Assembly: GCA_025765595.1 (NCBI GenBank)
Contig: JAIVFH010000021.1
Span: 310,001-374,000, forward strand
Direction: 5' to 3'
From: Obelidium mucronatum
Taxonomy: Eukaryota; Chytridiomycota; Chytridiomycetes; Chytridiales; Chytriomycetaceae
Length of the DNA: 64,000 nt
The first letter of the stretch is position 1. Each line of letters begins with the position of its first letter. The notes under the pieces were generated by a model. That model ran no database searches. It had not been told where the DNA came from and saw nothing but the letters and a program-made list of their open reading frames with translations. Positions 1 to 64,000 of the stretch are shown piece by piece. Position numbers and translations under genes: made by a program.

Positions 1-770
1 TCAATGGCAGTAACGTCAATGGGCTCGTAACGAAGTCCTTCACGTTCGTACTCCGAGCGAATAAACGCCTCCATGTCCGCACGAGTGTCCTCCAACGAAC
101 GATGCCCACCGAAATCAGAAGGAATTAGGGAAACATCCATAAAGCTGGATAACTCCTCCGGCTTGAGAAAGTGTACTTTAGGATAAGATGCACTTTTTAC
201 AATTCGTAAAAGTGTGTTCCAAAGTCGAGTGGTGACCTTGCTGGCATTGAAAACATACAATGTAGCATCATTGCTTCGATAAGGATTACAGGCAACCGCT
301 TCTTCTGTTCGCTTGTACTGGCTTGGTCGAAATTGCTTGATGTTGAAGCCTTGCAAGTCCACAAATAGGTTATGGACATGGTTCCCGTCATCGTTGCGCG
401 AAATCCGAAAGTGAGTCCACATGTTAAAGTTGGCATAATGCTGTTTAGGAATTTCGCGTTGTTCCTTGGAAGTCCGGAGAAGAAGGATTGGTGTTCCATC
501 GGGGCCTTTGGCATTTGGCAGGAATGTAACAATCTCGGTCAGCAAGAAGGCGTGAATATGAACGATGGAAATCCTCTTGCTTTGGTGGCCAAGAATCTCT
601 TGATGCCACTTGGCGCAGTTAGTCAGAGTCTTGATTGTTTTGGCCACATCGTTTTTATGGTAGACCAGGGAGTTGGCGATGGTGTGTGGATCAAAGTTGG
701 CATCACGAAGGAAACTGTCCTTCTGGATCCGCTCTTGAAGATCGGCGAGAGATAGTTCGTGAGATGTCAT
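1..770 (-). CDS. CRAL-TRIO (Sec14-like) lipid-binding protein, N-terminal part
   Basis: An uninterrupted frame runs from the ATG at 770 to the window edge (256 codons), so the C-terminus is missing. Residues about 90-222 read like a CRAL-TRIO lipid-binding fold: the strand FVDLQGF (136-142), the segment LYVFNASKVTTRLW (171-184), then a stretch resembling the usual loop before the lipid gate, and IPSDFGG (216-222), which matches the PxxYGG end motif of Sec14 domains. The first 70 residues are helical and charged, as in a CRAL-TRIO N-terminal region. Members of this family bind or transfer phosphoinositides and other lipids in the cytosol. The ligand cannot be told from the sequence. No introns are seen. 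It is transcribed away from the LPMO-like gene at 1138. Confidence 0.72.
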   Translation of the reverse strand, partial: MTSHELSLADLQERIQKDSFLRDANFDPHTIANSLVYHKNDVAKTIKTLTNCAKWHQEILGHQSKRISIVHIHAFLLTEIVTFLPNAKGPDGTPILLLRTSKEQREIPKQHYANFNMWTHFRISRNDDGNHVHNLFVDLQGFNIKQFRPSQYKRTEEAVACNPYRSNDATLYVFNASKVTTRLWNTLLRIVKSASYPKVHFLKPEELSSFMDVSLIPSDFGGHRSLEDTRADMEAFIRSEYEREGLRYEPIDVTAI

Positions 771-1137
771 CAGGTTTAGCAGAAAACACGGAGAAAACCC
801 TATTTATCTACACTTGAGTTCTTCAATGCCAAGGCGGTCTCGGGCATTTAAGTTATGCAACAGCTTGCTTCCAACCAACAAAGGACCAAGGATTTTCACG
901 TTTCTCATTATTCTAATAAGCATACGGTCGTCGTTTTCATGCTTTACTTCTGTTTGACATACCAACGAATAAGTAGTGCTTGCAAATGTTAGTCTGTTGT
1001 TCTAACCGTGAAGCGCACATTGAAAATATGACAACATGAGTGACACATTTCATGAAACTGAATTTCGGACGGCCCCCCATGACCGCACACACAGAAAATC
1101 TCTTGAGAAATCTGTTTCAAAACTTTCTCCTCCAATC
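771..1137. other. intergenic region, probable divergent promoter
   Basis: This stretch separates the minus-strand CRAL-TRIO gene from the plus-strand LPMO-like gene and probably holds both promoters. The reading frame of the LPMO-like gene is open back to an upstream ATG at 1036. That ATG is not preferred because it would bury the signal peptide. No RNA gene or repeat was seen. Confidence 0.4.
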
Positions 1138-2461
1138 ATGCATTTCCTTACCTCGGTGGCATGTCTTTTGGCGGCAAGTGACTATGTAGTGGCCCACGGA
1201 ATGATGAACTGGCCGATCGCAAGAATCCTTCCTGGAGATCAACAAAACGGATATACTTTCAACCGTGCAGCATCCAACCGAAACACCGCCGTTCACCCAG
1301 ACCCAGATATCAACTGTGCGTATCTCCCCAAAGGTTCCGTCTTTACACAAGTGATGGCACCAGGTGCAGCTACTGTGGATTACACAATCACGGCTTGGCA
1401 CAATGGTGGATGTATCATCACACTGTCCCAAGACAACCAGAAGACATGGACGAAAATCGGGGAAGATAAAACGTGTGGAATCCAATCCAAGAATCCAAGT
1501 GGACGTGGCTCTATCAATGTCGTGATGCCCAGTGGAACTTACAATGCCGTTCTTCGTTGGACCTACACGGCTGACAACGGCGGTTCACCCAATGAAATTT
1601 TCACCAACTGCGCAGATATTTCTGTTTCTGCTTCCGGAAATAATAAGCATGATAAGGTTGAGTTTCTTGGACCAGCGGCAAGTGGGTTTGTGGCCCTGGC
1701 GAAGTCTCCTTCAAAGTACTTTGACTCTTCATGTCCATCTGCTGGTGCAAGCCTGTGTTCCTCCAATAAGGCTTTTATAAACAAATGTATTAAGCTTGGT
1801 GCTGGAGGCGGGTTTCCAGGTGGTAGTTCGTGGTACTCAATTCAATGTCCATATCGGCAGTACTTGCAAGTCAGTAAACGGCGTTGATACCTGTTCTGGC
1901 TCTGGAGTACCACCTCCACCAACCTCCAAAGTGAGTTACAGTTCGAATCCCACTCTCTGATAACCAACTTTTCACTTAGACAACCAAGAGGCCAACTAAG
2001 ACAACGAAAAAGGTGAATGAAATTAGTTTCTACTTATAATCTTCCATATTTACAAGGTTTCTTACATAGACGGTCAAAACAAAGACTGTGAAAAAACCAT
2101 CCAAACCAAAGACAAAATCTACAGTAAGCTGGGAACTTCATTTACACTCAAAACTTATACACACACATAGACCACAAAGAAAGCGACAGCCACCACTCCA
2201 CCAAAACCAAACAATGGGAAACCATGCCCAGTGACAGCGGACAACTCCCTCCTTTTACCAATTCCAAAAGGAAAAACTTGCGTGGACGTCAAGCACGCGT
2301 GCCAAACATACTGCTTTGACAACAAGTGGTATGAAATTCAACGTAACCAGTGTTTCTCGGAAGACCCTGTTAAAAGTACGGCCATTCAATGGTGTCAATG
2401 CAATAACGTCATTTACTATGGAGTTGCTTTCGGAAAACCAACCACGGCCTGTCCCAAGTAG
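1138..2461 (+). CDS. secreted LPMO-like protein (N-terminal copper-site His) with Lys/Thr linker and Cys-rich C-terminal domain
   Basis: I chose the ATG at 1138 because it gives a 19-residue signal peptide ending just before His-20 (VVA|HGMMNWP). An N-terminal His after cleavage is the hallmark of lytic polysaccharide monooxygenases, and a second candidate His lies in AWHNGGC. The module runs to about 1819. Inferred introns are ~1823-1874 (needed to restore frame; GTAG...TCAG, could instead be an indel), 1931-1979, 2013-2069 and 2124-2170. The exons between them (1980-2012 and 2070-2123) encode only Lys/Thr/Pro linker, and all three later introns are in phase 0. The last exon (2171-2461) encodes a domain with eight to nine cysteines, possibly a binding module. 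The likely role is oxidative attack on chitin or another polysaccharide outside the cell; the exact AA family was not recognised. Confidence 0.62.
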
Positions 2462-2533
2462 CAATCGTATTTTCTTTGATTTCAATTGGCATTTATTTGG
2501 TTTTCGAATATCAGCATAAAAAGAAAAGTAGTT

Positions 2534-4146
2534 CTAATCCTTGTGACACAATACTTGGTACTTTTCTGCCTTCACTTCCTCGCCATCGAAAGGCACTCTT
2601 GCGCAACCAAGGTGCGGTGCGACACCGCCAACAGCATATCCACCCTTATGGGTTTCAAAACCCAAAAAGGTTTCCTTTCCAACGGGTGCTCTAGCGATAT
2701 AAAACAAGTTTCCGTCTTCTTCAACTCCGGCAGCAACAGCGTTCTCTGGGACTTCACCATTTTCAGCAGCCACCCATTCAGTATCCGCCAAAGAAGCAAG
2801 GACTTCATGACCATAATTGATTTGGACTTCGCGTCCAAAGTAATTGACATACGGTACTTTGTCAGTCGCACGGATTTTACCCAATCGAAAAGCGGAACCA
2901 ATCTTGACACGAGCCACATACAACTCGACGCCATCAACGTCTTCTCCGGCTTTTTGAGCGTTTGGTGGAACACCTCCACCCGGTGGCATATCGATCCAAT
3001 GGTCTTGCAATCTCATTGATTTTATAAGCTTTTGTGCACGAGTGTCTTCCGGATTGGCGCTCAACGTGTCTCCGTTCTGGAGCAAAAGAACTTTGTCTTC
3101 CTTGGCATAGTAAACGATGGATCCGAATTCTGGGACAACTTCGACAGCAAGTGGAGTGAATGTGTCGGGTGATGCTTCCTTGAATGTGCTGTGTCCGATT
3201 TCCTTGTAAATGATGGAAACGAGTTCTGAACAGAAGACGACTGTCTTTGGTTCTTCTTGTCCGGGGAAAAAGTTTGATGTCAATTTGGACCAGTATTGAA
3301 GATCTTCGTAAAGAGATTTCGATGCAGAGGCAACAACGGGTAAAATGTTTGTGATTGGGTCTGATATTGCGCTTAGTATTTGTAAGAAAGGAAGACACAT
3401 ATTTGAGAACTACTTACAACCAAAGTCCTTGTACTTGTTGTACAAATCCAAAATCAAGTTTGGATTCTCCTTTAACCGTTGCTCCAAGAATGCACGGGCG
3501 TCAGGACTCAACGGACAGATTCCAACATCAGAGTCGCCTTCATTGACGACCGCAGCAAAGTCTCTAATTTGGGGACCCAAGTGGAAACTACCGACTTTTG
3601 TTGGATGATCCACTGGGAGAACCTTGGAATCTTCGCCAAATTGTTAACGGAGGCCGCTCGCTTTCACTTGACACTTACAGACGTAACCAGCCACAGTCCC
3701 ACTGAACACCGACTCATACAGGTACAGCTTTCCTTCTTCTAGACAATCCAACGGTAAGACTGTTTTATCAACAATGATTCCAGCATGCGTCCAGAGCTCT
3801 GGCAGACAGAAAACGTTTTAGTTCAAATTTCACAGATCGCAACTCTCACCATGAAACGGCTTATCGATCCGGGGCACAACTTCATGCAGAGTAATTTTCT
3901 TGATAATGTTTGCAACTGGATCATTTCCCGCAAACAAGACAGCATCCAGCGGCTGCAGAAACAATGTTAACCAGGAAACAGGGTTCAACACCCCACCTTC
4001 AGCTTGTATGTTTGTCCTTCAACCAAAGCCTCTGGCAGTGCATTCACAGTGAAGACTCCGAGAGTTTGCTCGGTTACTTCTTCGTCGTCTTTGGTTGTCA
4101 GTTCTTGGAACTTGTTTTTGATCTTGTCGAAAAAGCCTCCAAGCAT
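2534..4146 (-). CDS. permuted papain-like amidase fused to two DM9 repeats, copy A (intact)
   Basis: Exons are complement(2534..3360, 3418..3630, 3679..3798, 3850..3952, 3997..4146), giving 470 residues with all frames joining. Residues about 45-290 look like a circularly permuted papain/NlpC-P60 (YiiX/LRAT-like) fold: the candidate catalytic His is in ELWTHAG (His about 89) and the Cys comes later in VVFCSELV (Cys about 239), the permuted order. Residues about 310-470 are two DM9 (DUF3421) repeats: WIDMPPGGGVPPNAQKAG, then GGYAVGGVAP and a terminal YQVLCHK. DM9 proteins are known as mannose-binding or pathogen-response proteins in animals. There is no signal peptide or TM segment, so it is probably cytosolic. 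It is one of five copies in the window. The substrate (lipid, peptide or cell-wall amide) is unknown. Confidence 0.75.
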
Positions 4147-4207
4147 GGTGTTTCGATTTTGAGATGTTTTTATTTATTTTGGTGCTCAATAATCGCTTCT
4201 CGATCCA

Positions 4208-5832
4208 TCAGTTCTTATGGCACAACACTTGGTAATGATGGGCCTTGACTTCTTCTCCAGCAAATGGAACTCGGGCACCCTTCAAATTACGTGCAACTCC
4301 TCCACAAGCATATCCACCCTTGTGTGATTCAAAATCCAAGAATTCTTCTTCGCCAACTGGAGCGCGAGCAATGTAAAACAAAGTTCCATCTTCGGAAACA
4401 CCAGCCTCAACAGCATGCTCAGGAACCTCGCCACCTTGTGCCGTAACCCACTCGGTTCCCTCCAACGATGCAAGAACTTCATGACCGTAATGGATCTGGA
4501 TTTCATGCCCAAAGTAATTCACGAACGGAACTTTATCGGTAGCACGGATTTTACCCAATCGATAGGAAGCTTCCAATCTTGACGCGTGCAATGTATAGTT
4601 CAACACCATCAATATCATGTCCCGCTTTTTGAACGAGCTTGCTCGCAGGAACTCCGCCTCCAGGTGGAATATCAATCCAGTTCTTTTGGAATCGGAACGA
4701 GTTGATCAATGCTTCAGATCTTGTGACAACGGGATTCGAACTGACAGTATTCCCATTCTTTAAGCGAAGGACCTTGTTTTCTTTGGCGTAGTAAATAGTG
4801 GATCCGAATTCAGGGACAAGTTCTACTTCGAGCGGGCAAAACGTGTCTGGCGAGGCGGACTTGAAGGACGCAAGACCGAATTCCTTGTAAATCACGGATA
4901 CGAGCTCCGAGCAAATATAACAGGACTTTTTTTCTTGCTTCATCAGGGAAAAGTTCAGCGCTCAACTTTTCCCAGTCCTGAAGTTCCTCGTAGAGAGACG
5001 TGGAAGCGGATGCAATCACGGGCAAAATATTGGTGATTGGATCTTTGTTTGGGAAATAAGCTATTGACCGAATCCAAAATAAACGAACTTACATCCAAAG
5101 TCCTTGAATCGATTGTATATATTCAATAGCAGTTTCGGCTCTTCCTTTAATCTTGCTTCCAAGAAGGCGCGTTCTTTTTTGCCAAGAGGGCAAATTCCAA
5201 CGTTGGCGTCACCATCGTTAATGGCGGCTTCAAAGTCTCTCAGTTGCGGACCTAAATGACAGTCCCCTACTTCGGTAGGATGATCGACGGGAAGAACTTT
5301 GGAATCTGTAAAATAATGATTTTCAATTTTCATGGTTGGTTACACAGCCACACTTACACTCGTAACCAGCCACTTCTCCACTGAAGACTGATTCGTAAAT
5401 ATAGAGCTTTCCTTCCTCGAGGCAGTCTAGCGGTAGAACACTCTTGTCCACAAGGATCCCGGCGTGTGTCCATAGTTCTGATCAGTGAAACGTGGTCGGT
5501 CAAAATCTGATTAGTCGTGATCAAAATATAGTACCTCGGAACGGACGATCAATTTTCGGAACTACTTCATGCAATTCAATGGTCTTGATGAAGTTAGCAA
5601 CGGGATCACTTCCTGCAAAGAGGACTGCGTCGAAGGGCTGTAGAGATGTTAGATCTAACAAAAAGAGTGACCCTGCCCGACATGCCTTCAATCTGTATGT
5701 CTCCCCTTCCAGAACTACTTCTTTTGCCGAATTCACAGGAACGGCTTTCGGCTTGGTTTGGGTTTCATCGTCTGAGTCTTCTAAAAGCTTGTCGAACGCG
5801 TTTGAGACATCATCAACGATCTCAGACAACAT
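4208..5832 (-). pseudogene. amidase-DM9 family, copy B, with two single-base frameshifts
   Basis: Exon positions mirror copy A: 5686..5832, 5535..5637, 5358..5477, 5093..5305 and 4208..5042, and the three middle exons have identical lengths (103, 120, 213 nt). The amidase His (ELWTHAG) and Cys (YICSELV) are present. Two one-base insertions break the last exon: one in an A-run near 4930, before the catalytic Cys, and one in GGAAGCTTCC near 4568, between the DM9 repeats. Removing both restores a full-length frame of about 471 residues. The first intron position holds a 48-nt segment (5638-5685) that begins GC instead of GT and is open in frame. It may be a GC-AG intron or an exonised intron. 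It is either a decaying copy or an active gene with consensus errors. Confidence 0.66.
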
Positions 5833-5952
5833 TTTTTAACTACTTTTTTAATCTTCTAGAATTTGTCAAGCAGGGAATGGAAAATGACAAATTCATGCAC
5901 ACAAAAAACAAAAAACAACAAAAAATACACCACCCATTACAAGTTATGGAAA

Positions 5953-7583
5953 TCACTGCTTGTGACACAGCACTTGGTAATGATGAGCCTTCACCTCTTC
6001 CCCATCATATGGAACTCTGGCTCCTCCCAAATTTGGAGCAACACCTCCAACCGAATATCCACCCTTGTGCAAGTCAAAACCAAGGAACGAATCATGTCCG
6101 ACTGGAGCGCGAGCAATGTAAAACAAGGTCCCATCTTCCTCAACACCAGCCTCAACCGCATGCGATGGAATTGATCCTCCTTCAGCCGTTACCCACACAG
6201 TGTCGTCCAAGTTGGCGAGGACTTCGTGGCCGTAATTGATTTGAACCTCACGTCCAAAGTAATTGACATAGGGAACTTTTTCATTCGCGCGGATTTTGCC
6301 TAACCGGTAAGAGCTGCCAATCTTGACGCGTGCAATATATAATTCAACGCCGTCGACATCTTCTCCGGCTTTTTGAGCGTTGGGTGGGACTCCGCCGGCT
6401 GGAGGCATATCGATCCAGTGGTCTTGCAATCGCAATGAGTTGATCAGCTTTTGTGCGCGAGTTACGACGGGGTTCGCGCTCAAAGTGTCGCCGTTTTGCA
6501 AAAGAAGAACTTTGTCTTCCTTAGCATAGTAAACAATGGATCCGAATTCTGGAACAACTTCGACAGCAAGTGGAGTGAACGTGTCTGGGGAGGCGGTCTT
6601 GAATGTGTTGTGACCGATTTCCTTGTAAATGATAGAAACCAGCTCAGAGCAGAAGACGACAGTCTTCTTTTCCTTATGTGGAAAAAAGTCAGTTGAGAGT
6701 CTGGAAAAGTATTGCAGATCCTCGTAGAGAGATTTAGATGCAGATGCAATCACGGGAAGGATGTTTGTGATTGGGTCTAAAGTGGTGCGTTTAGAAATCG
6801 ACTCCTTACGGTTATTGTTTCACTCACAGCCAAAGTCCTTGTACTGGTGATACAAATCGAGAAGCAAGTTTGGATTTTCCTTGAGTCGAGCTTCCATGAA
6901 TGCGCGTTCTTGGGGACTCAACGGGCAGATTCCAACGTCAGAGTCGCCTTCATTGACGACTGCAGCAAAGTCTCTAATTTGGGGGCCCAAGTGGAAACTG
7001 CCGACTTTTGTTGGATGATCCACTGGAAGAACCTTCGAGTCTAAGGAGAGAGATTCGTCAATTTTGATGATGTTCATGCAGGTGCGCCAGCCACTCCTTA
7101 CAGACGTATCCAGCAACTTCACCACTGAAGACAGACTCATACAAATACAGCTTGCCCTCTTCTAAACAGTCCAGAGGCAGGACACTCTTGTCCACAAGGA
7201 TACCGGCATGTGTCCAGAGCTCTGCATCAATGAGGTTCAGAAAAAGTGGGAAAACGTGGATAGAAATGAGGCAGACATACCATGAAACGGTTTCTCGATT
7301 CTGGGCACAACTTCATGCAGCTCGATCTTCTTGATGAAGCTTGCAACTGGATCATTGCCGGCAAACAGAACAGCATCGAGTGGCTGCAATGGCATTTGTT
7401 AAACAGCCCGCCAAGGCTGCTGTTCCTCACCTTCAACTTGTAAGTTTGACCTTCCAGCAGCGCTTCAGGCAATGCAGTGACAGTAATCAGTCCTGGCTGC
7501 TCCTCTGCGACTTCGGCAGTGGCTTGGTGGCCAACGGTGAGCTTTTGAAATTCGTTCTTGAGCTTGTCAAAGAATCCGAGCAT
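5953..7583 (-). CDS. permuted papain-like amidase fused to two DM9 repeats, copy C (intact)
   Basis: Exons are complement(5953..6776, 6828..7040, 7102..7221, 7281..7383, 7431..7583), summing to 470 residues, the same as copy A. The start at 7583 (MLGFFDKLKNEF) matches the N-terminus of copy A; the frame is open further upstream but only through non-ATG codons. The candidate catalytic pair is His in ELWTHAG and Cys in VVFCSELV. Two DM9 repeats follow, with PPAGGVPPNAQKAGED and VGGVAPNLGGARVPYDGEEV. The middle exon sizes 103, 120 and 213 nt are shared with copies A and B, so the three are recent tandem duplicates. The N-terminal 45 residues are acidic and differ between copies, unlike the enzyme part. 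It is probably functional. The reaction is inferred from fold only. Confidence 0.76.
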
Positions 7584-7936
7584 CTTTTTTTTACAAAAAC
7601 CATGAATGCACATGCATCGTTCAAATGATGATGATTGGCATCCACATATTTTAATTCCACTAAGAACCATCTGGCATTGCTCATACACCTCTTAATATTT
7701 TAAAAGGTCTATTTGGAGCTGATATTACATCGCTTGAAGAAAAACCCCGAAAGCGAGGGTTTCCCCAACTAGTGGCGATCGTGGTGATAAGGAAAAAGGG
7801 AAAGTGGAAAGTGGAAAGTCAAATAAACCTTCTCGAACAATCTGTTGACGGCAGACCACGTGGTATTAAAACACCAACAGAGGCTCGAGCGCTTCACATT
7901 CCGATTGCACTCTGAAGAACAAGGAGCAGTTGGTAC
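7584..7936. other. intergenic region between copy C and the potassium channel
   Basis: These 353 nt lie between two divergently transcribed genes and should contain both promoters. No coding signal, RNA gene or clear TATA box was recognised. The stretch 7798-7818 has a short GTGGAAA-type repeat. Confidence 0.35.
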
Positions 7937-10773
7937 ATGTTTGGATCAATTGCGGCGGGAACAACAGCGGGACTTCAAGAGGAAGATGCCCAGTCAATTG
8001 CAAACAGCGCCAGAAGGAGAAACAAATCAAACCACAACTCGCCAGCCATTCAATTCCTGACGGCTGAGACGGGCGGCAAAGAACTCGAACCCGATGCAAA
8101 CCCCGATGACATCTTGGCTCTCCGAAACAAACTGGCCGATACACTGCCAAAGAAATCACTCCATGCCACGTTTAACCTGACTGATCATCCTATTAATGTC
8201 GACACTGCGCACGTGGTCCGCCCAGAATCTCTGTACACGAGTGTTTTGGACTGGGACGAAGATGACGAAGAAGAACTCGAAACAGTGTTGGAAAGTTTCA
8301 TGAAAGAGTTGCTTTTGGCGTCAGGTAAATGAAGCGAATTAGCGTAGCTGCAGAGCTTATGAATGATTAATGCGATGATTTATCCTAACACCTCTTTATA
8401 TCAGATGAATTTCCAGTTTGGAGAGCTCGCACCTACATCCGCCAATGCGCTGGACGATTAATTCCATTCAAAATGCTGGACGTTGCTCTCATCACTTCGG
8501 CATATCTCTCACTTTCTCCAGAAAACCATCGCCGATTCGCGACTCTTCGGCTCTCTGCCCCTCTCTCTGTCGCGAAAATGTTTGTCGTCTCCAAAATTCA
8601 GAACGCGATCGCCATTGGGTTCATTTTGGCATCCATTCTCCTTCTTTGTATCGAAACCGACCCAAAGTTGAATCCAAACCACTTCCAAGCAATTTTCGGT
8701 TTGGAATGTTTCTGCATGTTCTACTTTGTCTTGGAAATCGTTCTTCAGCGACTCTGTATTCGGATTGGGTTCTGGCAGTGCATCAAATTGCGGTACCCAA
8801 GACTCAATCTCCAATTGGCCAACTTTTCCCAACTCATATATGTGGTGACATTTTCCGATGAAAAAGCGAAGCGCATCAATACTGGAGTCGAGAGCACTCC
8901 TCAATTTTTTCGCATCGATACCAAGGGTGAAGAAATGGACTATGAAAGCTCGCCTTCACATCCTTCGCCAGTGAGCAAAAGCCCTAGTAGTTTGGAAGCA
9001 CGCCAGCCAGGATTGAATGCTTCTCTGCAACCGATACGTCTTCAAAGATTTCAGTTTCTTGATAACGATTATGTTCGATGGAACTGGATGATTATCGACC
9101 TGATTGCAACTATCCCGTTTTTTATAGAAGTAGCAGTGTATACCATCAAAGCTTCTGTGGAAAACAGCGGATTTGGTGGATTTATTCATAGCATGTATTC
9201 ATGGAACGGAGCGCCCGACGTGATTCGGTTGTTGCGGTTGTTTCGAGTTCTCCGTTTGTTGAAAGTAGGACAAAAAACCTGAAAGGCTAAGAGTGATTTG
9301 GAAAGCCGTTGTAAATAGTGTGGATGGAATTCTGCTATTATTCTTGGCCGTTCCTTTGATTGTTGTATTCTTCTCGTTCATCTTATTTTACGTTGAGCTG
9401 TCAGCTGGGCAAGTTTTGGATGGGCAGTGGTACTATGCGGACGGATCTTTGTCAAAGTTTCAATCTATCGCTGATTGTTTTTGGTGTGTTGTAGTAACGT
9501 TGACTACAGTTGGGTATGGAGATTACACACCAATGACTCCTGCTGGAAAGGTCGTGATGGCGGTAAACTTTTTTTTTCGCATAATCCATCATCGCTTTCT
9601 TATTTTCTTCTATCTTGGCTAGATTGTAATGTGGGTACGCATCCTGTTTTGGAAAAAGCACTTACTTTTTTACTTTGCCAGGATCCTCTCTCTTTTCATT
9701 ATTGCATTTCCATTGTGCATGATTAACTATGCAGTATTCTCACTATGCGCGTGTCGTTTCAGAACAAAAGCGGTTGCATAAGGAGACGGCCCTACCGTCT
9801 TCGTCAACGCCTCAAATCAGCCAATGACGATGTCGCCTTTCATCCAACGATTACCGATGCAGATTCCCCGAAACCAGTAAACCGGTCCATTTTCAAGCGC
9901 CGAAGAAACAGTAAAGATAACCAACCCAGCAGCGTCGAAACGCTCCTGTCGAATTTTATTCCTGGAAAGGCGTTGGAGCGATTCGCAACCAATTCCTTCT
10001 GTTCAAAGCTTTCAGCCCGCGAGGGAATCGGAACCTGAAGCCTTCAGCTAACTCAGATACAGTGGATTTTGCACTAAGCGGAAGTGGGACTACACCCAAG
10101 ATTTCAAAGTTTCGATTTCCTGGTGCACAAAGTCCACGAATGCTGGTTTCCTCTCCGTTCAAACTATTACTGTCCCGCCACCTGCTTCGATTCCTTTGAA
10201 CGACACTATTAACAATGCAGATGACTTGGATATCCCTGTCTTTCAGCAACCGACCCTCGTCTCTTGATTTGGAAATCGGACTTCCCCTAACTCGAGCATC
10301 TACCTTTCCCTGAAATGTCACTGCACGATTACCATAACTTTATGGGCATCAGTTCTGATGAGGATTCGGATCATGCCGAGAACACGACTTTAGGATCACA
10401 CACGCCGTCAGCGCATTGGCAGAATGGAGGTGGAACATCGATTCGGGAGTTTAGATCTGGAAGTGTTCCGCGATTAGTAAACTTTGCCAGGAATGCTGGC
10501 GGTGGCATCATCGCACCTGCACGCCGCGCCATAAATCGGCCTCCTGTCCCAACGACTCGTCGGAGTATAGGTGGAATTGGAATCAGAGAAGTCGAGCGTC
10601 TGGCTGATGGACAGCTTATTGACACTTACGCGAAAACTGTGCTGTTTAAAGTTCAAGATTGGAAAGTGGAGTATAAATCCGATAAGCGAGAAGATGTGTT
10701 GATTATTAGAGTGAGGTGTAAAGACGATGAGAGTTATCGAAGGCTCATGAAGTTGTTGGCGGATTTTAGCTAA
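7937..10773 (+). CDS. voltage-gated K+ channel (6TM, Shaker/Kv-like), frame broken by indels
   Basis: Exons read 7937..8324, 8405..9562, an 8-nt micro-exon 9623..9630, and 9682 onward; the micro-exon is required to keep S6 in frame. S1 lies near 8590-8650, S2 near 8700, S3 near 9090-9160, and S4 has the regular arginines [12 protein letters not shown] (about 9220-9260). The pore carries [10 protein letters not shown] (near 9500-9535), the K+-selective filter. S6 continues [12 protein letters not shown] single extra base near 9272-9279 breaks the S4-S5 linker, another shift follows S6 near 9733, and several more lie in the cytoplasmic tail (9830-10300). The last frame ends at 10773. Both sides of each shift match channel structure, so consensus errors are likely. 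Role: plasma-membrane K+ flux and membrane potential. Confidence 0.74.
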
Positions 10774-11251
10774 TGAACTCTGGTTTGATCCCATAACAAT
10801 TCTTTATTATAATGTATGTGGGTTCAGGCTTATATAGTGTTCATTATCCAGTCTTTGAAGCACGCTGATCGACTGCTACTCCTCCAAACCACTGGAATCG
10901 TAGAAATTATTTGCAATGTGTCGGTTTGCGCAGAGGTGCACTTGTAGGTGTACCACTGAAGCTCTTTCGATCTTTGGCTCCAGCCATTACAGAGGCGCGC
11001 TCTTTTGTTTCTTCCTCACTTTGAGAAATAATCTTGTCCTGCTGCGTGATACTGCTATTTCCGACCATGATTACTTGCTTTACCAAAAGCGCTTGTTCGT
11101 CCTTGCTTGCGAATTTGCACCGCTATTTCTCAGGACTGTTTGGACATACGGATTTTGAGTTGTTCCATTATAAATCTGCAAAAAACAGACCAATAACTAA
11201 ATTACACCGAATGAAAAAAATGTACTACAACTCAACAGCTTATCCGGCGAA
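10774..11251. other. region between channel and permease, with a possible 53-codon minus ORF
   Basis: A minus-strand ATG near 11069 opens a 53-codon frame rich in Ser, Lys and Gln that ends near 10908 (protein ends KPTHCK). Just upstream a typical acceptor (TTTTTTGCAG, near 11177 on the minus strand) precedes another open stretch. These could be extra 3' exons encoding a hydrophilic tail of the neighbouring permease, or a separate small gene. Neither reading is secure. Confidence 0.25.
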
Positions 11252-13003
11252 TCAACTAAATTGTGTCGAATAATTAAAGTAGTAAAAGGGAACCAAAACT
11301 AGAAAGGCGGCCATAATTCCTAAGAAAACAAACTCTCCATACTTGGAATTGAACCACAAGCATTCCAATCCAGCGCCGCAGGACGCAATAAGGAAATTAA
11401 TAGCTGCAGATGCAAACCCAAAAGATTGTGGACATTTTAAACTGGCCGAGGTAGTTGTGGCATGATTATTCGGAGCTGGATGTAGACTACCTGGTTGAAT
11501 CATGTATGCAATCAAGGCAAATATTGTACCGATTGCCAGGAACACCTGAATAACGAGAAGCAGTTAGATTGGCAAGTTCGCTTTTGTAATTTTGGAATGT
11601 ACCACTCACAGTAAATGTATCCGAACTGGGAAGAACTGAAGCAGAAAGCTGAATGAAATCCATAAAACAAGCGTAAGAATCATTGCAATCCAAGGAGCGC
11701 CATATCGATTTGTCAAGGAGCAAAATTGGGGAAAGTATCCTGAGCGAGAAAGGCCATAAAAGTATCTCGAGCAGGCGTAAAAAATAGCAAGCTGGCTCGC
11801 AAATATCGGAGGAATACTGGTTAAATTAAGGGCTTGGGGGCTCGCATCGGGGTAAACTGCTTGTAGTATAGCAGCTGAAGAAAGAAAAAATCAAAAGGTA
11901 ATTTCAGTCCCTTGTAAAACAAAACCTACAGTATGGGAGTGTCGCGCTTGCTACAACTAAAGCGCCAGGAGGCATCCCAGCGCAGACAATCAATGCTATC
12001 CAACTCAACAGTATTAACGTTAAATTCGCGGCTAACATGCCCCACTTCATCGTGTGGCCATCATTCTCGATTGTCTCTTCCACAGCTACTGGTACACTTT
12101 CAAAGCAAATTAAAAGATACAAGGCCAAAGGAAAGCTCTGAATGACTCCAGTGATGCCGAATGGCAAGAACTCGGTTGAAACCGACCCGTCTGGCATTAA
12201 AGTTTCCCACGCTTTAGAAGAGTCGAAATACTGAGCAGTCGCAAGCAGGGGTGAAACCAACAAAATAACCGAAATGACAGATAATATCGTGATAGTGTTG
12301 AAAAAGATTTTCGGGTGTATATTCAAAATCCAGCAGACAGCAACCGAGCAAAACCAAAACACGACCTGTGAGACTATCGTTGGTGATTCCAAAGAGAGAT
12401 TTTAGCGTGACCCCAAGAAACTGCGTAACTTCAGCGCCAATAAAGACCATGTCAAAGAGATACGCGATCCCAACGAGACACCCCGCCGGGCCTCCGAACG
12501 CCGCTTTCGCGAACGAGACGCATCCAGGACGTGAAGGGCATCGCAGTTGTAAGTTCCACGAGATTTAATGAAACGGCTATCATGAGAATCGATGAGAAAG
12601 TGTGTGCTATAATCATGGAGCCTAAGCCATATCCGTAGCCAAAGTTGAATCCGGAGAACTCTCCGGATATTCTAAAATATTATTGCAAGTGGTTTTTAAG
12701 TTTTGCTGGCTTCGGCATGCAAATCTCCACTGCTTACACTGCTCCCGTAACGAAGCCCCATCTGTATAGGTTCACAATAAGAAACGCGTTTTTTATTGAA
12801 TATCACGTACATGTGGATCCAGCTCGCGTATGGTTCCATGAGCTTCCTCTGTTCTGTGATAAGTTTGGTTGGTTTAGTGGTGGCAGAAGCCTGTCAACAC
12901 ACGCACTCAAGAAACTTTTGTGCTTCAACTTCACAATATCTTGGTAGGGGTTAGCTGCAGACAGAATATCTGCTGTCTGCGTATTTGAGTCGGGACTATT
13001 CAT
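11252..13003 (-). CDS. APC-superfamily amino acid/amine permease, frame broken by indels
   Basis: The minus strand encodes a series of TM helices typical of the APC family. After a hydrophilic start (ATG 13003) comes RWGFVTGAVISGEFSGFNFG, where GAVISGE is the unwound TM1 substrate-binding signature; this is split by an intron (donor GTAAGC, acceptor near 12669). TM2-TM3 include AKAAFGGPAG and later helices run to FYYFNYSTQFS (stop 11252). Further introns are about 11883-11930 and 11548-11610. Single-base shifts occur near 12525 and 12385, and possibly near 11640. The Gly-rich TM1 motif and length suggest an ethanolamine/amino-acid (YAT or EAT-like) transporter at the plasma membrane, but the substrate is not identifiable. 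It is divergent from the mannanase gene at 13062. Confidence 0.62.
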
Positions 13004-13061
13004 GGTTCGATTGCTTAGATTTTAAAAGAACACTGCCAATCTTTTCCCGCCAATTAAGATT

Positions 13062-14417
13062 ATGGAAAACAAAGCGATGGCCGTGATACTTCTTTTGGTG
13101 CTTTTTCTCTCGGCTTCTGCTGCAAAGCTTGTTCCCCCAGACGACAAGATTATATTTGGAGCGTGGCTTGACACGTCAAGTGGCCCAGTGAGCGGCAACG
13201 ACAGTCCTTCAGCATTCAACAAACGGATCGGATTCAACACAGGTTTCATTTTCTCTAGTTCTTTGATTTCCGCTTCACAGTTTTCACTAAGCTCGAATCT
13301 CAAATCACAGGCTCATTCCAGATATGGCAGAACTTGCCTCCTCAACCCCCCAAACAAGAAGCGGATTTGGGAAACCATAACGCCGATGGGACCATCAAAA
13401 TGAGTGTTTTCGATGATGGAACACTTGCGTCTATCTTTCTCACTGTGTATCCCTTGGATTTGGATTTCATCACAGATCAGCATATTCTGGATCTCGCGAA
13501 TCAATGCAATGGCATCAAGGTACTGTGTACAATCCTATTTGTCTTAAATTGTCTAAAAAGAACTCGGAAAACATTCATTTTCTCAACTCTGCAGAAAACT
13601 ACAAATCGAGACGTGTTTCTTCGACTTGGCCCTGAAATGAACGGAGATTGGTTCAAATATGGAGGAAAACCAAAAGCTTTTATTTCACTCTGGAAACGCG
13701 CGCATGGAATCATTAGCAAAACAGCTCCAGAAGTCCCTTTGATCTGGTCTCCCAATTACAACGGCCCAGCAAACAAAATGCCCTATGATCCATATTGGCC
13801 TGGCGAAGAGTATGTGGACTGGATCGGCATTTCAGTGTACTGGAAAGGATTTGCAAATGTTTATCCTTGGGCTAACGAATGAAGAAGCACCTTCCGACTT
13901 TGTGGCACAGTTGATTGATGCTCAAGGTCCTGAAGGCGGCCCAGTCTCCATCTATAGAGAATATGCTGTGAAATATAACAAGCCATTAGTTATTGCCGAA
14001 TCGGCTGGAACGTTTCATTTAGCGACTTTGGATGCCAAAACAGGGGAATTGGCGGCATTAGACCGAGGGGCAGGAAGAGAGAAGACTGTCATGGTGAGCA
14101 ACAAAAAAATTAGAGTTACATGTGTTTTATGTTTATACTACTTTTTTTTGGTGATGGTGCAGAGCTTTTGGAATTCGTTTTTATTCAAGCCAACATTCTA
14201 TAACGAGTTTCCACTCGTGAAAATGATTTTCTGCTTTGAGATGGTTAAAACTGAAGACATGGATACCGTGAATGATTACAGAGCTACGCACGATCCAGCA
14301 ACGTTAGCGGCGTTTGTGCAAGGACTGAATAACTTGGATGGCACCGGAAAAGTGGCTTGGGCATCATCATCAACGCATTCAAAACGGGAGTTTAAAGTGG
14401 AGGAATATCGCCGATAG
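13062..14417 (+). CDS. GH26-like secreted beta-mannanase
   Basis: Exons are 13062..13242, 13311..13519, 13595..14093 and 14163..14417. The N-terminus has a signal peptide (AVILLLVLFLSASA). The likely acid/base Glu is in RLGPEMNGDWFKYG (about 13615-13660), matching the GH26 R-x-x-x-E-M-N-G-x-W signature. The nucleophile Glu is in LVIAESAG (about 13995). The end, EFPLVKMIFCFEMVKTED, matches the FPKLKxxxxFE pattern of fungal GH26 proteins. One base near 13880 shifts the frame between YPWANE and EEAPSDF; both sides align to the family, so an indel error is likely. It would cut beta-1,4-mannan (or a related glucan) outside the cell. Only 67 nt separate its stop from the next ATG. Confidence 0.66.
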
Positions 14418-14484
14418 TTGAACGCAAAATAATTAATGTATCTCTTCATTTATTTGCTTTTTTCCAATTAATTCACTGTATTCC

Positions 14485-16059
14485 ATGGCACGCACGAAGC
14501 AAACAGCGAGAAGAGCAAGATCGCCGATCGCTCCAGCTGCTACTTGTGTTCCAAATTCTTCTTCTACTTCTCATCCTCATCAGGATTCAACTGATGAAGA
14601 CACTCCTCCGCTTAGTCCGCCAGTCCAAACTGGTTCAACTGATAATCGGATCACTGTCATCAACAACTCATCCCTGACACGCATCAATCTCGGCATGGAT
14701 TTTCTTGAATTCTCTACTATGGCAACCGTAGAATCTGGCAACGCACAAGAAGTGAGCCTGAGAAGTTTCTCAAAGTGCTTTATTAGCCTCTCCCAAGCGG
14801 GCGGAGTTGTCCTGAAGGAAACAGAAGATGCGAAATGGTGCACTTGGGTTCAGGAATGGTCAACGTCATACGGTGTATGGGCCAAACCAGGCGCTGTCCT
14901 AGAGTTCTGCAACGATCCAAAGAATCCGCCACTTTCTGCAAAAGAATACCAGTCGATCGAAAAACTTCTCTTGTATTACATTGAAGATTCACCTCCTTCT
15001 GGTGCGCAAGACTCTATCGATGTTTGGAGTCTAATTACGAATCATCTCCGTCGCAATTCATCAACCCCAAAGGAACTCCACGATCTCTTTTTCAAGACAA
15101 ATCAAAGACCCACGCCTTGGAATCAGCTGTATGCCCCTGTTTCTGTGAAGAATTCGTATGCAACTGCCATTCGAACCGCTCTGAAAGAAGGGGACTTTTG
15201 AGGTCCATGCATACTGGAGGGTGCTTGACCGCTTTCCTGGTGGGAATTGTGAAAACATCACTTCAAAGTATTGTTTTTCGTTTGTGAATAAGGAGTTGGA
15301 TGTCCGGGCGTCGAGCTTTGTGCAATTGGGATGGCAATCCCTTTTATTCGGGGTCGTACAATCCTTCTCTCATTGACTCAGAAAAAGCAACATCAGCAAA
15401 TTTTGAAAGTTTATTCGTGGGGCTTTTGAATGATACTACCAGCGTATCGAGTGGTGGTGCCTTTGATTGGACATGTAATCACTGGGACTTCATTTCGCAA
15501 GACAGAGAAGAGTATAATTCTGAATGGTCTTCTCAGGAGGTGCTACTCTATATTCCGGTTCGCTGGTCTCCTTCGACTCATCGCTTGTTACTCTGAAAAT
15601 ACTAAGCAAATGTTTGTTGGCCTCGCCTTGGTGAATCTTTGTCAGAAAAAGCGACTCCCAAAAGAACTTCTGTTTCTCATTATGGATCATGCGACGAGAT
15701 ATAGTAGAGATTTCTTGAAACACGAATCAGGTCGAGGAAGTGGAGCTCTTGTAATGCGATTGCATCGTGAGACTCGAATGGGGCCGCAGCTCTACCAATA
15801 CGCCAGAAGCGTGGAAGGGGATCCAGAATTTATTGAGCCCTCTGTTGCTCAATCGAAAATTTTGTGTGAATTGGATGAAATTGTTGGAATTGGCAGGCCA
15901 GTTCAATGGCTTGGTGTTTACGATCACGAAGAAGAATACGATGGTCGAATTTCAAGGGCTGGTATGGATTCTCGTGATAGAGGAAATGATAGAGATGAAT
16001 TCGATATGAGAGAATATGGTTACGCACACCCAATTTACCTGCGTTGGAGTCAACCATAA
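14485..16059 (+). pseudogene. histone H3-tail-mimic family, copy 1 (MARTKQTAR start), with frameshifts
   Basis: The predicted protein starts MARTKQTARRARS, identical to residues 1-8 of histone H3 once Met is removed. The tail is followed by a Ser/Thr/Pro-rich stretch (about residues 14-52), then a body that begins RITVINNSSL and contains GVWAKPGAVLEFCNDP. Later blocks include WSSQEVLLYIPVRW, an F-box-like LPKELLFLIMDHA, GSGALVMRLHRETR, EIVGIGRPVQW and a terminal HPIYLRW. The frame shifts near 15198 (T-run), 15300-15325 and 15590, and copy 2 supplies the expected continuation each time. The body does not match a domain I recognise; the first part reads like a beta-sandwich. No signal peptide. 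A nuclear, chromatin-reader-binding role is inference from the tail only. Confidence 0.6.
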
Positions 16060-16094
16060 AAAAACTGTTAGAAAACCGTTGAAGTCTAACCTAT

Positions 16095-17537
16095 ATGGCC
16101 AGAACAAAACAGACGTATCGACGAGAACAACAAAGCCGACCTTCTCCCTCCGCAATCTTTGTTCCTGCCTCCGCATCTTCCAGCTCAGAGGGTTCAGTCA
16201 CTGAAGCTCCGAGTCCACCTGTGTGGACTGGATCACACGCAAGCAGCATCACAATTATCAACTCGGCGATAATTCCACTCAGTATTGCCGCTGAATATTC
16301 AGATTATGCTTCTATGGTGACGATACCTGCACAACAATCCCAAAAAGTCTTTTTGGAAGGTTTCTCAAAAGCCTTTGTAATTGCCAACAGCGCCGCAGGA
16401 GTCGTTTTCAAAGAAACGTCTACCTTGAAGTGGACCACCTTGGTGAAGTCTTGGGGGACAGTCTGGGGAGTCTGGGCCCCAGCTGACGCTGTTCTAGAGT
16501 TTTGCGATGATCCTCAAAACCCACCATTGTCCCTTAATGAATTCAGGCAAATCGAATTCAAATTGATGCACGAAATTGAACACTGTCCAAGGCCTGACGC
16601 TGAGTCAATTTGGACTCAATTGGCTCACTCTCTCAATCGAACATCCGCTGATGATCTCAAACGCATCTATGGCGGGTCCCCTCATAAACCCTCATCTTGG
16701 TCAACGATGTACCGCCAGGAAATGTTGAATGAACTTCATCCCCCCATGGAGCACATTTTGGCTGCTTTAAAGGCCGGAACATTTGAAATTCACGCATATT
16801 GGAGATGCCTTGACTGGTTTCCTGGCTACTCGTGTCAAGATGTTACAACAAAATATGTATTTTCGTTTCATAACAAAGAACTGGAACTTAAAGCGTACAC
16901 GTTCATGAATGAGGACAAGAATCCTGTCTGTGTGGGACCTTACCCACCTCATCAAGCGAAATTGGAATTGGCGACCGCAGCGAGTTTTGAAAAGCTATAC
17001 TCTGATATTTTAAAGGAGTCCAGTCGATCTACGGATTCTCGCCACTGGGAGACGGAAGACGTGATGGAATACAGCCCAGACTGGTTCTCGCGAGAAGTCT
17101 TGCTTTATGTACCAATTAAATGGACTCCATCAACCCATCACTTATTCCCACAGTCTACGCAGAAGATGTGTTTGGGTCTATTACACGTCAACCGACATGT
17201 CTCGAAGAGTCTACCCAATGAGCTCATTTATTTAATAATTCAGTTCGCGTCCTACAATGATTTTTCTCCTATGGTAGAGTCCGGTTATGGGAATGGCGCT
17301 CTGGTATACATTCTTCACGATTTGAATATCTGTGGGATGAATGAAAGTGAAGAAGAGCTTTTGGAAGTATTGAATGAAGTTGTTGGAATTGGAAGCCCTA
17401 TTGAATGGACAGGGAATGGGTTTGAAGATGGTGCTGAGCTTATATCAAGAGCGGGAAAAGATTGCCGTAGCGCACCAAGAGTTGAAGGTCTTTGGAACGA
17501 TTTTGGTTGTATTCATCCCATCTATATGCGATGGTGA
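16095..17537 (+). CDS. histone H3-tail-mimic family, copy 2 (MARTKQTYRR start), intact
   Basis: A single 480-codon exon, open throughout, starts only 35 nt after copy 1. The N-terminus MARTKQTYRREQQ matches H3 residues 1-6 and 8. A Pro/Ser linker (about 14-50) leads into SITIINSAII, then GVWAPADAVLEFCDDPQNPP (about 130-150), a conserved Trp-rich region with AYWRCLDWFPG (about 236), WFSREVLLYVPIKW (about 335), an F-box-like LPNELIYLIIQFA (about 376), NGALVYILHDL, VVGIGSPIEW and the final CIHPIYMRW. No TM or signal peptide, so it is probably intracellular. The family was not recognised. The intact frame of this long copy argues that the family is expressed, and it serves as the reference for copies 1 and 3. 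Confidence 0.78.
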   Translation: MARTKQTYRREQQSRPSPSAIFVPASASSSSEGSVTEAPSPPVWTGSHASSITIINSAIIPLSIAAEYSDYASMVTIPAQQSQKVFLEGFSKAFVIANSAAGVVFKETSTLKWTTLVKSWGTVWGVWAPADAVLEFCDDPQNPPLSLNEFRQIEFKLMHEIEHCPRPDAESIWTQLAHSLNRTSADDLKRIYGGSPHKPSSWSTMYRQEMLNELHPPMEHILAALKAGTFEIHAYWRCLDWFPGYSCQDVTTKYVFSFHNKELELKAYTFMNEDKNPVCVGPYPPHQAKLELATAASFEKLYSDILKESSRSTDSRHWETEDVMEYSPDWFSREVLLYVPIKWTPSTHHLFPQSTQKMCLGLLHVNRHVSKSLPNELIYLIIQFASYNDFSPMVESGYGNGALVYILHDLNICGMNESEEELLEVLNEVVGIGSPIEWTGNGFEDGAELISRAGKDCRSAPRVEGLWNDFGCIHPIYMRW

Positions 17538-17671
17538 CTGGCTCGGAGCAAATAAGTATGTAGAAAGACCTCTTGCAGTTCGAGCGCGTCTTATAACTCC
17601 AAGCGGAACAAGTGGACCAATCGATGATGCACGCGTTCAGCCGCTTTACTTGAAGTTTTCTATATGTTGAA
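17538..17671 (+). pseudogene. orphan 3' fragment of the H3-mimic protein family
   Basis: Between copies 2 and 3 an open stretch reads VERPLAVRARL...ARVQPLYLKFSIC and stops at 17670. The closing ARVQPLYLKF matches the C-terminus of copy 3 (ARNVQPLYLR) and resembles the HPIYLRW end of copies 1 and 2. No corresponding 5' part exists here. It is best explained as the leftover end of a deleted fourth copy, or an alternative C-terminal exon of copy 2. Confidence 0.5.
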
Positions 17672-17719
17672 TAAAGGAGTCTTAAATGTTTTCGGACACT
17701 GCAAAATCATTTACCAAAT

Positions 17720-19107
17720 ATGAATAGCAACAAAGACACCGTCACAGTCATAAACCTGACATCAATTAACGGCTTTAATATCTCGTTGAACTTTAAGGGA
17801 GTCTTAAGGCGCGATACCTACCCGTGCTTTGTTTCCACTCAACAACCAACGAAACTGAACTTGAACTTGGCGCAATATGAATACTACACACTGGCGAGAT
17901 TGCCCCCGGGTACTGATGCTGTTATCGTTGATTCATGTGGGAAAGTTTCACGTGTAAACTCAGCAATGCTTTGCCAGACCCTCGCTCATTCCACACTCAT
18001 CATTTACAACTGCCCAAGATATCCACCGTTGTCCATCGAGCAAATTAAAGATTCACAAAAACAGCTTGTATCTGAACTCGAGAATACTTCCCCGTTAATG
18101 CTTCTGAGATTTGATAAAGTCTATCGTTCGTTGGCCAATACCCTCAATCGACCAGCTCATCTTATTCGTGACTATGTATTATACTCTGGACTCCCCTATC
18201 TAAATTGGATGGACTTATACACTCCAGTAAAATTGTCGCCTCATGTTCCCCTTAAAATCGTGCAGAAAGCAATCAATGACGGGACGTTTGAAGTCCATTG
18301 CTACTGGAGAGAGACTGATCACCCAAGCTGCATTAAGAGCCGTAATTTGACTGCAAAATATGTCTTGTCTTTTTCAACGGGTGAGAAACGGATGGACGTC
18401 AACTGGATAATCAGCGTTGTTGGGAATAATGGTTTCAGACGGCTTCAAAGCGGCTCTCTAGAAAGAAAAAAAGCTCGGTCGGCTCGTCAATTGCAGCAGC
18501 TGCTTTTGAATTTCGTTAATGATGGGAGTTTTAGTTCGAATTCCACTGTTCAGACGCTAGAGTATCACTTGTCAAATCATCGATACATGGAATGGTCGTC
18601 TCAAGAAATCCTCGTGTATATTCCCAGTACCATGGTCATCCTCCACATGCCACTTGTTCTCGCCATCAGCTCGAATGATAATCAGAATATTGGGGAAGAA
18701 GTCAGGACTTCCTCCTGAACTCCTCCATTTTATCATGAACCTTTCAACCGATAATTCAAATTCACGCGAATTCTCTACTCCGGAATCAGGCGGCGGAACA
18801 GGAGCTCTCGTGATGCGACTTCACCAAGAAACTCGTATTGTTAATTATCTCCACAACAAGGATGCATTGGATTTGTTGAAAAAACCAACCCCTGACCAGA
18901 AAATGCTGCTTCAAAGATTCGGAGATGTAGTTGGAATTGGAAAGCCGATGAACTGGAATGTTGTCTTTGCGAAAAATCCAGAAATTGCTGATGGCAATAA
19001 CACGTCTGCTGCAGGCCCTAGCGTGTCATGCAGTGTTAAGCAAAACACAACCCACTGTTCCATATGAAGCTCGCAATGTTCAACCGCTTTACTTGAGATG
19101 TTTGTGA
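17720..19107 (+). pseudogene. tail-less paralog of the H3-mimic family, copy 3, frameshifted
   Basis: The protein begins MNSNKDTVTVINLTS, exactly where the body of copies 1 and 2 begins, so the H3-like tail and linker are absent. It shares PRYPPLSIEQI, GTFEVHCYWRETD, a WSSQEILVYIP block, the F-box-like LPPELLHFIMNL, GTGALVMRLHQETR, DVVGIGKPMNW and a final ARNVQPLYLRCL. Frame changes occur near 18626 and near 19040; after both, the homology resumes and ends at a TGA at 19105-19107. It is more diverged than copies 1 and 2 are from each other. It could be a functional tail-less form with consensus errors, or a decaying copy. Confidence 0.58.
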
Positions 19108-19217
19108 AGTCTTGTTGATAATGAATAAATCTTATGCAGTATTGCTTGAAAGAGATATAGTAGGGCGATAAGGGGAACATAGAGACAGTTAACTTGCTCT
19201 TTATTACTATTCACTCA

Positions 19218-19721
19218 CTATTCACTCATCGTGCTTGTTGCTGAAGGCATTGAGTCGTCTGATTGGAGGGATTCTGACGAATCCATAGACTCGGTGATTC
19301 TGTTTAACGCAATATCTGATCCGTTTCTTCGAACGTAAGACTTTCTGGGGCCAAATCTCAGATAACTCTTGATAGGACAACAAAAAATACTTACGACAGG
19401 ATTGCCTGAGCTTTCAGCAGCCACGGGGATGACTGCTGGCACTTTTCTTGTGGTTAAGCACTGATTGTAACATGAAATTGTACCTGAAAATGCCGCAGTA
19501 CTCGCAGCTCTTTCATTCAACCATGCTATTTGGAATTCTGTTTGTGACTGGAGAAGTGCTAGCAGCACTTGCGTTGCCCCCTCAAATAGAGAGCGGTAGT
19601 CGGCTCGGATGTCTGCTGGCTGCCCATTTTGGATAGCAGCTTGGAAGTTCTGCTTGTAAGCATCCACTTTCTTTATCTGGGCAACGATTTGAATATTCAG
19701 TTCTGTGAGATGTGCTTCCAT
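19218..19721 (-). CDS. small coiled-coil protein of unknown function
   Basis: The ATG at 19721 opens a frame with amphipathic helices (residues 1-75: MEAHLTELNIQIVAQIKKVDA...). Two short introns are inferred, near 19457-19492 (GTACAATT...CACAAG) and near 19348-19394 (GTAAGTATT...CCCCAG). Removing the second joins a Ser-rich acidic C-terminus (DSSESLQSDDSMPSATSTMSE ends at TAG 19218). No catalytic motif, signal peptide or TM segment is seen. Not recognised. It is convergent with copy 3 of the H3-mimic family. Confidence 0.45.
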   Translation of the reverse strand: MEAHLTELNIQIVAQIKKVDAYKQNFQAAIQNGQPADIRADYRSLFEGATQVLLALLQSQTEFQIAWLNERAASTAAFSGTISCYNQCLTTRKVPAVIPVAAESSGNPVVSIFCCPIKSYLRFGPRKSYVRRNGSDIALNRITESMDSSESLQSDDSMPSATSTMSE

Positions 19722-20386
19722 TTTGTGCAAATTGTTTAGAAAATTTTATTTGATGTTTTGTAGCGGAGTAAAAACCGCATTCTGTTTCAAAAAGCGGGGC
19801 GTTGAGGTCTCGGCATACGCGCTTTCACACCAAATTAGCAATGGTTCGGCCGTTGGATACGCGCGACACTGAATAATAATGGTTGTCTCTAGAAATTCTC
19901 GCTTCATAACCTTATCATCATGGGCCTTTCAATTCAGAATTCGGTGGACGAAGGGGAAGATTACCCTCGTGAAAAGGAGGCAATTGGTCTATAAAACCCT
20001 GAATCGTCACAAAATCATCTCAAAAGTTAGATTCCCCTGGCCTCACGACCAGAACTCGGTTATCCAGTCCTTGTTCAAGTTCCCAACTTTGTCAAGCTCC
20101 TATCCGACTTCTGCCAAATCTCACTTCTTTCGTCGGCTTCCAATTTGATTCTAATTCAAGAAATTCAAGAAATTCAAGAACATACAAATGACCAAAAGGT
20201 CTCGATTATTATTATTCAATCAACCCAGCACTAATGGTCCATATGCCTCATTTTAGAACGATCAACACGGTGAGGCCGATAATAATCTATATTTGGATGC
20301 TGTTTCTTTATTTTGTTGTTTATTCTAACGTTTCAATAATACTTTGGGTCTTTCTTTTTGAAACAAAAAAAGATTAATAAAACCGA
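19722..20386. other. 665-nt intergenic region
   Basis: No convincing gene. A plus-strand open stretch at 19879-20148 has no family resemblance. There is a TATA-like TATAAAA near 19990, and three direct repeats of AAGAAATTC-like sequence at 20155-20180. The region should contain the promoter of amidase-DM9 copy D. Confidence 0.35.
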
Positions 20387-22040
20387 ATGACTGAGAGGCC
20401 ATCATCTCCCCCGGGCTTTCTTCAAATTCTTCAAGAACTGACTTTTGGCGATTATATTCTTAAGGTGCGCTCACCGGCACGTAATATTCATGATAGTTTG
20501 ACAGGAACCCATCATCTGTTAAACCCAGCCCCTAGATACCGTACTCTTTGCAGGAGAAGACCCAGTTGCCACTCTTATTAAGCGAATAGAGCTTCATGAA
20601 GTTGTTCCGAGAATCAATCAGCCGTTTTATGGTCGCTTTTCTTCATTTCGCGTCACTCAGTCTGAAAATCATGAATAGAACTATGGACTCATGCGGGAAT
20701 CCTCGTCGATAAAACCGTACTTCCATTAGACTTGCTTGGAAGAAGGGAAAATGTACGTGTATGAATCAGTTTTTAGCGGACAGGTGGCAGGATATGTTTG
20801 TGAGAGTCTCTCACAAGACCGTCTCTTTACCAACTTGACGATGTTTTCATTGATAGATTCTAGAGTCATGCCCGTAGATCATACAGTCGCCCCAAATGGG
20901 AATCACTTGGGTCCTCAGATCCGCGATTTGGAAGCAGTTGTGAAGGAAGGAGACTCGGATGTGGGAATCTGTCCATTAACAGACAGTGAACGAAAGTTTA
21001 TGGAATCAAAGTTGACAGAAAATCCCAATCTGCTGCTAGATTTATACAACAAGTACAAGGATTTTGGATGTGAGTGAGTAAATAATTTCTCTTTTGTTTG
21101 AATTCTTATTAAAACCAACAGTTGAATATACTTTACAGACCCCATGACCAACATACTATCCGTAGTGGCATCCGCTTCTCAGAGTCTTTATGAAGATCTC
21201 CAAACTTTTCATCGAGCGACGGCAGAGTTTTTCCCCCATAGGGCAGAACGATCGAAAAAGAACACCGTATTCTGTTCTGAACTCGTTTCCATCATCTACA
21301 AGGAAATCGGGCACCCAAGCTTCGTAAACTCGGCGCCTGATACATTCACTCCCCTTGCTATCCAAGTAGTTCCCGAATTCGGAAACCTGGTGTTTTACGC
21401 GAAAGAAAACAAAACCATGCTCTTGAAACCTGGGAATAGGGTTTCACCTTCCAGGTAAAGAATTGGGGTGTTTCGGGTTGTGTAACGTTGATTGTTTTTC
21501 AAAGAGTGACGAAAGCAGAAAGGATGATAAAATCGCTTGCTGTTTACGATCGCTGGGTACCCATGCCACCATCCGGAGGCATCCCTCCTGATTCTGACCC
21601 AGCCGGAAAGGATGAACACGGAATCAATTTGTATATCGCGCGCGTCAAAATCGGGAGTGGCTATTATTTGGGGAAAATCGGCGAAACCTGGGACAGTCCT
21701 TTGATCACCTACTTTAACCGCGAAGTGAAGATCAAATTTGGGCATGAAGTTCTGGCGTCACTAGATGGCCTACATTGGGAAGATGCGGAGAATGGGGAAG
21801 TTCCTCTGTTGGCGGTCAAGGCTGGGATAGAAGAGGACGGCAAATTTCTGTACATTTCACGAGGACTTGTTGGTGCGAGTCGAGGGATACTGGGAGGGGT
21901 TGTTGGGAAGCAGCAGGGATGGTTGGTGGACTCCTGGGACAGTTGCCGCGCATTTAAAAGGTGCTCGAGTTACCTTTGAGGGAAAAGAGGTTTTACTTGA
22001 AAAGTATCAAGTTTTGTGCCAAAACTCTCTACAGTCATAA
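20387..22040 (+). pseudogene. amidase-DM9 family, copy D (plus strand), two frameshifts
   Basis: Exons are 20387..20464, 20529..20631, 20679..20799, 20857..21069, 21139..21454 and 21505..22040. The amidase His (LWTHAG) and Cys (TVFCSELV) are kept, and two DM9 repeats follow (PPSGGIPPDSDPAG; later HLKGARVTFEGKEV). Exon 3 is 121 nt instead of the 120 nt of copies A-C; the extra base sits near 20733 and breaks LDCLEEG. A second extra base near 21933 breaks the last DM9 repeat. Removing both gives exactly 454 residues. An intron at 21455-21504, at the amidase/DM9 border, is missing in copies A-C. The N-terminus is shorter than in A-C. It is diverged from the minus-strand copies, so it is an older duplicate. 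Confidence 0.64.
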
Positions 22041-22080
22041 AGGGAGGTTGTAGATTGTTGATCGGACTTTGCGAAAAATA

Positions 22081-23779
22081 ATGTTCCAAAACTTAACGTC
22101 ACAGCTAGGAGAAGGTCAAATTGGCAGCAACGCAAGCAGTCCAGAATGCCGGGACAAAGATCGAAGCAATGAAGGAGAACGAAATCTTTAAGGAAATCAA
22201 GCTTGGAGACTATACCTTGAAGGTTCCCTTCAGTCTCTTCCATTGTTATCCATGTGCACAATGGATCAACACTGACAACCGCTTCTCTGCAGCCGTTGGA
22301 CGCAGTTCTCTTTTGCGGAAGCGATCCTGTCGCAAGCATCATCAAGAAGATCACCCTGCACAATGTAGTGCCCACTCTTGATAGTCCCTTTGCCGAACTG
22401 TGGACTCATGCGGGGATTCTAGTGGACAAGACCGTGCTCAACTTAGACTGCCTCGAAGACGGCAAAATGTATCTATACGAATCGGTATTTAGTGGAACTG
22501 TGGCTGGTTATGTCTGTGAGTGGTTTCAATTTCAAAGAGTGTCTCTTCGACCCCATCTCTTCTTCTTTTATTGACTACAACACCTCGTTCAGATTCAACT
22601 ATTCTTCCGGTGGATAAGAATGTTCCAGTTGGCGGGAACCATTTGGGGCCTCAAATCAGAGACTTTGAAGCAGTTGTAAACGAAGGGGAATCGAATGTTG
22701 GCATCTGTCCATTGACGGATGAACAGCGGAGTTTTGTGGAGGCAAAATTCAAAGAGAATCCCCGTATTCTTTTGGATATTTATTTTGAGTACAAGCATTT
22801 TGGATGTGAGTTAAACGGGTCTTTGTTCGTGAGTAATGGCTGTAGCTGCTTGCTGAAAACAAAAAAATAGATCCAATGACGAATATTCTGGGCGTCGTTG
22901 CATCCGCCTCTGACGGACTCTACGAAGATTTACGAAAGTTTAATCAATTCACAGCCTCGATTCTACCTGGCGGTGGGAAAACGGCTGCCAAAAAGGACGT
23001 TTTCTGTTCCGAACTTGTCTCCATCATATACAAAGGCCTTGGCCTGCCCAGTTTCATCGATGCACACCCTGAAAAATTACGCCTCTTGAAGTGCAAGTTG
23101 TCCCTGAGTTTGGAAATAATGTATACTACGCAAAAGAAAACAAGGTTTCTCTTTTGAAGCACGGGAACAAGATTGCGACTGGTTTCAAGTGAGGCATCTT
23201 CTTTTGTCTTGTAAATAATTTTTGAATCCTATTTTTTTTTTTTTTTTGATTTTCTTGGTAGCCCAACGAAAGCTCAAAAACTTCTAAAATCCGTGGCACT
23301 AACTGACGAATGGGTCAAAATGCCGCCTTCTGGCGGAGTCCCTCCAGATGCGGAATCCGTCGGTCAGGATATGGATGGAGAGCGTCTCTTTGTGGCGCGG
23401 GTGAAGATCGGATCTGCCTATTATTTGGGGAAAATCGGAGAAACCTGGAAGTTCCCCTACGTGACTTACTTTAACCGGGAAGTGCCTATTCGATTTGGTC
23501 ACGAAGTGTTGAAGAGCGTTAAAGGGATGAAATGGGAAGATGCTGAGAATGGCCGCGTTCCGTTAACGGCTGTGAAGGCTGGGATGGAAGAAGATGGAAC
23601 TTACTTGCATATCGCCAGAGGAATCGTTGGCGGTAAGTGCCGGCGTATTAGGTGTAGGCAAGAAGGAAGGCTGCTTGACACCTGGAATGGTTGCTGCTCA
23701 TTTGAAGGGGGCAAAGATTCCGTATGGCGGGAAGGAAGTTACTTTGTCTTGTTATCAAGTTCTTTGTTATGGATCTTGA
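22081..23779 (+). pseudogene. amidase-DM9 family, copy E (plus strand), frameshifts and one lost intron
   Basis: Exons are about 22081..22222, 22293..22515, 22593..22805, 22871..23188 and 23262..23779. Exon 2 (223 nt) equals exons 2 plus 3 of the other copies (103+120) with no base gained or lost, so one intron was removed precisely. The amidase pair is LWTHAG and DVFCSELV. Frame breaks occur in exon 1 (near 22115), near 23075 (a T missing after an A-run) and near 23632 (an extra base). Correcting them gives about 470 residues, the length of copies A and C. The DM9 part has PPSGGVPPDAESVG and ends KEVTLSCYQVLCYGS. The border intron at 23189-23261 is shared with copy D. Active or decaying status is open. 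Confidence 0.62.
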
Positions 23780-24029
23780 TTTAAATTCCATATTTTTTTT
23801 TCACACATAAACTTGTCTTTTTTAATTCTATGTTTACACTTTTCAATCACACATAACTTTCAGCACTTTGATATAAGCTCTGCCATCTAAACAATGAGCT
23901 TAGAGGTTGTCGCAACAGTATCCGATCTCTTCACACAACCACCATCCTTCTCTTTCTCATGACACTGAGACAACTTTAACCGTCGAACCACTTGAAACAC
24001 TGCGAGTCGATGCAATGCTTCCAAATGCT

Positions 24030-25328
24030 TCATTCCTGCGAATTCGATCCCACCCCCTCAAAATCCCTCCCCCGAACTGAAGACGTCGTATCATTCCTCT
24101 TCAACTGCTCCGAAACCCTCACAAGCGCATCACGCACACCTCCACCGCCGGTACTCTCCCTCGTTGGAAACAATGGACGGAACGATTCATGAGACATGAC
24201 GCTATCGCGGTTCGCTTCCTTATTCAAGGTTCCATCACCACTACCAACGATCGTGTTTGCGGGAACACTCTTTTCGTAAAACATGTTGAACTTCTCCCGC
24301 GTTGAAGGGTTTCTTGAAAACAGTTCCACTTCTTGTGAGTGTGTTTTGGTGGGGGATTGCTCGGTTTCGTCGACGGAATTCAAACCAAATGACGAGGATA
24401 ATGATTATGAGGGAGATGATGGAGAGAGAAACTATGAGGGCTATTTGCATGTGACTTGGCTCCGATTGCTGTGGTTCCATTGGAGGTTGTGATATGGGTG
24501 TGATTTGAGGGAAAAGCTTTGGTTGCAACAAGTTTGTTGGGACTAAAGTTGAAGAGGAGATTGTAGTCGCAGGGGCTTGTATATCTACGTTTGCTTTTGC
24601 GTTTTGTGCAATATTGGCATCGTTCGATTTCGAGTCATTGGTTACTCCAGTGGTAGTTGTGGATGCACTTGGAGCTTGTTCAAGAGGTGGCGGTTGAGGC
24701 GCTGGTGATATCACGACGGGAGGCGGTACGGGGGGCATCGGACTAGGAACTGTTGGAGGAATTGGTGCTGGAGGAGGGGGTACTGGAACTGGCGGAACCG
24801 GTACAGGATTAGGGTTTGCTTTCGATCATCTGGTATATTCTAGAAAAAAAAAACATAGTCAACAACGAAACTCGAGAAAAAAGCTGATGAAGCTTACGAG
24901 GCCACTCTGAAATCAGTCGCAATAATATTCAAGAGCAGTAAGTTGTCTTGTCCGCAAGCATCCCCGTTAATACAGGTCCGATCACAAGCACTGTTGTAGT
25001 ATTTCTGCATCGTCGAGAGAGATTTGACGCAGTAACATGAAAACATATTTCGGTTTTGAAATATATTCTAGATCATACTGGTCAGTTGCCCGATTAAAGT
25101 ACCTATTCAACTCGAGCTTTACATGTGGATCATTCGCAATCGCAATAAACTGGTTCCCGGTTCCATGACAAGCGTTTGCGCAATTCTGCTTTGTTACGTT
25201 CTCTGACGAAATAACTGATTTGGGGAACTCCGAGCTTGTTTGCTTGTCATCAGTTTTCCACAAAGAAGGCAGCAAAAGAGGGTAACGACTCACGTATAAC
25301 AGCCAATGTTCTCCACACTGAACGACAT
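24030..25328 (-). CDS. WSC-like single-pass membrane protein (cell-wall sensor type)
   Basis: The minus strand reads NIGCY, then after a gap LLLPSLWKTDDKQTSS and QNCANACHGTGNQFIAIAN, which follow the WSC-domain order (GCY...C...C). A Cys-containing end (DRTCINGDACGQDN, about 24920-24985) follows. An intron near 24842-24908 leads to a Pro-rich stalk and an Ser/Thr region, then one TM helix (ALIVSLSIISLIIIILVIWF, about 24410-24470) with RRR just inside. A Ser/Glu-rich cytoplasmic tail ends at 24030 in a frame shifted near 24380. WSC sensors signal cell-wall stress to Rho1 and the MAPK pathway. The first exon with the signal peptide is not clearly seen, so the start is uncertain. Confidence 0.52.
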
Positions 25329-25706
25329 TTGGTGAAATTTGCGTTATTTCAGATTTCTTTCACGGATCAGATGGTGTTGCAGAATTCTGTTTCAAAACGT
25401 CATTAATTCGAAAATTTCATTGATGTTCCGAAGTCTGATGAAGTGGTCATCAATTTGGAATGAATAATGAGGGTCCTATCACAACCCTGGGTGGTTGTAA
25501 AATATCGAAAAATAGCTTCAAATATTGATTGCGATCAAATCAAAAGCTGAACGATGGTGGGTATCCTTGGTAGGTTTTTTACTTAATAAAAGCAGTTCTA
25601 AGGTCGCATAATTATATTGGGTATTTGATTTTTGAGAGTTGTGTCATGTTGCAAGATTGCTTCAACCACCATATGTTGATTGCCCGTTCCGGCGTTGATC
25701 TTCGAT
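25329..25706. other. intergenic region
   Basis: These 378 nt are AT-rich. No gene, RNA or repeat was recognised. Confidence 0.3.
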
Positions 25707-25919
25707 CTACTGATTTAGGCCATGCTGAAGACTTGTTTTGCTTTGTTGATTTTGCAGATGGTGAGACTCTTGGGTGACTCTTGCTGCTTCCAAATCACTA
25801 TCACTGTTTGAGACTGTTGGCGAGGAAACCCTTCTCGGGCGATAGTAGCAGAAGTAAAAGACGGCAGCGGCAGCCACTAAAGCAACGGCAAAAAGCGCCG
25901 CAATCGGAAAGTTGGTCAT
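25707..25919 (-). CDS. 70-residue single-pass membrane protein
   Basis: The ATG at 25919 opens an intact 70-codon frame. Residues about 5-27 form one strongly hydrophobic helix (IAALFAVALVAAAAVFYFCYY) followed by RPRR, which suggests a type III orientation with a cytosolic C-terminus. The remaining 40 residues are polar and Ser/Gln-rich. No family recognised. It could also be the last exon of a larger membrane protein. Confidence 0.42.
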   Translation of the reverse strand: MTNFPIAALFAVALVAAAAVFYFCYYRPRRVSSPTVSNSDSDLEAARVTQESHHLQNQQSKTSLQHGLNQ

Positions 25920-26265
25920 TTCTTGTAAAAGTGTTGTAAAAGTGGGTCACAAACGATTAATTTGAGCTGTCCTGAAACCTGCTACTATACAGTACATGCG
26001 ACTGTACTGAATCACACAAAATTAGTGAGAGCATACCAATCACCGGAGATCACTCAGACTTCATGATATGTTTAAAGAGGTCGGTTTTTACCACCATATC
26101 CGATATATTTCCAAAAAAAAAAACAACTCTCAGTTACACTGCAAATAAAAATACAAATATAACGTTAAGCTAAAAACGCAAACGTATCGTTTCTTCAACC
26201 CCCCCTCATAACTTTCGCGAAACAAGATAAAAAACACAACTTGAAGCACAAGAATTGGCTCAGCT
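25920..26265. other. intergenic region
   Basis: No gene seen. It contains a 10-base A run near 26115 and lies downstream of the gene ending at 26266 and upstream of the small membrane protein. Confidence 0.3.
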
Positions 26266-26843
26266 TCACTTGTGGATGTTACTCCAGTGGTCAGCTGGCC
26301 GCCCCAGGCGCTGGCACTGGAAGCAATAATACGGCGCAGAGTCAGTGAGCGTATCAAAGACGCGCCCAGCTCTCGTCTTATAAAAGCGGGAGTTAAACTC
26401 CCTCGAATAGCCGTAATGGCCATTGTCCCAGCTGCGTACATTGTGGCGGCTAACACATTCGTCGTCCGAGTCCGTCAGTGGATCGTCGACATCGCGAACA
26501 ACTGGAATGGCGGCTTGGCCAATTGCAGCGGCTCTTGCGCGGCGCAGTTCTTCTGCGGCTTCACGGTCTTCGGCTTCATCGGCGGCCGTTGCGCCAACTC
26601 TGGTGTCGACTTGTTCTTGGGGCTGAAGTCTGGGAATAAGTTGAATAAAGGTTAGGCTTACTGGCACACGCAATCAAGACTACAAACGCGCATTCACCTT
26701 GGCTCTTGGGAACTTGTGGAAGGCTGGGATCCAGAAATCGAGAGCGAGTTGAAAAAGACTTCAAGCCATTCTGGGTCCTGAGTGCTCAATTTGAGCACGA
26801 TCTTCCCAATCAAGTTCTCCTTCTGATTCGGATCCTTTGTCAT
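26266..26843 (-). CDS. protein with a single copy of an undescribed W-x-x-G-x-x-GYS / Cys-His domain
   Basis: Two exons, 26698..26843 and 26266..26629, join as AG|A (Arg) and give about 169 residues. The first 50 residues are helical, the middle is acidic and Ala/Arg-rich. The C-terminal 60 residues read WDNGHYGYSREFNSRFYKT, then GRVFDT, then APYYCFQCQRLGRPADHWSNIHK. This block matches, residue for residue in its key positions, the repeats of the gene at 27.6-28.6 kb: W..G..GYS, SR.YKT, G..[FY]DT, AP[FY].C..C, HW. Cys and His spacing suggests one zinc site. No named domain was recognised. The shared block in two neighbours suggests a local family. Confidence 0.6.
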
Positions 26844-27042
26844 CTTTGTTTTCTCATTTTTCGTTCATCAAATCTGCCTATTTATGCTGTCGGTTTCTGC
26901 GTCGCAGACTGCCTTGCAGACTGCCCCGCAGATTAATTTTCAAAAATTTCTTGAAATTTTATCATTGTCTGTGATACAAAGAAATTTGGCAGACTACCTT
27001 CCAGATAAATTTCCATTATCTCGGTGTAACAAAGAAATGCAG

Positions 27043-27541
27043 ACCACAGGCACCAATCTTAGCGATTTGCTGCATCACCATAGTCGGCAGGTTACTCAGT
27101 CCTCTCATTGATGAAAACTCCAAACTGAAGGCCAAGATTTCTGAGCTACAAACTGAGCTTTTACTGAGCCATCCTGAGTTGTATAAGGAAAACTATCATC
27201 TTAAGGAAAGGGTTTCTACTCTTGAACGCTTAGAGAATCAAAGTACCCTTCAAAGACTGATAGACCAGAGTGTCCTGAGTCGCGTTACTGACCCAATTGA
27301 ACTATCCCAAATACTCCAACTCAAAGAAAATGCCGCGAAAGAAATTCAATCTCGCAAAAGAGCGGACCAAAGATACGCCTTGCAGTTCAACAGTCCCGAG
27401 TTCTGCAACTGCTTAAAGAAAAACCTTTTAGAAATTGAACACAAAACTTGCACATACAAAAAAAATGTAGAGAGTGCAGAGAGTCACAAATACCTATTGT
27501 CCCTGCGCAGCAACAATTTTTGGGGACTCACGTGCTCTTGA
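27043..27541 (+). CDS. coiled-coil protein fragment upstream of the Cys/His repeat gene
   Basis: From an ATG at 27037-27043 the frame starts QTTGTNLSDLLHHH and, after a one-base shift near 27105, continues as an extended coiled coil (LIDENSKLKAKISELQTELL...YHLKERVSTLERLENQ) and ends at 27541 with a Cys pair (FCNCLKK). It is hydrophilic and has no signal peptide or TM. It may be the 5' part of the next gene, since no clear promoter separates them, but the joining intron was not found. Confidence 0.38.
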
Positions 27542-27629
27542 CCTCAAGTCCGTGTACATTTATTGATGACTTCCTGTAACTACCAAATCAATGTATCAGC
27601 GGCATTAGACTAACATACACGCGCTTTTA

Positions 27630-28576
27630 TTGGCCAGAAACAGTGGGGCAAAAAAGAAAGACCAGACGGTGCTTGAGTCAACGGCTAAGTCAACGGATAC
27701 TTTGAGGGAAGACTCAAACGAAGCAGAGACCCACCAAAACGCTTCAAAAGCATCAAATTCAAGAATCACGCACGAGGGTGTCAGTGAAAGCTCTGATTTG
27801 CAAATCTTGATAACTCCAACCTATCCCTCCATTGCCAAAGCCCCAAGCGACAAACAAACTGTGAGCCAAAGAAGCGAAGCTTCCGGTACTTGCAGTGGAA
27901 AGCAGAGCAATCTCACAGCAGCTGTGAAAGAAGATGTATCACCTCCAACTTCTCATGACGATCTGGCAAAGTTGGTCAAATACTGGCCTATACGAGATTA
28001 ACATGAATATTTTTTTTAGGGCTCTCGAGCGGGTTACACTCGAAACCAGCTGCCAATAGGGAATACGGAATTGGGGCTATTCCCTCGACGCCACCAAGAG
28101 CCACTATAGGTCACAGGAAGGCTTTGTTCACGACACATCAAAGCCTCCACCGTTTTTTTTGCCGTTTGGGATGCAATCGAAAGCACTGGAGCATTCAGTC
28201 ATGCCAGAAACCAGTCCAAGCAATTGGATGGGAATACGGCACTTGGGGCTATTCTCTTGATGAAACCAAGAGTCGCTACAAGACTCACGACGGAATTGTG
28301 TACGACACATCGAAAGTGGCACCATTTTTTTGCCGTTTGGGATGTAACCGAAAGCATTGGAGCAAGCAGTCTTGCCGGGAAGCCGCCCAAGCCATTGGAT
28401 GGGAATATGGAACTTGGGGCTATTCCCTTGATGAAACCAAAAGTCGCTACAAGACTAAAGACGGAATTCTGTACGACACATCAAAACCGGCACCATTCCC
28501 TTGTCGCTCAGGATGCGGCCAAAAGCATTGGAACAAGGAACCTTGCGAAAAAGCTGTCCAAAACTACATCTTTTAA
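27630..28576 (+). CDS. protein with tandem ~57-residue Cys/His repeats of an undescribed domain
   Basis: The first 120 residues are Ser/Lys-rich and disordered (27630-28001; no ATG at the left edge, so the true start lies upstream). After an intron-like gap ending TTTTTTTTAG near 28019, three tandem units of about 171 nt follow, to the stop at 28576. Units two and three read WEYGTWGYSLDETKSRYKT, DGI.YDTSK, then APFFCRLGCNRKHWSKQSC. The first unit is the most diverged and contains two single-base shifts in T-runs (near 28070 and 28155). The conserved Cys-x3-Cys, His-Trp and final Cys could bind zinc. The same domain occurs once in the protein at 26266-26843. No named family was recognised. Confidence 0.55.
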
Positions 28577-28704
28577 ATCTTGGAGTTTCAAGCTTTTCTA
28601 TAAGTTTTCACTATTTAATTCTTTTGACTTTTTCTTTCTTGGATTCAGTAACCACTCATTTCGTCCAGTAATGATTCATTTCAATTAAATAAAAAGGCCG
28701 GATT

Positions 28705-29599
28705 CTATTTCTTTTTGAAATCCCTTTTAAGGCAGACATCAGAAATAGGACATGAACTGCAAAGAGGAGAAACTGCCTTGCAGCAAACTTGACCAAATCC
28801 AACCAACAACGGATTAATCTCTGTCCAATACTCTTGAGGAAGCCATTCTTCGAGCTCCTATCGTATCGAGGACGAGATTGAGTCATTTAAAATTAGAAGA
28901 TTCCGGGATTTGAACGTTAAAGACAAACAGTCAGACCTTTCTTGTATCTTCCGGCTCAGATTTCTTGGTATGAACCCAACCCAGTCGATTCGCAATGCGA
29001 TGAACGTGAGTATCAACGCCAATCCCCACGGAAATGTCCCAGCAACACTGTAATGCCAAGTACGACATTTTTGGACCCATCCCAGGAAGTTCCAGTAGTC
29101 CTTCAAGCGTATTTGGGACATCCCCCGCGTGTTTTGAAATCAATAAATCGGCAGTTTGTTTGAGGTAAACCGCCTTCCGCTTGTGGAAAGAAACTCCACG
29201 AAGAATCGCTTCCAGGTCACTTGTTTCCGCTGAGGATATTGAGTCCACGGTCAAGCCACCATCGAGACTTGATTTTAATCGATCGATTGCAGCAGCATTG
29301 GCTTCGTCTTTAGTTTGGGAGGATAGAAGGAGAGCTGTAAGGGTCTGGAAGCGGAAAACTGGTGCGGGGGAGTCTCGGTTGGCCAACCAGCCGCAGCCAA
29401 TCGAGTCAACATGTGCCTTTGTAGTGGATCGATACTCTCTTATCCGAGACAGAGTCATCAAAGGATCCACAGGAAGCCGTTCTTTCGTGTCTTTCTTTTC
29501 GCTTTTGGCCTTCTTTGGCGGTGATTCAAGAGCCGCTTCCTGAAGCTCCTCTTCCTGAGACTCTAGTGTCAGTTTGCGACTTCGTGTTATCCGCTTCAT
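28705..29599 (-). CDS. NTH1: endonuclease III homolog (bifunctional DNA glycosylase/AP lyase)
   Basis: Two exons, 28937..29599 and 28705..28858, join at TRK|ELEEW. The helix-hairpin-helix [14 protein letters not shown] contains the catalytic Lys, and [14 protein letters not shown] contains the catalytic Asp. The C-terminus has C-x6-C-x2-C-x5-C ([17 protein letters not shown]), the [4Fe-4S] cluster of this family. The first 55 residues are basic and likely carry nuclear and/or mitochondrial targeting. The protein is about 271 residues, normal for fungi. It removes oxidised pyrimidines in base-excision repair. It is divergently arranged with the F-box/ankyrin gene only 44 nt away, so they share a short promoter. 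Confidence 0.9.
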
Positions 29600-29643
29600 G
29601 CAGTGCAGTGGATTGAATCCGCTGTATATTCAAACAAAAAACA

Positions 29644-30985
29644 ATGTCCTTCAGCCAAGTGCCGCCCGAGATTCTCGACGACATTTTGGTTCTTTTGCCA
29701 CTCAGCGCCGACTTGTTTTCCGTCGCTTTTGCGTCAAAAAGCCGCTTGGCGCCAGTGATTCTCGACTCAGCGGCGTTTGTGCAAAGACACTTCAAGCGCC
29801 AGCTGCACTCAACGACGCCTTCTGCGTGGGACTATTTAGAGAATGCTGGCATCAAATACGACCGCTTCCTCGCGCTGCCGCTGAACTACAAACACGTTGT
29901 GTACTATACGGTCCTTACTGCCAGCGACTGGATCAACGTAAACAGAACTGGAAACGATCGGTCACTGAATCGAATGTGGTCTTTTCGATGGAATATGCCA
30001 TCCTGAACATGCCTTCGAAACCATCAAAACGCTACTGCAATCCTACAATTTGAATCCCTCTGCCAACAACAACCGACCGATTCGATGGGCTTCCAGAAAC
30101 GGGCATTTTAAAGTAGTTCAACTTTCTGCTATCTCTTCCGGAAGTGGATCCAGCCGCTGTTAATAATCTGGCGTTGGAAGGCGCATGCTACTTTGGCCAC
30201 GTTCAGATTGTCGAGCTGCTGTTGGCTGATACCCGTGTCTCCCCGACATCCAAAAACCATGCAGCAATCTGTTTGGCAGCTGAAATGGGACACGCTGAAG
30301 TTGTTAGAGTGCTGCTGGAAGATGGGCGGACCGACCCAAGCACATACAACGACTTGCCGTTGCGTGACGCTGTTAAAGGAAATCATGTATCAGTAGTCAA
30401 GTTATTGTTGAATCATCCGAAAGTGAATCCTGGTTTGGGTGCAGATCGGAATTCACCCTTGAATGTTGCTTGTGAGTTTGGGTATTTCGAAGTTGCCAGT
30501 CAATTACTCAAGCATCCGAGAGTGAATCCCTGCCTCTTTCAATAGTGAATGCCTCTCAAAAGCATTTCATAACGGTCATATGGATATTGTTGTCTTATTG
30601 TTGGATGATGGGAGAGTCCGTGTTGGTGCTTTGGCCGGAAAGATTTTGGAACGAGCGTGTCAGGATGGCGATGTTGGTATTGTTCGGCGTATTGTAGGTA
30701 ATCCCGGGCTTCTGGAAACTTCTTACAGATTTTTCATCGAGAGTCATTCAATTGGCTTGTAAAGCTGGAAGTCAAGAAATATTGGGAGCTCTCTTTTCTT
30801 GTGATGAGATTCATACTTCTGCGATTGTGAGGGCGGCTTATGATAGCGCTGCTGTAAATTTTCAATTGGATTCACTGAGCGCAAGTGACGATCAAGCCGT
30901 TTTGGCTAAGGAAGTGGCCAAAGTTATGAACAACCAAGCAATGTTGGAGGCACTTGAGCAGCTCTCTTCTCCAAAAACCGATTAA
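29644..30985 (+). CDS. F-box-like protein with ankyrin repeats, frame broken by indels
   Basis: The start ATG at 29644 gives an F-box-like motif at residues 6-45 (VPPEILDDILVLLPLSADLF). After a shift near 29990, ankyrin repeats follow: GHFKVVQLLL, GHVQIVELLLADTRVSP, GHAEVVRVLLEDGRTDP, NHVSVVKLLLNHPKVNP, GYFEVASQLLKHPRVNP, GHMDIVVLLLDDGRV and GDVGIVRRIV. Shifts near 30123, 30540 and 30755 break the frame; homology continues each time and ends at 30985. The layout suggests an SCF-type substrate receptor whose ankyrin repeats bind the target. An F-box-only relative sits at 45214. Confidence 0.62.
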
Positions 30986-31121
30986 AAAAAAACTGTTTTT
31001 ATTCTTTACACGAAACGAAACAAGAGACATGGACGAAAAGGCAAAGAAAAAAAAGGGGGGGTCAATAAACGAATCCGATGTATAGAAAAAATGAAAATTC
31101 AAACCACATCAATACCACCCC

Positions 31122-32659
31122 TTATTCTTCGTTCTCTTCTTCCAGCTTCTTTACCTTTCCTTCCACTTTCAAGTCGACTCCAGTAACACGCTTGTAAATG
31201 TCCTTGACATCAACACAGGTGGTTTCAAAGTGGGACGTAGCATCGTAACTCTTTGAGATAAGGTTTGGTCCTCCACACCGCTTGCCAATGGCTCGTAAAT
31301 GTCATCCACGTGGACAAACTTTTCGACAATCGGACCCAAAAGAGCAAGTCCAGCCTGCAAGTCAGCTTCAGCATTACCCGCCGAAGAAACAACAGTGCTG
31401 ACAATAGCAACAAAGTGTCCAGCAGACGCAACACTGTGGGCGGCAGAGACAGCAGCAATGTAGATATCGTGGTTACGACCAATCTGCTTTTGTGGAATAA
31501 CAATCTGGACGGAATCGGCATCACCAGTTTCTGGGATGGGATGGTTCAAGAGAACAATCGCGCGGACGACTTGTCCAACTTTCTTGACCTTGTCTGGGAA
31601 GTAAGAAGCGTCACCGATGACGAGGTTCGCCTTGACGGTTTCGCCTTCAGATTTGACTCCGACGAATTTACCGTTTTCGTAAATGACTTCATCGACTGGC
31701 TTGTTGAGCATGAAAGTTCCTCCGTGAATAGCAGAGAGACTGGGTGTAGAATAAACAAGTCATTAAAAAAATATGAGTTCCTGGTAACATTCAATATAGG
31801 AAGGTATGCCTTACCGAGCGAAACCTTGTGGCAACTCTCCCAAACCGTGGACAGGGTAAATGTATGGACTCTTTCCATATCTGGCCATGGAGTTCATGTA
31901 CAAGCAAATTCTCTCATAAGTGTCCTTGGCAGGCTTGTTGACATACTCGTCATCCAAGTGCAAAGCAAGAGCATGTCCAATAAAGTCACGGGTACCCTCT
32001 TCGAGTCCAAACTTTTCGTAAACAGCCGCAACAGTAACCGTGTTCAAATCGAGGCCTTGTTGTGTGGCTGGGTTCGCAAAGTCGTAGTTTTGGATAAACT
32101 CGAAAAAGTTCTTGACGCGGTTCTTTTCAAGCAGAGACATGAGTGGGGAGGTTAAGGCTTCGGCGTTGGAGGATGGGACTTTGGAGATTTTGCCGTCACG
32201 GTAGACAAAGGAGCCTTCGACTTGGCGGAATTCGAGGTAACGAGTCACGTCGGTGTGGTATAAGATGTCAACGAATTCACCTGTTTTTTTTTGGTCAATT
32301 TGAATTTTTAAAAAAAAAACGGTAGCTACAGGAGAGTGAGGGGGAGGTAGTTACCAGAAGCCATGGCAAACTTTGGAATGAGGTCAACGTTGTACTCTCT
32401 GTCCTTTCCAAGGGACTCTGGGGCAGCAGCTCCAGCCTTGAACTTGGCATAGAGCTGGTTCAAGTGAAGAGAAGCAGTGGATCCACCGTAGTAGTCTGTT
32501 TGTGAAATATTTTAAGGAAGAGGCCCACATTCACAAATTAACTCCAACTTTACCGTTACGATCAATCTGCAAAACCTTCTTTCCTTCCACCGACAAAAGT
32601 CCAGAGAGAATGCATTCGGTAAGACCAGTGCCAAGCACGATAACGTCGTATTGTTCGTC
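31122..32659 (-). CDS. GDI1: Rab GDP-dissociation inhibitor
   Basis: The coding sequence begins after an acceptor at 32660 with [20 protein letters not shown], the N-terminal dinucleotide-fold motif of Rab GDI; the initiator Met must be in a short upstream exon that I could not place. It continues [16 protein letters not shown], and the central [14 protein letters not shown] and [11 protein letters not shown] motifs. Introns lie near 32500-32560, 32283-32354 and 31742-31812. The C-terminus is [12 protein letters not shown]...KLEEENEE with stop TAA at 31122. A single base is missing near 31262, just before ISKSYDA. In such a conserved essential gene this is most easily an assembly error. It extracts GDP-bound Rab GTPases from membranes and recycles them. 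Confidence 0.9.
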
Positions 32660-33211
32660 CTGGTTGTTTGACAAAGCGTCAAAATTGGGGTGAATTTAAG
32701 GGGGGGAAGGCGATAGAGTGGCAAGGGCCGACAGATGGAAGGTAGTCAAAACACCAGACGGTTTAATAGTTGATCGCTATCAATTCAAGATGGGAACACA
32801 TGACGTGGAATCTGGAAGTCGACTGATTCAATTTGTGCAATCATTCCACTTAATTCGGATCCAGCAGCCGCAACAAGGGCCACATACGCCAGCTCAATCG
32901 ATCATGAAAATTTACACATCCACAGATCATCTACCCGCGATGGTTGTAGTCGATGGCAATGATTAGATTGAGTGCAAAGTGTGTAAATACAAACCATTTT
33001 TGAATAAATTGAAAAAGAGTGATTTCCCTTTTTTGCACGCGACACTATTATTAAACTACCCGCCCCTTCATTTGCAACACGACTGTTGTTTTTCTGAGCG
33101 TTTAAATACTTATACTGGGTTAATCTTGGTTCTGCACTTTCTTTATGTAAGCCAAACGATAACATAATGTTCTAACATCCAAAGAATAAAAAAAGCCAAA
33201 CAGGAACACTT
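32660..33211. other. 550-nt region upstream of Rab GDI
   Basis: It should contain the Rab GDI promoter and first exon. A plus-strand open stretch at 32718-32966 lacks an ATG and family resemblance. No repeat or RNA gene seen. Confidence 0.3.
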
Positions 33212-34275
33212 TTACAATTGATTCAAAACGAATTTACAAAACTTTTCGACGCGTTGCTTGTTTGCGGCATCCCAGGGAGTCTCGTAGAGTTTGCATTTCT
33301 TCACCAACCCCTTCACTGTTCCTTTTGACCCAAAGCCAAATGAGATAGAATGAGATAGTCATAGCATCCATGACCGTGGCGGTTCATTTCAAGGACCTGA
33401 TTCGCACACCGAATTGCACTCTCATAGTCCTGGTCATAGAATCTCGTCACAGACATCAAAGACAAAATAAGTGCAATTGAAGCACCGTCATCGGGGTGTA
33501 AATAAGCAAGAGCGTCCACCAGGAATCGATGAGCCTGTTCATATTTTCTCAGCCGTATGCACGCTTTGGCTGCAACCTGGCGAACAACGCAAGATACATA
33601 ATCGACGCCGTTTACAGAAAGAACACCCACAGCAGTTGAAATCACTTCTTCGTATTTGCCTTCCAACAATAGCAAGTCAACCCACATTACTTTCACGTCT
33701 CTTTCTTCAGCAAGTCCTTCCACTTTGACAATCTCCTCGCGGGCGAGCTTGCAGTACAACTGAATTCTTGCTTGCGTCACTGAATAGACTGGATCTTCTG
33801 CGGTCATTGGCACGCCCACACTTAGATCCAAGCTGTTTGCTCGATAGATAAACATGACTGCTTTTTGGTAAACAAACTCAGTAAAGTCCCCTCCCTTCAC
33901 TAAAGCCCGACACACTGGACACGAGTTTCGGATTTTGCCAGCAACGCCAGCATTGGATCTCTCAAGCTGATTCAGACACGGCCCACAAAACACGTGGTTA
34001 CAACCAAGAGCAACGGGAGACTGTGGGGGATCCAAGCAAATTGCACAAATATCTTCGGCTTGCTCGACACCTTTTTCCAAGAGAGTTTTGCGGAAAGCTG
34101 CTTCGTCACATGACTTTTGTCGGTGTGTTGCGGTTTCGTTGCAGGTTTGCTTGTGTTTTGATTTCCAAGCAGCTTTCTGACAGTTTTGCGAGCAGTAGAA
34201 AGCGCATTGGCATTTTGAACAACGAAGGAGAGTGGCGGCTGGTTGGTGGCAATGGTCACAGGTTGGGTCAAGCAT
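33212..34275 (-). CDS. MYND and RING zinc-finger protein with TPR-like C-terminus
   Basis: The ATG at 34275 begins a MYND finger (residues 5-45: CDHC...CSKCQCAFYC...C...HKQTC), followed by a C3HC4 RING (about 77-125: CAICLDPP...CNHVFCGPC...CPVCRAL). Residues 140-310 form helical, Sel1/TPR-like repeats (KYEEVISTAVGVL, KYEQAHRFLVDALAYL, DYESAIRCANQVL). The frame stops early at 33313, but the next-frame sequence GLVKKCKLYETPWDAANKQ, ending NQL at 33212, matches the end of the neighbouring copy. One base is therefore missing near 33315. It is probably an E3 ubiquitin ligase. No introns. Confidence 0.72.
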
Positions 34276-34312
34276 TTGAAGTAAGGATATTTATTGGTTC
34301 AAAAGAAATATT

Positions 34313-34968
34313 CTACAGTTGATTCAATACAGATTCACAAAACTTCTCCACGCGTTGTTTGTTTGAAGCATCCCAAGGTGTCTCGTAGAGTTTACATTGC
34401 TTCACCAAACCCTCCACGTGTTCTTTATGACCCAAAGCCAAAAAAACTGCATCCTCTCTTGCATCACTGAATAAAGCGGATCGTCTTCAGTCATTGGCAG
34501 TCCAACAGTTGGGTTCAGTCGGTTTGCACGTTGGAGAAACGTGGCGGCCTTTTTGTATACAAACTGTGGAAAGTTGCCTTACTTCACTGGGGCCCGACAC
34601 GTTGGACAAGATTTTTCCATTCGAGCTTCATTATCGACGACAATAATAAAGCTCTGGAACTGAGTCAAACAAGAACCGCAAAACACGTGTTTACAAGCCA
34701 GGGCCACACGAGACAGTGGCGGATCCAAGCAAATTGCACAAGTATCTTCGGATTGCTCCACAGTTTTTTCTAAAAGAGTGCTGCGGAGGTCGGCTTCGTC
34801 TGATGATTTTGCGAGTTGCGATGCAAATGCGTGACAGAATTGTTTGTGTTCGGATTTCCACGCGGCTTTTTGGCATTTTGGAGAGCAGTAAAACGCGCAT
34901 TTACACTTTGAGCAACGAAGCAGAGCTGCGCCTGGCTGGCGGCAATGGTCGCAGGTTGGGTCGAGCAT
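34313..34968 (-). pseudogene. duplicate of the MYND-RING gene with stop codon and internal deletion
   Basis: The MYND and RING fingers are intact (ATG at 34968; CDHC, CAICLDPPLSRVALAC, CPTCRAPVK). An in-frame TAA follows at about 34580 where copy 1 has GGA. Homology then resumes (QFVYKKAATF...SVMQERMQF), jumps over about 130 residues of the TPR-like region, and rejoins at ALGHKEHVEGLVKQCKLYE, ending NQL at 34313. A deletion of this size cannot be a sequencing slip. The truncated MYND-RING protein could still be made. Confidence 0.75.
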
Positions 34969-35159
34969 TTTTGATTTTTTTATTACTGTGGTATAAGAAT
35001 GTACATTTATTTATGAAATAACCGAGCCCGTGGCTCCCCCCCACTCATAGTGAGTCACCAAATAAAGTATAATTTTTTGACTGGGTGAACCTTTTTGGTT
35101 TTCGGACAACTGCAAGAGACTTCTATTTTCATCAATTGGACGTTTTAGATCCAGAGTGA

Positions 35160-35354
35160 CAACAGCCAGTTGGTAGCCCCAGCAACAAGCGTCTTGCGCA
35201 TTCTACAGAAAGTAATAGGGCAAAAGGTGGTAAATTGATGAAGGTTGATGCCGAAGGTGATGATGATATTGTGGCTACGCCCAAGAAAAGAGTTTTGCCC
35301 TGTGGAATATGCAGTGCGACAAACCATAATCAAAAAACATGCCCAAACAGATAA
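35160..35354 (+). pseudogene. short remnant with a CCHC zinc knuckle
   Basis: After an in-frame TGA at 35157 a 64-codon stretch stays open and ends KKRVLPCGICSATNHNQKTC followed by PNR and stop. The C-x2-C-x4-H-x4-C spacing is a canonical zinc knuckle, as found at the C-terminus of MULE/FAR1-type transposases and of retroelement Gag proteins. No ATG or upstream enzyme domain is left here. It is likely a gene or transposon fragment. Confidence 0.45.
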
Positions 35355-35564
35355 CAGTGATTCAGTGAAACGGCATTGTGAGTTTTATTTGACGTGGCCA
35401 CTACTCTTTCCACTTTTTCCTCCTTTTTTGTTAAAAATCAAAATAAATTCTGATTCTGAAGTTGCAGACATCGTAAGGATATCTCTTTATAGGTCTTCAT
35501 AAAAGGGTTTTGATTATTCCCAGTGTTTAATGACCGAGACGCGACAGACGTGACAGAGACCGAT

Positions 35565-35875
35565 GGAAAGGGGTGAAATCATCAACCCACCTACGGCGAT
35601 CAAGCAAATACGACTCAAAGCGAGTGCCATACATTTCGGTGACTTTGCGAGGAGAAGGGGGTTGTATCTTTGAACCCACCTATGCCTGAGCAGATGTTGC
35701 TGGAATCACCTGTCATTCGGTGCATCTGTGACGAGAAGGGGGTTGTAATTATCGAACCCACCTACGCTCAAGCAGATGTCGGCTCGAATCGCGTGCCCGT
35801 TTTGTGCATCTGTGACGAGAAGGGGGTTGAAGTCATCGAACCCACCTATGCTCAAGCAGCTGTAGTTCGCATCCC
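35565..35875 (+). repeat. ~84-nt tandem repeat, about three units
   Basis: Units share CGAACCCACCTA(T/C)GCTCAAGCAG and GTGCATCTGTGACGAGAAGGGGGTTG, spaced about 80-90 nt. The two right-hand units are open in one frame and repeat CICDEKGV..IEPTYAQA. There is no ATG before them. This is either a coding minisatellite of a lost gene or a non-coding satellite. Confidence 0.6.
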
Positions 35876-36002
35876 TCAAAATGAATCCAACAAACAATGA
35901 TATTTTCCTAGCAGTGTACTTTAACAATAGCAGTGTACTTTAACAAGAGGGTTTTATTAACATTTTCGTTCACACAGTCCTTACAAGGTTTATATGCATC
36001 GG

Positions 36003-36145
36003 ACATGGGGGGAGCCCGATGGGGGGAGCCGTATAACACAGCTCTCCTGATGCCTCAAAACGGCTCCCGGGGAGCCGTAGACACTTTGGGCTCCCCGTGA
36101 CTCATTATGACAGGGGGGAGCCGCGGGCTCCCGGGGAGCCCGATT
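36003..36145. repeat. cluster of GGCTCC/GGAGCC palindromes
   Basis: The motif GGGGAGCC or its complement occurs about seven times in 140 nt. At 36061-36077 and 36123-36142 the two orientations meet as GGCTCC-CGG-GGAGCC, a 6-bp stem with a 3-nt loop, extended by flanking base pairs. It lies just downstream of the aldehyde dehydrogenase stop and is far more GC-rich than its surroundings. It has the same geometry as the intronic mini-hairpins at 55 and 57-62 kb. Confidence 0.7.
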
Positions 36146-36166
36146 GGAATTTCCTTTATTTATTTT

Positions 36167-37874
36167 TTAATATTTCATGTGCACAGATTTAGTGGCTGAG
36201 AATTCATTCATCGCCTCTAACCCGCATTCTTTTCCGTATCCTACGAAGTTGCGTTTAACAGATTAATTAAAACCATTTGACTTACCGCTTCCTTTGATAC
36301 CACCAAGCGGCAAGTAAGGTGGAGTATCGTTATAAGTATTTACCCACTGCATATCGACGAAGTCAGTGCTCATTTACAACTAGTTTCGCGTTTCGACTTA
36401 CCACAAAACCAGCCTTGAGTCCATGCACTGCGATATTCGCCTCTTTCAAGCTGTCCGTGAAAACTCCAGCAGCTAAACCATAACGGACTCTATTCGCTCT
36501 TTCAACAGCTTCCTCCATTGTTTTGAATGGTCTCAAGATGGCCAAGACAGGCCCAAAGACTTCCTCCTGTGCAAGCGAATCATGATCTCCCACATTTGAT
36601 ACAATGGTGGGTTCAATGAAATAACCGCGACTTCCAAGCCTCGAGCCTCCATAGTCCAACTTGCCACCACGTTGTACAGCCGCTTGAATAACATCCAGAA
36701 TCCGCAAACAGGCCACCTCATCCACAACTGGGCCCACTCGAGTACTTTCCTGCAGCGGATCCCCCACTCTCAACTCCCGTGTCTTGTTTCTCAAAATTTC
36801 TAGCACGGCATCATACACAGATTCATGCACCAATAATCTCGATCCTGCGCAGCAGTTCTGTCCAGCATTCGAAAAGGCAGCATCAACATCGTGAGAAACA
36901 GCCCTTTCAAGATCAGGTGCGTCCTTATGAATAATAATTGAATTTTTGCCGCCCAACTCGAGTGTTGCTTTTCGAGGATATGGATATGCAAGACTTGATG
37001 CAACTTTGGAGCCAGCGATTGTGGAGCCAGTAAAACTTATTTTATGAATTCCGTCGTGTTTGCATAAAAGAGAGCCAATAGTTTGGTCTCCGAGAAGAAC
37101 ATTGATGACGCCGGGAGGAAAGTATGGTTTTGCAAGAGATGCGAGGATGAGTGTTGAGAAGGGGGTTTGTGGGGATGGTTTAAGAATGACCGTGTTTCCG
37201 GAAGCGAGAGCAGGCGCTAGTTTCCAAGATGCAAGGACTGATTTTAGTTTAGTTTTACTTGCTGTCAGATCTGCTCCTGCTAAGGGAATTTAGCTACTTA
37301 CGCAGCGGATAGTTGAAACTGGTGATTAATCCACATACTCCAATCGGCTCGCGTCGGGTAAAAGAGTTATGTGTTGGTAATTGTGCAAAGGAACGGCCAT
37401 GGTTCTTGTCAGCGGCACCTGCAAAGAATCTGAAGCATTCAACACTGGCATCCACATCAAACTAATAACCAGAGTTTATGTCTCAATGAAAACAATGGCT
37501 ATAACCTCTCACCTTCGAGTCAGCGATCGGTTTTCCAACAATAGCTTCGCTAAAGCCAAGGAGGTCCTTGTCTCGTTCTATTGTCTCAGCTAAAACAAGC
37601 AGAGCGTCTCTAGGTTGAATTAATAAATACTCTAGTTTTGGAGTTGCGTAAGATACCTTCGCATAGCACCAGACCATGAAGCCCAATCACCCTCAAAAGC
37701 GCAAGTTGCATGCTGAACAGCTTCATCAACCAACAAAGGAGTTGCATCAAAAGTTTCTAACAATATTTGCGAGTTGCTTGGATTGGTAAGTACTCTGCTT
37801 GGAGCTGAGTTTACAGAACCAACGAATGCATTGTTGACGAAACTTGAACGAAAAGGAAGCAGCCGATTTATCAT
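36167..37874 (-). CDS. NAD(P)+-dependent aldehyde dehydrogenase
   Basis: The ATG at 37874 starts a basic, Asn/Ser-rich leader that could target mitochondria, followed by TPLLVDEAVQHAT. The Rossmann part includes LITSFNYPL and SFTGSTIAGSKV. The general base Glu is in KATLELGGKN and the nucleophile Cys in NAGQNCCAGSR. EEVFGPVLAI and, in the last exons, WVNTYND, PLGGIKGSG and YGKECGLEAMNEFSATKSV are all standard ALDH motifs. Introns interrupt it near 37620-37660, 37463-37515, 37240-37300, 36347-36402 and 36241-36286. The motif pattern suits a betaine/gamma-aminobutyraldehyde or succinate-semialdehyde type; the substrate is not decided. The stop is TAA at 36167. Confidence 0.85.
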
Positions 37875-37961
37875 AAAGATATTATTTTAAGTTATTAGTT
37901 ATTATTTATTCTATATTAATGCTTTTAAACGATATATGCGAAAGATAATTATGGCTGAGTA

Positions 37962-38825
37962 TTACGTTCTCCAGAACATGAACCAAGTTTTTAGCACTGG
38001 AGTTAGCGAGAGAACAAATATGGGATTTAGAACCATATCAGATGCAAATAGTATCGAACCGATCCCGTCGAGCCAAGAGGGCATTGCGTCCCGTCCTGAT
38101 GTAAGCAACACAATTCCGCCAATTCCCCAAGGAACATAACAGACGAATAAACTACCACACATTAAAACACAACCCCGTAGCAACCTTCGCTCCGTCAAAA
38201 TTTTAAACTCCGTTTGTTCCTCCTCACTCTGGGCAAGTGTGGCCACAGATTCCAAAATCATGGTTGAGTATTTGTAAGCAAAGTAATAAACCCCTCCCAT
38301 AACCGCCCCGACTACGATCCCGTAGAACCTTAAATGCAGAGTAGTCACAAAATACTTCCTCGTCTCTTCTGGCATTGTCGATTCGTAAACTGTCCAAATC
38401 ACAGTCGACAGAATCACTGCCAAACAACCACCCCACGCAGTATACACAGCCATATTCTTGATTCGCTCTCGAAAGGGGTGGATAATGAACAATCGTTCCA
38501 GCGAGAGTAGCAAATGAGTCAGAAACAAGATCTCGTAAAGGATAATTGAAGTGCTCCTTTCGCCATCAAGCCACAGCCAGCGGGTGGCTTCCTTGTCAAT
38601 CAATGCAGCAATGATCCCAGAGCCCCGCATGAGAGAAAGTATTAAGCATTGGATGGTAAGCGACCGCATGAGTTGGTTCAATCTAGAGGCTTTGAGACCA
38701 AGCGCATGGCGGCACTGGTGGTATCCAATAAGGACCACAAGATTGAGGATTATTCCAAGGATACTGATTGGCAGCAGTACAGTGTAGACAATGATTTGGT
38801 AAACAGATAACCCAGATAAGCCCAT
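37962..38825 (-). CDS. rhodopsin-like (class A) seven-TM receptor
   Basis: An intronless frame from ATG 38825 gives 287 residues with seven hydrophobic helices. TM1 has ILNLVVLIGY (an Asn like N1.50). The end of TM3 reads LSLERLFIIHPF, which matches the class A (D/E)RY...I.HP pattern. TM6 has SLFVCYVPWG, a CWxP-like motif, and TM7 reads DMVLNPIFVL, an NPxxY-like motif. Loops are short and the N-terminus is only about 8 residues. Most fungal GPCRs belong to other classes, so this is notable. Ligand unknown; it would signal through heterotrimeric G proteins at the plasma membrane. Confidence 0.66.
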   Translation of the reverse strand: MGLSGLSVYQIIVYTVLLPISILGIILNLVVLIGYHQCRHALGLKASRLNQLMRSLTIQCLILSLMRGSGIIAALIDKEATRWLWLDGERSTSIILYEILFLTHLLLSLERLFIIHPFRERIKNMAVYTAWGGCLAVILSTVIWTVYESTMPEETRKYFVTTLHLRFYGIVVGAVMGGVYYFAYKYSTMILESVATLAQSEEEQTEFKILTERRLLRGCVLMCGSLFVCYVPWGIGGIVLLTSGRDAMPSWLDGIGSILFASDMVLNPIFVLSLTPVLKTWFMFWRT

Positions 38826-39016
38826 GTAATAAAATATTATTAATGGAAAGTATTTTAGCAAAAAGCCACACCAACCGGTAAGACTAGGTTAAGAAAGTCT
38901 TAGGATTCATGATCGTCGCTTTCAGCACCGTTCTTCTATCGTCAGACGGCATGTTTTAATCAATCTGTTTTTCATTTGAGCTCTTAAAAAATCAATCAAA
39001 ACTTGAAACCTCAAGA

Positions 39017-39709
39017 ATGGATTCCGCACTCTCCAACACCCTTCAACCCGGAGGCTGCTTAACAGTAGCAACGGGACAACTTAATCCAGCCACCGGAGCA
39101 GTCAACATCACCATGGTATCTCTGCCACAAATCAGACCAATCAAAACGGATGGCACCTCCACCAACTTTACGTACCCAGGGCTAGATCTAACAATTCTCC
39201 ACTTCTGGGGGAAAAAACCACCAGCAGACCGAAGCTGCACAGTCCTTGAATACGCAACTCAAGATTCCTTGCGTCCCAATTTGGTGTCTCCATACCGAGC
39301 CATCGAAATTGCTGATATCAAACCCGAGGGGGTGCTCTACAGCTTTGAGTTCTCGTATACTGTGGGATGCCCTTCGTATCCAAGCACAGTTGGGGATGGT
39401 AGCTTTTATCTTCAGATCTACGGACAAAGCCACACAAAAAAATCCAGTGATGTTGCGAAGTGGAATCCAATTCCTTTTTCGATTGATTTTCCATTGCTTG
39501 AGATAAATGGTACCGCTGATGCGCTTGTGAGTGTTATTAAGGGTAGCGATATTGGGCAGAATGGAGCGAAGCTTGTTCTCGAATGCCCACGCGCTGTAAC
39601 GACAACTACAACGACTACCGCACTCCCGTCCAAAACTTCCGAAGCATTCGGATTTAAGTCGTTTTGGGCTGCTTTATTTTTAGGCCTCCTTCTTGTGACA
39701 ATCATTTGA
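39017..39709 (+). CDS. Cys-containing surface-type protein with C-terminal hydrophobic tail (paralog 1)
   Basis: An intact frame of 230 residues. Conserved with the gene at 40598: LQPGGCLTV at the start, LDLTILHFWG, and the central TVGCPSYP block followed by Y.Q..GQS. Residues about 198-210 are a Thr run, and the last 18 residues are hydrophobic (WAALFLGLLLVTII), as in a GPI-anchor signal or a tail anchor. No signal peptide is present at this ATG; an upstream mini-exon (near 38909, MIVAFSTVLLS) could supply one through an intron ending CTCAAG. Family not recognised. Confidence 0.55.
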   Translation: MDSALSNTLQPGGCLTVATGQLNPATGAVNITMVSLPQIRPIKTDGTSTNFTYPGLDLTILHFWGKKPPADRSCTVLEYATQDSLRPNLVSPYRAIEIADIKPEGVLYSFEFSYTVGCPSYPSTVGDGSFYLQIYGQSHTKKSSDVAKWNPIPFSIDFPLLEINGTADALVSVIKGSDIGQNGAKLVLECPRAVTTTTTTTALPSKTSEAFGFKSFWAALFLGLLLVTII

Positions 39710-40153
39710 ATGTCGTGTGAAACAAATAAACAATGACAATTTGAAGTGTAGCTTCCTTGATGGTGCTGTATTAGATTCAAGGTGGTTGTGGCAACAGTGC
39801 GCTCTTTGTTCGTATGTCACAGGCCTGAATGAGCACTTAAAAATGGGCACTTAAAAACACTGTTTACTAATCCTGAAAGCACGAACGATGAAAACTATCA
39901 GGAAGAAGATAACTGCGTGTTAAATAATTGAATCAATGTCGAATTTCGTCGAAGTGCTTGCATCCCGCTGATGGCACAACTAGAGACCAACTTAAATTCC
40001 AACCAAGCACTTGTATTCAATCACGTGCACTTGCATCGCGTTTTCCGTGGCGTTTTTAAGAAATTCGAGTGCTTAAAATGCCGAAATGGTATAAAAACAC
40101 GTACATTTTCCTTCTCGCAACACCCAAAAACTAACCATCCAAAAAAAATAACC
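39710..40153. promoter_or_regulatory. intergenic region with repeated GCACTT/AAGTGC motifs and a TATA box
   Basis: GCACTTAAAA, GCACTTGTATTC, GCACTTGCATC and GAGTGCTTAAAATG occur repeatedly between 39833 and 40080. A TATA box (TATAAAAAC at 40090) lies 64 nt upstream of the small secreted protein ATG. The same AAGTGCTT is present just before the ATG at 40598. This suggests shared regulation of the two downstream genes. Confidence 0.4.
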
Positions 40154-40417
40154 ATGAAGATCACTTCCGTTCTCGCTGTCTCTATTGCCATGATCATGGG
40201 TGGTCAGTTTTTGACGACCTCGTCTTGATGTGCATCAATTATTCTGTCATTATTCATCCAAAATTTAGTTGCTGCTGCCCCAGCTCCAGCTCCAGTTGCC
40301 GCCCCAGCTCCCATCAAGATCTGCTGCAACGTTTGCTGGGAAGGTTGTGCCTTGGGATACAGCAGATGCAAGCAATTGTGTAACGGTTGCAGCAATGCAC
40401 CAAGCTGTGACAATTGA
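40154..40417 (+). CDS. small secreted cysteine-rich protein (65 residues)
   Basis: Two exons, 40154..40202 and 40269..40417, with a 66-nt GT-AG intron that splits a Val codon. The protein has a signal peptide (MKITSVLAVSIAMIMGVAA), an Ala/Pro spacer (PAPAPVAAPAPI) and a 30-residue domain with eight cysteines spaced CC-x2-C-x3-C-x6-C-x3-C-x2-C-x5-C, ending in a TGA at 40415. A TATA box sits 64 nt upstream. Cys spacing resembles no family I can name; such proteins are often wall-associated, antimicrobial or effector-like. It lies between the two paralogous surface-type genes. Confidence 0.68.
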
Positions 40418-40597
40418 AGGAAGGGTACTTTATTGTAGTGGCTGTGAAAAGTTGGTCTGGAATTTGAAGTTTTGAACAAAGATGCGGAAAGGAATAAAGA
40501 CTCGACTTCTGCTTTGATATTGTAGCTCTTCTTGATGAAATATTCGTACGATAAGTAAGTCAAAAAATTGTCAGTTACTTTTTAAGTGCTTTCAAAA

Positions 40598-41381
40598 ATG
40601 AACAGAACTTTAGCTCCCGGTGGCTGCCTCAACATTGCATTTGGAAGTATCGATGCTTCTGCCGGCCCCGTCAATTTTACTCTGGGATCAGTGCCTGTAC
40701 TCATCGACGCCACTGTATCGAATGGCACAACGACATTTACATTCCCTGATTTCACATCTACTCTCACTGTCATGCACTTCTGGTCAAACAACTTCTCTAA
40801 TGCGAGTCTGTCGCAGTTCTCTAATACCCCGTGTACAGTCCCAACATACTTGAGCCCGCAAGACCTTGGCTCAGCACTCATGAAACCCTCAGACTGGAAC
40901 ATCCCCACCGTCGATATTCAAAACGGAAAAGTGTCTTACTCTGTCAGTGTCAGATATAGGGTTGGTTGTCCGTCCTATCCAAATCAAAGCGGCCGAATGG
41001 ATTACTTTGTTCAACTTTGGGGCCAGAGTAATTACGTTCAAGACGATCATGCAACAAATCATTGGAAACAGATTCCTTTCGCCTTGCCGTTTCCGAATCA
41101 AGGTTTTTTTTTGATCATCGATTGTAGATTCGGTATTGATGTCTTCAACCACTCATAATGTTCTAGGCCTCTATGCTGTCATTGGACCCAAGAATACCAC
41201 CTTTGAAGGGAGAATTGATGGAAAACTAGATGCCCAGTTGGCGTTAACATGCCCGGTTCCGATTGCTTCACCAACCACGGCCGTTTCTACCAAATTCATA
41301 ACGACTTCTGGTTCATGGACTTCGCCGTTGGCCAGAAACTTAATTACAGTCATGTTCTGTGTGTTCTTTATCCATTTATAG
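40598..41381 (+). CDS. Cys-containing surface-type protein (paralog 2)
   Basis: Exons 40598..41102 and 41167..41381 join at a Gly codon. It is paralogous to the gene at 39017: APGGCLNIAFG, LTVMHFWS, YRVGCPSYP and YFVQLWGQS. It adds several N-glycosylation-type Asn (NFSN, NTT), which argues for secretion. The end has a Thr/Ser stretch and a hydrophobic tail (LITVMFCVFFIHL), consistent with GPI anchoring. Unlike paralog 1 it has one intron. No signal peptide at this ATG. Function unknown. Confidence 0.58.
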
Positions 41382-42059
41382 ATATCGAAAAATAAAATGA
41401 CCAGAGATTGAGAGAGGTTATAGTTTCCCCTCATTCATGGAGCAATAACGGGCAAGGAACGGGCAAAAGTGTCAGTTTTGAACTTGAGTGCAAGTCAGGC
41501 GGGCAGCCAAATCACAAGCCCGACAATGAAATGAAAAATACCACAAATGAACAAGATGCTTAAATGCTTGTTCATTTATAAGACTGTCATTATGGATATT
41601 ATTGTGTAATAATGTTGTTTGTCATTACAAATTTCATGAGTATTTATCAGCATACCCCTTGAGTATCACCATTGGTTGCCACAGCAGTGAAACAGGAGAA
41701 GCGTGCCCTCTGGAGAAATAGCTTACCTGCGAAACAGTCACGGGGGGCACGAATGGGATTTTTCCACACTTTTTTTTGAGGCACAGATAGCGTGATAACT
41801 CTTGCTGCCAGCGTCTGCTGCAGTTGCCCAGCTCGGTGTTCGATGGCGCGTAATTTCGTGATCAAGAATGCTTGATTTGCACCGCTGCAAACCGAGGACA
41901 ACACGTGTAACAGTTAGCGAATTGCGTCATGGCGTGCTCGTTTCTTTGGGATTCGCACCTTTTCTCGGAAAATTTTCCAGTTTCAAGACGCAAAATAGCT
42001 ATTTATAGGCAATAGTAAGTCAGGCCAAAAAAAGAACCCGCCACCAAAAAGCTGCGAAA
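41382..42059. other. 678-nt region upstream of the H+-ATPase
   Basis: It should contain the H+-ATPase promoter. A minus-strand stretch, 41647-41904, is open and bounded by a possible acceptor (GTTTGCAG) and donor (GCAGGTAAGC), but has no ATG in frame and no family match. Not annotated as a gene. Confidence 0.3.
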
Positions 42060-45017
42060 ATGACAGAAAAGTCTGAGGAGCTCAATGCCAACGGCAAGAA
42101 GCCATTGAAGATGGAAGAGGCGGTCCACGTCGAAGTTGCCGATGAGATCTCCCCAGAGCTCGAAGCCCTCTTGCACACCGAGCCATTGCAGGGTTTGACT
42201 GACGCTCAGGTTGCTGAGCGTACTGCCCAATTCGGTCTCAACGAAATCCCAGAGACCAAGTCCAACCCCCTCCTCAAGTTCCTCTCTTACTTCCTTGGCC
42301 CCATCTCCTACCTCTTGGAAATTGCCTGTATCCTTTCTGGTATCTTTGCTCACTGGGCTGATTTCGGTATCTTGCTTGCCGTCTTGATCATCAACGCCTG
42401 CATTGGTTTCTTCGAAGAAGCCCGTGCCGAATCTGCCTTGGATGCCCTCAAGAACACCCTTGCCTTGAAGTCTCGTACCTGGAGAAACGGCAAGCTCGTT
42501 GAAGTCGACTCCAACACCTTGGTTCCTGGTGACGTTATTGCTCTCCGTCTTGGAGACATTATCCCAGCCGACTGTCGTCTTTTGGGTGTTGGTGTGCAAG
42601 GTGAAATCTCTGAAGGTACCCTCCAAATTGATCAAGCCGCTCTTACCGGTGAATCCCTCCCTGTCAACAAGGGCAAGGGCGCCACCGCTTACTCCTCCGC
42701 TATCGTCAAGCAAGGACAGATGTTGGCCGTTGTTACCAAGACTGGTATCAACACCTACATCGGTCGTGCTGCCAACCTTATCTCCATCACCACTGAAGAA
42801 GGACACTTCCAAAAGATCATTAACTCCATTGGTAACTTCTTGGTTATCATCACTTTGGTGAGTACACTACACAAATTGGGGGCTGAATTGCCTGGCTTGC
42901 AATTTTTCCGGGATTAGATTTTTTCTTCATTGAGTGCTAATCACAACTTTCCATTTTCAAATGTCTAGGCCATGGCGGTTGTTCTCTTCTTGATCCGTGT
43001 GTGGGGAAGACCATCCAACCCAGAAGACCCACTCCTCACCAGAATCAAGCACTCCCTCATGGAAGTCCTTGTCTTGACCATTGCCGCCATTCCAGTCGGT
43101 CTCCCAACCATCATGTCCGTTACCATGGCTGTGGGAGCTTCCCAACTTGCTAAGAAGGAAGTTATCGTCAAGCGTTTGACTGCTATTGAAGAACTCGCCT
43201 CCGTCTCCATTCTTTGTTCCGACAAGACTGGTACTTTGACCTTGAACAAGCTCTCTTTCGACGTTCCATACCTTTCCAACAAGGGAAACACCACCGACGA
43301 CTTCGAAGGCACCGGAATCAAGTACGACGAACAGGACCTCTTGTTGCACTCCTTCTTCGCCTCTGAACCAGGAGCGCAAGATGCTATCGAATCTGCTATC
43401 CGTAAGGCCGCCCAGGAACGTGTCACTGTCCTCAAGGAACGTGAAAACCAGGATCACCTCATCCCAGGTTACAAGGTCAACAACTTCATTCCATTCAACC
43501 CAACCTCCAAGTACACTGAAGCTACCGTTACCGACCTTGCCACTGGAAAGCAATTCCGAGCCATTAAGGGTGCCCCACAAGTTATCGTTAAGATGGTTGG
43601 TGGACACGATGAAGCTACTGAAGCCGTCAACAACTTTGCCAGACGTGGTCTCCGTGCTCTCGGTGTTGCCCGTACCATCGACGACGCCATGACCAAGTTT
43701 GAAATGATTGGAATGATCTCTCTTCTCGACCCACCACGTCCAGACTCTGCCCACACCATTCAGGAATGCCACAACCTCGGAATTGCCGTCAAGATGATTA
43801 CTGGAGACCAGCAAATTATCGGAAAGGAAGTCGCTCACCGTCTTGGAATGAACCGTACCATCTTGGATGCCAGCAAGTTGATGGACTCCTCCCTTGATGA
43901 AGAAGCTTTGATTGACCGTTGCGTTAAGTGTGATGGTTTCGCCCAGGTTATCCCAGAACACAAGTACAAGGTCGTCGAATTGCTCCAAAAGCGTGGTTAC
44001 CTCGTTGGTATGACTGGTGACGGTGTTAACGATGCTCCAGCTTTGAAGAAGGCCAACGTCGGTATTGCTGTCGAAGGATGTACCGATGCCGCCCGTTCTG
44101 CCGCTGATATTGTCTTGCTCGCTGAAGGTCTCTCCACCATCGTTGACGGTGTCAAGTGTTCCCGTGCCATTTTCCAAAGAATGAGATCCTACGCCTTGTA
44201 CCGTATTGCCTCTACCATCCACTTCTTGTTGTTCTTCTTTATCTCCATCTGTGCCTACGGATTCTCTCTTCCACCAAAGTTGATTCTTTTGATTGCCGTC
44301 TTGAACGATGCCGCCACCTTGGTTATCTCTGTTGACAACGCTCAGATTTCCCAACGCCCAGACAAGTGGCGTCTTGGTCAACTCATTACTCTCTCCTTTG
44401 TCCTCGGTTTCTTGTTGATGATCATCTCCTGGGCCCACTTCTGGGTTGCTCACTACGGTGCTGGATTCACTACTCTCTCCTACGACGACTTCCCAGATGT
44501 CCCCAACGCCGGAGTTCTGCAAACCATCATGTACCTCCAGATTTCTTCCTGCCCACACTTCGTCATCTTCTCTACCCGTCTCCCAGGTTACTTCTACGAA
44601 AACATGCCATCTTGGACTTTCATTTTGGTCGTTGCTGGTACCCAAGTCTTTGCCATGTTCATGTCCATCTTTGGTGTCCGTGCCCTTGATGCCACTGCTA
44701 TCGGTTGGGGATGGGGTATCGGAGTCTTGGCTGTTTCCACTGTCATGTTTATGATTTTGGATGTTGTTAAGGTGTACATGATCCGCAAATGGTCCTTTGA
44801 CTTGACTGTCAAGTTGTACCCAACCAAGGCCAGAAAGGCTGAGTTGCAAGACCGTTTGGCCAAGCGTAGCATCAAGAACCGTGTCGACGAGAATGTTATC
44901 AAGGCCCGCAAGGTGTTGTACTTGACCATGGGTGTCATTGCTTGGAGAAAGGCTGTTGAGGCTTCTAGAAAGAAGGTTGCTGGAGCCAACTCTAGCACCA
45001 CTCTCTATGTGAACTAG
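42060..45017 (+). CDS. PMA1: plasma-membrane H+-ATPase (P-type, P3A)
   Basis: Exons 42060..42857 and 42969..45017 give about 948 residues, normal for the family. Actuator loop TGES (LTGESLPVNKG), phosphorylation site CSDKTGTLTLNK, nucleotide-binding KGAPQVI, hinge DPPRPDSA and TGDGVNDAPAL are all present. TM4 has IPVGLPTIMSV, as in proton pumps, and TM6 VLNDAATLV carries the Asp of the proton site. The C-terminal regulatory tail is basic (ARKAELQDRLAKRSIKN...) and ends TTLYVN, unlike yeast or plant tails. Codons are strongly biased to C- and G-ending forms compared with neighbours, which suggests very high expression. It energises the plasma membrane for nutrient uptake and works with the K+ channel and permease types seen in the window. 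Confidence 0.95.
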
Positions 45018-45213
45018 ATGGGACGTTGAGACGATTTTCTGTTTTTCGTTTTTGTTGGGTTTTATTGATTGAAACTTAATGGATTTTATATTTGCTTCCT
45101 CTTTTTTTCATCCGGTTGTGCGGTGCGCGTCATATTAGTATAACGAATACAAGAAACGTCGAAGTCAGTTTTAGACTATCTTATTTTTATTATTTTTCTT
45201 TGAGATTTTCCTG

Positions 45214-45570
45214 ATGATCGACGCATCCAAAACATCACCTTCTGAAACCACAATCTCATCACTTCCTCCTGAACTAATAGAACAAATCCTCTTGAATCTG
45301 CCTGTAGATGATTACTTGATTTCCGTTGGCTTATCGTCAAAACCATTGTTTGCGGAATACATTTTTCGAAAAAGCCACTTTGCACAACGGCATTTGAAAC
45401 TTGCGTTACGCGAATCAGTATTGAGTGATTCTACAGTATGGTTGGAAAAGAGTTTTGAGATGATGCTTTCGCGTTTTTTGGAAAGTGGAGGGAAATCATC
45501 AAGGCGTCTTCTTTTGAATTATGAAAGGAGCATATGGATGACTGCAACAAAATATCGGAGGCCGAAATAA
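45214..45570 (+). pseudogene. F-box-like fragment followed by a 39-nt A-tract (possible retrocopy)
   Basis: A 118-codon intronless frame has an F-box-like motif (SLPPELIEQILLNLPVDDYL) and QRHLKLALRE, resembling the N-terminal third of the F-box/ankyrin protein at 29644. No ankyrin repeats follow. An AATAAA (45566-45571) overlaps the stop, and 37 nt later a run of 39 A begins at 45608. Signal, spacing and A-tail are what a reverse-transcribed mRNA would leave. It could also be a small independent gene. Confidence 0.5.
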
Positions 45571-45607
45571 ATAGCTTTAACTGCTATTGAAAGTATTGCC
45601 AAAGTCG

Positions 45608-45646
<39 letters not shown>
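45608..45646 (+). repeat. 39-nt poly(A) tract ending one base before an ATG
   Basis: A pure A-run, the longest homopolymer in the window. It separates the F-box fragment from the RluA-like/PrmC gene (ATG 45648). It is either the poly(A) tail of a retrocopy or an A-rich leader/promoter element of the next gene; its length may be inexact in the assembly. Confidence 0.8.
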
Positions 45647-45647
<1 letters not shown>

Positions 45648-47513
45648 ATGGCTCCAAAACGACGACGAGACCTTGAAGCAGATTCCCCAAACACTCGCCT
45701 GAAAACCAACTCTCTCACTGGAGATTTCTCAGAAGTAACGGCAAACGAATCGTCTAAAATAGGACAAGTTCCTCAGAGCTTCTTTCCCAGCAGTAGTTTC
45801 ATCACCCAAAGATGTTGGCCATTTGATCAAACTTGGGCTAGTCTCAATCAACGGAACTATCCTCAAAAAGCAAATGGTGACTGTAAAGCCTGGTGATCGT
45901 GTCACTCTTGTTCATCCAAGTACTGCTCTCTCAGCAGAAGCGAAACTGGCAGAGACTCTTGGAGTTAAAGTGCACTGGGAAAATAATAACCTTGCAATCG
46001 TCTGGAAACCAAGCGGTGTTTTGATTTCTGGAAGCTCAAAGAACTCTTTGGCTGCTTTGGTTCCAGCCATATGTTCCAACGTTACTGAGTGCAAGTTTCT
46101 GACTAGTCTCAACACATCAACGGCGGGTCTTGTTTTGTGCTGCAAATCAAAGGCTTTGTTTGATAGTCTGGATGATATGCATGGGAATGGACTTATTTCG
46201 GAAACCTGGACTGTTGTCGTTCAGGGCCATGTTGGAAATATACGCTCTTTAGCGAGTCACGAAACCTTTGAAATCGATTCCGAGATTGATGGTGTTCTTG
46301 GGGCAGTTTCGCTTGTTACTTTCTTGGAAGCTTCAAGAACACGGAATTTCTGTTCAAAGGGGGGATCTTGGTTATCTTTGTGTCTGGTTTCTCCATTACA
46401 AGGATCTAGGCCCGTGCCGTTTCAGGCGTTGCGTCATTTGGAGACTTCGTTGCATCCTGTTCTTGAGGGGGATTCGTTGGCGCTGACCGGTTTGGATTTC
46501 GAGTTTGGTAAGACCGGGTCAGTGAATATTTCAACATCAGACTGAAGAATATAATTTTAAGGACAGCTGGCAAAACCGTATCAGTGACCTTGGATATCCC
46601 GAAAAAACTCAAGAACCTTTTGAAAAGAGAACAAGAAGCTTGGACGGGCCAAAGAGCTCAGAATCTTGAGCAGCTCAAAAAAGCTGGCATCGAAGCGTCG
46701 GCTAGTATTCTTGATTCGTTGGACTCTGGAACCCCAATCTCATACATTTTGGGAAAGCATCGTTTTTATGGGTTGGACTTTATTGTATCTCCTGCCGTCA
46801 TGATTCCGAAACCAGGAACAGAGGTGTTGCTACAATCTGTCATTCAAAAGACACATTCGCTGCGAGGAGCTGAAGGGTCAGGAGGAGTCAGAAGGAATCC
46901 ACATGTTTTAGATCTGGGAACTGGAAGTGGATGCATCCTTGTGTCTTTGCTGCAAAGTCCGCATTTGAAAAACTCAAGAGGATTAGGAATCGATTTGTCG
47001 AAAGATGCCCTGGAAATCGCAAAACAAAACGCCGCCAAGCATGGGTTGATAACAACAACCAACAGCAATCGGATCATATTCGGAGAAACGTCGTTTGAAG
47101 GACTACCGAAATATCTGGAAACGGAGTATTCAAAAGCGGTCAAGGAGCCTTTCGATTACATTGTAACAAATCCACCGTATTTGGAAGCGAAGCTGTGGGA
47201 AAGCGATCGGTTGTACTCATCCCAAAAGCATGAGCCAAGGATTGCACTTGTTGGTGGGGATGATGGGCTAGAAGCGTACCGTCAAATCTATAGGGCATTG
47301 AGCAAAACGAGTGAAATTGGCTATCTATGCAAAGGATCTGTGTTGTTTGTTGAAGTTAACAATGGTGAACTTGCAAAAAAAGTGGAAACTTTGTTCTGTG
47401 GCTCTGCTAACGTGATAAGAGACGATGACAAATTATCTGAAGGATGGAGGTTCATTCGTGTAGATGTTGACGGGAAGGGCATTGAGAGATGCGTAGTATT
47501 TGAGTGGAAATAA
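45648..47513 (+). CDS. fusion of a degenerate RluA-like pseudouridine synthase and a PrmC/HemK glutamine methyltransferase
   Basis: After a basic 40-residue start, an S4 RNA-binding motif (LIKLGLVSINGTILKKQM) leads into an RluA-like domain (LAIVWKPSGVLISG). Its active-site motif reads TSLNTSTAG where active enzymes have RLDxxTSG, so the catalytic Asp is Asn. An intron (about 46507-46567) joins EF|AGKTVSVTLDIPKK to the second half. There VLDLGTGSGCILVSLL binds S-adenosylmethionine and NPPY (IVTNPPYLEAK) is the glutamine-methylating motif of PrmC/HemK. This half (46584-47513) is full length and would methylate the GGQ Gln of release factors, probably the mitochondrial one. One base shift near 45775 separates the start from the S4 domain. 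Confidence 0.72.
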
Positions 47514-47740
47514 ATGAACTGCTATGTATACAATGTTGAGTGCCCGCCAGTGGGCCTTTTTGATTAGTTTGTAAGTGGGGCTGTCCTTTGTACCTCTTGC
47601 CAAGTCTCATGTTAGGGTTTGTAAGCATTTGAAAAAATCTGAAATTGAACAGAAAAAGAAACCCAGTTCAACGCCAGCCCCGCCTGTATTCATCAAACAA
47701 CTATCCGAGAAAGCAACCAGTCAACGCACTTGGGGCCACT

Positions 47741-50086
47741 ACCGATGAGCCACACACCGCCAATGTCTCTGCTTGGTGGACATCAACCATCAGCGATGCA
47801 GTCCACCCAAGTCCCCCTCTTGATCCATCCTTTGGGCGACTTTGTCAGGTCGCCGTCCGCTTCGTCTGAGGCATTTGTCCTCAGTCCTAGGGGTGCTGAG
47901 GGCTCAGGCCCGAGCCAAGCTGCTCACTATCACCGGCAGCCATCCAGCCACAAGACAGGCAGCAGACACGCATCATCGCACCAGCCAAATGAGACAAACA
48001 GACTGCATCCATACAGAAGAAGTCACCACCAGCCTGGCTTGGCGTCAGAGTCAGGTTTGTACTAGTGTTCAACTTCACTTGGCATTTGTCGGGCACCCAG
48101 CTAAAATAGAACTTTGTGTTTGCATTCGTGTCTGAAGGACATCTGCGAAGCTCAAGCAGCGCGAGCGGAAGCAAGGGACTTGGCTTGCAGTTGTTTGTAG
48201 ATGATGACGATACTGATACTGGAGCCATTTATAACAACTCGGAGATCCTCATGTCCCCTTCGTCAGAGAGCGATAACGATATTGAGTGTTTGATGGAAGA
48301 TGGAGGCGATGGCTTTGCTTTGAGTCCTTTGCAGGATGAAGTGGAACCCAATGAACCAAATATCAATGTACACCAGTCGTTCCATCTGCCACAGCAGTCG
48401 AAACAGGATTCTGGATTTCTGAATCCAAACAGTTTTCACACGGGACTTGGATTGTCGAGTCATCAGCTTCATCAGCAAATGCAGATGAATGCTTTACTTC
48501 AGCAGCAGCAACATCTGCAGCAGCAACATCTGCAGCAGCAACAACAGCAGCACCAATATCAGCAGCATTCACAGATGCTGATGTATCAGCAACAACGAAT
48601 GCAGCAAATGCAACTACTTCAACAACAACATCAAAGACAATCTGATCCTCAAAAAGTCCAGGACGCTGAAGACTTGGCGTCATTTGCTGCTTGGGTGACG
48701 CTACGTTTGCTTGAGCGTCGATGGAGTCTTTTGCAGGAACAAAACGCTGCTGGTAAAAGTGCGAGTGTGTCAACTCTCCCTACTGCCGGTGCTTCTTCCA
48801 TAAGACAAAGCCCGCTTGTACCTGCGCACGCACAATCCGCGATCTTGCCACAACAAGGTCCAGCATCAGCTGGACCAAATGGAAAAAGACCGCTATTAAA
48901 TCGATATCAAGCATCAAAGCAAAGAGTGGATCCAAACTTTGGGATATCGGGAGGATTCAGTGGCGACTTTTAATTCGTTGGGCAGTACTGCTGTTGGCGC
49001 AGATTCATACTACAGAGGATCATCGTCTTTATTGTCCGTCAAGGATAGTTCATCAGTCGTCCCAGTCATTGGCGCATGCCGGTGCCAGACGAAAGAATGA
49101 ACTCCATTACAAATCAAGTTTCTACATTTCAAATCTCAGTCTTCTGGTAGCACAGCTTCTGTTACTTTCAAGTCTCCAGAAGGGTCACCACTAATGGGAC
49201 AACAAGAGTTTGCCTCATCTCCGATATCCGAAAGCATACACCAACCCCACCCACTTTCTCATTATAAGCCCCAAGGACTTCCACCGATTATGCAAAGTGT
49301 GGATACTCTCAGAACTAGTACAAACACACCATCATCATCCTTATACCATGGATTTTCGCAATCCCAACACTCAACCGCCTCTTCCACTTCCCAATCGCTT
49401 ATGAAAGCCTCATATAATAATCAAGCCAGTATTTCATCAGCAACAAATATCCCTCAACAAATACACTCTCCTCATCCAGTCGCAATGCCCCCACAACCGT
49501 CAAAACAGCCACTTAAACACTCTCTGCCTCCAGCATATGTATCTCACTATGCATCGAAACTAACCCGCCTCACGCAATTAACACTCTTGCGTGCTCCTAC
49601 ACCCCCACAAACAATTCTCCTGGCCCTCCACCTCCTTCGAAGACTCATTTCAACACCGAGATCTCTCCCCACGCGGATAACAACGCCAACGAGAATGCTT
49701 CTGGGATGCCTGATGGTTGCAGACAGTGTTTTCGGGAGTGAGCGGGGTGTTGCGAGTCGCGATTGGAAAGCGATTGCACAATATTGTGGGCTTCGAGAAG
49801 ACGGTGCTGATGGGGACACAGTCAAGACCAAGCAGGAGCGAGTACCAACGATGGGTTAGGTTTCATTGCTGGAATCAAGAAGGATGTTCTTGTTTTCTTG
49901 GATTTTAATCTGGAGCCGAGTTTTAAAGGGTATTCGGATTGGTTAGGGGTTTTGAAGGATTTTTTGAAGGAACAGAATGGTGCTGTTGTGGATGATCGAA
50001 GAAGGAGAACGAGACAGATATTGGAGGATTTGGAGAAGGCCGACCCTGATGGTGAGGGGAGGATTTCTATGGGTTGGAAATGGTGA
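47741..50086 (+). CDS. cyclin-like (Pho80/PCL-type) protein, copy 1, with Gln-rich region
   Basis: From the ATG near 47744 (MSHTPPMSLLGGHQ) a Ser/His-rich start is followed, after an intron or indel near 48055-48110, by an acidic segment and a long Gln-rich run (48460-48640). A conserved block DLASFAAWVTLRLLERRWSL is followed by a cyclin-box-like region: LPPAYVSHYASKLTRL, PPQTILLALHLLRRLIS, TPTRMLLGCLMVADSVFG and, after a frame change near 49860, DFNLEPSFKGYSDWLGVLKD. The protein ends MGWKW at 50086. The order fits a fungal PCL/Pho80-type cyclin that would activate a Pho85-like kinase. Frame changes near 48973-49194 may be introns. Confidence 0.5.
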
Positions 50087-50256
50087 TGAGTGAATTATAA
50101 ACATATCGTATTCCTTTTTTTTCGATTGCATAGTGAATAGAGAACAAAGATGTTGCAAATATGTGTTTACTTTAATTCTTGGAAGTTATATCGCCAAGTC
50201 TCTCATCTTTTACCAATCATCCAAAAATAGCTCATCAACACCAACAATTGAGCACC

Positions 50257-52706
50257 ATGGCACCGCTTCCTCAGACTTCGGATAATCCCATGATCACTGT
50301 TGAGCACCATTCAATGCCTGGGAGTGGTTTTATGCAACCGGAACAGTCTAGCCACAGTCACCCAACAAGTGGCATCAACCTTCTCATTTCAGCAGCAGAA
50401 ATCTACAATTCAACTTCGACTACGTCCGTTCAATGCTCCTCGGATGAACAAAGCGGACGCCTCTTGCGACCAGCTACAAGTCACTCAGCAAGAAACCAGT
50501 CTTTACATCTGTCAGAGTCAAATAGAAACCATCCTTATAGACGAAATCATCCGTCGGTTGCTTTACCGGATCTAGGTATTTGCGTCTGCCACTATCAACT
50601 CTCAACCAGCCTCAAAATTGACATCCTGAAACAAAACAAACACAGTGACAGCTCGAACCCTCAGTTCTACAAATGGAGAGATGATAATACCCAATGGTGA
50701 TAACTCAAACTTGCCATCCTTGATGGTCATGGATGAAGGCCCTTCAGCAACAACTGTCCCGCCGTTCCTGTCATCTCCACAAGCCACTTCGGAACTTGGA
50801 GTGCAAGCAGACTTAATGGGAACAGGAGAAGCTCTTGCGGAGAGTCCGATTGCAGCTGGAGAGGATGAAGAGTTGGTTTCGGTAGTCCCTGCCAAACAAA
50901 GACAATATCAGCCACGGAACAGCAACATCATCAACATCAGTGAGAATGATGCCACCACCACGACCGATTCCAAGAAGATCAATTCAACTGCTAGTGATGC
51001 TACATTACGGAAGAAATCACCCCCTTGTGAGACCCCATGGAATTCACGTTGGCAGATTACCCTCAGGAATGACGATGGGTAGTTTTCGACAGGACAGTGA
51101 ACTCGCAAATGGAGCCGCACCGCCCCCAGCTTTTACCTGGACCGGAAGTTGTACAGGCGGCCACCAAAAACAGCGGGATCATCGCGGCCACAGGCGAATC
51201 CGGAAACTGTTCAGGATGCCAAAGATTTAGCCGCGTTTGCGGCGTGGGTTACGTTGAAGTTGATTGGGCGGCGGTGGAGTCTTTTGATGGAGCAGAATGG
51301 GGCTGGAGTTTCTGGGACTTCGTCGTTGCATGTGGGGAATTCGTTTGCAACAGGTGACGCTAGTTCTGGGGCTAGGAGTGGAGGTAGCGGTAGTTATTCT
51401 GTGTTTGTGAATGCGATTCCAGATTCTGCGTATATTGCTGGCTCTATGGCGGTGGCTAGTGGAGCTGATTCTACTCTTGGAAGCGTTTCACTCCCTAATT
51501 TGTCGGAAAGGCCGCCCTTGAAGCGATATCAAGCGCAAAGACAAGGAACATTGTCTTCATTATCCGCATGTATTGGGTCTGATACTGGAGGGGTCACTAC
51601 CCATGACGTCTTGCAACAGCCGAGTAATTTAACCACAAGTCACACTATACCCGTTTCTGAGAATCTAGACGCGGAATCCGAGCAACCAGCAACTTGTGCT
51701 TCGCCTCAAGGCTCCTTTCTGATGGAGAACAACTACGCAGCGTCTCCAACTTCATCTCCCATAATGCAAGCCCAAACGAATATCCCATCTTTTGAAACAA
51801 CAGCACCGATTTTACCCAAGCTTTCAACACCAAAAGAATCGAATACACCTCTCCCGTCGCTCAACCGAATCCTACCAAGTCGCATTCAATACCCGCAAAA
51901 CCATCCGAGTCGACAGTACCACTCCCAATATACTCCAAGCATCACACACGCACACCCATTCTCACAACCTCTTTCCAGACCTCAATCATACCACCACCAC
52001 CACCACCAACACCACAATCAATCCACTTCAACGCCAATCCAACTCCAAATACCAACCACATCACTATCACCGCCCCCAAAACACACACTCCCACCAGCCT
52101 ACATTTCACACTACACATCCAAACTAACACGCCTCGCGACCCTGACGCTCTTGAAAACGCCGACCCCCCCACAAACGATGCTCCTCGCTCTACACCTCCT
52201 GCGACGGTTGATCTCGACACCGAAGCCTCTGCCTGCAAGTATCAGCACGCCGACGCGGATGCTGTTGGGGTGTTTGATGATTGCGGATAGTCTGTTTGGA
52301 GGCGAGAGAGGGGTACCGAGTCGTGTGTGGAGTGCGATTGCGCAGGTCAGTGGGTTGAAGGAAGGGGCGGAGGATGTGGATCCGGTGTCTCCCGGCGTTG
52401 GGGGCGCAGGTGCGAGAGGGAGGAGGTGTGGATGGGAAGAGGCTTGGATTGGTTGCGAAAATGAAGAAGGATGTGTTGGTGAGTTTGTGTTTTAATCTAC
52501 ATGGTAGCGTCGTTGGGTATGATGCGTGGTTGCAGGTTTTGAAGGACTTGTTGAAGGAGGAGGAATCAACAATGGATCTGCCGGCGGCGCAGGAAGGGAA
52601 ATTGGTGGTTGGTAGTGCGAGTCGAGATATGAAGTGGAGGACGCGGAAGATTTTGGAGGACTTGACTGTGGGGGAAGGGAAGTTAGGAATGGGTTGGAAG
52701 TGGTGA
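50257..52706 (+). CDS. cyclin-like (Pho80/PCL-type) protein, copy 2
   Basis: Paralog of copy 1 in tandem, sharing KDLAAFAAWVTLKLIGRRWS (about 51220), LPPAYISHYTSKLTRLATLT, PPQTMLLALHLLRRLIS, TPTRMLLGCLMIADSLFG and the tail YDAWLQVLKDLLK...GMGWKW. The N-terminal half is Ser/Thr-rich and differs from copy 1; the Gln run is replaced by a His run (near 51985). Frames change near 50640-50700, near 51080-51150 and between 52400 and 52480; the last is probably an intron or indel within the cyclin fold. The 448-codon central frame (51149-52495) is intact. The true start is uncertain (ATG near 50257, MAPLPQTSDN). Confidence 0.5.
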
Positions 52707-52813
52707 ACTATATTACACGCGCTCTATATTAATATGGCACTCCAACAAGTGCATCTATGATGATTTCTTGGTTGCAATATGAAATTCTATTTTGAAAAAA
52801 ACTCCACAACCCA

Positions 52814-53462
52814 TCATACAACGCGGGCCTCGGCAGCCTTCAACGCCTCCCGACATTGAATCGAATACTCTCTGAAAGGAATAAACGCTCTCCAAACAAT
52901 CCAAACTGTATACGCAATCGTAACAACAACACCAGTTCCCAAGCCAACATATTTCACATTTTCAAACGAGGCGCTGTCCAAATTCATGTCGTTCTTGTAC
53001 AAGACAGTGTAGTAGACAATGCTCCAAACAACCTTGATGGCTCCCCAGAAAATGTAGTAATAAATAAAGAGGGCCATCCATTCGGGGATTCTGCGGTCGA
53101 CTGCCATGTATCCCAACACGTTGAAACCGGTAATCACGAGGAGATCAACCGTGTTGAAGATTATGTTTGCGTCATTGAATCTCTTGATTGAGTATACATT
53201 GATTGCAAGGGAAAAGGCAAGGAGAATCGGGATGAGGACCAGGTAGCGACGGATACTGGTGCTTGCAGGAACGTTCCACCAAAGCGGCTCTGGGGGAACA
53301 TTGAGGTTTCCTTGGAGGGCTTCTGGAGAAATTGGTTGTGCTTCGTTGAGCTCTTTGATGCTCTGAAGTAAGGGTAATTTGCGTGAGCTATTCTACATGT
53401 GTGTGTGTGTGATGCATGCAACATTGTTCTTCCGACTCAACTGGAAACTTTGGAAAGGACAT
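52814..53462 (-). CDS. four-TM membrane protein of unknown function
   Basis: The minus-strand frame from about 53365 reads SIKELNEAQPISPEALQGN, a hydrophilic start, then four hydrophobic helices: YLVLIPILLAFSLAINVYS, LLVITGFNVLGYM, WMALFIYYYIFWGAIKV with VVWSIVYYTVLY, and VVVTIAYTVWIVWRAF. It ends CREALKAAEARVV at 52814. A 5' exon starting at ATG 53462 (MSFPKFPVESEE) is likely, joined through an acceptor CTTCAG. No family recognised; helices are aromatic-rich. Confidence 0.55.
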
Positions 53463-53658
53463 GGAAGGTCAAGCGACAAGATAAATTTTTGAATTGATTT
53501 CAGACTCTTTTTTGTATTTTAAATATTCGTGGGCCAAGAAAAAAAAAAGCGGCATTTCAGCCCAGAAATTGATTGCTTTGCCGCACCACAAAAAAAAAAA
53601 AAAAAAAAAGTATTATGATTCCATGGGAATCTGCTTTTTTTGCATTTTAATGTTTATT

Positions 53659-54305
53659 TTATTGCATAGAGCACTTGAACACAAGCCTCACAAGACTCCA
53701 CCAAGTTTCCAAATAATCGACTCCTGTATTACCACCACTCAAAGATTCGCGAATCATTTCAGAAACCAAAGCATGCGAGTTACAAGGATGAAGCGCGAAA
53801 AAGGGGATCCGTAGGGCCGGGTGGTCTTGTTGTGTTATCACTGGACTCATTATTTGATTGTCGTTAGGATTCATTGATAAGATGTCCGGGTTGATGTAAT
53901 CCAGGTATGAAATAGGCGATCCGTGGGTATCCCAGGCAGCGAAAAGGAGTGTTGGGGTTTGATAGGTGGGTGAATATGTAATGTGGAGTTCAAGTGTCGT
54001 TGTTGCTGTTGTTTCCAACTGGCAAGCGGCGGCTAAGGAAGGGTCATTTGGTTCTATAAGCGTTTCGTCGTCTTCATCGATTTCGATATTGCTTCTGGGA
54101 ATGTTTGAAGGTGTCGAAGATGGTGTAATCTGTTTCCGAGCCACTGCATAAGGATAGGGAATCGTCTAAATCAAATGTGGGTGGGTCATTCTGGAATGCA
54201 AAAAACATGAAGTGCTTTTTTTTTTACGTCATAGTATTTAAAGTCCGAGTGGTGCCGGCTTTCAACGAATGACAAAAGGGATGCTTTGAACGCAGCCACG
54301 TCCAT
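53659..54305 (-). CDS. ATG10: Atg10-like E2 enzyme of autophagy
   Basis: The C-terminal part reads TPTLLFAAWDTHGSPISYLDY, then ITQQDHPALRIPFFALHPC and YLETWWSLVRLVF. The order W-D...L, HP.L..PFF.LHPC and the Trp-rich end matches Atg10, with the catalytic Cys in HPC. Atg10 transfers Atg12 to Atg5 during autophagosome formation. The first exon starts at ATG 54305 (MDVAAFKASLLSFVES) and is followed by an intron starting GTAAAAAA; the exact acceptor was not fixed, so the join (54170-54235) is approximate. The middle is acidic (IDEDDETLIEPND). It ends at 53659. Confidence 0.6.
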
Positions 54306-54501
54306 TTGAACCAAAAATAAAAAACATCGCCCAATCATATGTTTTAATTTATTATTATCTAACACGTCAGAAAAAAAAAAGAATGCAGACGCCTTCTATA
54401 CAAAAAGATCCCTTCATTATCCCATCATCCCATCATCATCATCATCATCATAAAAAAAATGGGCGCCAGCCTCATCACCCTGCCACTTTTCGCCGTCATC
54501 A

Positions 54502-57229
54502 TCATTCACTTTTGCGTCCAGCCCCGCCAACACCACCCCCACTTTTACTCTTACACCGTTCCATCAAAACCTCCACCTGCGATTCATTCCCCACCACCAA
54601 CTCTGCATACTCCTTCACCATATACTTGACAACCAAATCCGCACACACCACTGCTTTACATCGAACCAACGCGTTCACACAAATCGTGAAAAACTTGAAA
54701 TCCGGCGTCGATTTGGCTGGCGAGGACGAAGACGAGGACACCGACGAGGACGACGACAAGGATAGCTTGGAAAGCCCCTTCCCATCCTCCCGAAACACCC
54801 CCTCAATCTCAGGGATCGTCAGAAACCGCATCCGCGGCGGCGGCGCCGAATTCACTGAAACAGCAAGTGTCGAGAGCTCTGCTAGCGCTTCTGGGTGTTT
54901 TGAGACGACCCGAGTTTGGAGAAACGCTTCCATCCATTGAACCACGGCCACCACGTCTTTACCATGTGAAAGCCCGTTAATCACCCCCGAGACAGCGTGG
55001 ATTGTAACAGGGATGCCGTTGTGCAAGAGTTTCAAGGCGGCTGGTTCGACGGCCTTGTATTCCCCAGACAGCACGAGGCCGTAAATGATGGCGGCGGAGG
55101 AGTAAGCATCCGGGGTGAGGTTGTAAGTATCTAGTTCTTGGAGGATGTGGGCAATGTAGGTGGGTTGGCGGGTTTGGATCAGGTATTTGAGGAGAATGTT
55201 GAAGAGGACGAGGTCTGGGGAGAGTGGCGGGTTGGTTTGGGTTTTTAGGGTGGTGTAGGTTTCTTTGATTGCGTCGTCGTTTTGGAGGGTTGTCATCTGT
55301 TGTTTGTGAAAGTTTTGTGTTAGAGATTTCTTGGAGAAGTTGTGTTTGGGGTGAACAGAGGTTGGGTATACCGAATTCGACGGTATGAAAATATAAAAGA
55401 AAAAAAATACCACCGCCTTTGGCGGTAGGGTACTGCCTTCGGCAGTTTGAAAAAGTAAAAAAAAGGAAGAAACACCGCCTTCGGCGGTTTGAGGAAAAAA
55501 AAATACACCGCCTTCGGCGGTAAGATTCGGCGACACCAACCTTATGAATCACAGTCGTATGCATAACAACATCCCTCCCCTCCCTAAACCCCGCAAAAAC
55601 CCTCAAAGCAGTCCCCAAATCCCCCACCCTCAACAACCCATCCATCAGCGACGTACAAGTCTGTAAATTCGGCTCCACCCCAACAACCCGCATCGTCTCG
55701 TAAAACCGTTTCGCTTGATCGATTCTCCCCGTTTTAAAACAGACATCGATTAAGGTTGTGTATGTTATCACGTCGGGTTTGAGTTCTGGGTGTATTTTTT
55801 GGAGGGTAGCAAAGAGGTTTAAGGGGGTGTCTGCGGCGACGCCGGCGTCTTTGGGGGATTTGGATTCGATTGCAAAGAGTCCGTTGAGCATTATGTTCAT
55901 GGTGTACACGTTCAAGCGTTTGGAGCGGGACATGTCGCGGAAAAGGAGTAATGCGAGGTTGCGGTTTTTCATGCTGGTGAGGAGGAACCGTAAAATGAGA
56001 TTGTTTGCGTAGATGCTGAAATTCAAGTTTTGGGATTGCAGTTTTCGGGAGATTGTGAGGATCGCGTCGAATCCGGCTTGTTGATGTTGTTGTTGTTGAG
56101 TGGTATAGAATTTGACAATGAGTGAGAGAAACGAGGCGTATGGGCCTTCTCCTTCTTCCAAAGCAGACAATTGTTTTCGAGTCAATCGAGAAACGCGGGT
56201 CCAAAACGCTTCTTCTAGTTTCTCGATCCATGTTTGTTTTTGTGAAAAGTCCCATGTCGGAGAGTTCAAGAGAGTTGTCAGGATCCCGTTGATTGTGGAT
56301 TGCCGTATTTGCAAATCAGAAACAGTGGCGACAAGTTCGAGAGACTTTACTAGCGCCTTATCCCAATCTTGGGCGGCTGTGAGGACACGAATCAATGAAA
56401 GGTAAGGCAAGACGCCCAGGTTCTGTTTTTCCAAGGAATCAAAAAACGAGATTGATAGATCCGTTCGTCCAGATAGATGGAATGCGGCAATGACAGCAGC
56501 ATACATTTGGTCGTTTGTGATGCTGTTGTCTTTGCTGTTTGTGGATTGGAATGAACTAATGTGAGTGAGGATGCTGGATGCTTCTATTTCAGACGACAGG
56601 TTTCTGAGCGACAGGAGAGTGGGTATTATCGCGGTGCTGGCGGGGCAGTCTAGTTTGAGACGCGAAATGTCGCCGAGCAGCAAGCGGGCGAAAGCGTCAA
56701 AGATTGGCGGCAGTGGAGCGTGGGGTATACTGCGATGCAAAGAGTATTTGTTTGAGTTGTTTGATTTGATTGATTTGTTTGACACTGGCAGCAGGACAGC
56801 CAGGGCGTTGAATAGTTTTGTATTTGTCTGAGGCTGAGAGTGAATGATGTCAGACAGCAAGCGGGTAAAGACTGAAGCCTCTGGTGACTCATCGCTCTCG
56901 AAAGACGGAGAACAAGAAGAACAACACTCGACCAGGAAGCGCGCCAGCAGCGCCACGTCGGCCTGCGTCAGCTGCTTCGACGACGCCGAGATTGTCAGCG
57001 GCGCGTAGACGCGGAAGACTGCTTCGGCGGCGTCGGCGCCGGGCCGCAGCGCCGCAGCGAGGCGGCGCAGGCTCGTCAGGAGCGCGGACGTTGTGTCGAG
57101 GTAGTTGGTCGCGCTGGTCCGCGGGCTGCGGCCGAGCATGCTGCCGGGGACGCCCCAGCCACGGCCGGACGACGTCGACTGGCTCAGCCGCCGGAGAAGC
57201 GCCAGCCGCGGCACAAGGCGGAAGAGCAT
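54502..57229 (-). CDS. mitochondrial-type pentatricopeptide repeat (PPR) protein
   Basis: Exons 55541..57229 and 54502..55296 give 827 residues. The first 40 residues are Arg/Leu/Ser-rich without acids, a mitochondrial presequence. PPR units include PDVITYTTLIDVCFKTGRID, NLQTCTSLMDGLLRVGDLG, PDLVLFNILLKYLIQTRQ and PDAYSSAAIIYGLVLSGEY. The first 90 codons (56950-57229) are far more GC-rich than the rest. The 244-nt intron 55297-55540 is unusually long and carries four 15-nt mini-hairpins. Such proteins bind organellar RNA for processing or translation. Its 5' end is duplicated at 60.8 kb. It shares a 135-nt divergent promoter with the LRR-lectin gene. Confidence 0.82.
55411..55521. repeat. four 15-nt mini-hairpins inside the PPR intron
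   Basis: ACCGCC-TTT-GGCGGT (55412-55426), ACTGCC-TTC-GGCAGT (55432-55446), ACCGCC-TTC-GGCGGT (55474-55488) and ACCGCC-TTC-GGCGGT (55507-55521). Each is a perfect 6-bp stem with a 3-nt loop. One stem carries a compensatory pair change (A-T for C-G... ACTGCC/GGCAGT), which keeps pairing. All lie inside intron 55297-55540. Confidence 0.85.
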
Positions 57230-57364
57230 TTCTTGGTTTGCAAATCAAAGAAATCAAAGAAATCAAAGAAAAGTATAAAAAGTGTGAGTCATCCTTCCAT
57301 CCTTTTTTTTATTTTTATTCGTCAACCTTTTTCATACAAAATTGTCAGATTTCTCTTTTGATCA
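57230..57364. promoter_or_regulatory. divergent promoter between PPR and LRR-lectin genes
   Basis: These 135 nt separate two divergent start codons. It contains repeats of AAATCAAAGA (57241-57268), TATAAAAAG at 57275 and a poly-T stretch. The same region is present at 60969-61095 in the tandem copy, nearly identical in sequence. Confidence 0.55.
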
Positions 57365-60300
57365 ATGGTCCTCACTACATATCAGTGCACAGTACTGCAT
57401 CAACTGTTTCCTTCCCTGGCTACTACTCTCGGATCAGTAGCTTCTTTTTGCGCTGCTGGTGAAAATGTCCTTTATATTGCTCGTAATCAATTGGTTACTG
57501 AATTGTACTGTTGTTTTTTTATTCTTTTTTTTTCATTGATCGTTCGGGCCGAGTTGACTCAAAAACGCGTTTTTTAACAATAAGAACTTTGGCTTCACGT
57601 GGTTTGACTGGGAGTTTACCGGATCTTAGTAGTTTGCCTTCATTGACTTCGGTGTAGGTGTTGTTTTTTGATCATTACATTGCCGCAGGCAATGCCATAT
57701 TGTCGTAGGCGATGTCATATCGCCGTAGGCGATGAATTTGGTTTTTTTTTTCTTTCTTTTTTTTCTTTCCTTTCGCTGTAAATCGCCGTAGGCGATGAAT
57801 TTCTTTCTGTTGTCTAATATCGCCGCAGGCGATATATTGTCTTTCTTTTTTTTTCTTCTTCAATGTCATCTCTTTTTCATTTCTTATCGCGTTTTTCTTT
57901 TCTTTTGTATTGAATACTTTCTAACTTACACACATTCATAAAACAACAACAAAAAAAAAAAAAAGTGACTTGAGAAATAATAGTTATACTGGTGATATTC
58001 CTACACAATGGGCAACTTTTGGTGCTGGTCTAGTTTATTTGAATTTGGAGGGGAATAGTTTGACTGGAACTGGTAAGGCGTATTCATGTATCGCCGGAGG
58101 CGATTTACGTATTGCCACAGTAGGCGATTTACTTATCGCCGCAGGCGATGTACTTATCACCGTAGGCGACGCCTGTCGCCGCAGGCGAGGTTTTATATTA
58201 TGCGGCGATGTTTTCCTTCTTTTTCATGTCTGGTATCGCTGTAGGCGAGGTTTTGTCTTTACTTTGTCATTTCATATCGCCGTAGGCAATGTTTTACTTC
58301 TTTTTGTCTTTCGTTTTTCAATACTTACACTACAACAAACTAGTCCCCAATGAATGGCTCGATGGTGTCGACTACATGTGGCGGAATATACCTGGAACAG
58401 CGACTAGAATTACACCTGCCCAAAACTATGACGACAAGAGACTTTACATCTTTTACCACAACAACAGTGGGCTCTTTACAAATTACCAAACTACTGCCAA
58501 CGCTGTTGACTGGAATGGCCACCAACAAATCAACTCTCATTCATCGATAATCTCAATTGCCGTTTCGTATGATGAAAACCATAATTTGCAAGTATTTGAA
58601 AGCAGTGGCAACATGTATCTGTACGCAACGACTGGAGGCGTATACAGTATTGCAGCACCCACATCTGGGTTTGGGGGCACAAATAGAGAAATCGCGGCAG
58701 TCACCGATTCTGTCGGCATGAAATGTTTATTTTCAATCAATTCACTCGGTCAAGTCACAGAATCACACTATGATACCTCATCTTGGATCCCCCCCGCACT
58801 CTTGGGTTACGGTGGAGTAGGAGGAGCAATTCGCATCGCAGCAGCTCGAGATGGCAGTGGAAACGTGACGGTTTGGACTGTTGGATCAGGAGGACTAAAA
58901 CGCTGTTACCTTAGCATGGGGATGGATCAATGTAGCTCCTGGACTATTGAGATTCAGAGGTTGGACCTTGTCAATGTATATGCTGTTCAAATCGAGTCTG
59001 AAACTGCTGTTGCTCTTGTACTTACGTTGGGTGGTAGCTTGTATTACGCAAGCGATTTGACGACGGCTGCTGCAACTGATGTGAAGAAAGCGTCGGTTAT
59101 AACGGATGACAACTACAACATCTATGGGTTTTATCGCAATAGGGCGAATGAAGTAAAGTATGTTTTCCGTAAACGTAACGGGTCTGGGTCTTGGGATCCC
59201 CCTGTTTCGATTGATGGGAAACATGCCAGTGAAGTTTCAGCGCTTCTTCGATCGGATGGTTTATGGCATTTATTTATTGTTGAGTTTGGGACAGGTTCCA
59301 TTTATCATACCCGACAGCATAACATGTAAATGGCGAATAGTTCCTTTTTTTAATGTTTAATTTTATTTTCTTTTGGTCACCTAAATCTAATTCTTTTAGA
59401 CATGTTGATCAAAACTGCTTGAGTGGACGGTCAAATCAAAAGTCTTGCCAAGTATCTTCGACTACGTCCACAACTGTAACATCATCAGGAACTACCACCG
59501 AAACAAGCTCGACAACTGAATTTGATTTTAACGGAAACAATGGAATCAACAATCTATTAACGTCATCGTCGTCCATATCTGGTTCTGAATCAACATCATT
59601 CACACTTTCAACATCAACACCAATAACAACGGCAGGAACGGCAACGGAGTCCTCCTCTTCAGTGATTCCAACTACAACGGCTGGACCCAATCAAGACTGT
59701 CTGACAATCAAAGCTTCGTTTCCGACCGTGCAATTCAATATCGACTGCAACAATGTGTCTCCGAATGGAACTTATCCGGTGTCAAAAGCAGATGTCCGGC
59801 GCCGGCAGCTTGCTCAGCGTATGACAAGGTTCGTGTTTAAAAAAAAGCTTGTCCAAAAAACCTTGGTTAAGAGCAAACAAACATTCATCCTTCAGCACTT
59901 TTATCCAATTCGAATCCAATCGAATTATTCATGTGATTCTCCCTCAAATGCAATTGGCCGGATCCATCTCGCCGCTTCTTGGGAACTTGGAACAAATGAA
60001 AATCTTGTGAGTTCTCCCTGTGCTGCGCTTGCTATCGCATTTTACTTATATACCGTGATAATTTTCTAGGGACCTCTCTGAAAACCAATTGACTGGAAGT
60101 ATTCCGCCCGAGCTGGCCAAATGCCAAGCCCTCCAAACCGTAGTATTGGAAAAAAACCAGCTGTCTGGAGTAGTGCCTCCCCAACTCCTCACGATTCTCG
60201 CATCCAATGGCGCCAAAGTCAATTTCGGGGTCAACTGTTTGGATAACGCTGTGAACCAAAAAAGCTCATGTAAAAAGAAGGCGGATCATTGTTTGGCAGT

Positions 60301-60517
60301 GTCTCTGGACACGCGGTACACGACGGATGCAAAGTTTCAACCGCTGTGGGATGCATTGGCATCTGTAGAACGTGATTTGAAAGCGTTTGATAGGCTGGCG
60401 GAGATTTCTGGGAACTTTGCGGTGGGCGAGTATTGGTTTAGCGCGTTTAGAAAGTATGTTACGGAGTTGGAGTGGTGTGTTTTACATCATCCAGAGCTCG
60501 TTTACCACGAAAAATAG
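57365..60517 (+). CDS. LRR protein with inserted beta-propeller lectin-like domain, copy 1
   Basis: Exons: 57365..57504, 57585..57653, 57966..58072, 58344..59325, 59400..59828, 59896..60006, 60070..60517. The first exons encode LRRs (LASRGLTGSLPDLSSL; LRNNSYTGDIPT.. NLEGNSLTGTVPNEW). Exon 4 encodes a ~325-residue domain with repeated blades (DKRLYIFYHNNSGLF, LQVFESSGNMYLYA, VTVWTVGSGGL, LWHLFIVEFGTGSIYHTRQH), like fucose-lectin/PLL-type beta-propellers. The LRR cap VDQNCLSGRSNQKSC follows only after it, so the propeller interrupts the LRR. Then come a Ser/Thr-rich stretch and more LRRs (LPQMQLAGSISPLL; LSENQLTGSIPPEL) with a helical C-terminus. No signal peptide or TM seen. It could be two genes, but splice phases fit one. 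Confidence 0.6.
57675..57835. repeat. five mini-hairpins in LRR-lectin copy 1, intron 2
   Basis: Variants of ATCGCC-G(T/C)A-GGCGAT: ATTGCC-GCA-GGCAAT (57678-57692), ATTGTC-GTA-GGCGAT, two ATCGCC-GTA-GGCGAT and ATCGCC-GCA-GGCGAT. The first keeps pairing through a paired change (T and A). All lie inside the 312-nt intron 57654-57965. Confidence 0.85.
58085..58290. repeat. about seven mini-hairpins in LRR-lectin copy 1, intron 3
   Basis: Copies of ATCGCC-GNA-GGCGAT and near matches (some with one mismatch, e.g. ATCACC-GTA-GGCGAC), spaced 15-60 nt apart within intron 58073-58343. Loops vary (GGA, GCA, GTA) while stems are mostly kept. Confidence 0.82.
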
Positions 60518-60665
60518 CTGGAAAATAGCTTCATTGGCATGATTTTTCAGAACGCTTTTTTTATTCATACGTGTAAAACCAAACACTACGACTTCTTTTC
60601 ACTCTATTTCTTTCATTCCATAGCCCCCTTATTTATATCCAATGTTTTGGTTTTGGTGGCAGTGT

Positions 60666-60968
60666 TTACTCAATATGATTGCTCTCCAAAATATCAAACA
60701 AAGTCAAAGCGTCCCGATAGTCGTTATTAACCACATTCATCAAGAACCAGTCGTCCGCGATGCCATTGAGTAACACTGCGCTCTCGGAACCAGTTGGATA
60801 AATTTTGTACGCGTCGAGGCGGCGCAGGCTCGTCAGGAGCGCGGACGTTGTGTCGAGGTAGTTGGTCGTGCTGGTCCGCGGGCTGCGGCCGAGCATGCTG
60901 CCGGGGACGCCCGTCGCCTGGCTCAGCCGCCGGAGAAGCGCCAGCCGCGGCACAAGGCGGAGGAGCAT
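60666..60968 (-). pseudogene. chimeric 5' fragment of the PPR gene
   Basis: The first about 50 codons (MLLRLVPRLALLRRLSQAT...TSALLTSLRRL) copy the PPR gene start at 57229 with a seven-residue gap. From there (about 60815) the frame continues DAYKIYPTGSESAVLLNGIADD and ends after DALTLFDILESNHIE, which has no match in the intact PPR gene but itself resembles PPR helices. The fragment marks the left border of the duplicated block and shows a junction with another sequence, possibly another PPR gene. Confidence 0.68.
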
Positions 60969-61095
60969 TTCTTGGTTTGCAAATCAAAGAAATCAAAGAA
61001 AAGTATTAAAAAGTGTGAGTCATCCTTCCATCCTCTTTTTATTTTTTATTCGTCAACCTTTTTCATACAAAATTGTCAGATTTCCCCTTTGATCA

Positions 61096-64000
61096 ATGTC
61101 CCTCTCCTCAACGCAGTGCACAGTACTGCATCAACTGTTTCCTTCCCTGGCTTCTAAGCTCGGATCAGTAGCTTCTTTTTGCGCTGCTGGTGAAAATGTC
61201 CTTTTTGTCGCTTCTAATCAATTGGTTACCAAATTGTAATGTTTCTTTTTTTCTCCTTATTTCATTGATCGTTCTTTTCTGGCCCAAGTTAAATGAAAAA
61301 AAACGCGTTTCTAAAAAAGATTTTTGGCTTCTCGTGGTTTGACCGGAAGGCTACCGGATCTTTCTCGTTTGACTGCCTTGACTTCAGTGTGAGTACTGTT
61401 GTATTTGCCGTAGGCGTTGAATTTTCTTTCTAATATCGCCTGTGTTTCATTTTTTTCGTCTTCAATGTTATCTCATTTTCGTCTCTTATCGCGTTGGTCT
61501 TTTCCTTTTTTTTCTTTATTAAACACTTCCTAAAAACAAACAAACAAACAAAAAAAAAAAAAAAAAAAAAAAGTGACTTGCGAAATAATAGCTATTCTGG
61601 TGATATTCCTACACGATGGGCCGCTTTTGGTGCGGGTTTGGCATATTTGAATCTGGAAGGGAATAGTTTGACTGGAACTGGTAAGGCGTATTCATGTATC
61701 GCTAAAGGCGATGTCCTTATCGCCAAAGGCGATGCTTTCTCTTTCATGGTATAGCCGTAGGCGAGGTTTTCTCTTTAAAGTGTCATTTTATATCGCCGTA
61801 GGCGATGTCTTGTCTTTCTATTGTCTTTTCATATTGCTGTAGGCGATGTATGCATTTTCTTCTTTTTATTACATGTCTCTTATCGCCGTAGGCGATTTTT
61901 CTTTCCTTTGTTTTCCTTTTTTCTTCTATTATCGCCGAAACTGATGTATTCTCTTTCATTTTAAGCATCCATTGGATTCCCTTCACACTTTATCGACACT
62001 TTTTATATGAACCTCTTCCCTTCAACATAACCATACTAATAAATACAACAAACCAGTGCCAAATGAATGGCTCGATGGTGTCGACTACATATGGCGTAAT
62101 ATACCTGGAACAGCGACTCAAATTTCACCTGTCCAAAACTATGGCGACAAGACACTCCAAATCTTTTACCACAACAGCAGTGGACTTTTCACAAATTACC
62201 AAACTACTGCTAACGCTGTTGACTGGACTGGCCACCAACAAATCAACTCTCATTCATCAATAATCTCAACTGCCGTTTCGTTGGATGGAAGGAATTTCCA
62301 AGTATTTGAAAGCAATGGCGACATGTATCGGTACACAAAGAGTGGAGGCGTATACAGCATTGCAGCACCCACATCTGGCTTCGGGGGCTTAAATACACAA
62401 ATCGCGGCAGTTACAAATTCGAACGGCGATAAGTATTTATTTTCAATCAATTCAGGGGGTGAAGTCACAGAATCACACTATGATACCCCATCTTGGATCA
62501 TCCCTCCCGCACTCTTGAGTGGCGGTGGAGGTGGAGGAGCAACTCGCATATCAGCAGCTCGAGATGACGAAGGAAACATGATGGTTTGGACTGTTGGATC
62601 AGAAGGACTAAACTACTGCTACCTTAGTACGTTGGCAACTGAATGTACGTGGCGTTCTGCGAGTCAACTAACGGACTTTGCCGATGTATATGCTTTTCAA
62701 GGCCTCCCAGGCGAAATTGCTGCTATTGTGCTTACGATGGATGGTAACTTGTATTTGGCCGGGAAATTGACGACTGCAATTGCAACAAATGTGAAGAAAG
62801 CAGCGGCTATAACGGACGTAAAATCCAACAACTTAGCATTTTATAGCAATTTTCAGAATGAAGTGAAGTATGTTATGCGGAAACGTAACGGGTCTGGCTC
62901 TTGGGATCCACCTGTTTCGATTGATGGGAAACTTGCCAGTGAAGTTTCAGTGCTTCTTCGATCGGATGGGTTATGGCATTTATTTATTGTTGAGTTTGGG
63001 ACGGGTTCCATTTATCATACCCGACAGCATAAGATGTAAATGGCGAATAATTCCTTTTTTTTATATATATTAATTTTAGTTTGTTTTTGGTGAACTTAAA
63101 ATCCTCTTTCTTTTAGACTTGTTGATCAAAACTGTTTGAGTGGACGGTCAAATCAAAAGGCTTGCACTACTTCCACCACTTCAACATCATCAGAAATCCC
63201 AACTTCCTCGGATACAAGCACTCAAACGTCTTCCAGTACGACAAGTCCGTCCGAATCCACCACCGAAACAAGCTCGACAACTGAATCCACCACTGAAACA
63301 AGCTCGACAACTGAATCCACCACTGAAACAAGCTCGACAACTGAATCCACCACTGAAACAAGCTCGACAACTGAATCCACCACTGAAACAAGCTCGACAA
63401 CTGAATCCACCACTGAAACAAGCTCGACAACTGAATCCACCACTGAAACTGAATTTGATTTTAACGGAAACAATGGCATCAACAATCTATTAACGTCATC
63501 GTCGTCCATATCTGGTTCTGAATCAACATCATTCACACTTTCAACATCAACGCCAACAACAACGGCAGGAACGGCAACAAAGTCCTCCTCTTCAGTGATT
63601 CCAACTACAACGTCTGGACCCAATCAAGACTGTCTGACAATCAAAGCTTCGTTTCCGACCGTGCAATTCAATATCGACTGCAACAATGTGTCTCCGAATG
63701 GAACTTATCCGGTGTCAAAAGCAGATGTCCGGCGCCGGCAGCTTGCTCGGCGTATGACAAGGTTCGTGTTTAAAAAAAAGCTTGTCCAAAAAACCTTGGT
63801 TAAGAGCAAGCCAACATTTCATCCTTCAGCACTTTTATCCAATTCGAATCCAATCGAATTATTCATGTGATTCTCCCTCGAATGCAATTGGCCGGATCCA
63901 TCTCGCCGCTTCTGGGGAACTTGGAACAAATGAAAATCTTGTGAGTTGTCCCTGTGCTGCGCTTGCTATCGCATTTTACTTATATACTGTGATAACTTTC
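61096..64000 (+). CDS. LRR/beta-propeller lectin-like protein, copy 2 (3' end outside the window)
   Basis: Tandem copy, shifted by 3731 nt from copy 1. Exons: 61096..61235, 61320..61388, 61574..61680, 62057..63035, 63117..63761, 63830..63940, then an intron to the window edge. Exons 1-3 and 6 have the same length as in copy 1 (140, 69, 107, 111 nt). The propeller part has diverged at many residues but keeps the blades (LQIFYHNSSGLF, MYRYTKSGGVYSIAAPTSG, LWHLFIVEFGTGSIYHTRQH) and both frames are open, so both copies appear maintained. The Ser/Thr region is expanded by a 30-nt repeat. The intron hairpin content differs from copy 1. Confidence 0.62.
61695..61940. repeat. mini-hairpins in LRR-lectin copy 2, intron 3
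   Basis: ATCGCT-AAA-GGCGAT, ATCGCC-AAA-GGCGAT, two ATCGCC-GTA-GGCGAT and degenerate forms inside intron 61681-62056. Their number and positions differ from copy 1. Intron 2 of this copy (61389-61573) is 127 nt shorter than in copy 1 and keeps only one degenerate element. Confidence 0.8.
63256..63449 (+). repeat. 30-nt coding minisatellite (Thr/Ser/Glu)
   Basis: Six to seven near-perfect units of 30 nt encode (S)TTETSSTTES repeats in exon 5 of LRR-lectin copy 2. Copy 1 has a single unit at the matching place (59497-59526). The units are almost identical, so expansion is recent. It lengthens an O-glycosylation-type stalk. Confidence 0.9.

Follow-up and report, generated by a model that had tools for sequence, protein, structure and literature searches.

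The window analysed here, a 64,000-base stretch with a G+C content of 45.0%, corresponds to bases 310001-374000 of the 391,968-base contig C21 in the assembly (48.3 Mb in 694 contigs) of Obelidium mucronatum, an aquatic chytrid fungus of the Chytriomycetaceae. Three tandem paralogs lie on its plus strand, directly downstream of a gene of GH26, which we take to be a mannanase family. The GH26 gene (13062..14417, +) was recognised by a Pfam match and by comparison with a protein of the chytrid Siphonaria; it contains introns, bears a frame break near 13880 and ends with a stop codon 67 bases before the first paralog (copy 1). No GH26 gene lies directly before copy 2 or copy 3. More GH26 copies were observed within 10 kb left of the window, and two C-termini among them are rich in Ser, Thr and Pro and then run into hydrophobic, GPI-like ends, which the gene at 13062-14417 does not have. 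Tandem DM9-repeat genes were also observed in the window at 2537-3409 and 5956-6819 (-), with further, more diverged DNA matches at 20.5-23.6 kb.

Copy 1 is open over 238 amino acids (14485..15201, +), a part that by reading frame and composition comprises an H3-like tail, a Pro/Ser/Thr-rich linker and the first part of the body. Its remainder, which looks pseudogene-like, was traced in shifted frames over 15185..16059 (+) by tblastn of copy 2 and of the Siphonaria ortholog, and the search with copy 2 placed frame breaks near 15190, 15322 and 15588. A preliminary description of this DNA had presented copy 1 as a protein; this holds for the reading frame up to 15201 only, the homology continuing to about 16059 through the three breaks. 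Copy 2 (16095..17537, +) is an intact reading frame of 480 amino acids without a Pfam or PDB sequence match and is the only carrier of the tail seen intact over its whole length. Copy 3 (17720..19067, +), found by tblastn and protein search, is a third paralog without the tail and corresponds to the partial NCBI hypothetical protein BDR26DRAFT_858102. It has one frame break near 18622, and the NCBI protein omits 43 bases as if they were an intron; these bases are homologous coding sequence in another frame. The reading of copies 1 and 2 as a single one-frame fusion was ruled out, as their frames differ and stops lie between them. A whole-genome search with copy 2 returned eight matches, representing the tandem cluster, a piece on contig C25 and a C-terminal relic on contig C139.

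Judging by composition, the tail appears to sit on a flexible linker of about 40 disordered-looking residues: P, S, T, A, G or Q make up 65-66% of the first 52 residues of copy 1 and the first 50 of copy 2, and large hydrophobic residues make up 10-16%. The following body of approximately 430 residues is presumably folded. The body of copy 2 had no match in Pfam at E up to 5, and PDB searches with a single sequence or a profile gave no sequence match at E up to 10. An LP-x-E-L/I motif near the C-terminus presumably recalls the start of an F-box, for which Pfam gives no support. The rest of the protein had been described as unrelated to H3, in agreement with Pfam, which returned no histone match for the copies; a genome-wide histone search gave 55 matches, none of them at the places of this family, and no histone fold was found after the tail in the copies.

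The H3-like starts and their occurrence in the genome

Copy 1 opens at 14485 with the sequence MARTKQTARRARS, and copy 2 opens at 16095 with MARTKQTYRREQQSR. According to the reading frame and the codon comparison, the first start (14485..14514, +) encodes M-ARTKQTARR and the second (16095..16124, +) encodes M-ARTKQTYRR, so the letters of the H3 tail are found at both positions where the preliminary description had read them. After the Met, eight of nine residues are shared. That description had also stated that all eight use different codons in the two genes, and our comparison agrees: the codons in copy 1/copy 2 are GCA/GCC for A, CGC/AGA for R, ACG/ACA for T, AAG/AAA for K, CAA/CAG for Q, ACA/ACG for T and AGA/CGA for each of the last two R residues, while the remaining position is A (GCG) in copy 1 and Y (TAT) in copy 2. 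Copy 1, copy 2 and the related copy on contig C25 all retain A1-T6 and R8 (H3 numbering). Position 7 is A, Y and H in these three copies, respectively, and position 9 is in each of them R and not the K9 of H3. From these letters, the K4 module (A1-R2-T3-K4-Q5-T6, plus R8 and R9) appears to be what was copied, and the K9 part of H3 is not mimicked. The features that define PAF15-type proteins, namely, a small residue after the Met, R2, K4 and a predicted N-terminal position, are likewise present in copy 1, copy 2 and the C25 copy.

In both genes the ATG reads as the natural start. For copy 1, the nearest in-frame stop is located at 14434, and the 48 bases between this stop and the ATG hold no AG, which excludes the in-frame joining of a canonical upstream exon. 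An upstream exon making the motif internal had been named beforehand as a finding that would speak against the H3-like start, and copy 1 has no AG acceptor in reach for one. For copy 2, an in-frame stop lies at 16080, leaving four codons before the ATG, and this stretch contains one AG with no clear pyrimidine tract before it.

We searched the whole 48.3-Mb assembly for the M-ARTKQT pattern (ATGGCNMGNACNAARCARACN) and obtained 13 matches: ten were the starts of H3 genes, as assigned by translation, and three belonged to the family of copies 1 and 2, namely, these two starts and, at the end of contig C25, a start nearly identical to that of copy 2. Seven of the ten H3 gene starts were open for the full 136 amino acids, and the other three (L012, L014 and L020) were interrupted at 108, 97 and 61 amino acids. 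The last of these, at G000:C465:3901-3920, runs out of frame after MARTKQTARKSTGGKA, and the remainder of its histone was matched separately at C465:3526-3876; it is either a pseudogene or an assembly error. The reversed pattern, used as a control, gave no match in the whole genome, and the chance expectation for M-ARTKQT was 0.042 under an assumed G+C content of 45% without neighbour effects. With 13 matches against 0.042 expected and none in the control, chance was ruled out as the source of the family starts. When the ATG was left out of the pattern, ARTKQT-x-R-R matched the genome only at copy 1, copy 2 and the C25 copy. Neither gene conversion from H3 nor the recent acquisition of the 5' end of an H3 gene was supported, because most codons of both tails differ from those of the ten H3 starts; the codons in common with them are AAG CAA in copy 1 and GCC AGA in copy 2. 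An older capture of an H3 5' end may still have been the source of the tail.

Conservation of the peptide in copies 1 and 2

According to the preliminary description, the peptide had been held while its silent sites diverged, and the comparison of the two genes bears this out. The nine tail codons show eight silent differences and one amino-acid difference, and residues 11-480 of the same pair are 42% identical (195/464 compared codons, with 6 codons omitted as gaps or frame breaks). Fisher tests gave P = 0.0060 for the tail against residues 11-480 and P = 0.016 for the tail against the linker (11-50), both values being nominal because the region was chosen by the finding. The pN between copies 1 and 2 was 0.16 in the tail, 0.43 in the linker and 0.38 in residues 51-480, where pS was 0.76 and saturated; thus, the proposed check of the tail codons against the body found the tail to be better conserved in this pair. 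In addition, 12 of the 27 tail bases differ between the two copies, and in a simulation, 12 random base changes kept 8/9 residues in none of 200,000 trials, with a maximum of 7/9. This result shows that the tail was translated in the stated frame in both lines and that its amino acids were kept. The 60 bases upstream of copies 1 and 2 are 20% identical in an ungapped comparison. Selection on the tail peptide is well supported, and there is good support for the conservation as protein of an exact H3 start, placed at the start codon, in two diverged paralogs.

As a separate observation, the codons differ for all eight residues common to the two tails, although in the rest of the two genes they differ for only 55% of the identical residues (107 of 195); the corresponding probability is 0.55^8, or approximately 0.008.

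It is also possible, although we consider it unlikely, that the N-terminus was conserved for some other reason, for example, as a basic targeting or nuclear-import peptide, as a stability signal or for a non-chromatin partner, its identity with H3 being a coincidence. The net charge of the first 16 residues (+5 in copy 1 and +4 in copy 2) is in line with this explanation, and so is the neighbouring conserved gene, which encodes a GH26 enzyme and is not a chromatin gene. Moreover, 5 of 472 nine-codon windows reached an identity of 8/9. Of the three places that they mark, one is the tail, and the other two, with windows starting at residue 132 and at residues 228-229, are stretches of the body that equal the tail in conservation. 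However, targeting needs charge and not an exact A-R-T-K-Q-T directly after the Met, for which only 0.042 occurrences are expected by chance. Mimicry of H3 is the likely, but unproven, reason for the conservation of the tail.

Relatives of the family and the copy on contig C25

Our protein searches, which reach only relatives sharing exact short words, so that more distant ones may exist, returned one protein with copy 2 alone at E up to 0.001 (copy 2 itself), two with the three-copy profile at E up to 10 (copies 2 and 3) and three with a copy 1 query that was read through using X, again at E up to 10. The sole foreign relative found was HDU68_009708 (P0003 in our analysis), a protein of 787 amino acids from Siphonaria sp. 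JEL0065 (Chytriomycetaceae), and the family was found here only in these two Chytriomycetaceae. One scan of viral contigs gave 47 pattern matches, with no relative among them. The body of the Siphonaria protein is 47.6% identical to copy 1, 41.1% to copy 2 and 34.3% to copy 3.

Pieces of residues 1-262 of the Siphonaria protein match the GH26 gene of the window, and residues 294-787 match the body; hence, the order of GH26 and body is common to Siphonaria and Obelidium. Part of this model reads KSSGLLLMVARVSTAQPIIPAAVFVP, and it contains no ARTKQ. From approximately residue 142, its letters are unlike the GH26 of the window, in a region where two Obelidium GH26 copies share FVAQLIDA-GPEGGP, and its exons are therefore doubtful. 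We conjecture that the ARTKQ of Siphonaria was removed by a false splice acceptor just before TAQP (TAQPIIPAAVFVP). The tail occurs in two of the three tandem paralogs; the single foreign ortholog model lacks it, and the junction in that model is doubtful.

The joining of GH26 and body in one protein, together with the 67 bases that separate the GH26 stop from copy 1, would suit a scenario in which the start has been misread and the body is the C-terminal part of a GH26 fusion, the motif being internal or intronic. We regard this scenario as very improbable. The all-silent differences show that the tail is translated in both copies, there is no AG available upstream of copy 1, neither copy 2 nor copy 3 directly follows a GH26 gene, and the Siphonaria model is itself doubtful from approximately residue 142, where it departs from the letters common to the two Obelidium GH26 copies.

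In a tree of four rows, copies 1 and 2 grouped together (99/97), with Siphonaria on a short branch and copy 3 on a long branch, which calls for the usual long-branch warning. The gene that split into copies 1 and 2 probably already had the tail. Read literally, the tree places the emergence of the tail on the Obelidium line before this split, and the tail would be older if the Siphonaria model hides it.

A second version of part of the cluster lies on contig C25 (L021), where bases 1-631 match window 15866-16501 at 96%. In this version, the end of copy 1 has a deletion of 10 bases, and copy 2 carries one additional whole codon, its only indel over 135 codons. Among these 135 comparable codons, copy 2 and its C25 counterpart differ by five amino-acid changes and one silent change (dN 0.017, dS 0.010), and there is no sign of strong recent constraint over this stretch. 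An additional ATG, opening a reading frame of 5 codons, lies 30 bases upstream of the copy-2 start in the C25 version.

At 633-5641 of the same contig piece, we observed an element of 5009 bases with identical 403-base terminal inverted repeats (TIRs), carrying a DUF6589 gene (873-3560, +) and a RecQ-like helicase gene (3584-5401, -). Its TIR has at least 34 matches genome-wide, and 9-base target-site duplications were present at all six other element insertions checked, from about a dozen with paired repeats; no such duplication was found at the copy on C25. The element is probably a young, large TIR transposon. We rejected the possibility that the C25 copy is a simple transposon-insertion allele, since no target-site duplication is present and the sequence beyond the element does not match the window and belongs to a different locus. 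From its sequence, we take that locus to be an IFT172-like gene. The C25 copy is better explained as a contig end, rearranged or chimeric, of the other haplotype. Equal-score PHD matches paired on different contigs suggest uncollapsed haplotypes.

Because of its frame breaks and the 10-base deletion on C25, copy 1 has probably become a pseudogene recently. Copy 2 may have a function, with strong present constraint not evident over the compared codons. A decaying lineage-specific family, in which the tail was once selected or inherited and the genes are now relics without present function, would account for the three frame breaks in copy 1 and the single ones in copy 3 and in the adjacent GH26 gene, for the C-terminal relic on C139 and the deletion in the C25 end of copy 1, and for the ratio of five amino-acid changes to one silent change in copy 2. 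We nevertheless consider such decay rather improbable: copy 2 is intact over 480 codons, its sole indel on C25 is one whole codon, the pN of 0.38 against a saturated pS of 0.76 in residues 51-480 indicates past constraint, and some of the frame breaks are possibly assembly errors.

A putative mimic of the H3K4 module

The explanation that we favour, with a probability of roughly 0.45, is that the tail is an N-terminal mimic of the H3K4 module, presented on a flexible linker to H3K4 readers, writers or erasers. From known biology, the initiator Met before Ala would be removed, and A1 would be exposed as in H3. The tail could then be bound by PHD fingers, Set1/COMPASS or LSD1-type enzymes, that is, by readers, writers or erasers of H3K4, and would either recruit these factors to whatever the body binds or compete with H3 for them. 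With R at the K9 position, only recognition of the K4 type would be copied. The Obelidium genome shows one Set1 N-SET match, 25 PHD matches and 7 SWIRM matches (counts that include likely haplotype duplicates); thus, the genome encodes candidate machinery for reading or writing such a tail. Copies 1 and 2 may have a chromatin role; nothing in the body points to the nucleus, and its conserved neighbour is a carbohydrate enzyme. A broader proposal, that a fungal lineage equipped a new non-histone protein with the exact H3K4 module, which selection maintained so that the protein is methylated by Set1 and read like H3 or serves as a decoy, is tentative and stands clearly below even odds. Under this proposal, the protein would represent an endogenous decoy or adapter for H3K4 signalling. 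A cellular protein with the exact ARTKQT start would test whether a non-histone tail can titrate or recruit the H3K4 machinery of a normal cell, and it would be a warning that antibodies and pull-downs directed at the H3 N-terminus may also catch other proteins.

N-terminal mimicry of H3 by other proteins is known. To our knowledge, this is the closest match to the H3 N-terminus on any non-histone protein, and among the matches listed in our literature search none dealt with this family or with a fungal non-histone protein that bears ARTKQT. PAF15 is a PCNA-binding protein whose sequence diverges from H3 after K4. SNAG proteins are zinc-finger repressors, and the SNAG domain starts with P-R-S-F-L-V; copy 2 differs from it in sequence and has no Pfam match to a SNAG domain or to zinc fingers. 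Chen et al. (2021, in Biochem J) reportedly described human proteins with H3 N-terminal mimicry, such as VRK1, in terms of Met removal, R2 and K4, and proteins of this type are said to share the pattern and not the exact H3 sequence. The N-terminal mimics named here (PAF15, Sgo1, SNAG and VRK1) have the pattern of the H3 start, not its exact letters.

Elsewhere among H3 mimics, EZHIP is reported to bear an H3K27M-like motif (PMC12713659). The AKER tail of Sgo1 is described as being bound by the BIR domain of Survivin in the manner of H3, with its free Ala copying A1 of H3 (PMC9253516). Sgo1 has only this A1-type feature in common with copies 1 and 2, and AKER differs from ARTKQT. The SNAG domain of GFI1 and SNAI1 is reported to be an H3-tail mimic that occupies and blocks the active site of LSD1 (PMC5896174). 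It is an N-terminal peptide mimicking H3 at an H3K4 enzyme, as proposed for copies 1 and 2, although its sequence is not ARTKQT. In PAF15, the N-terminal VRTK is reported to be read by the UHRF1 PHD finger (PMC7060239; PMC8034647), which binds this H3-like start with a Kd of 2.2 µM, compared with 1.5 µM for H3 (PMC7060239). There, a non-histone protein carries a copy of the H3 start at its extreme N-terminus, and this copy is read in the manner of H3 (PMC7060239; PMC8034647), as may be the case for copies 1 and 2. PAF15 starts with V instead of A (PMC8034647), whereas copies 1 and 2 have six exact H3 residues. PAF15 is the best precedent for the tail of copies 1 and 2.
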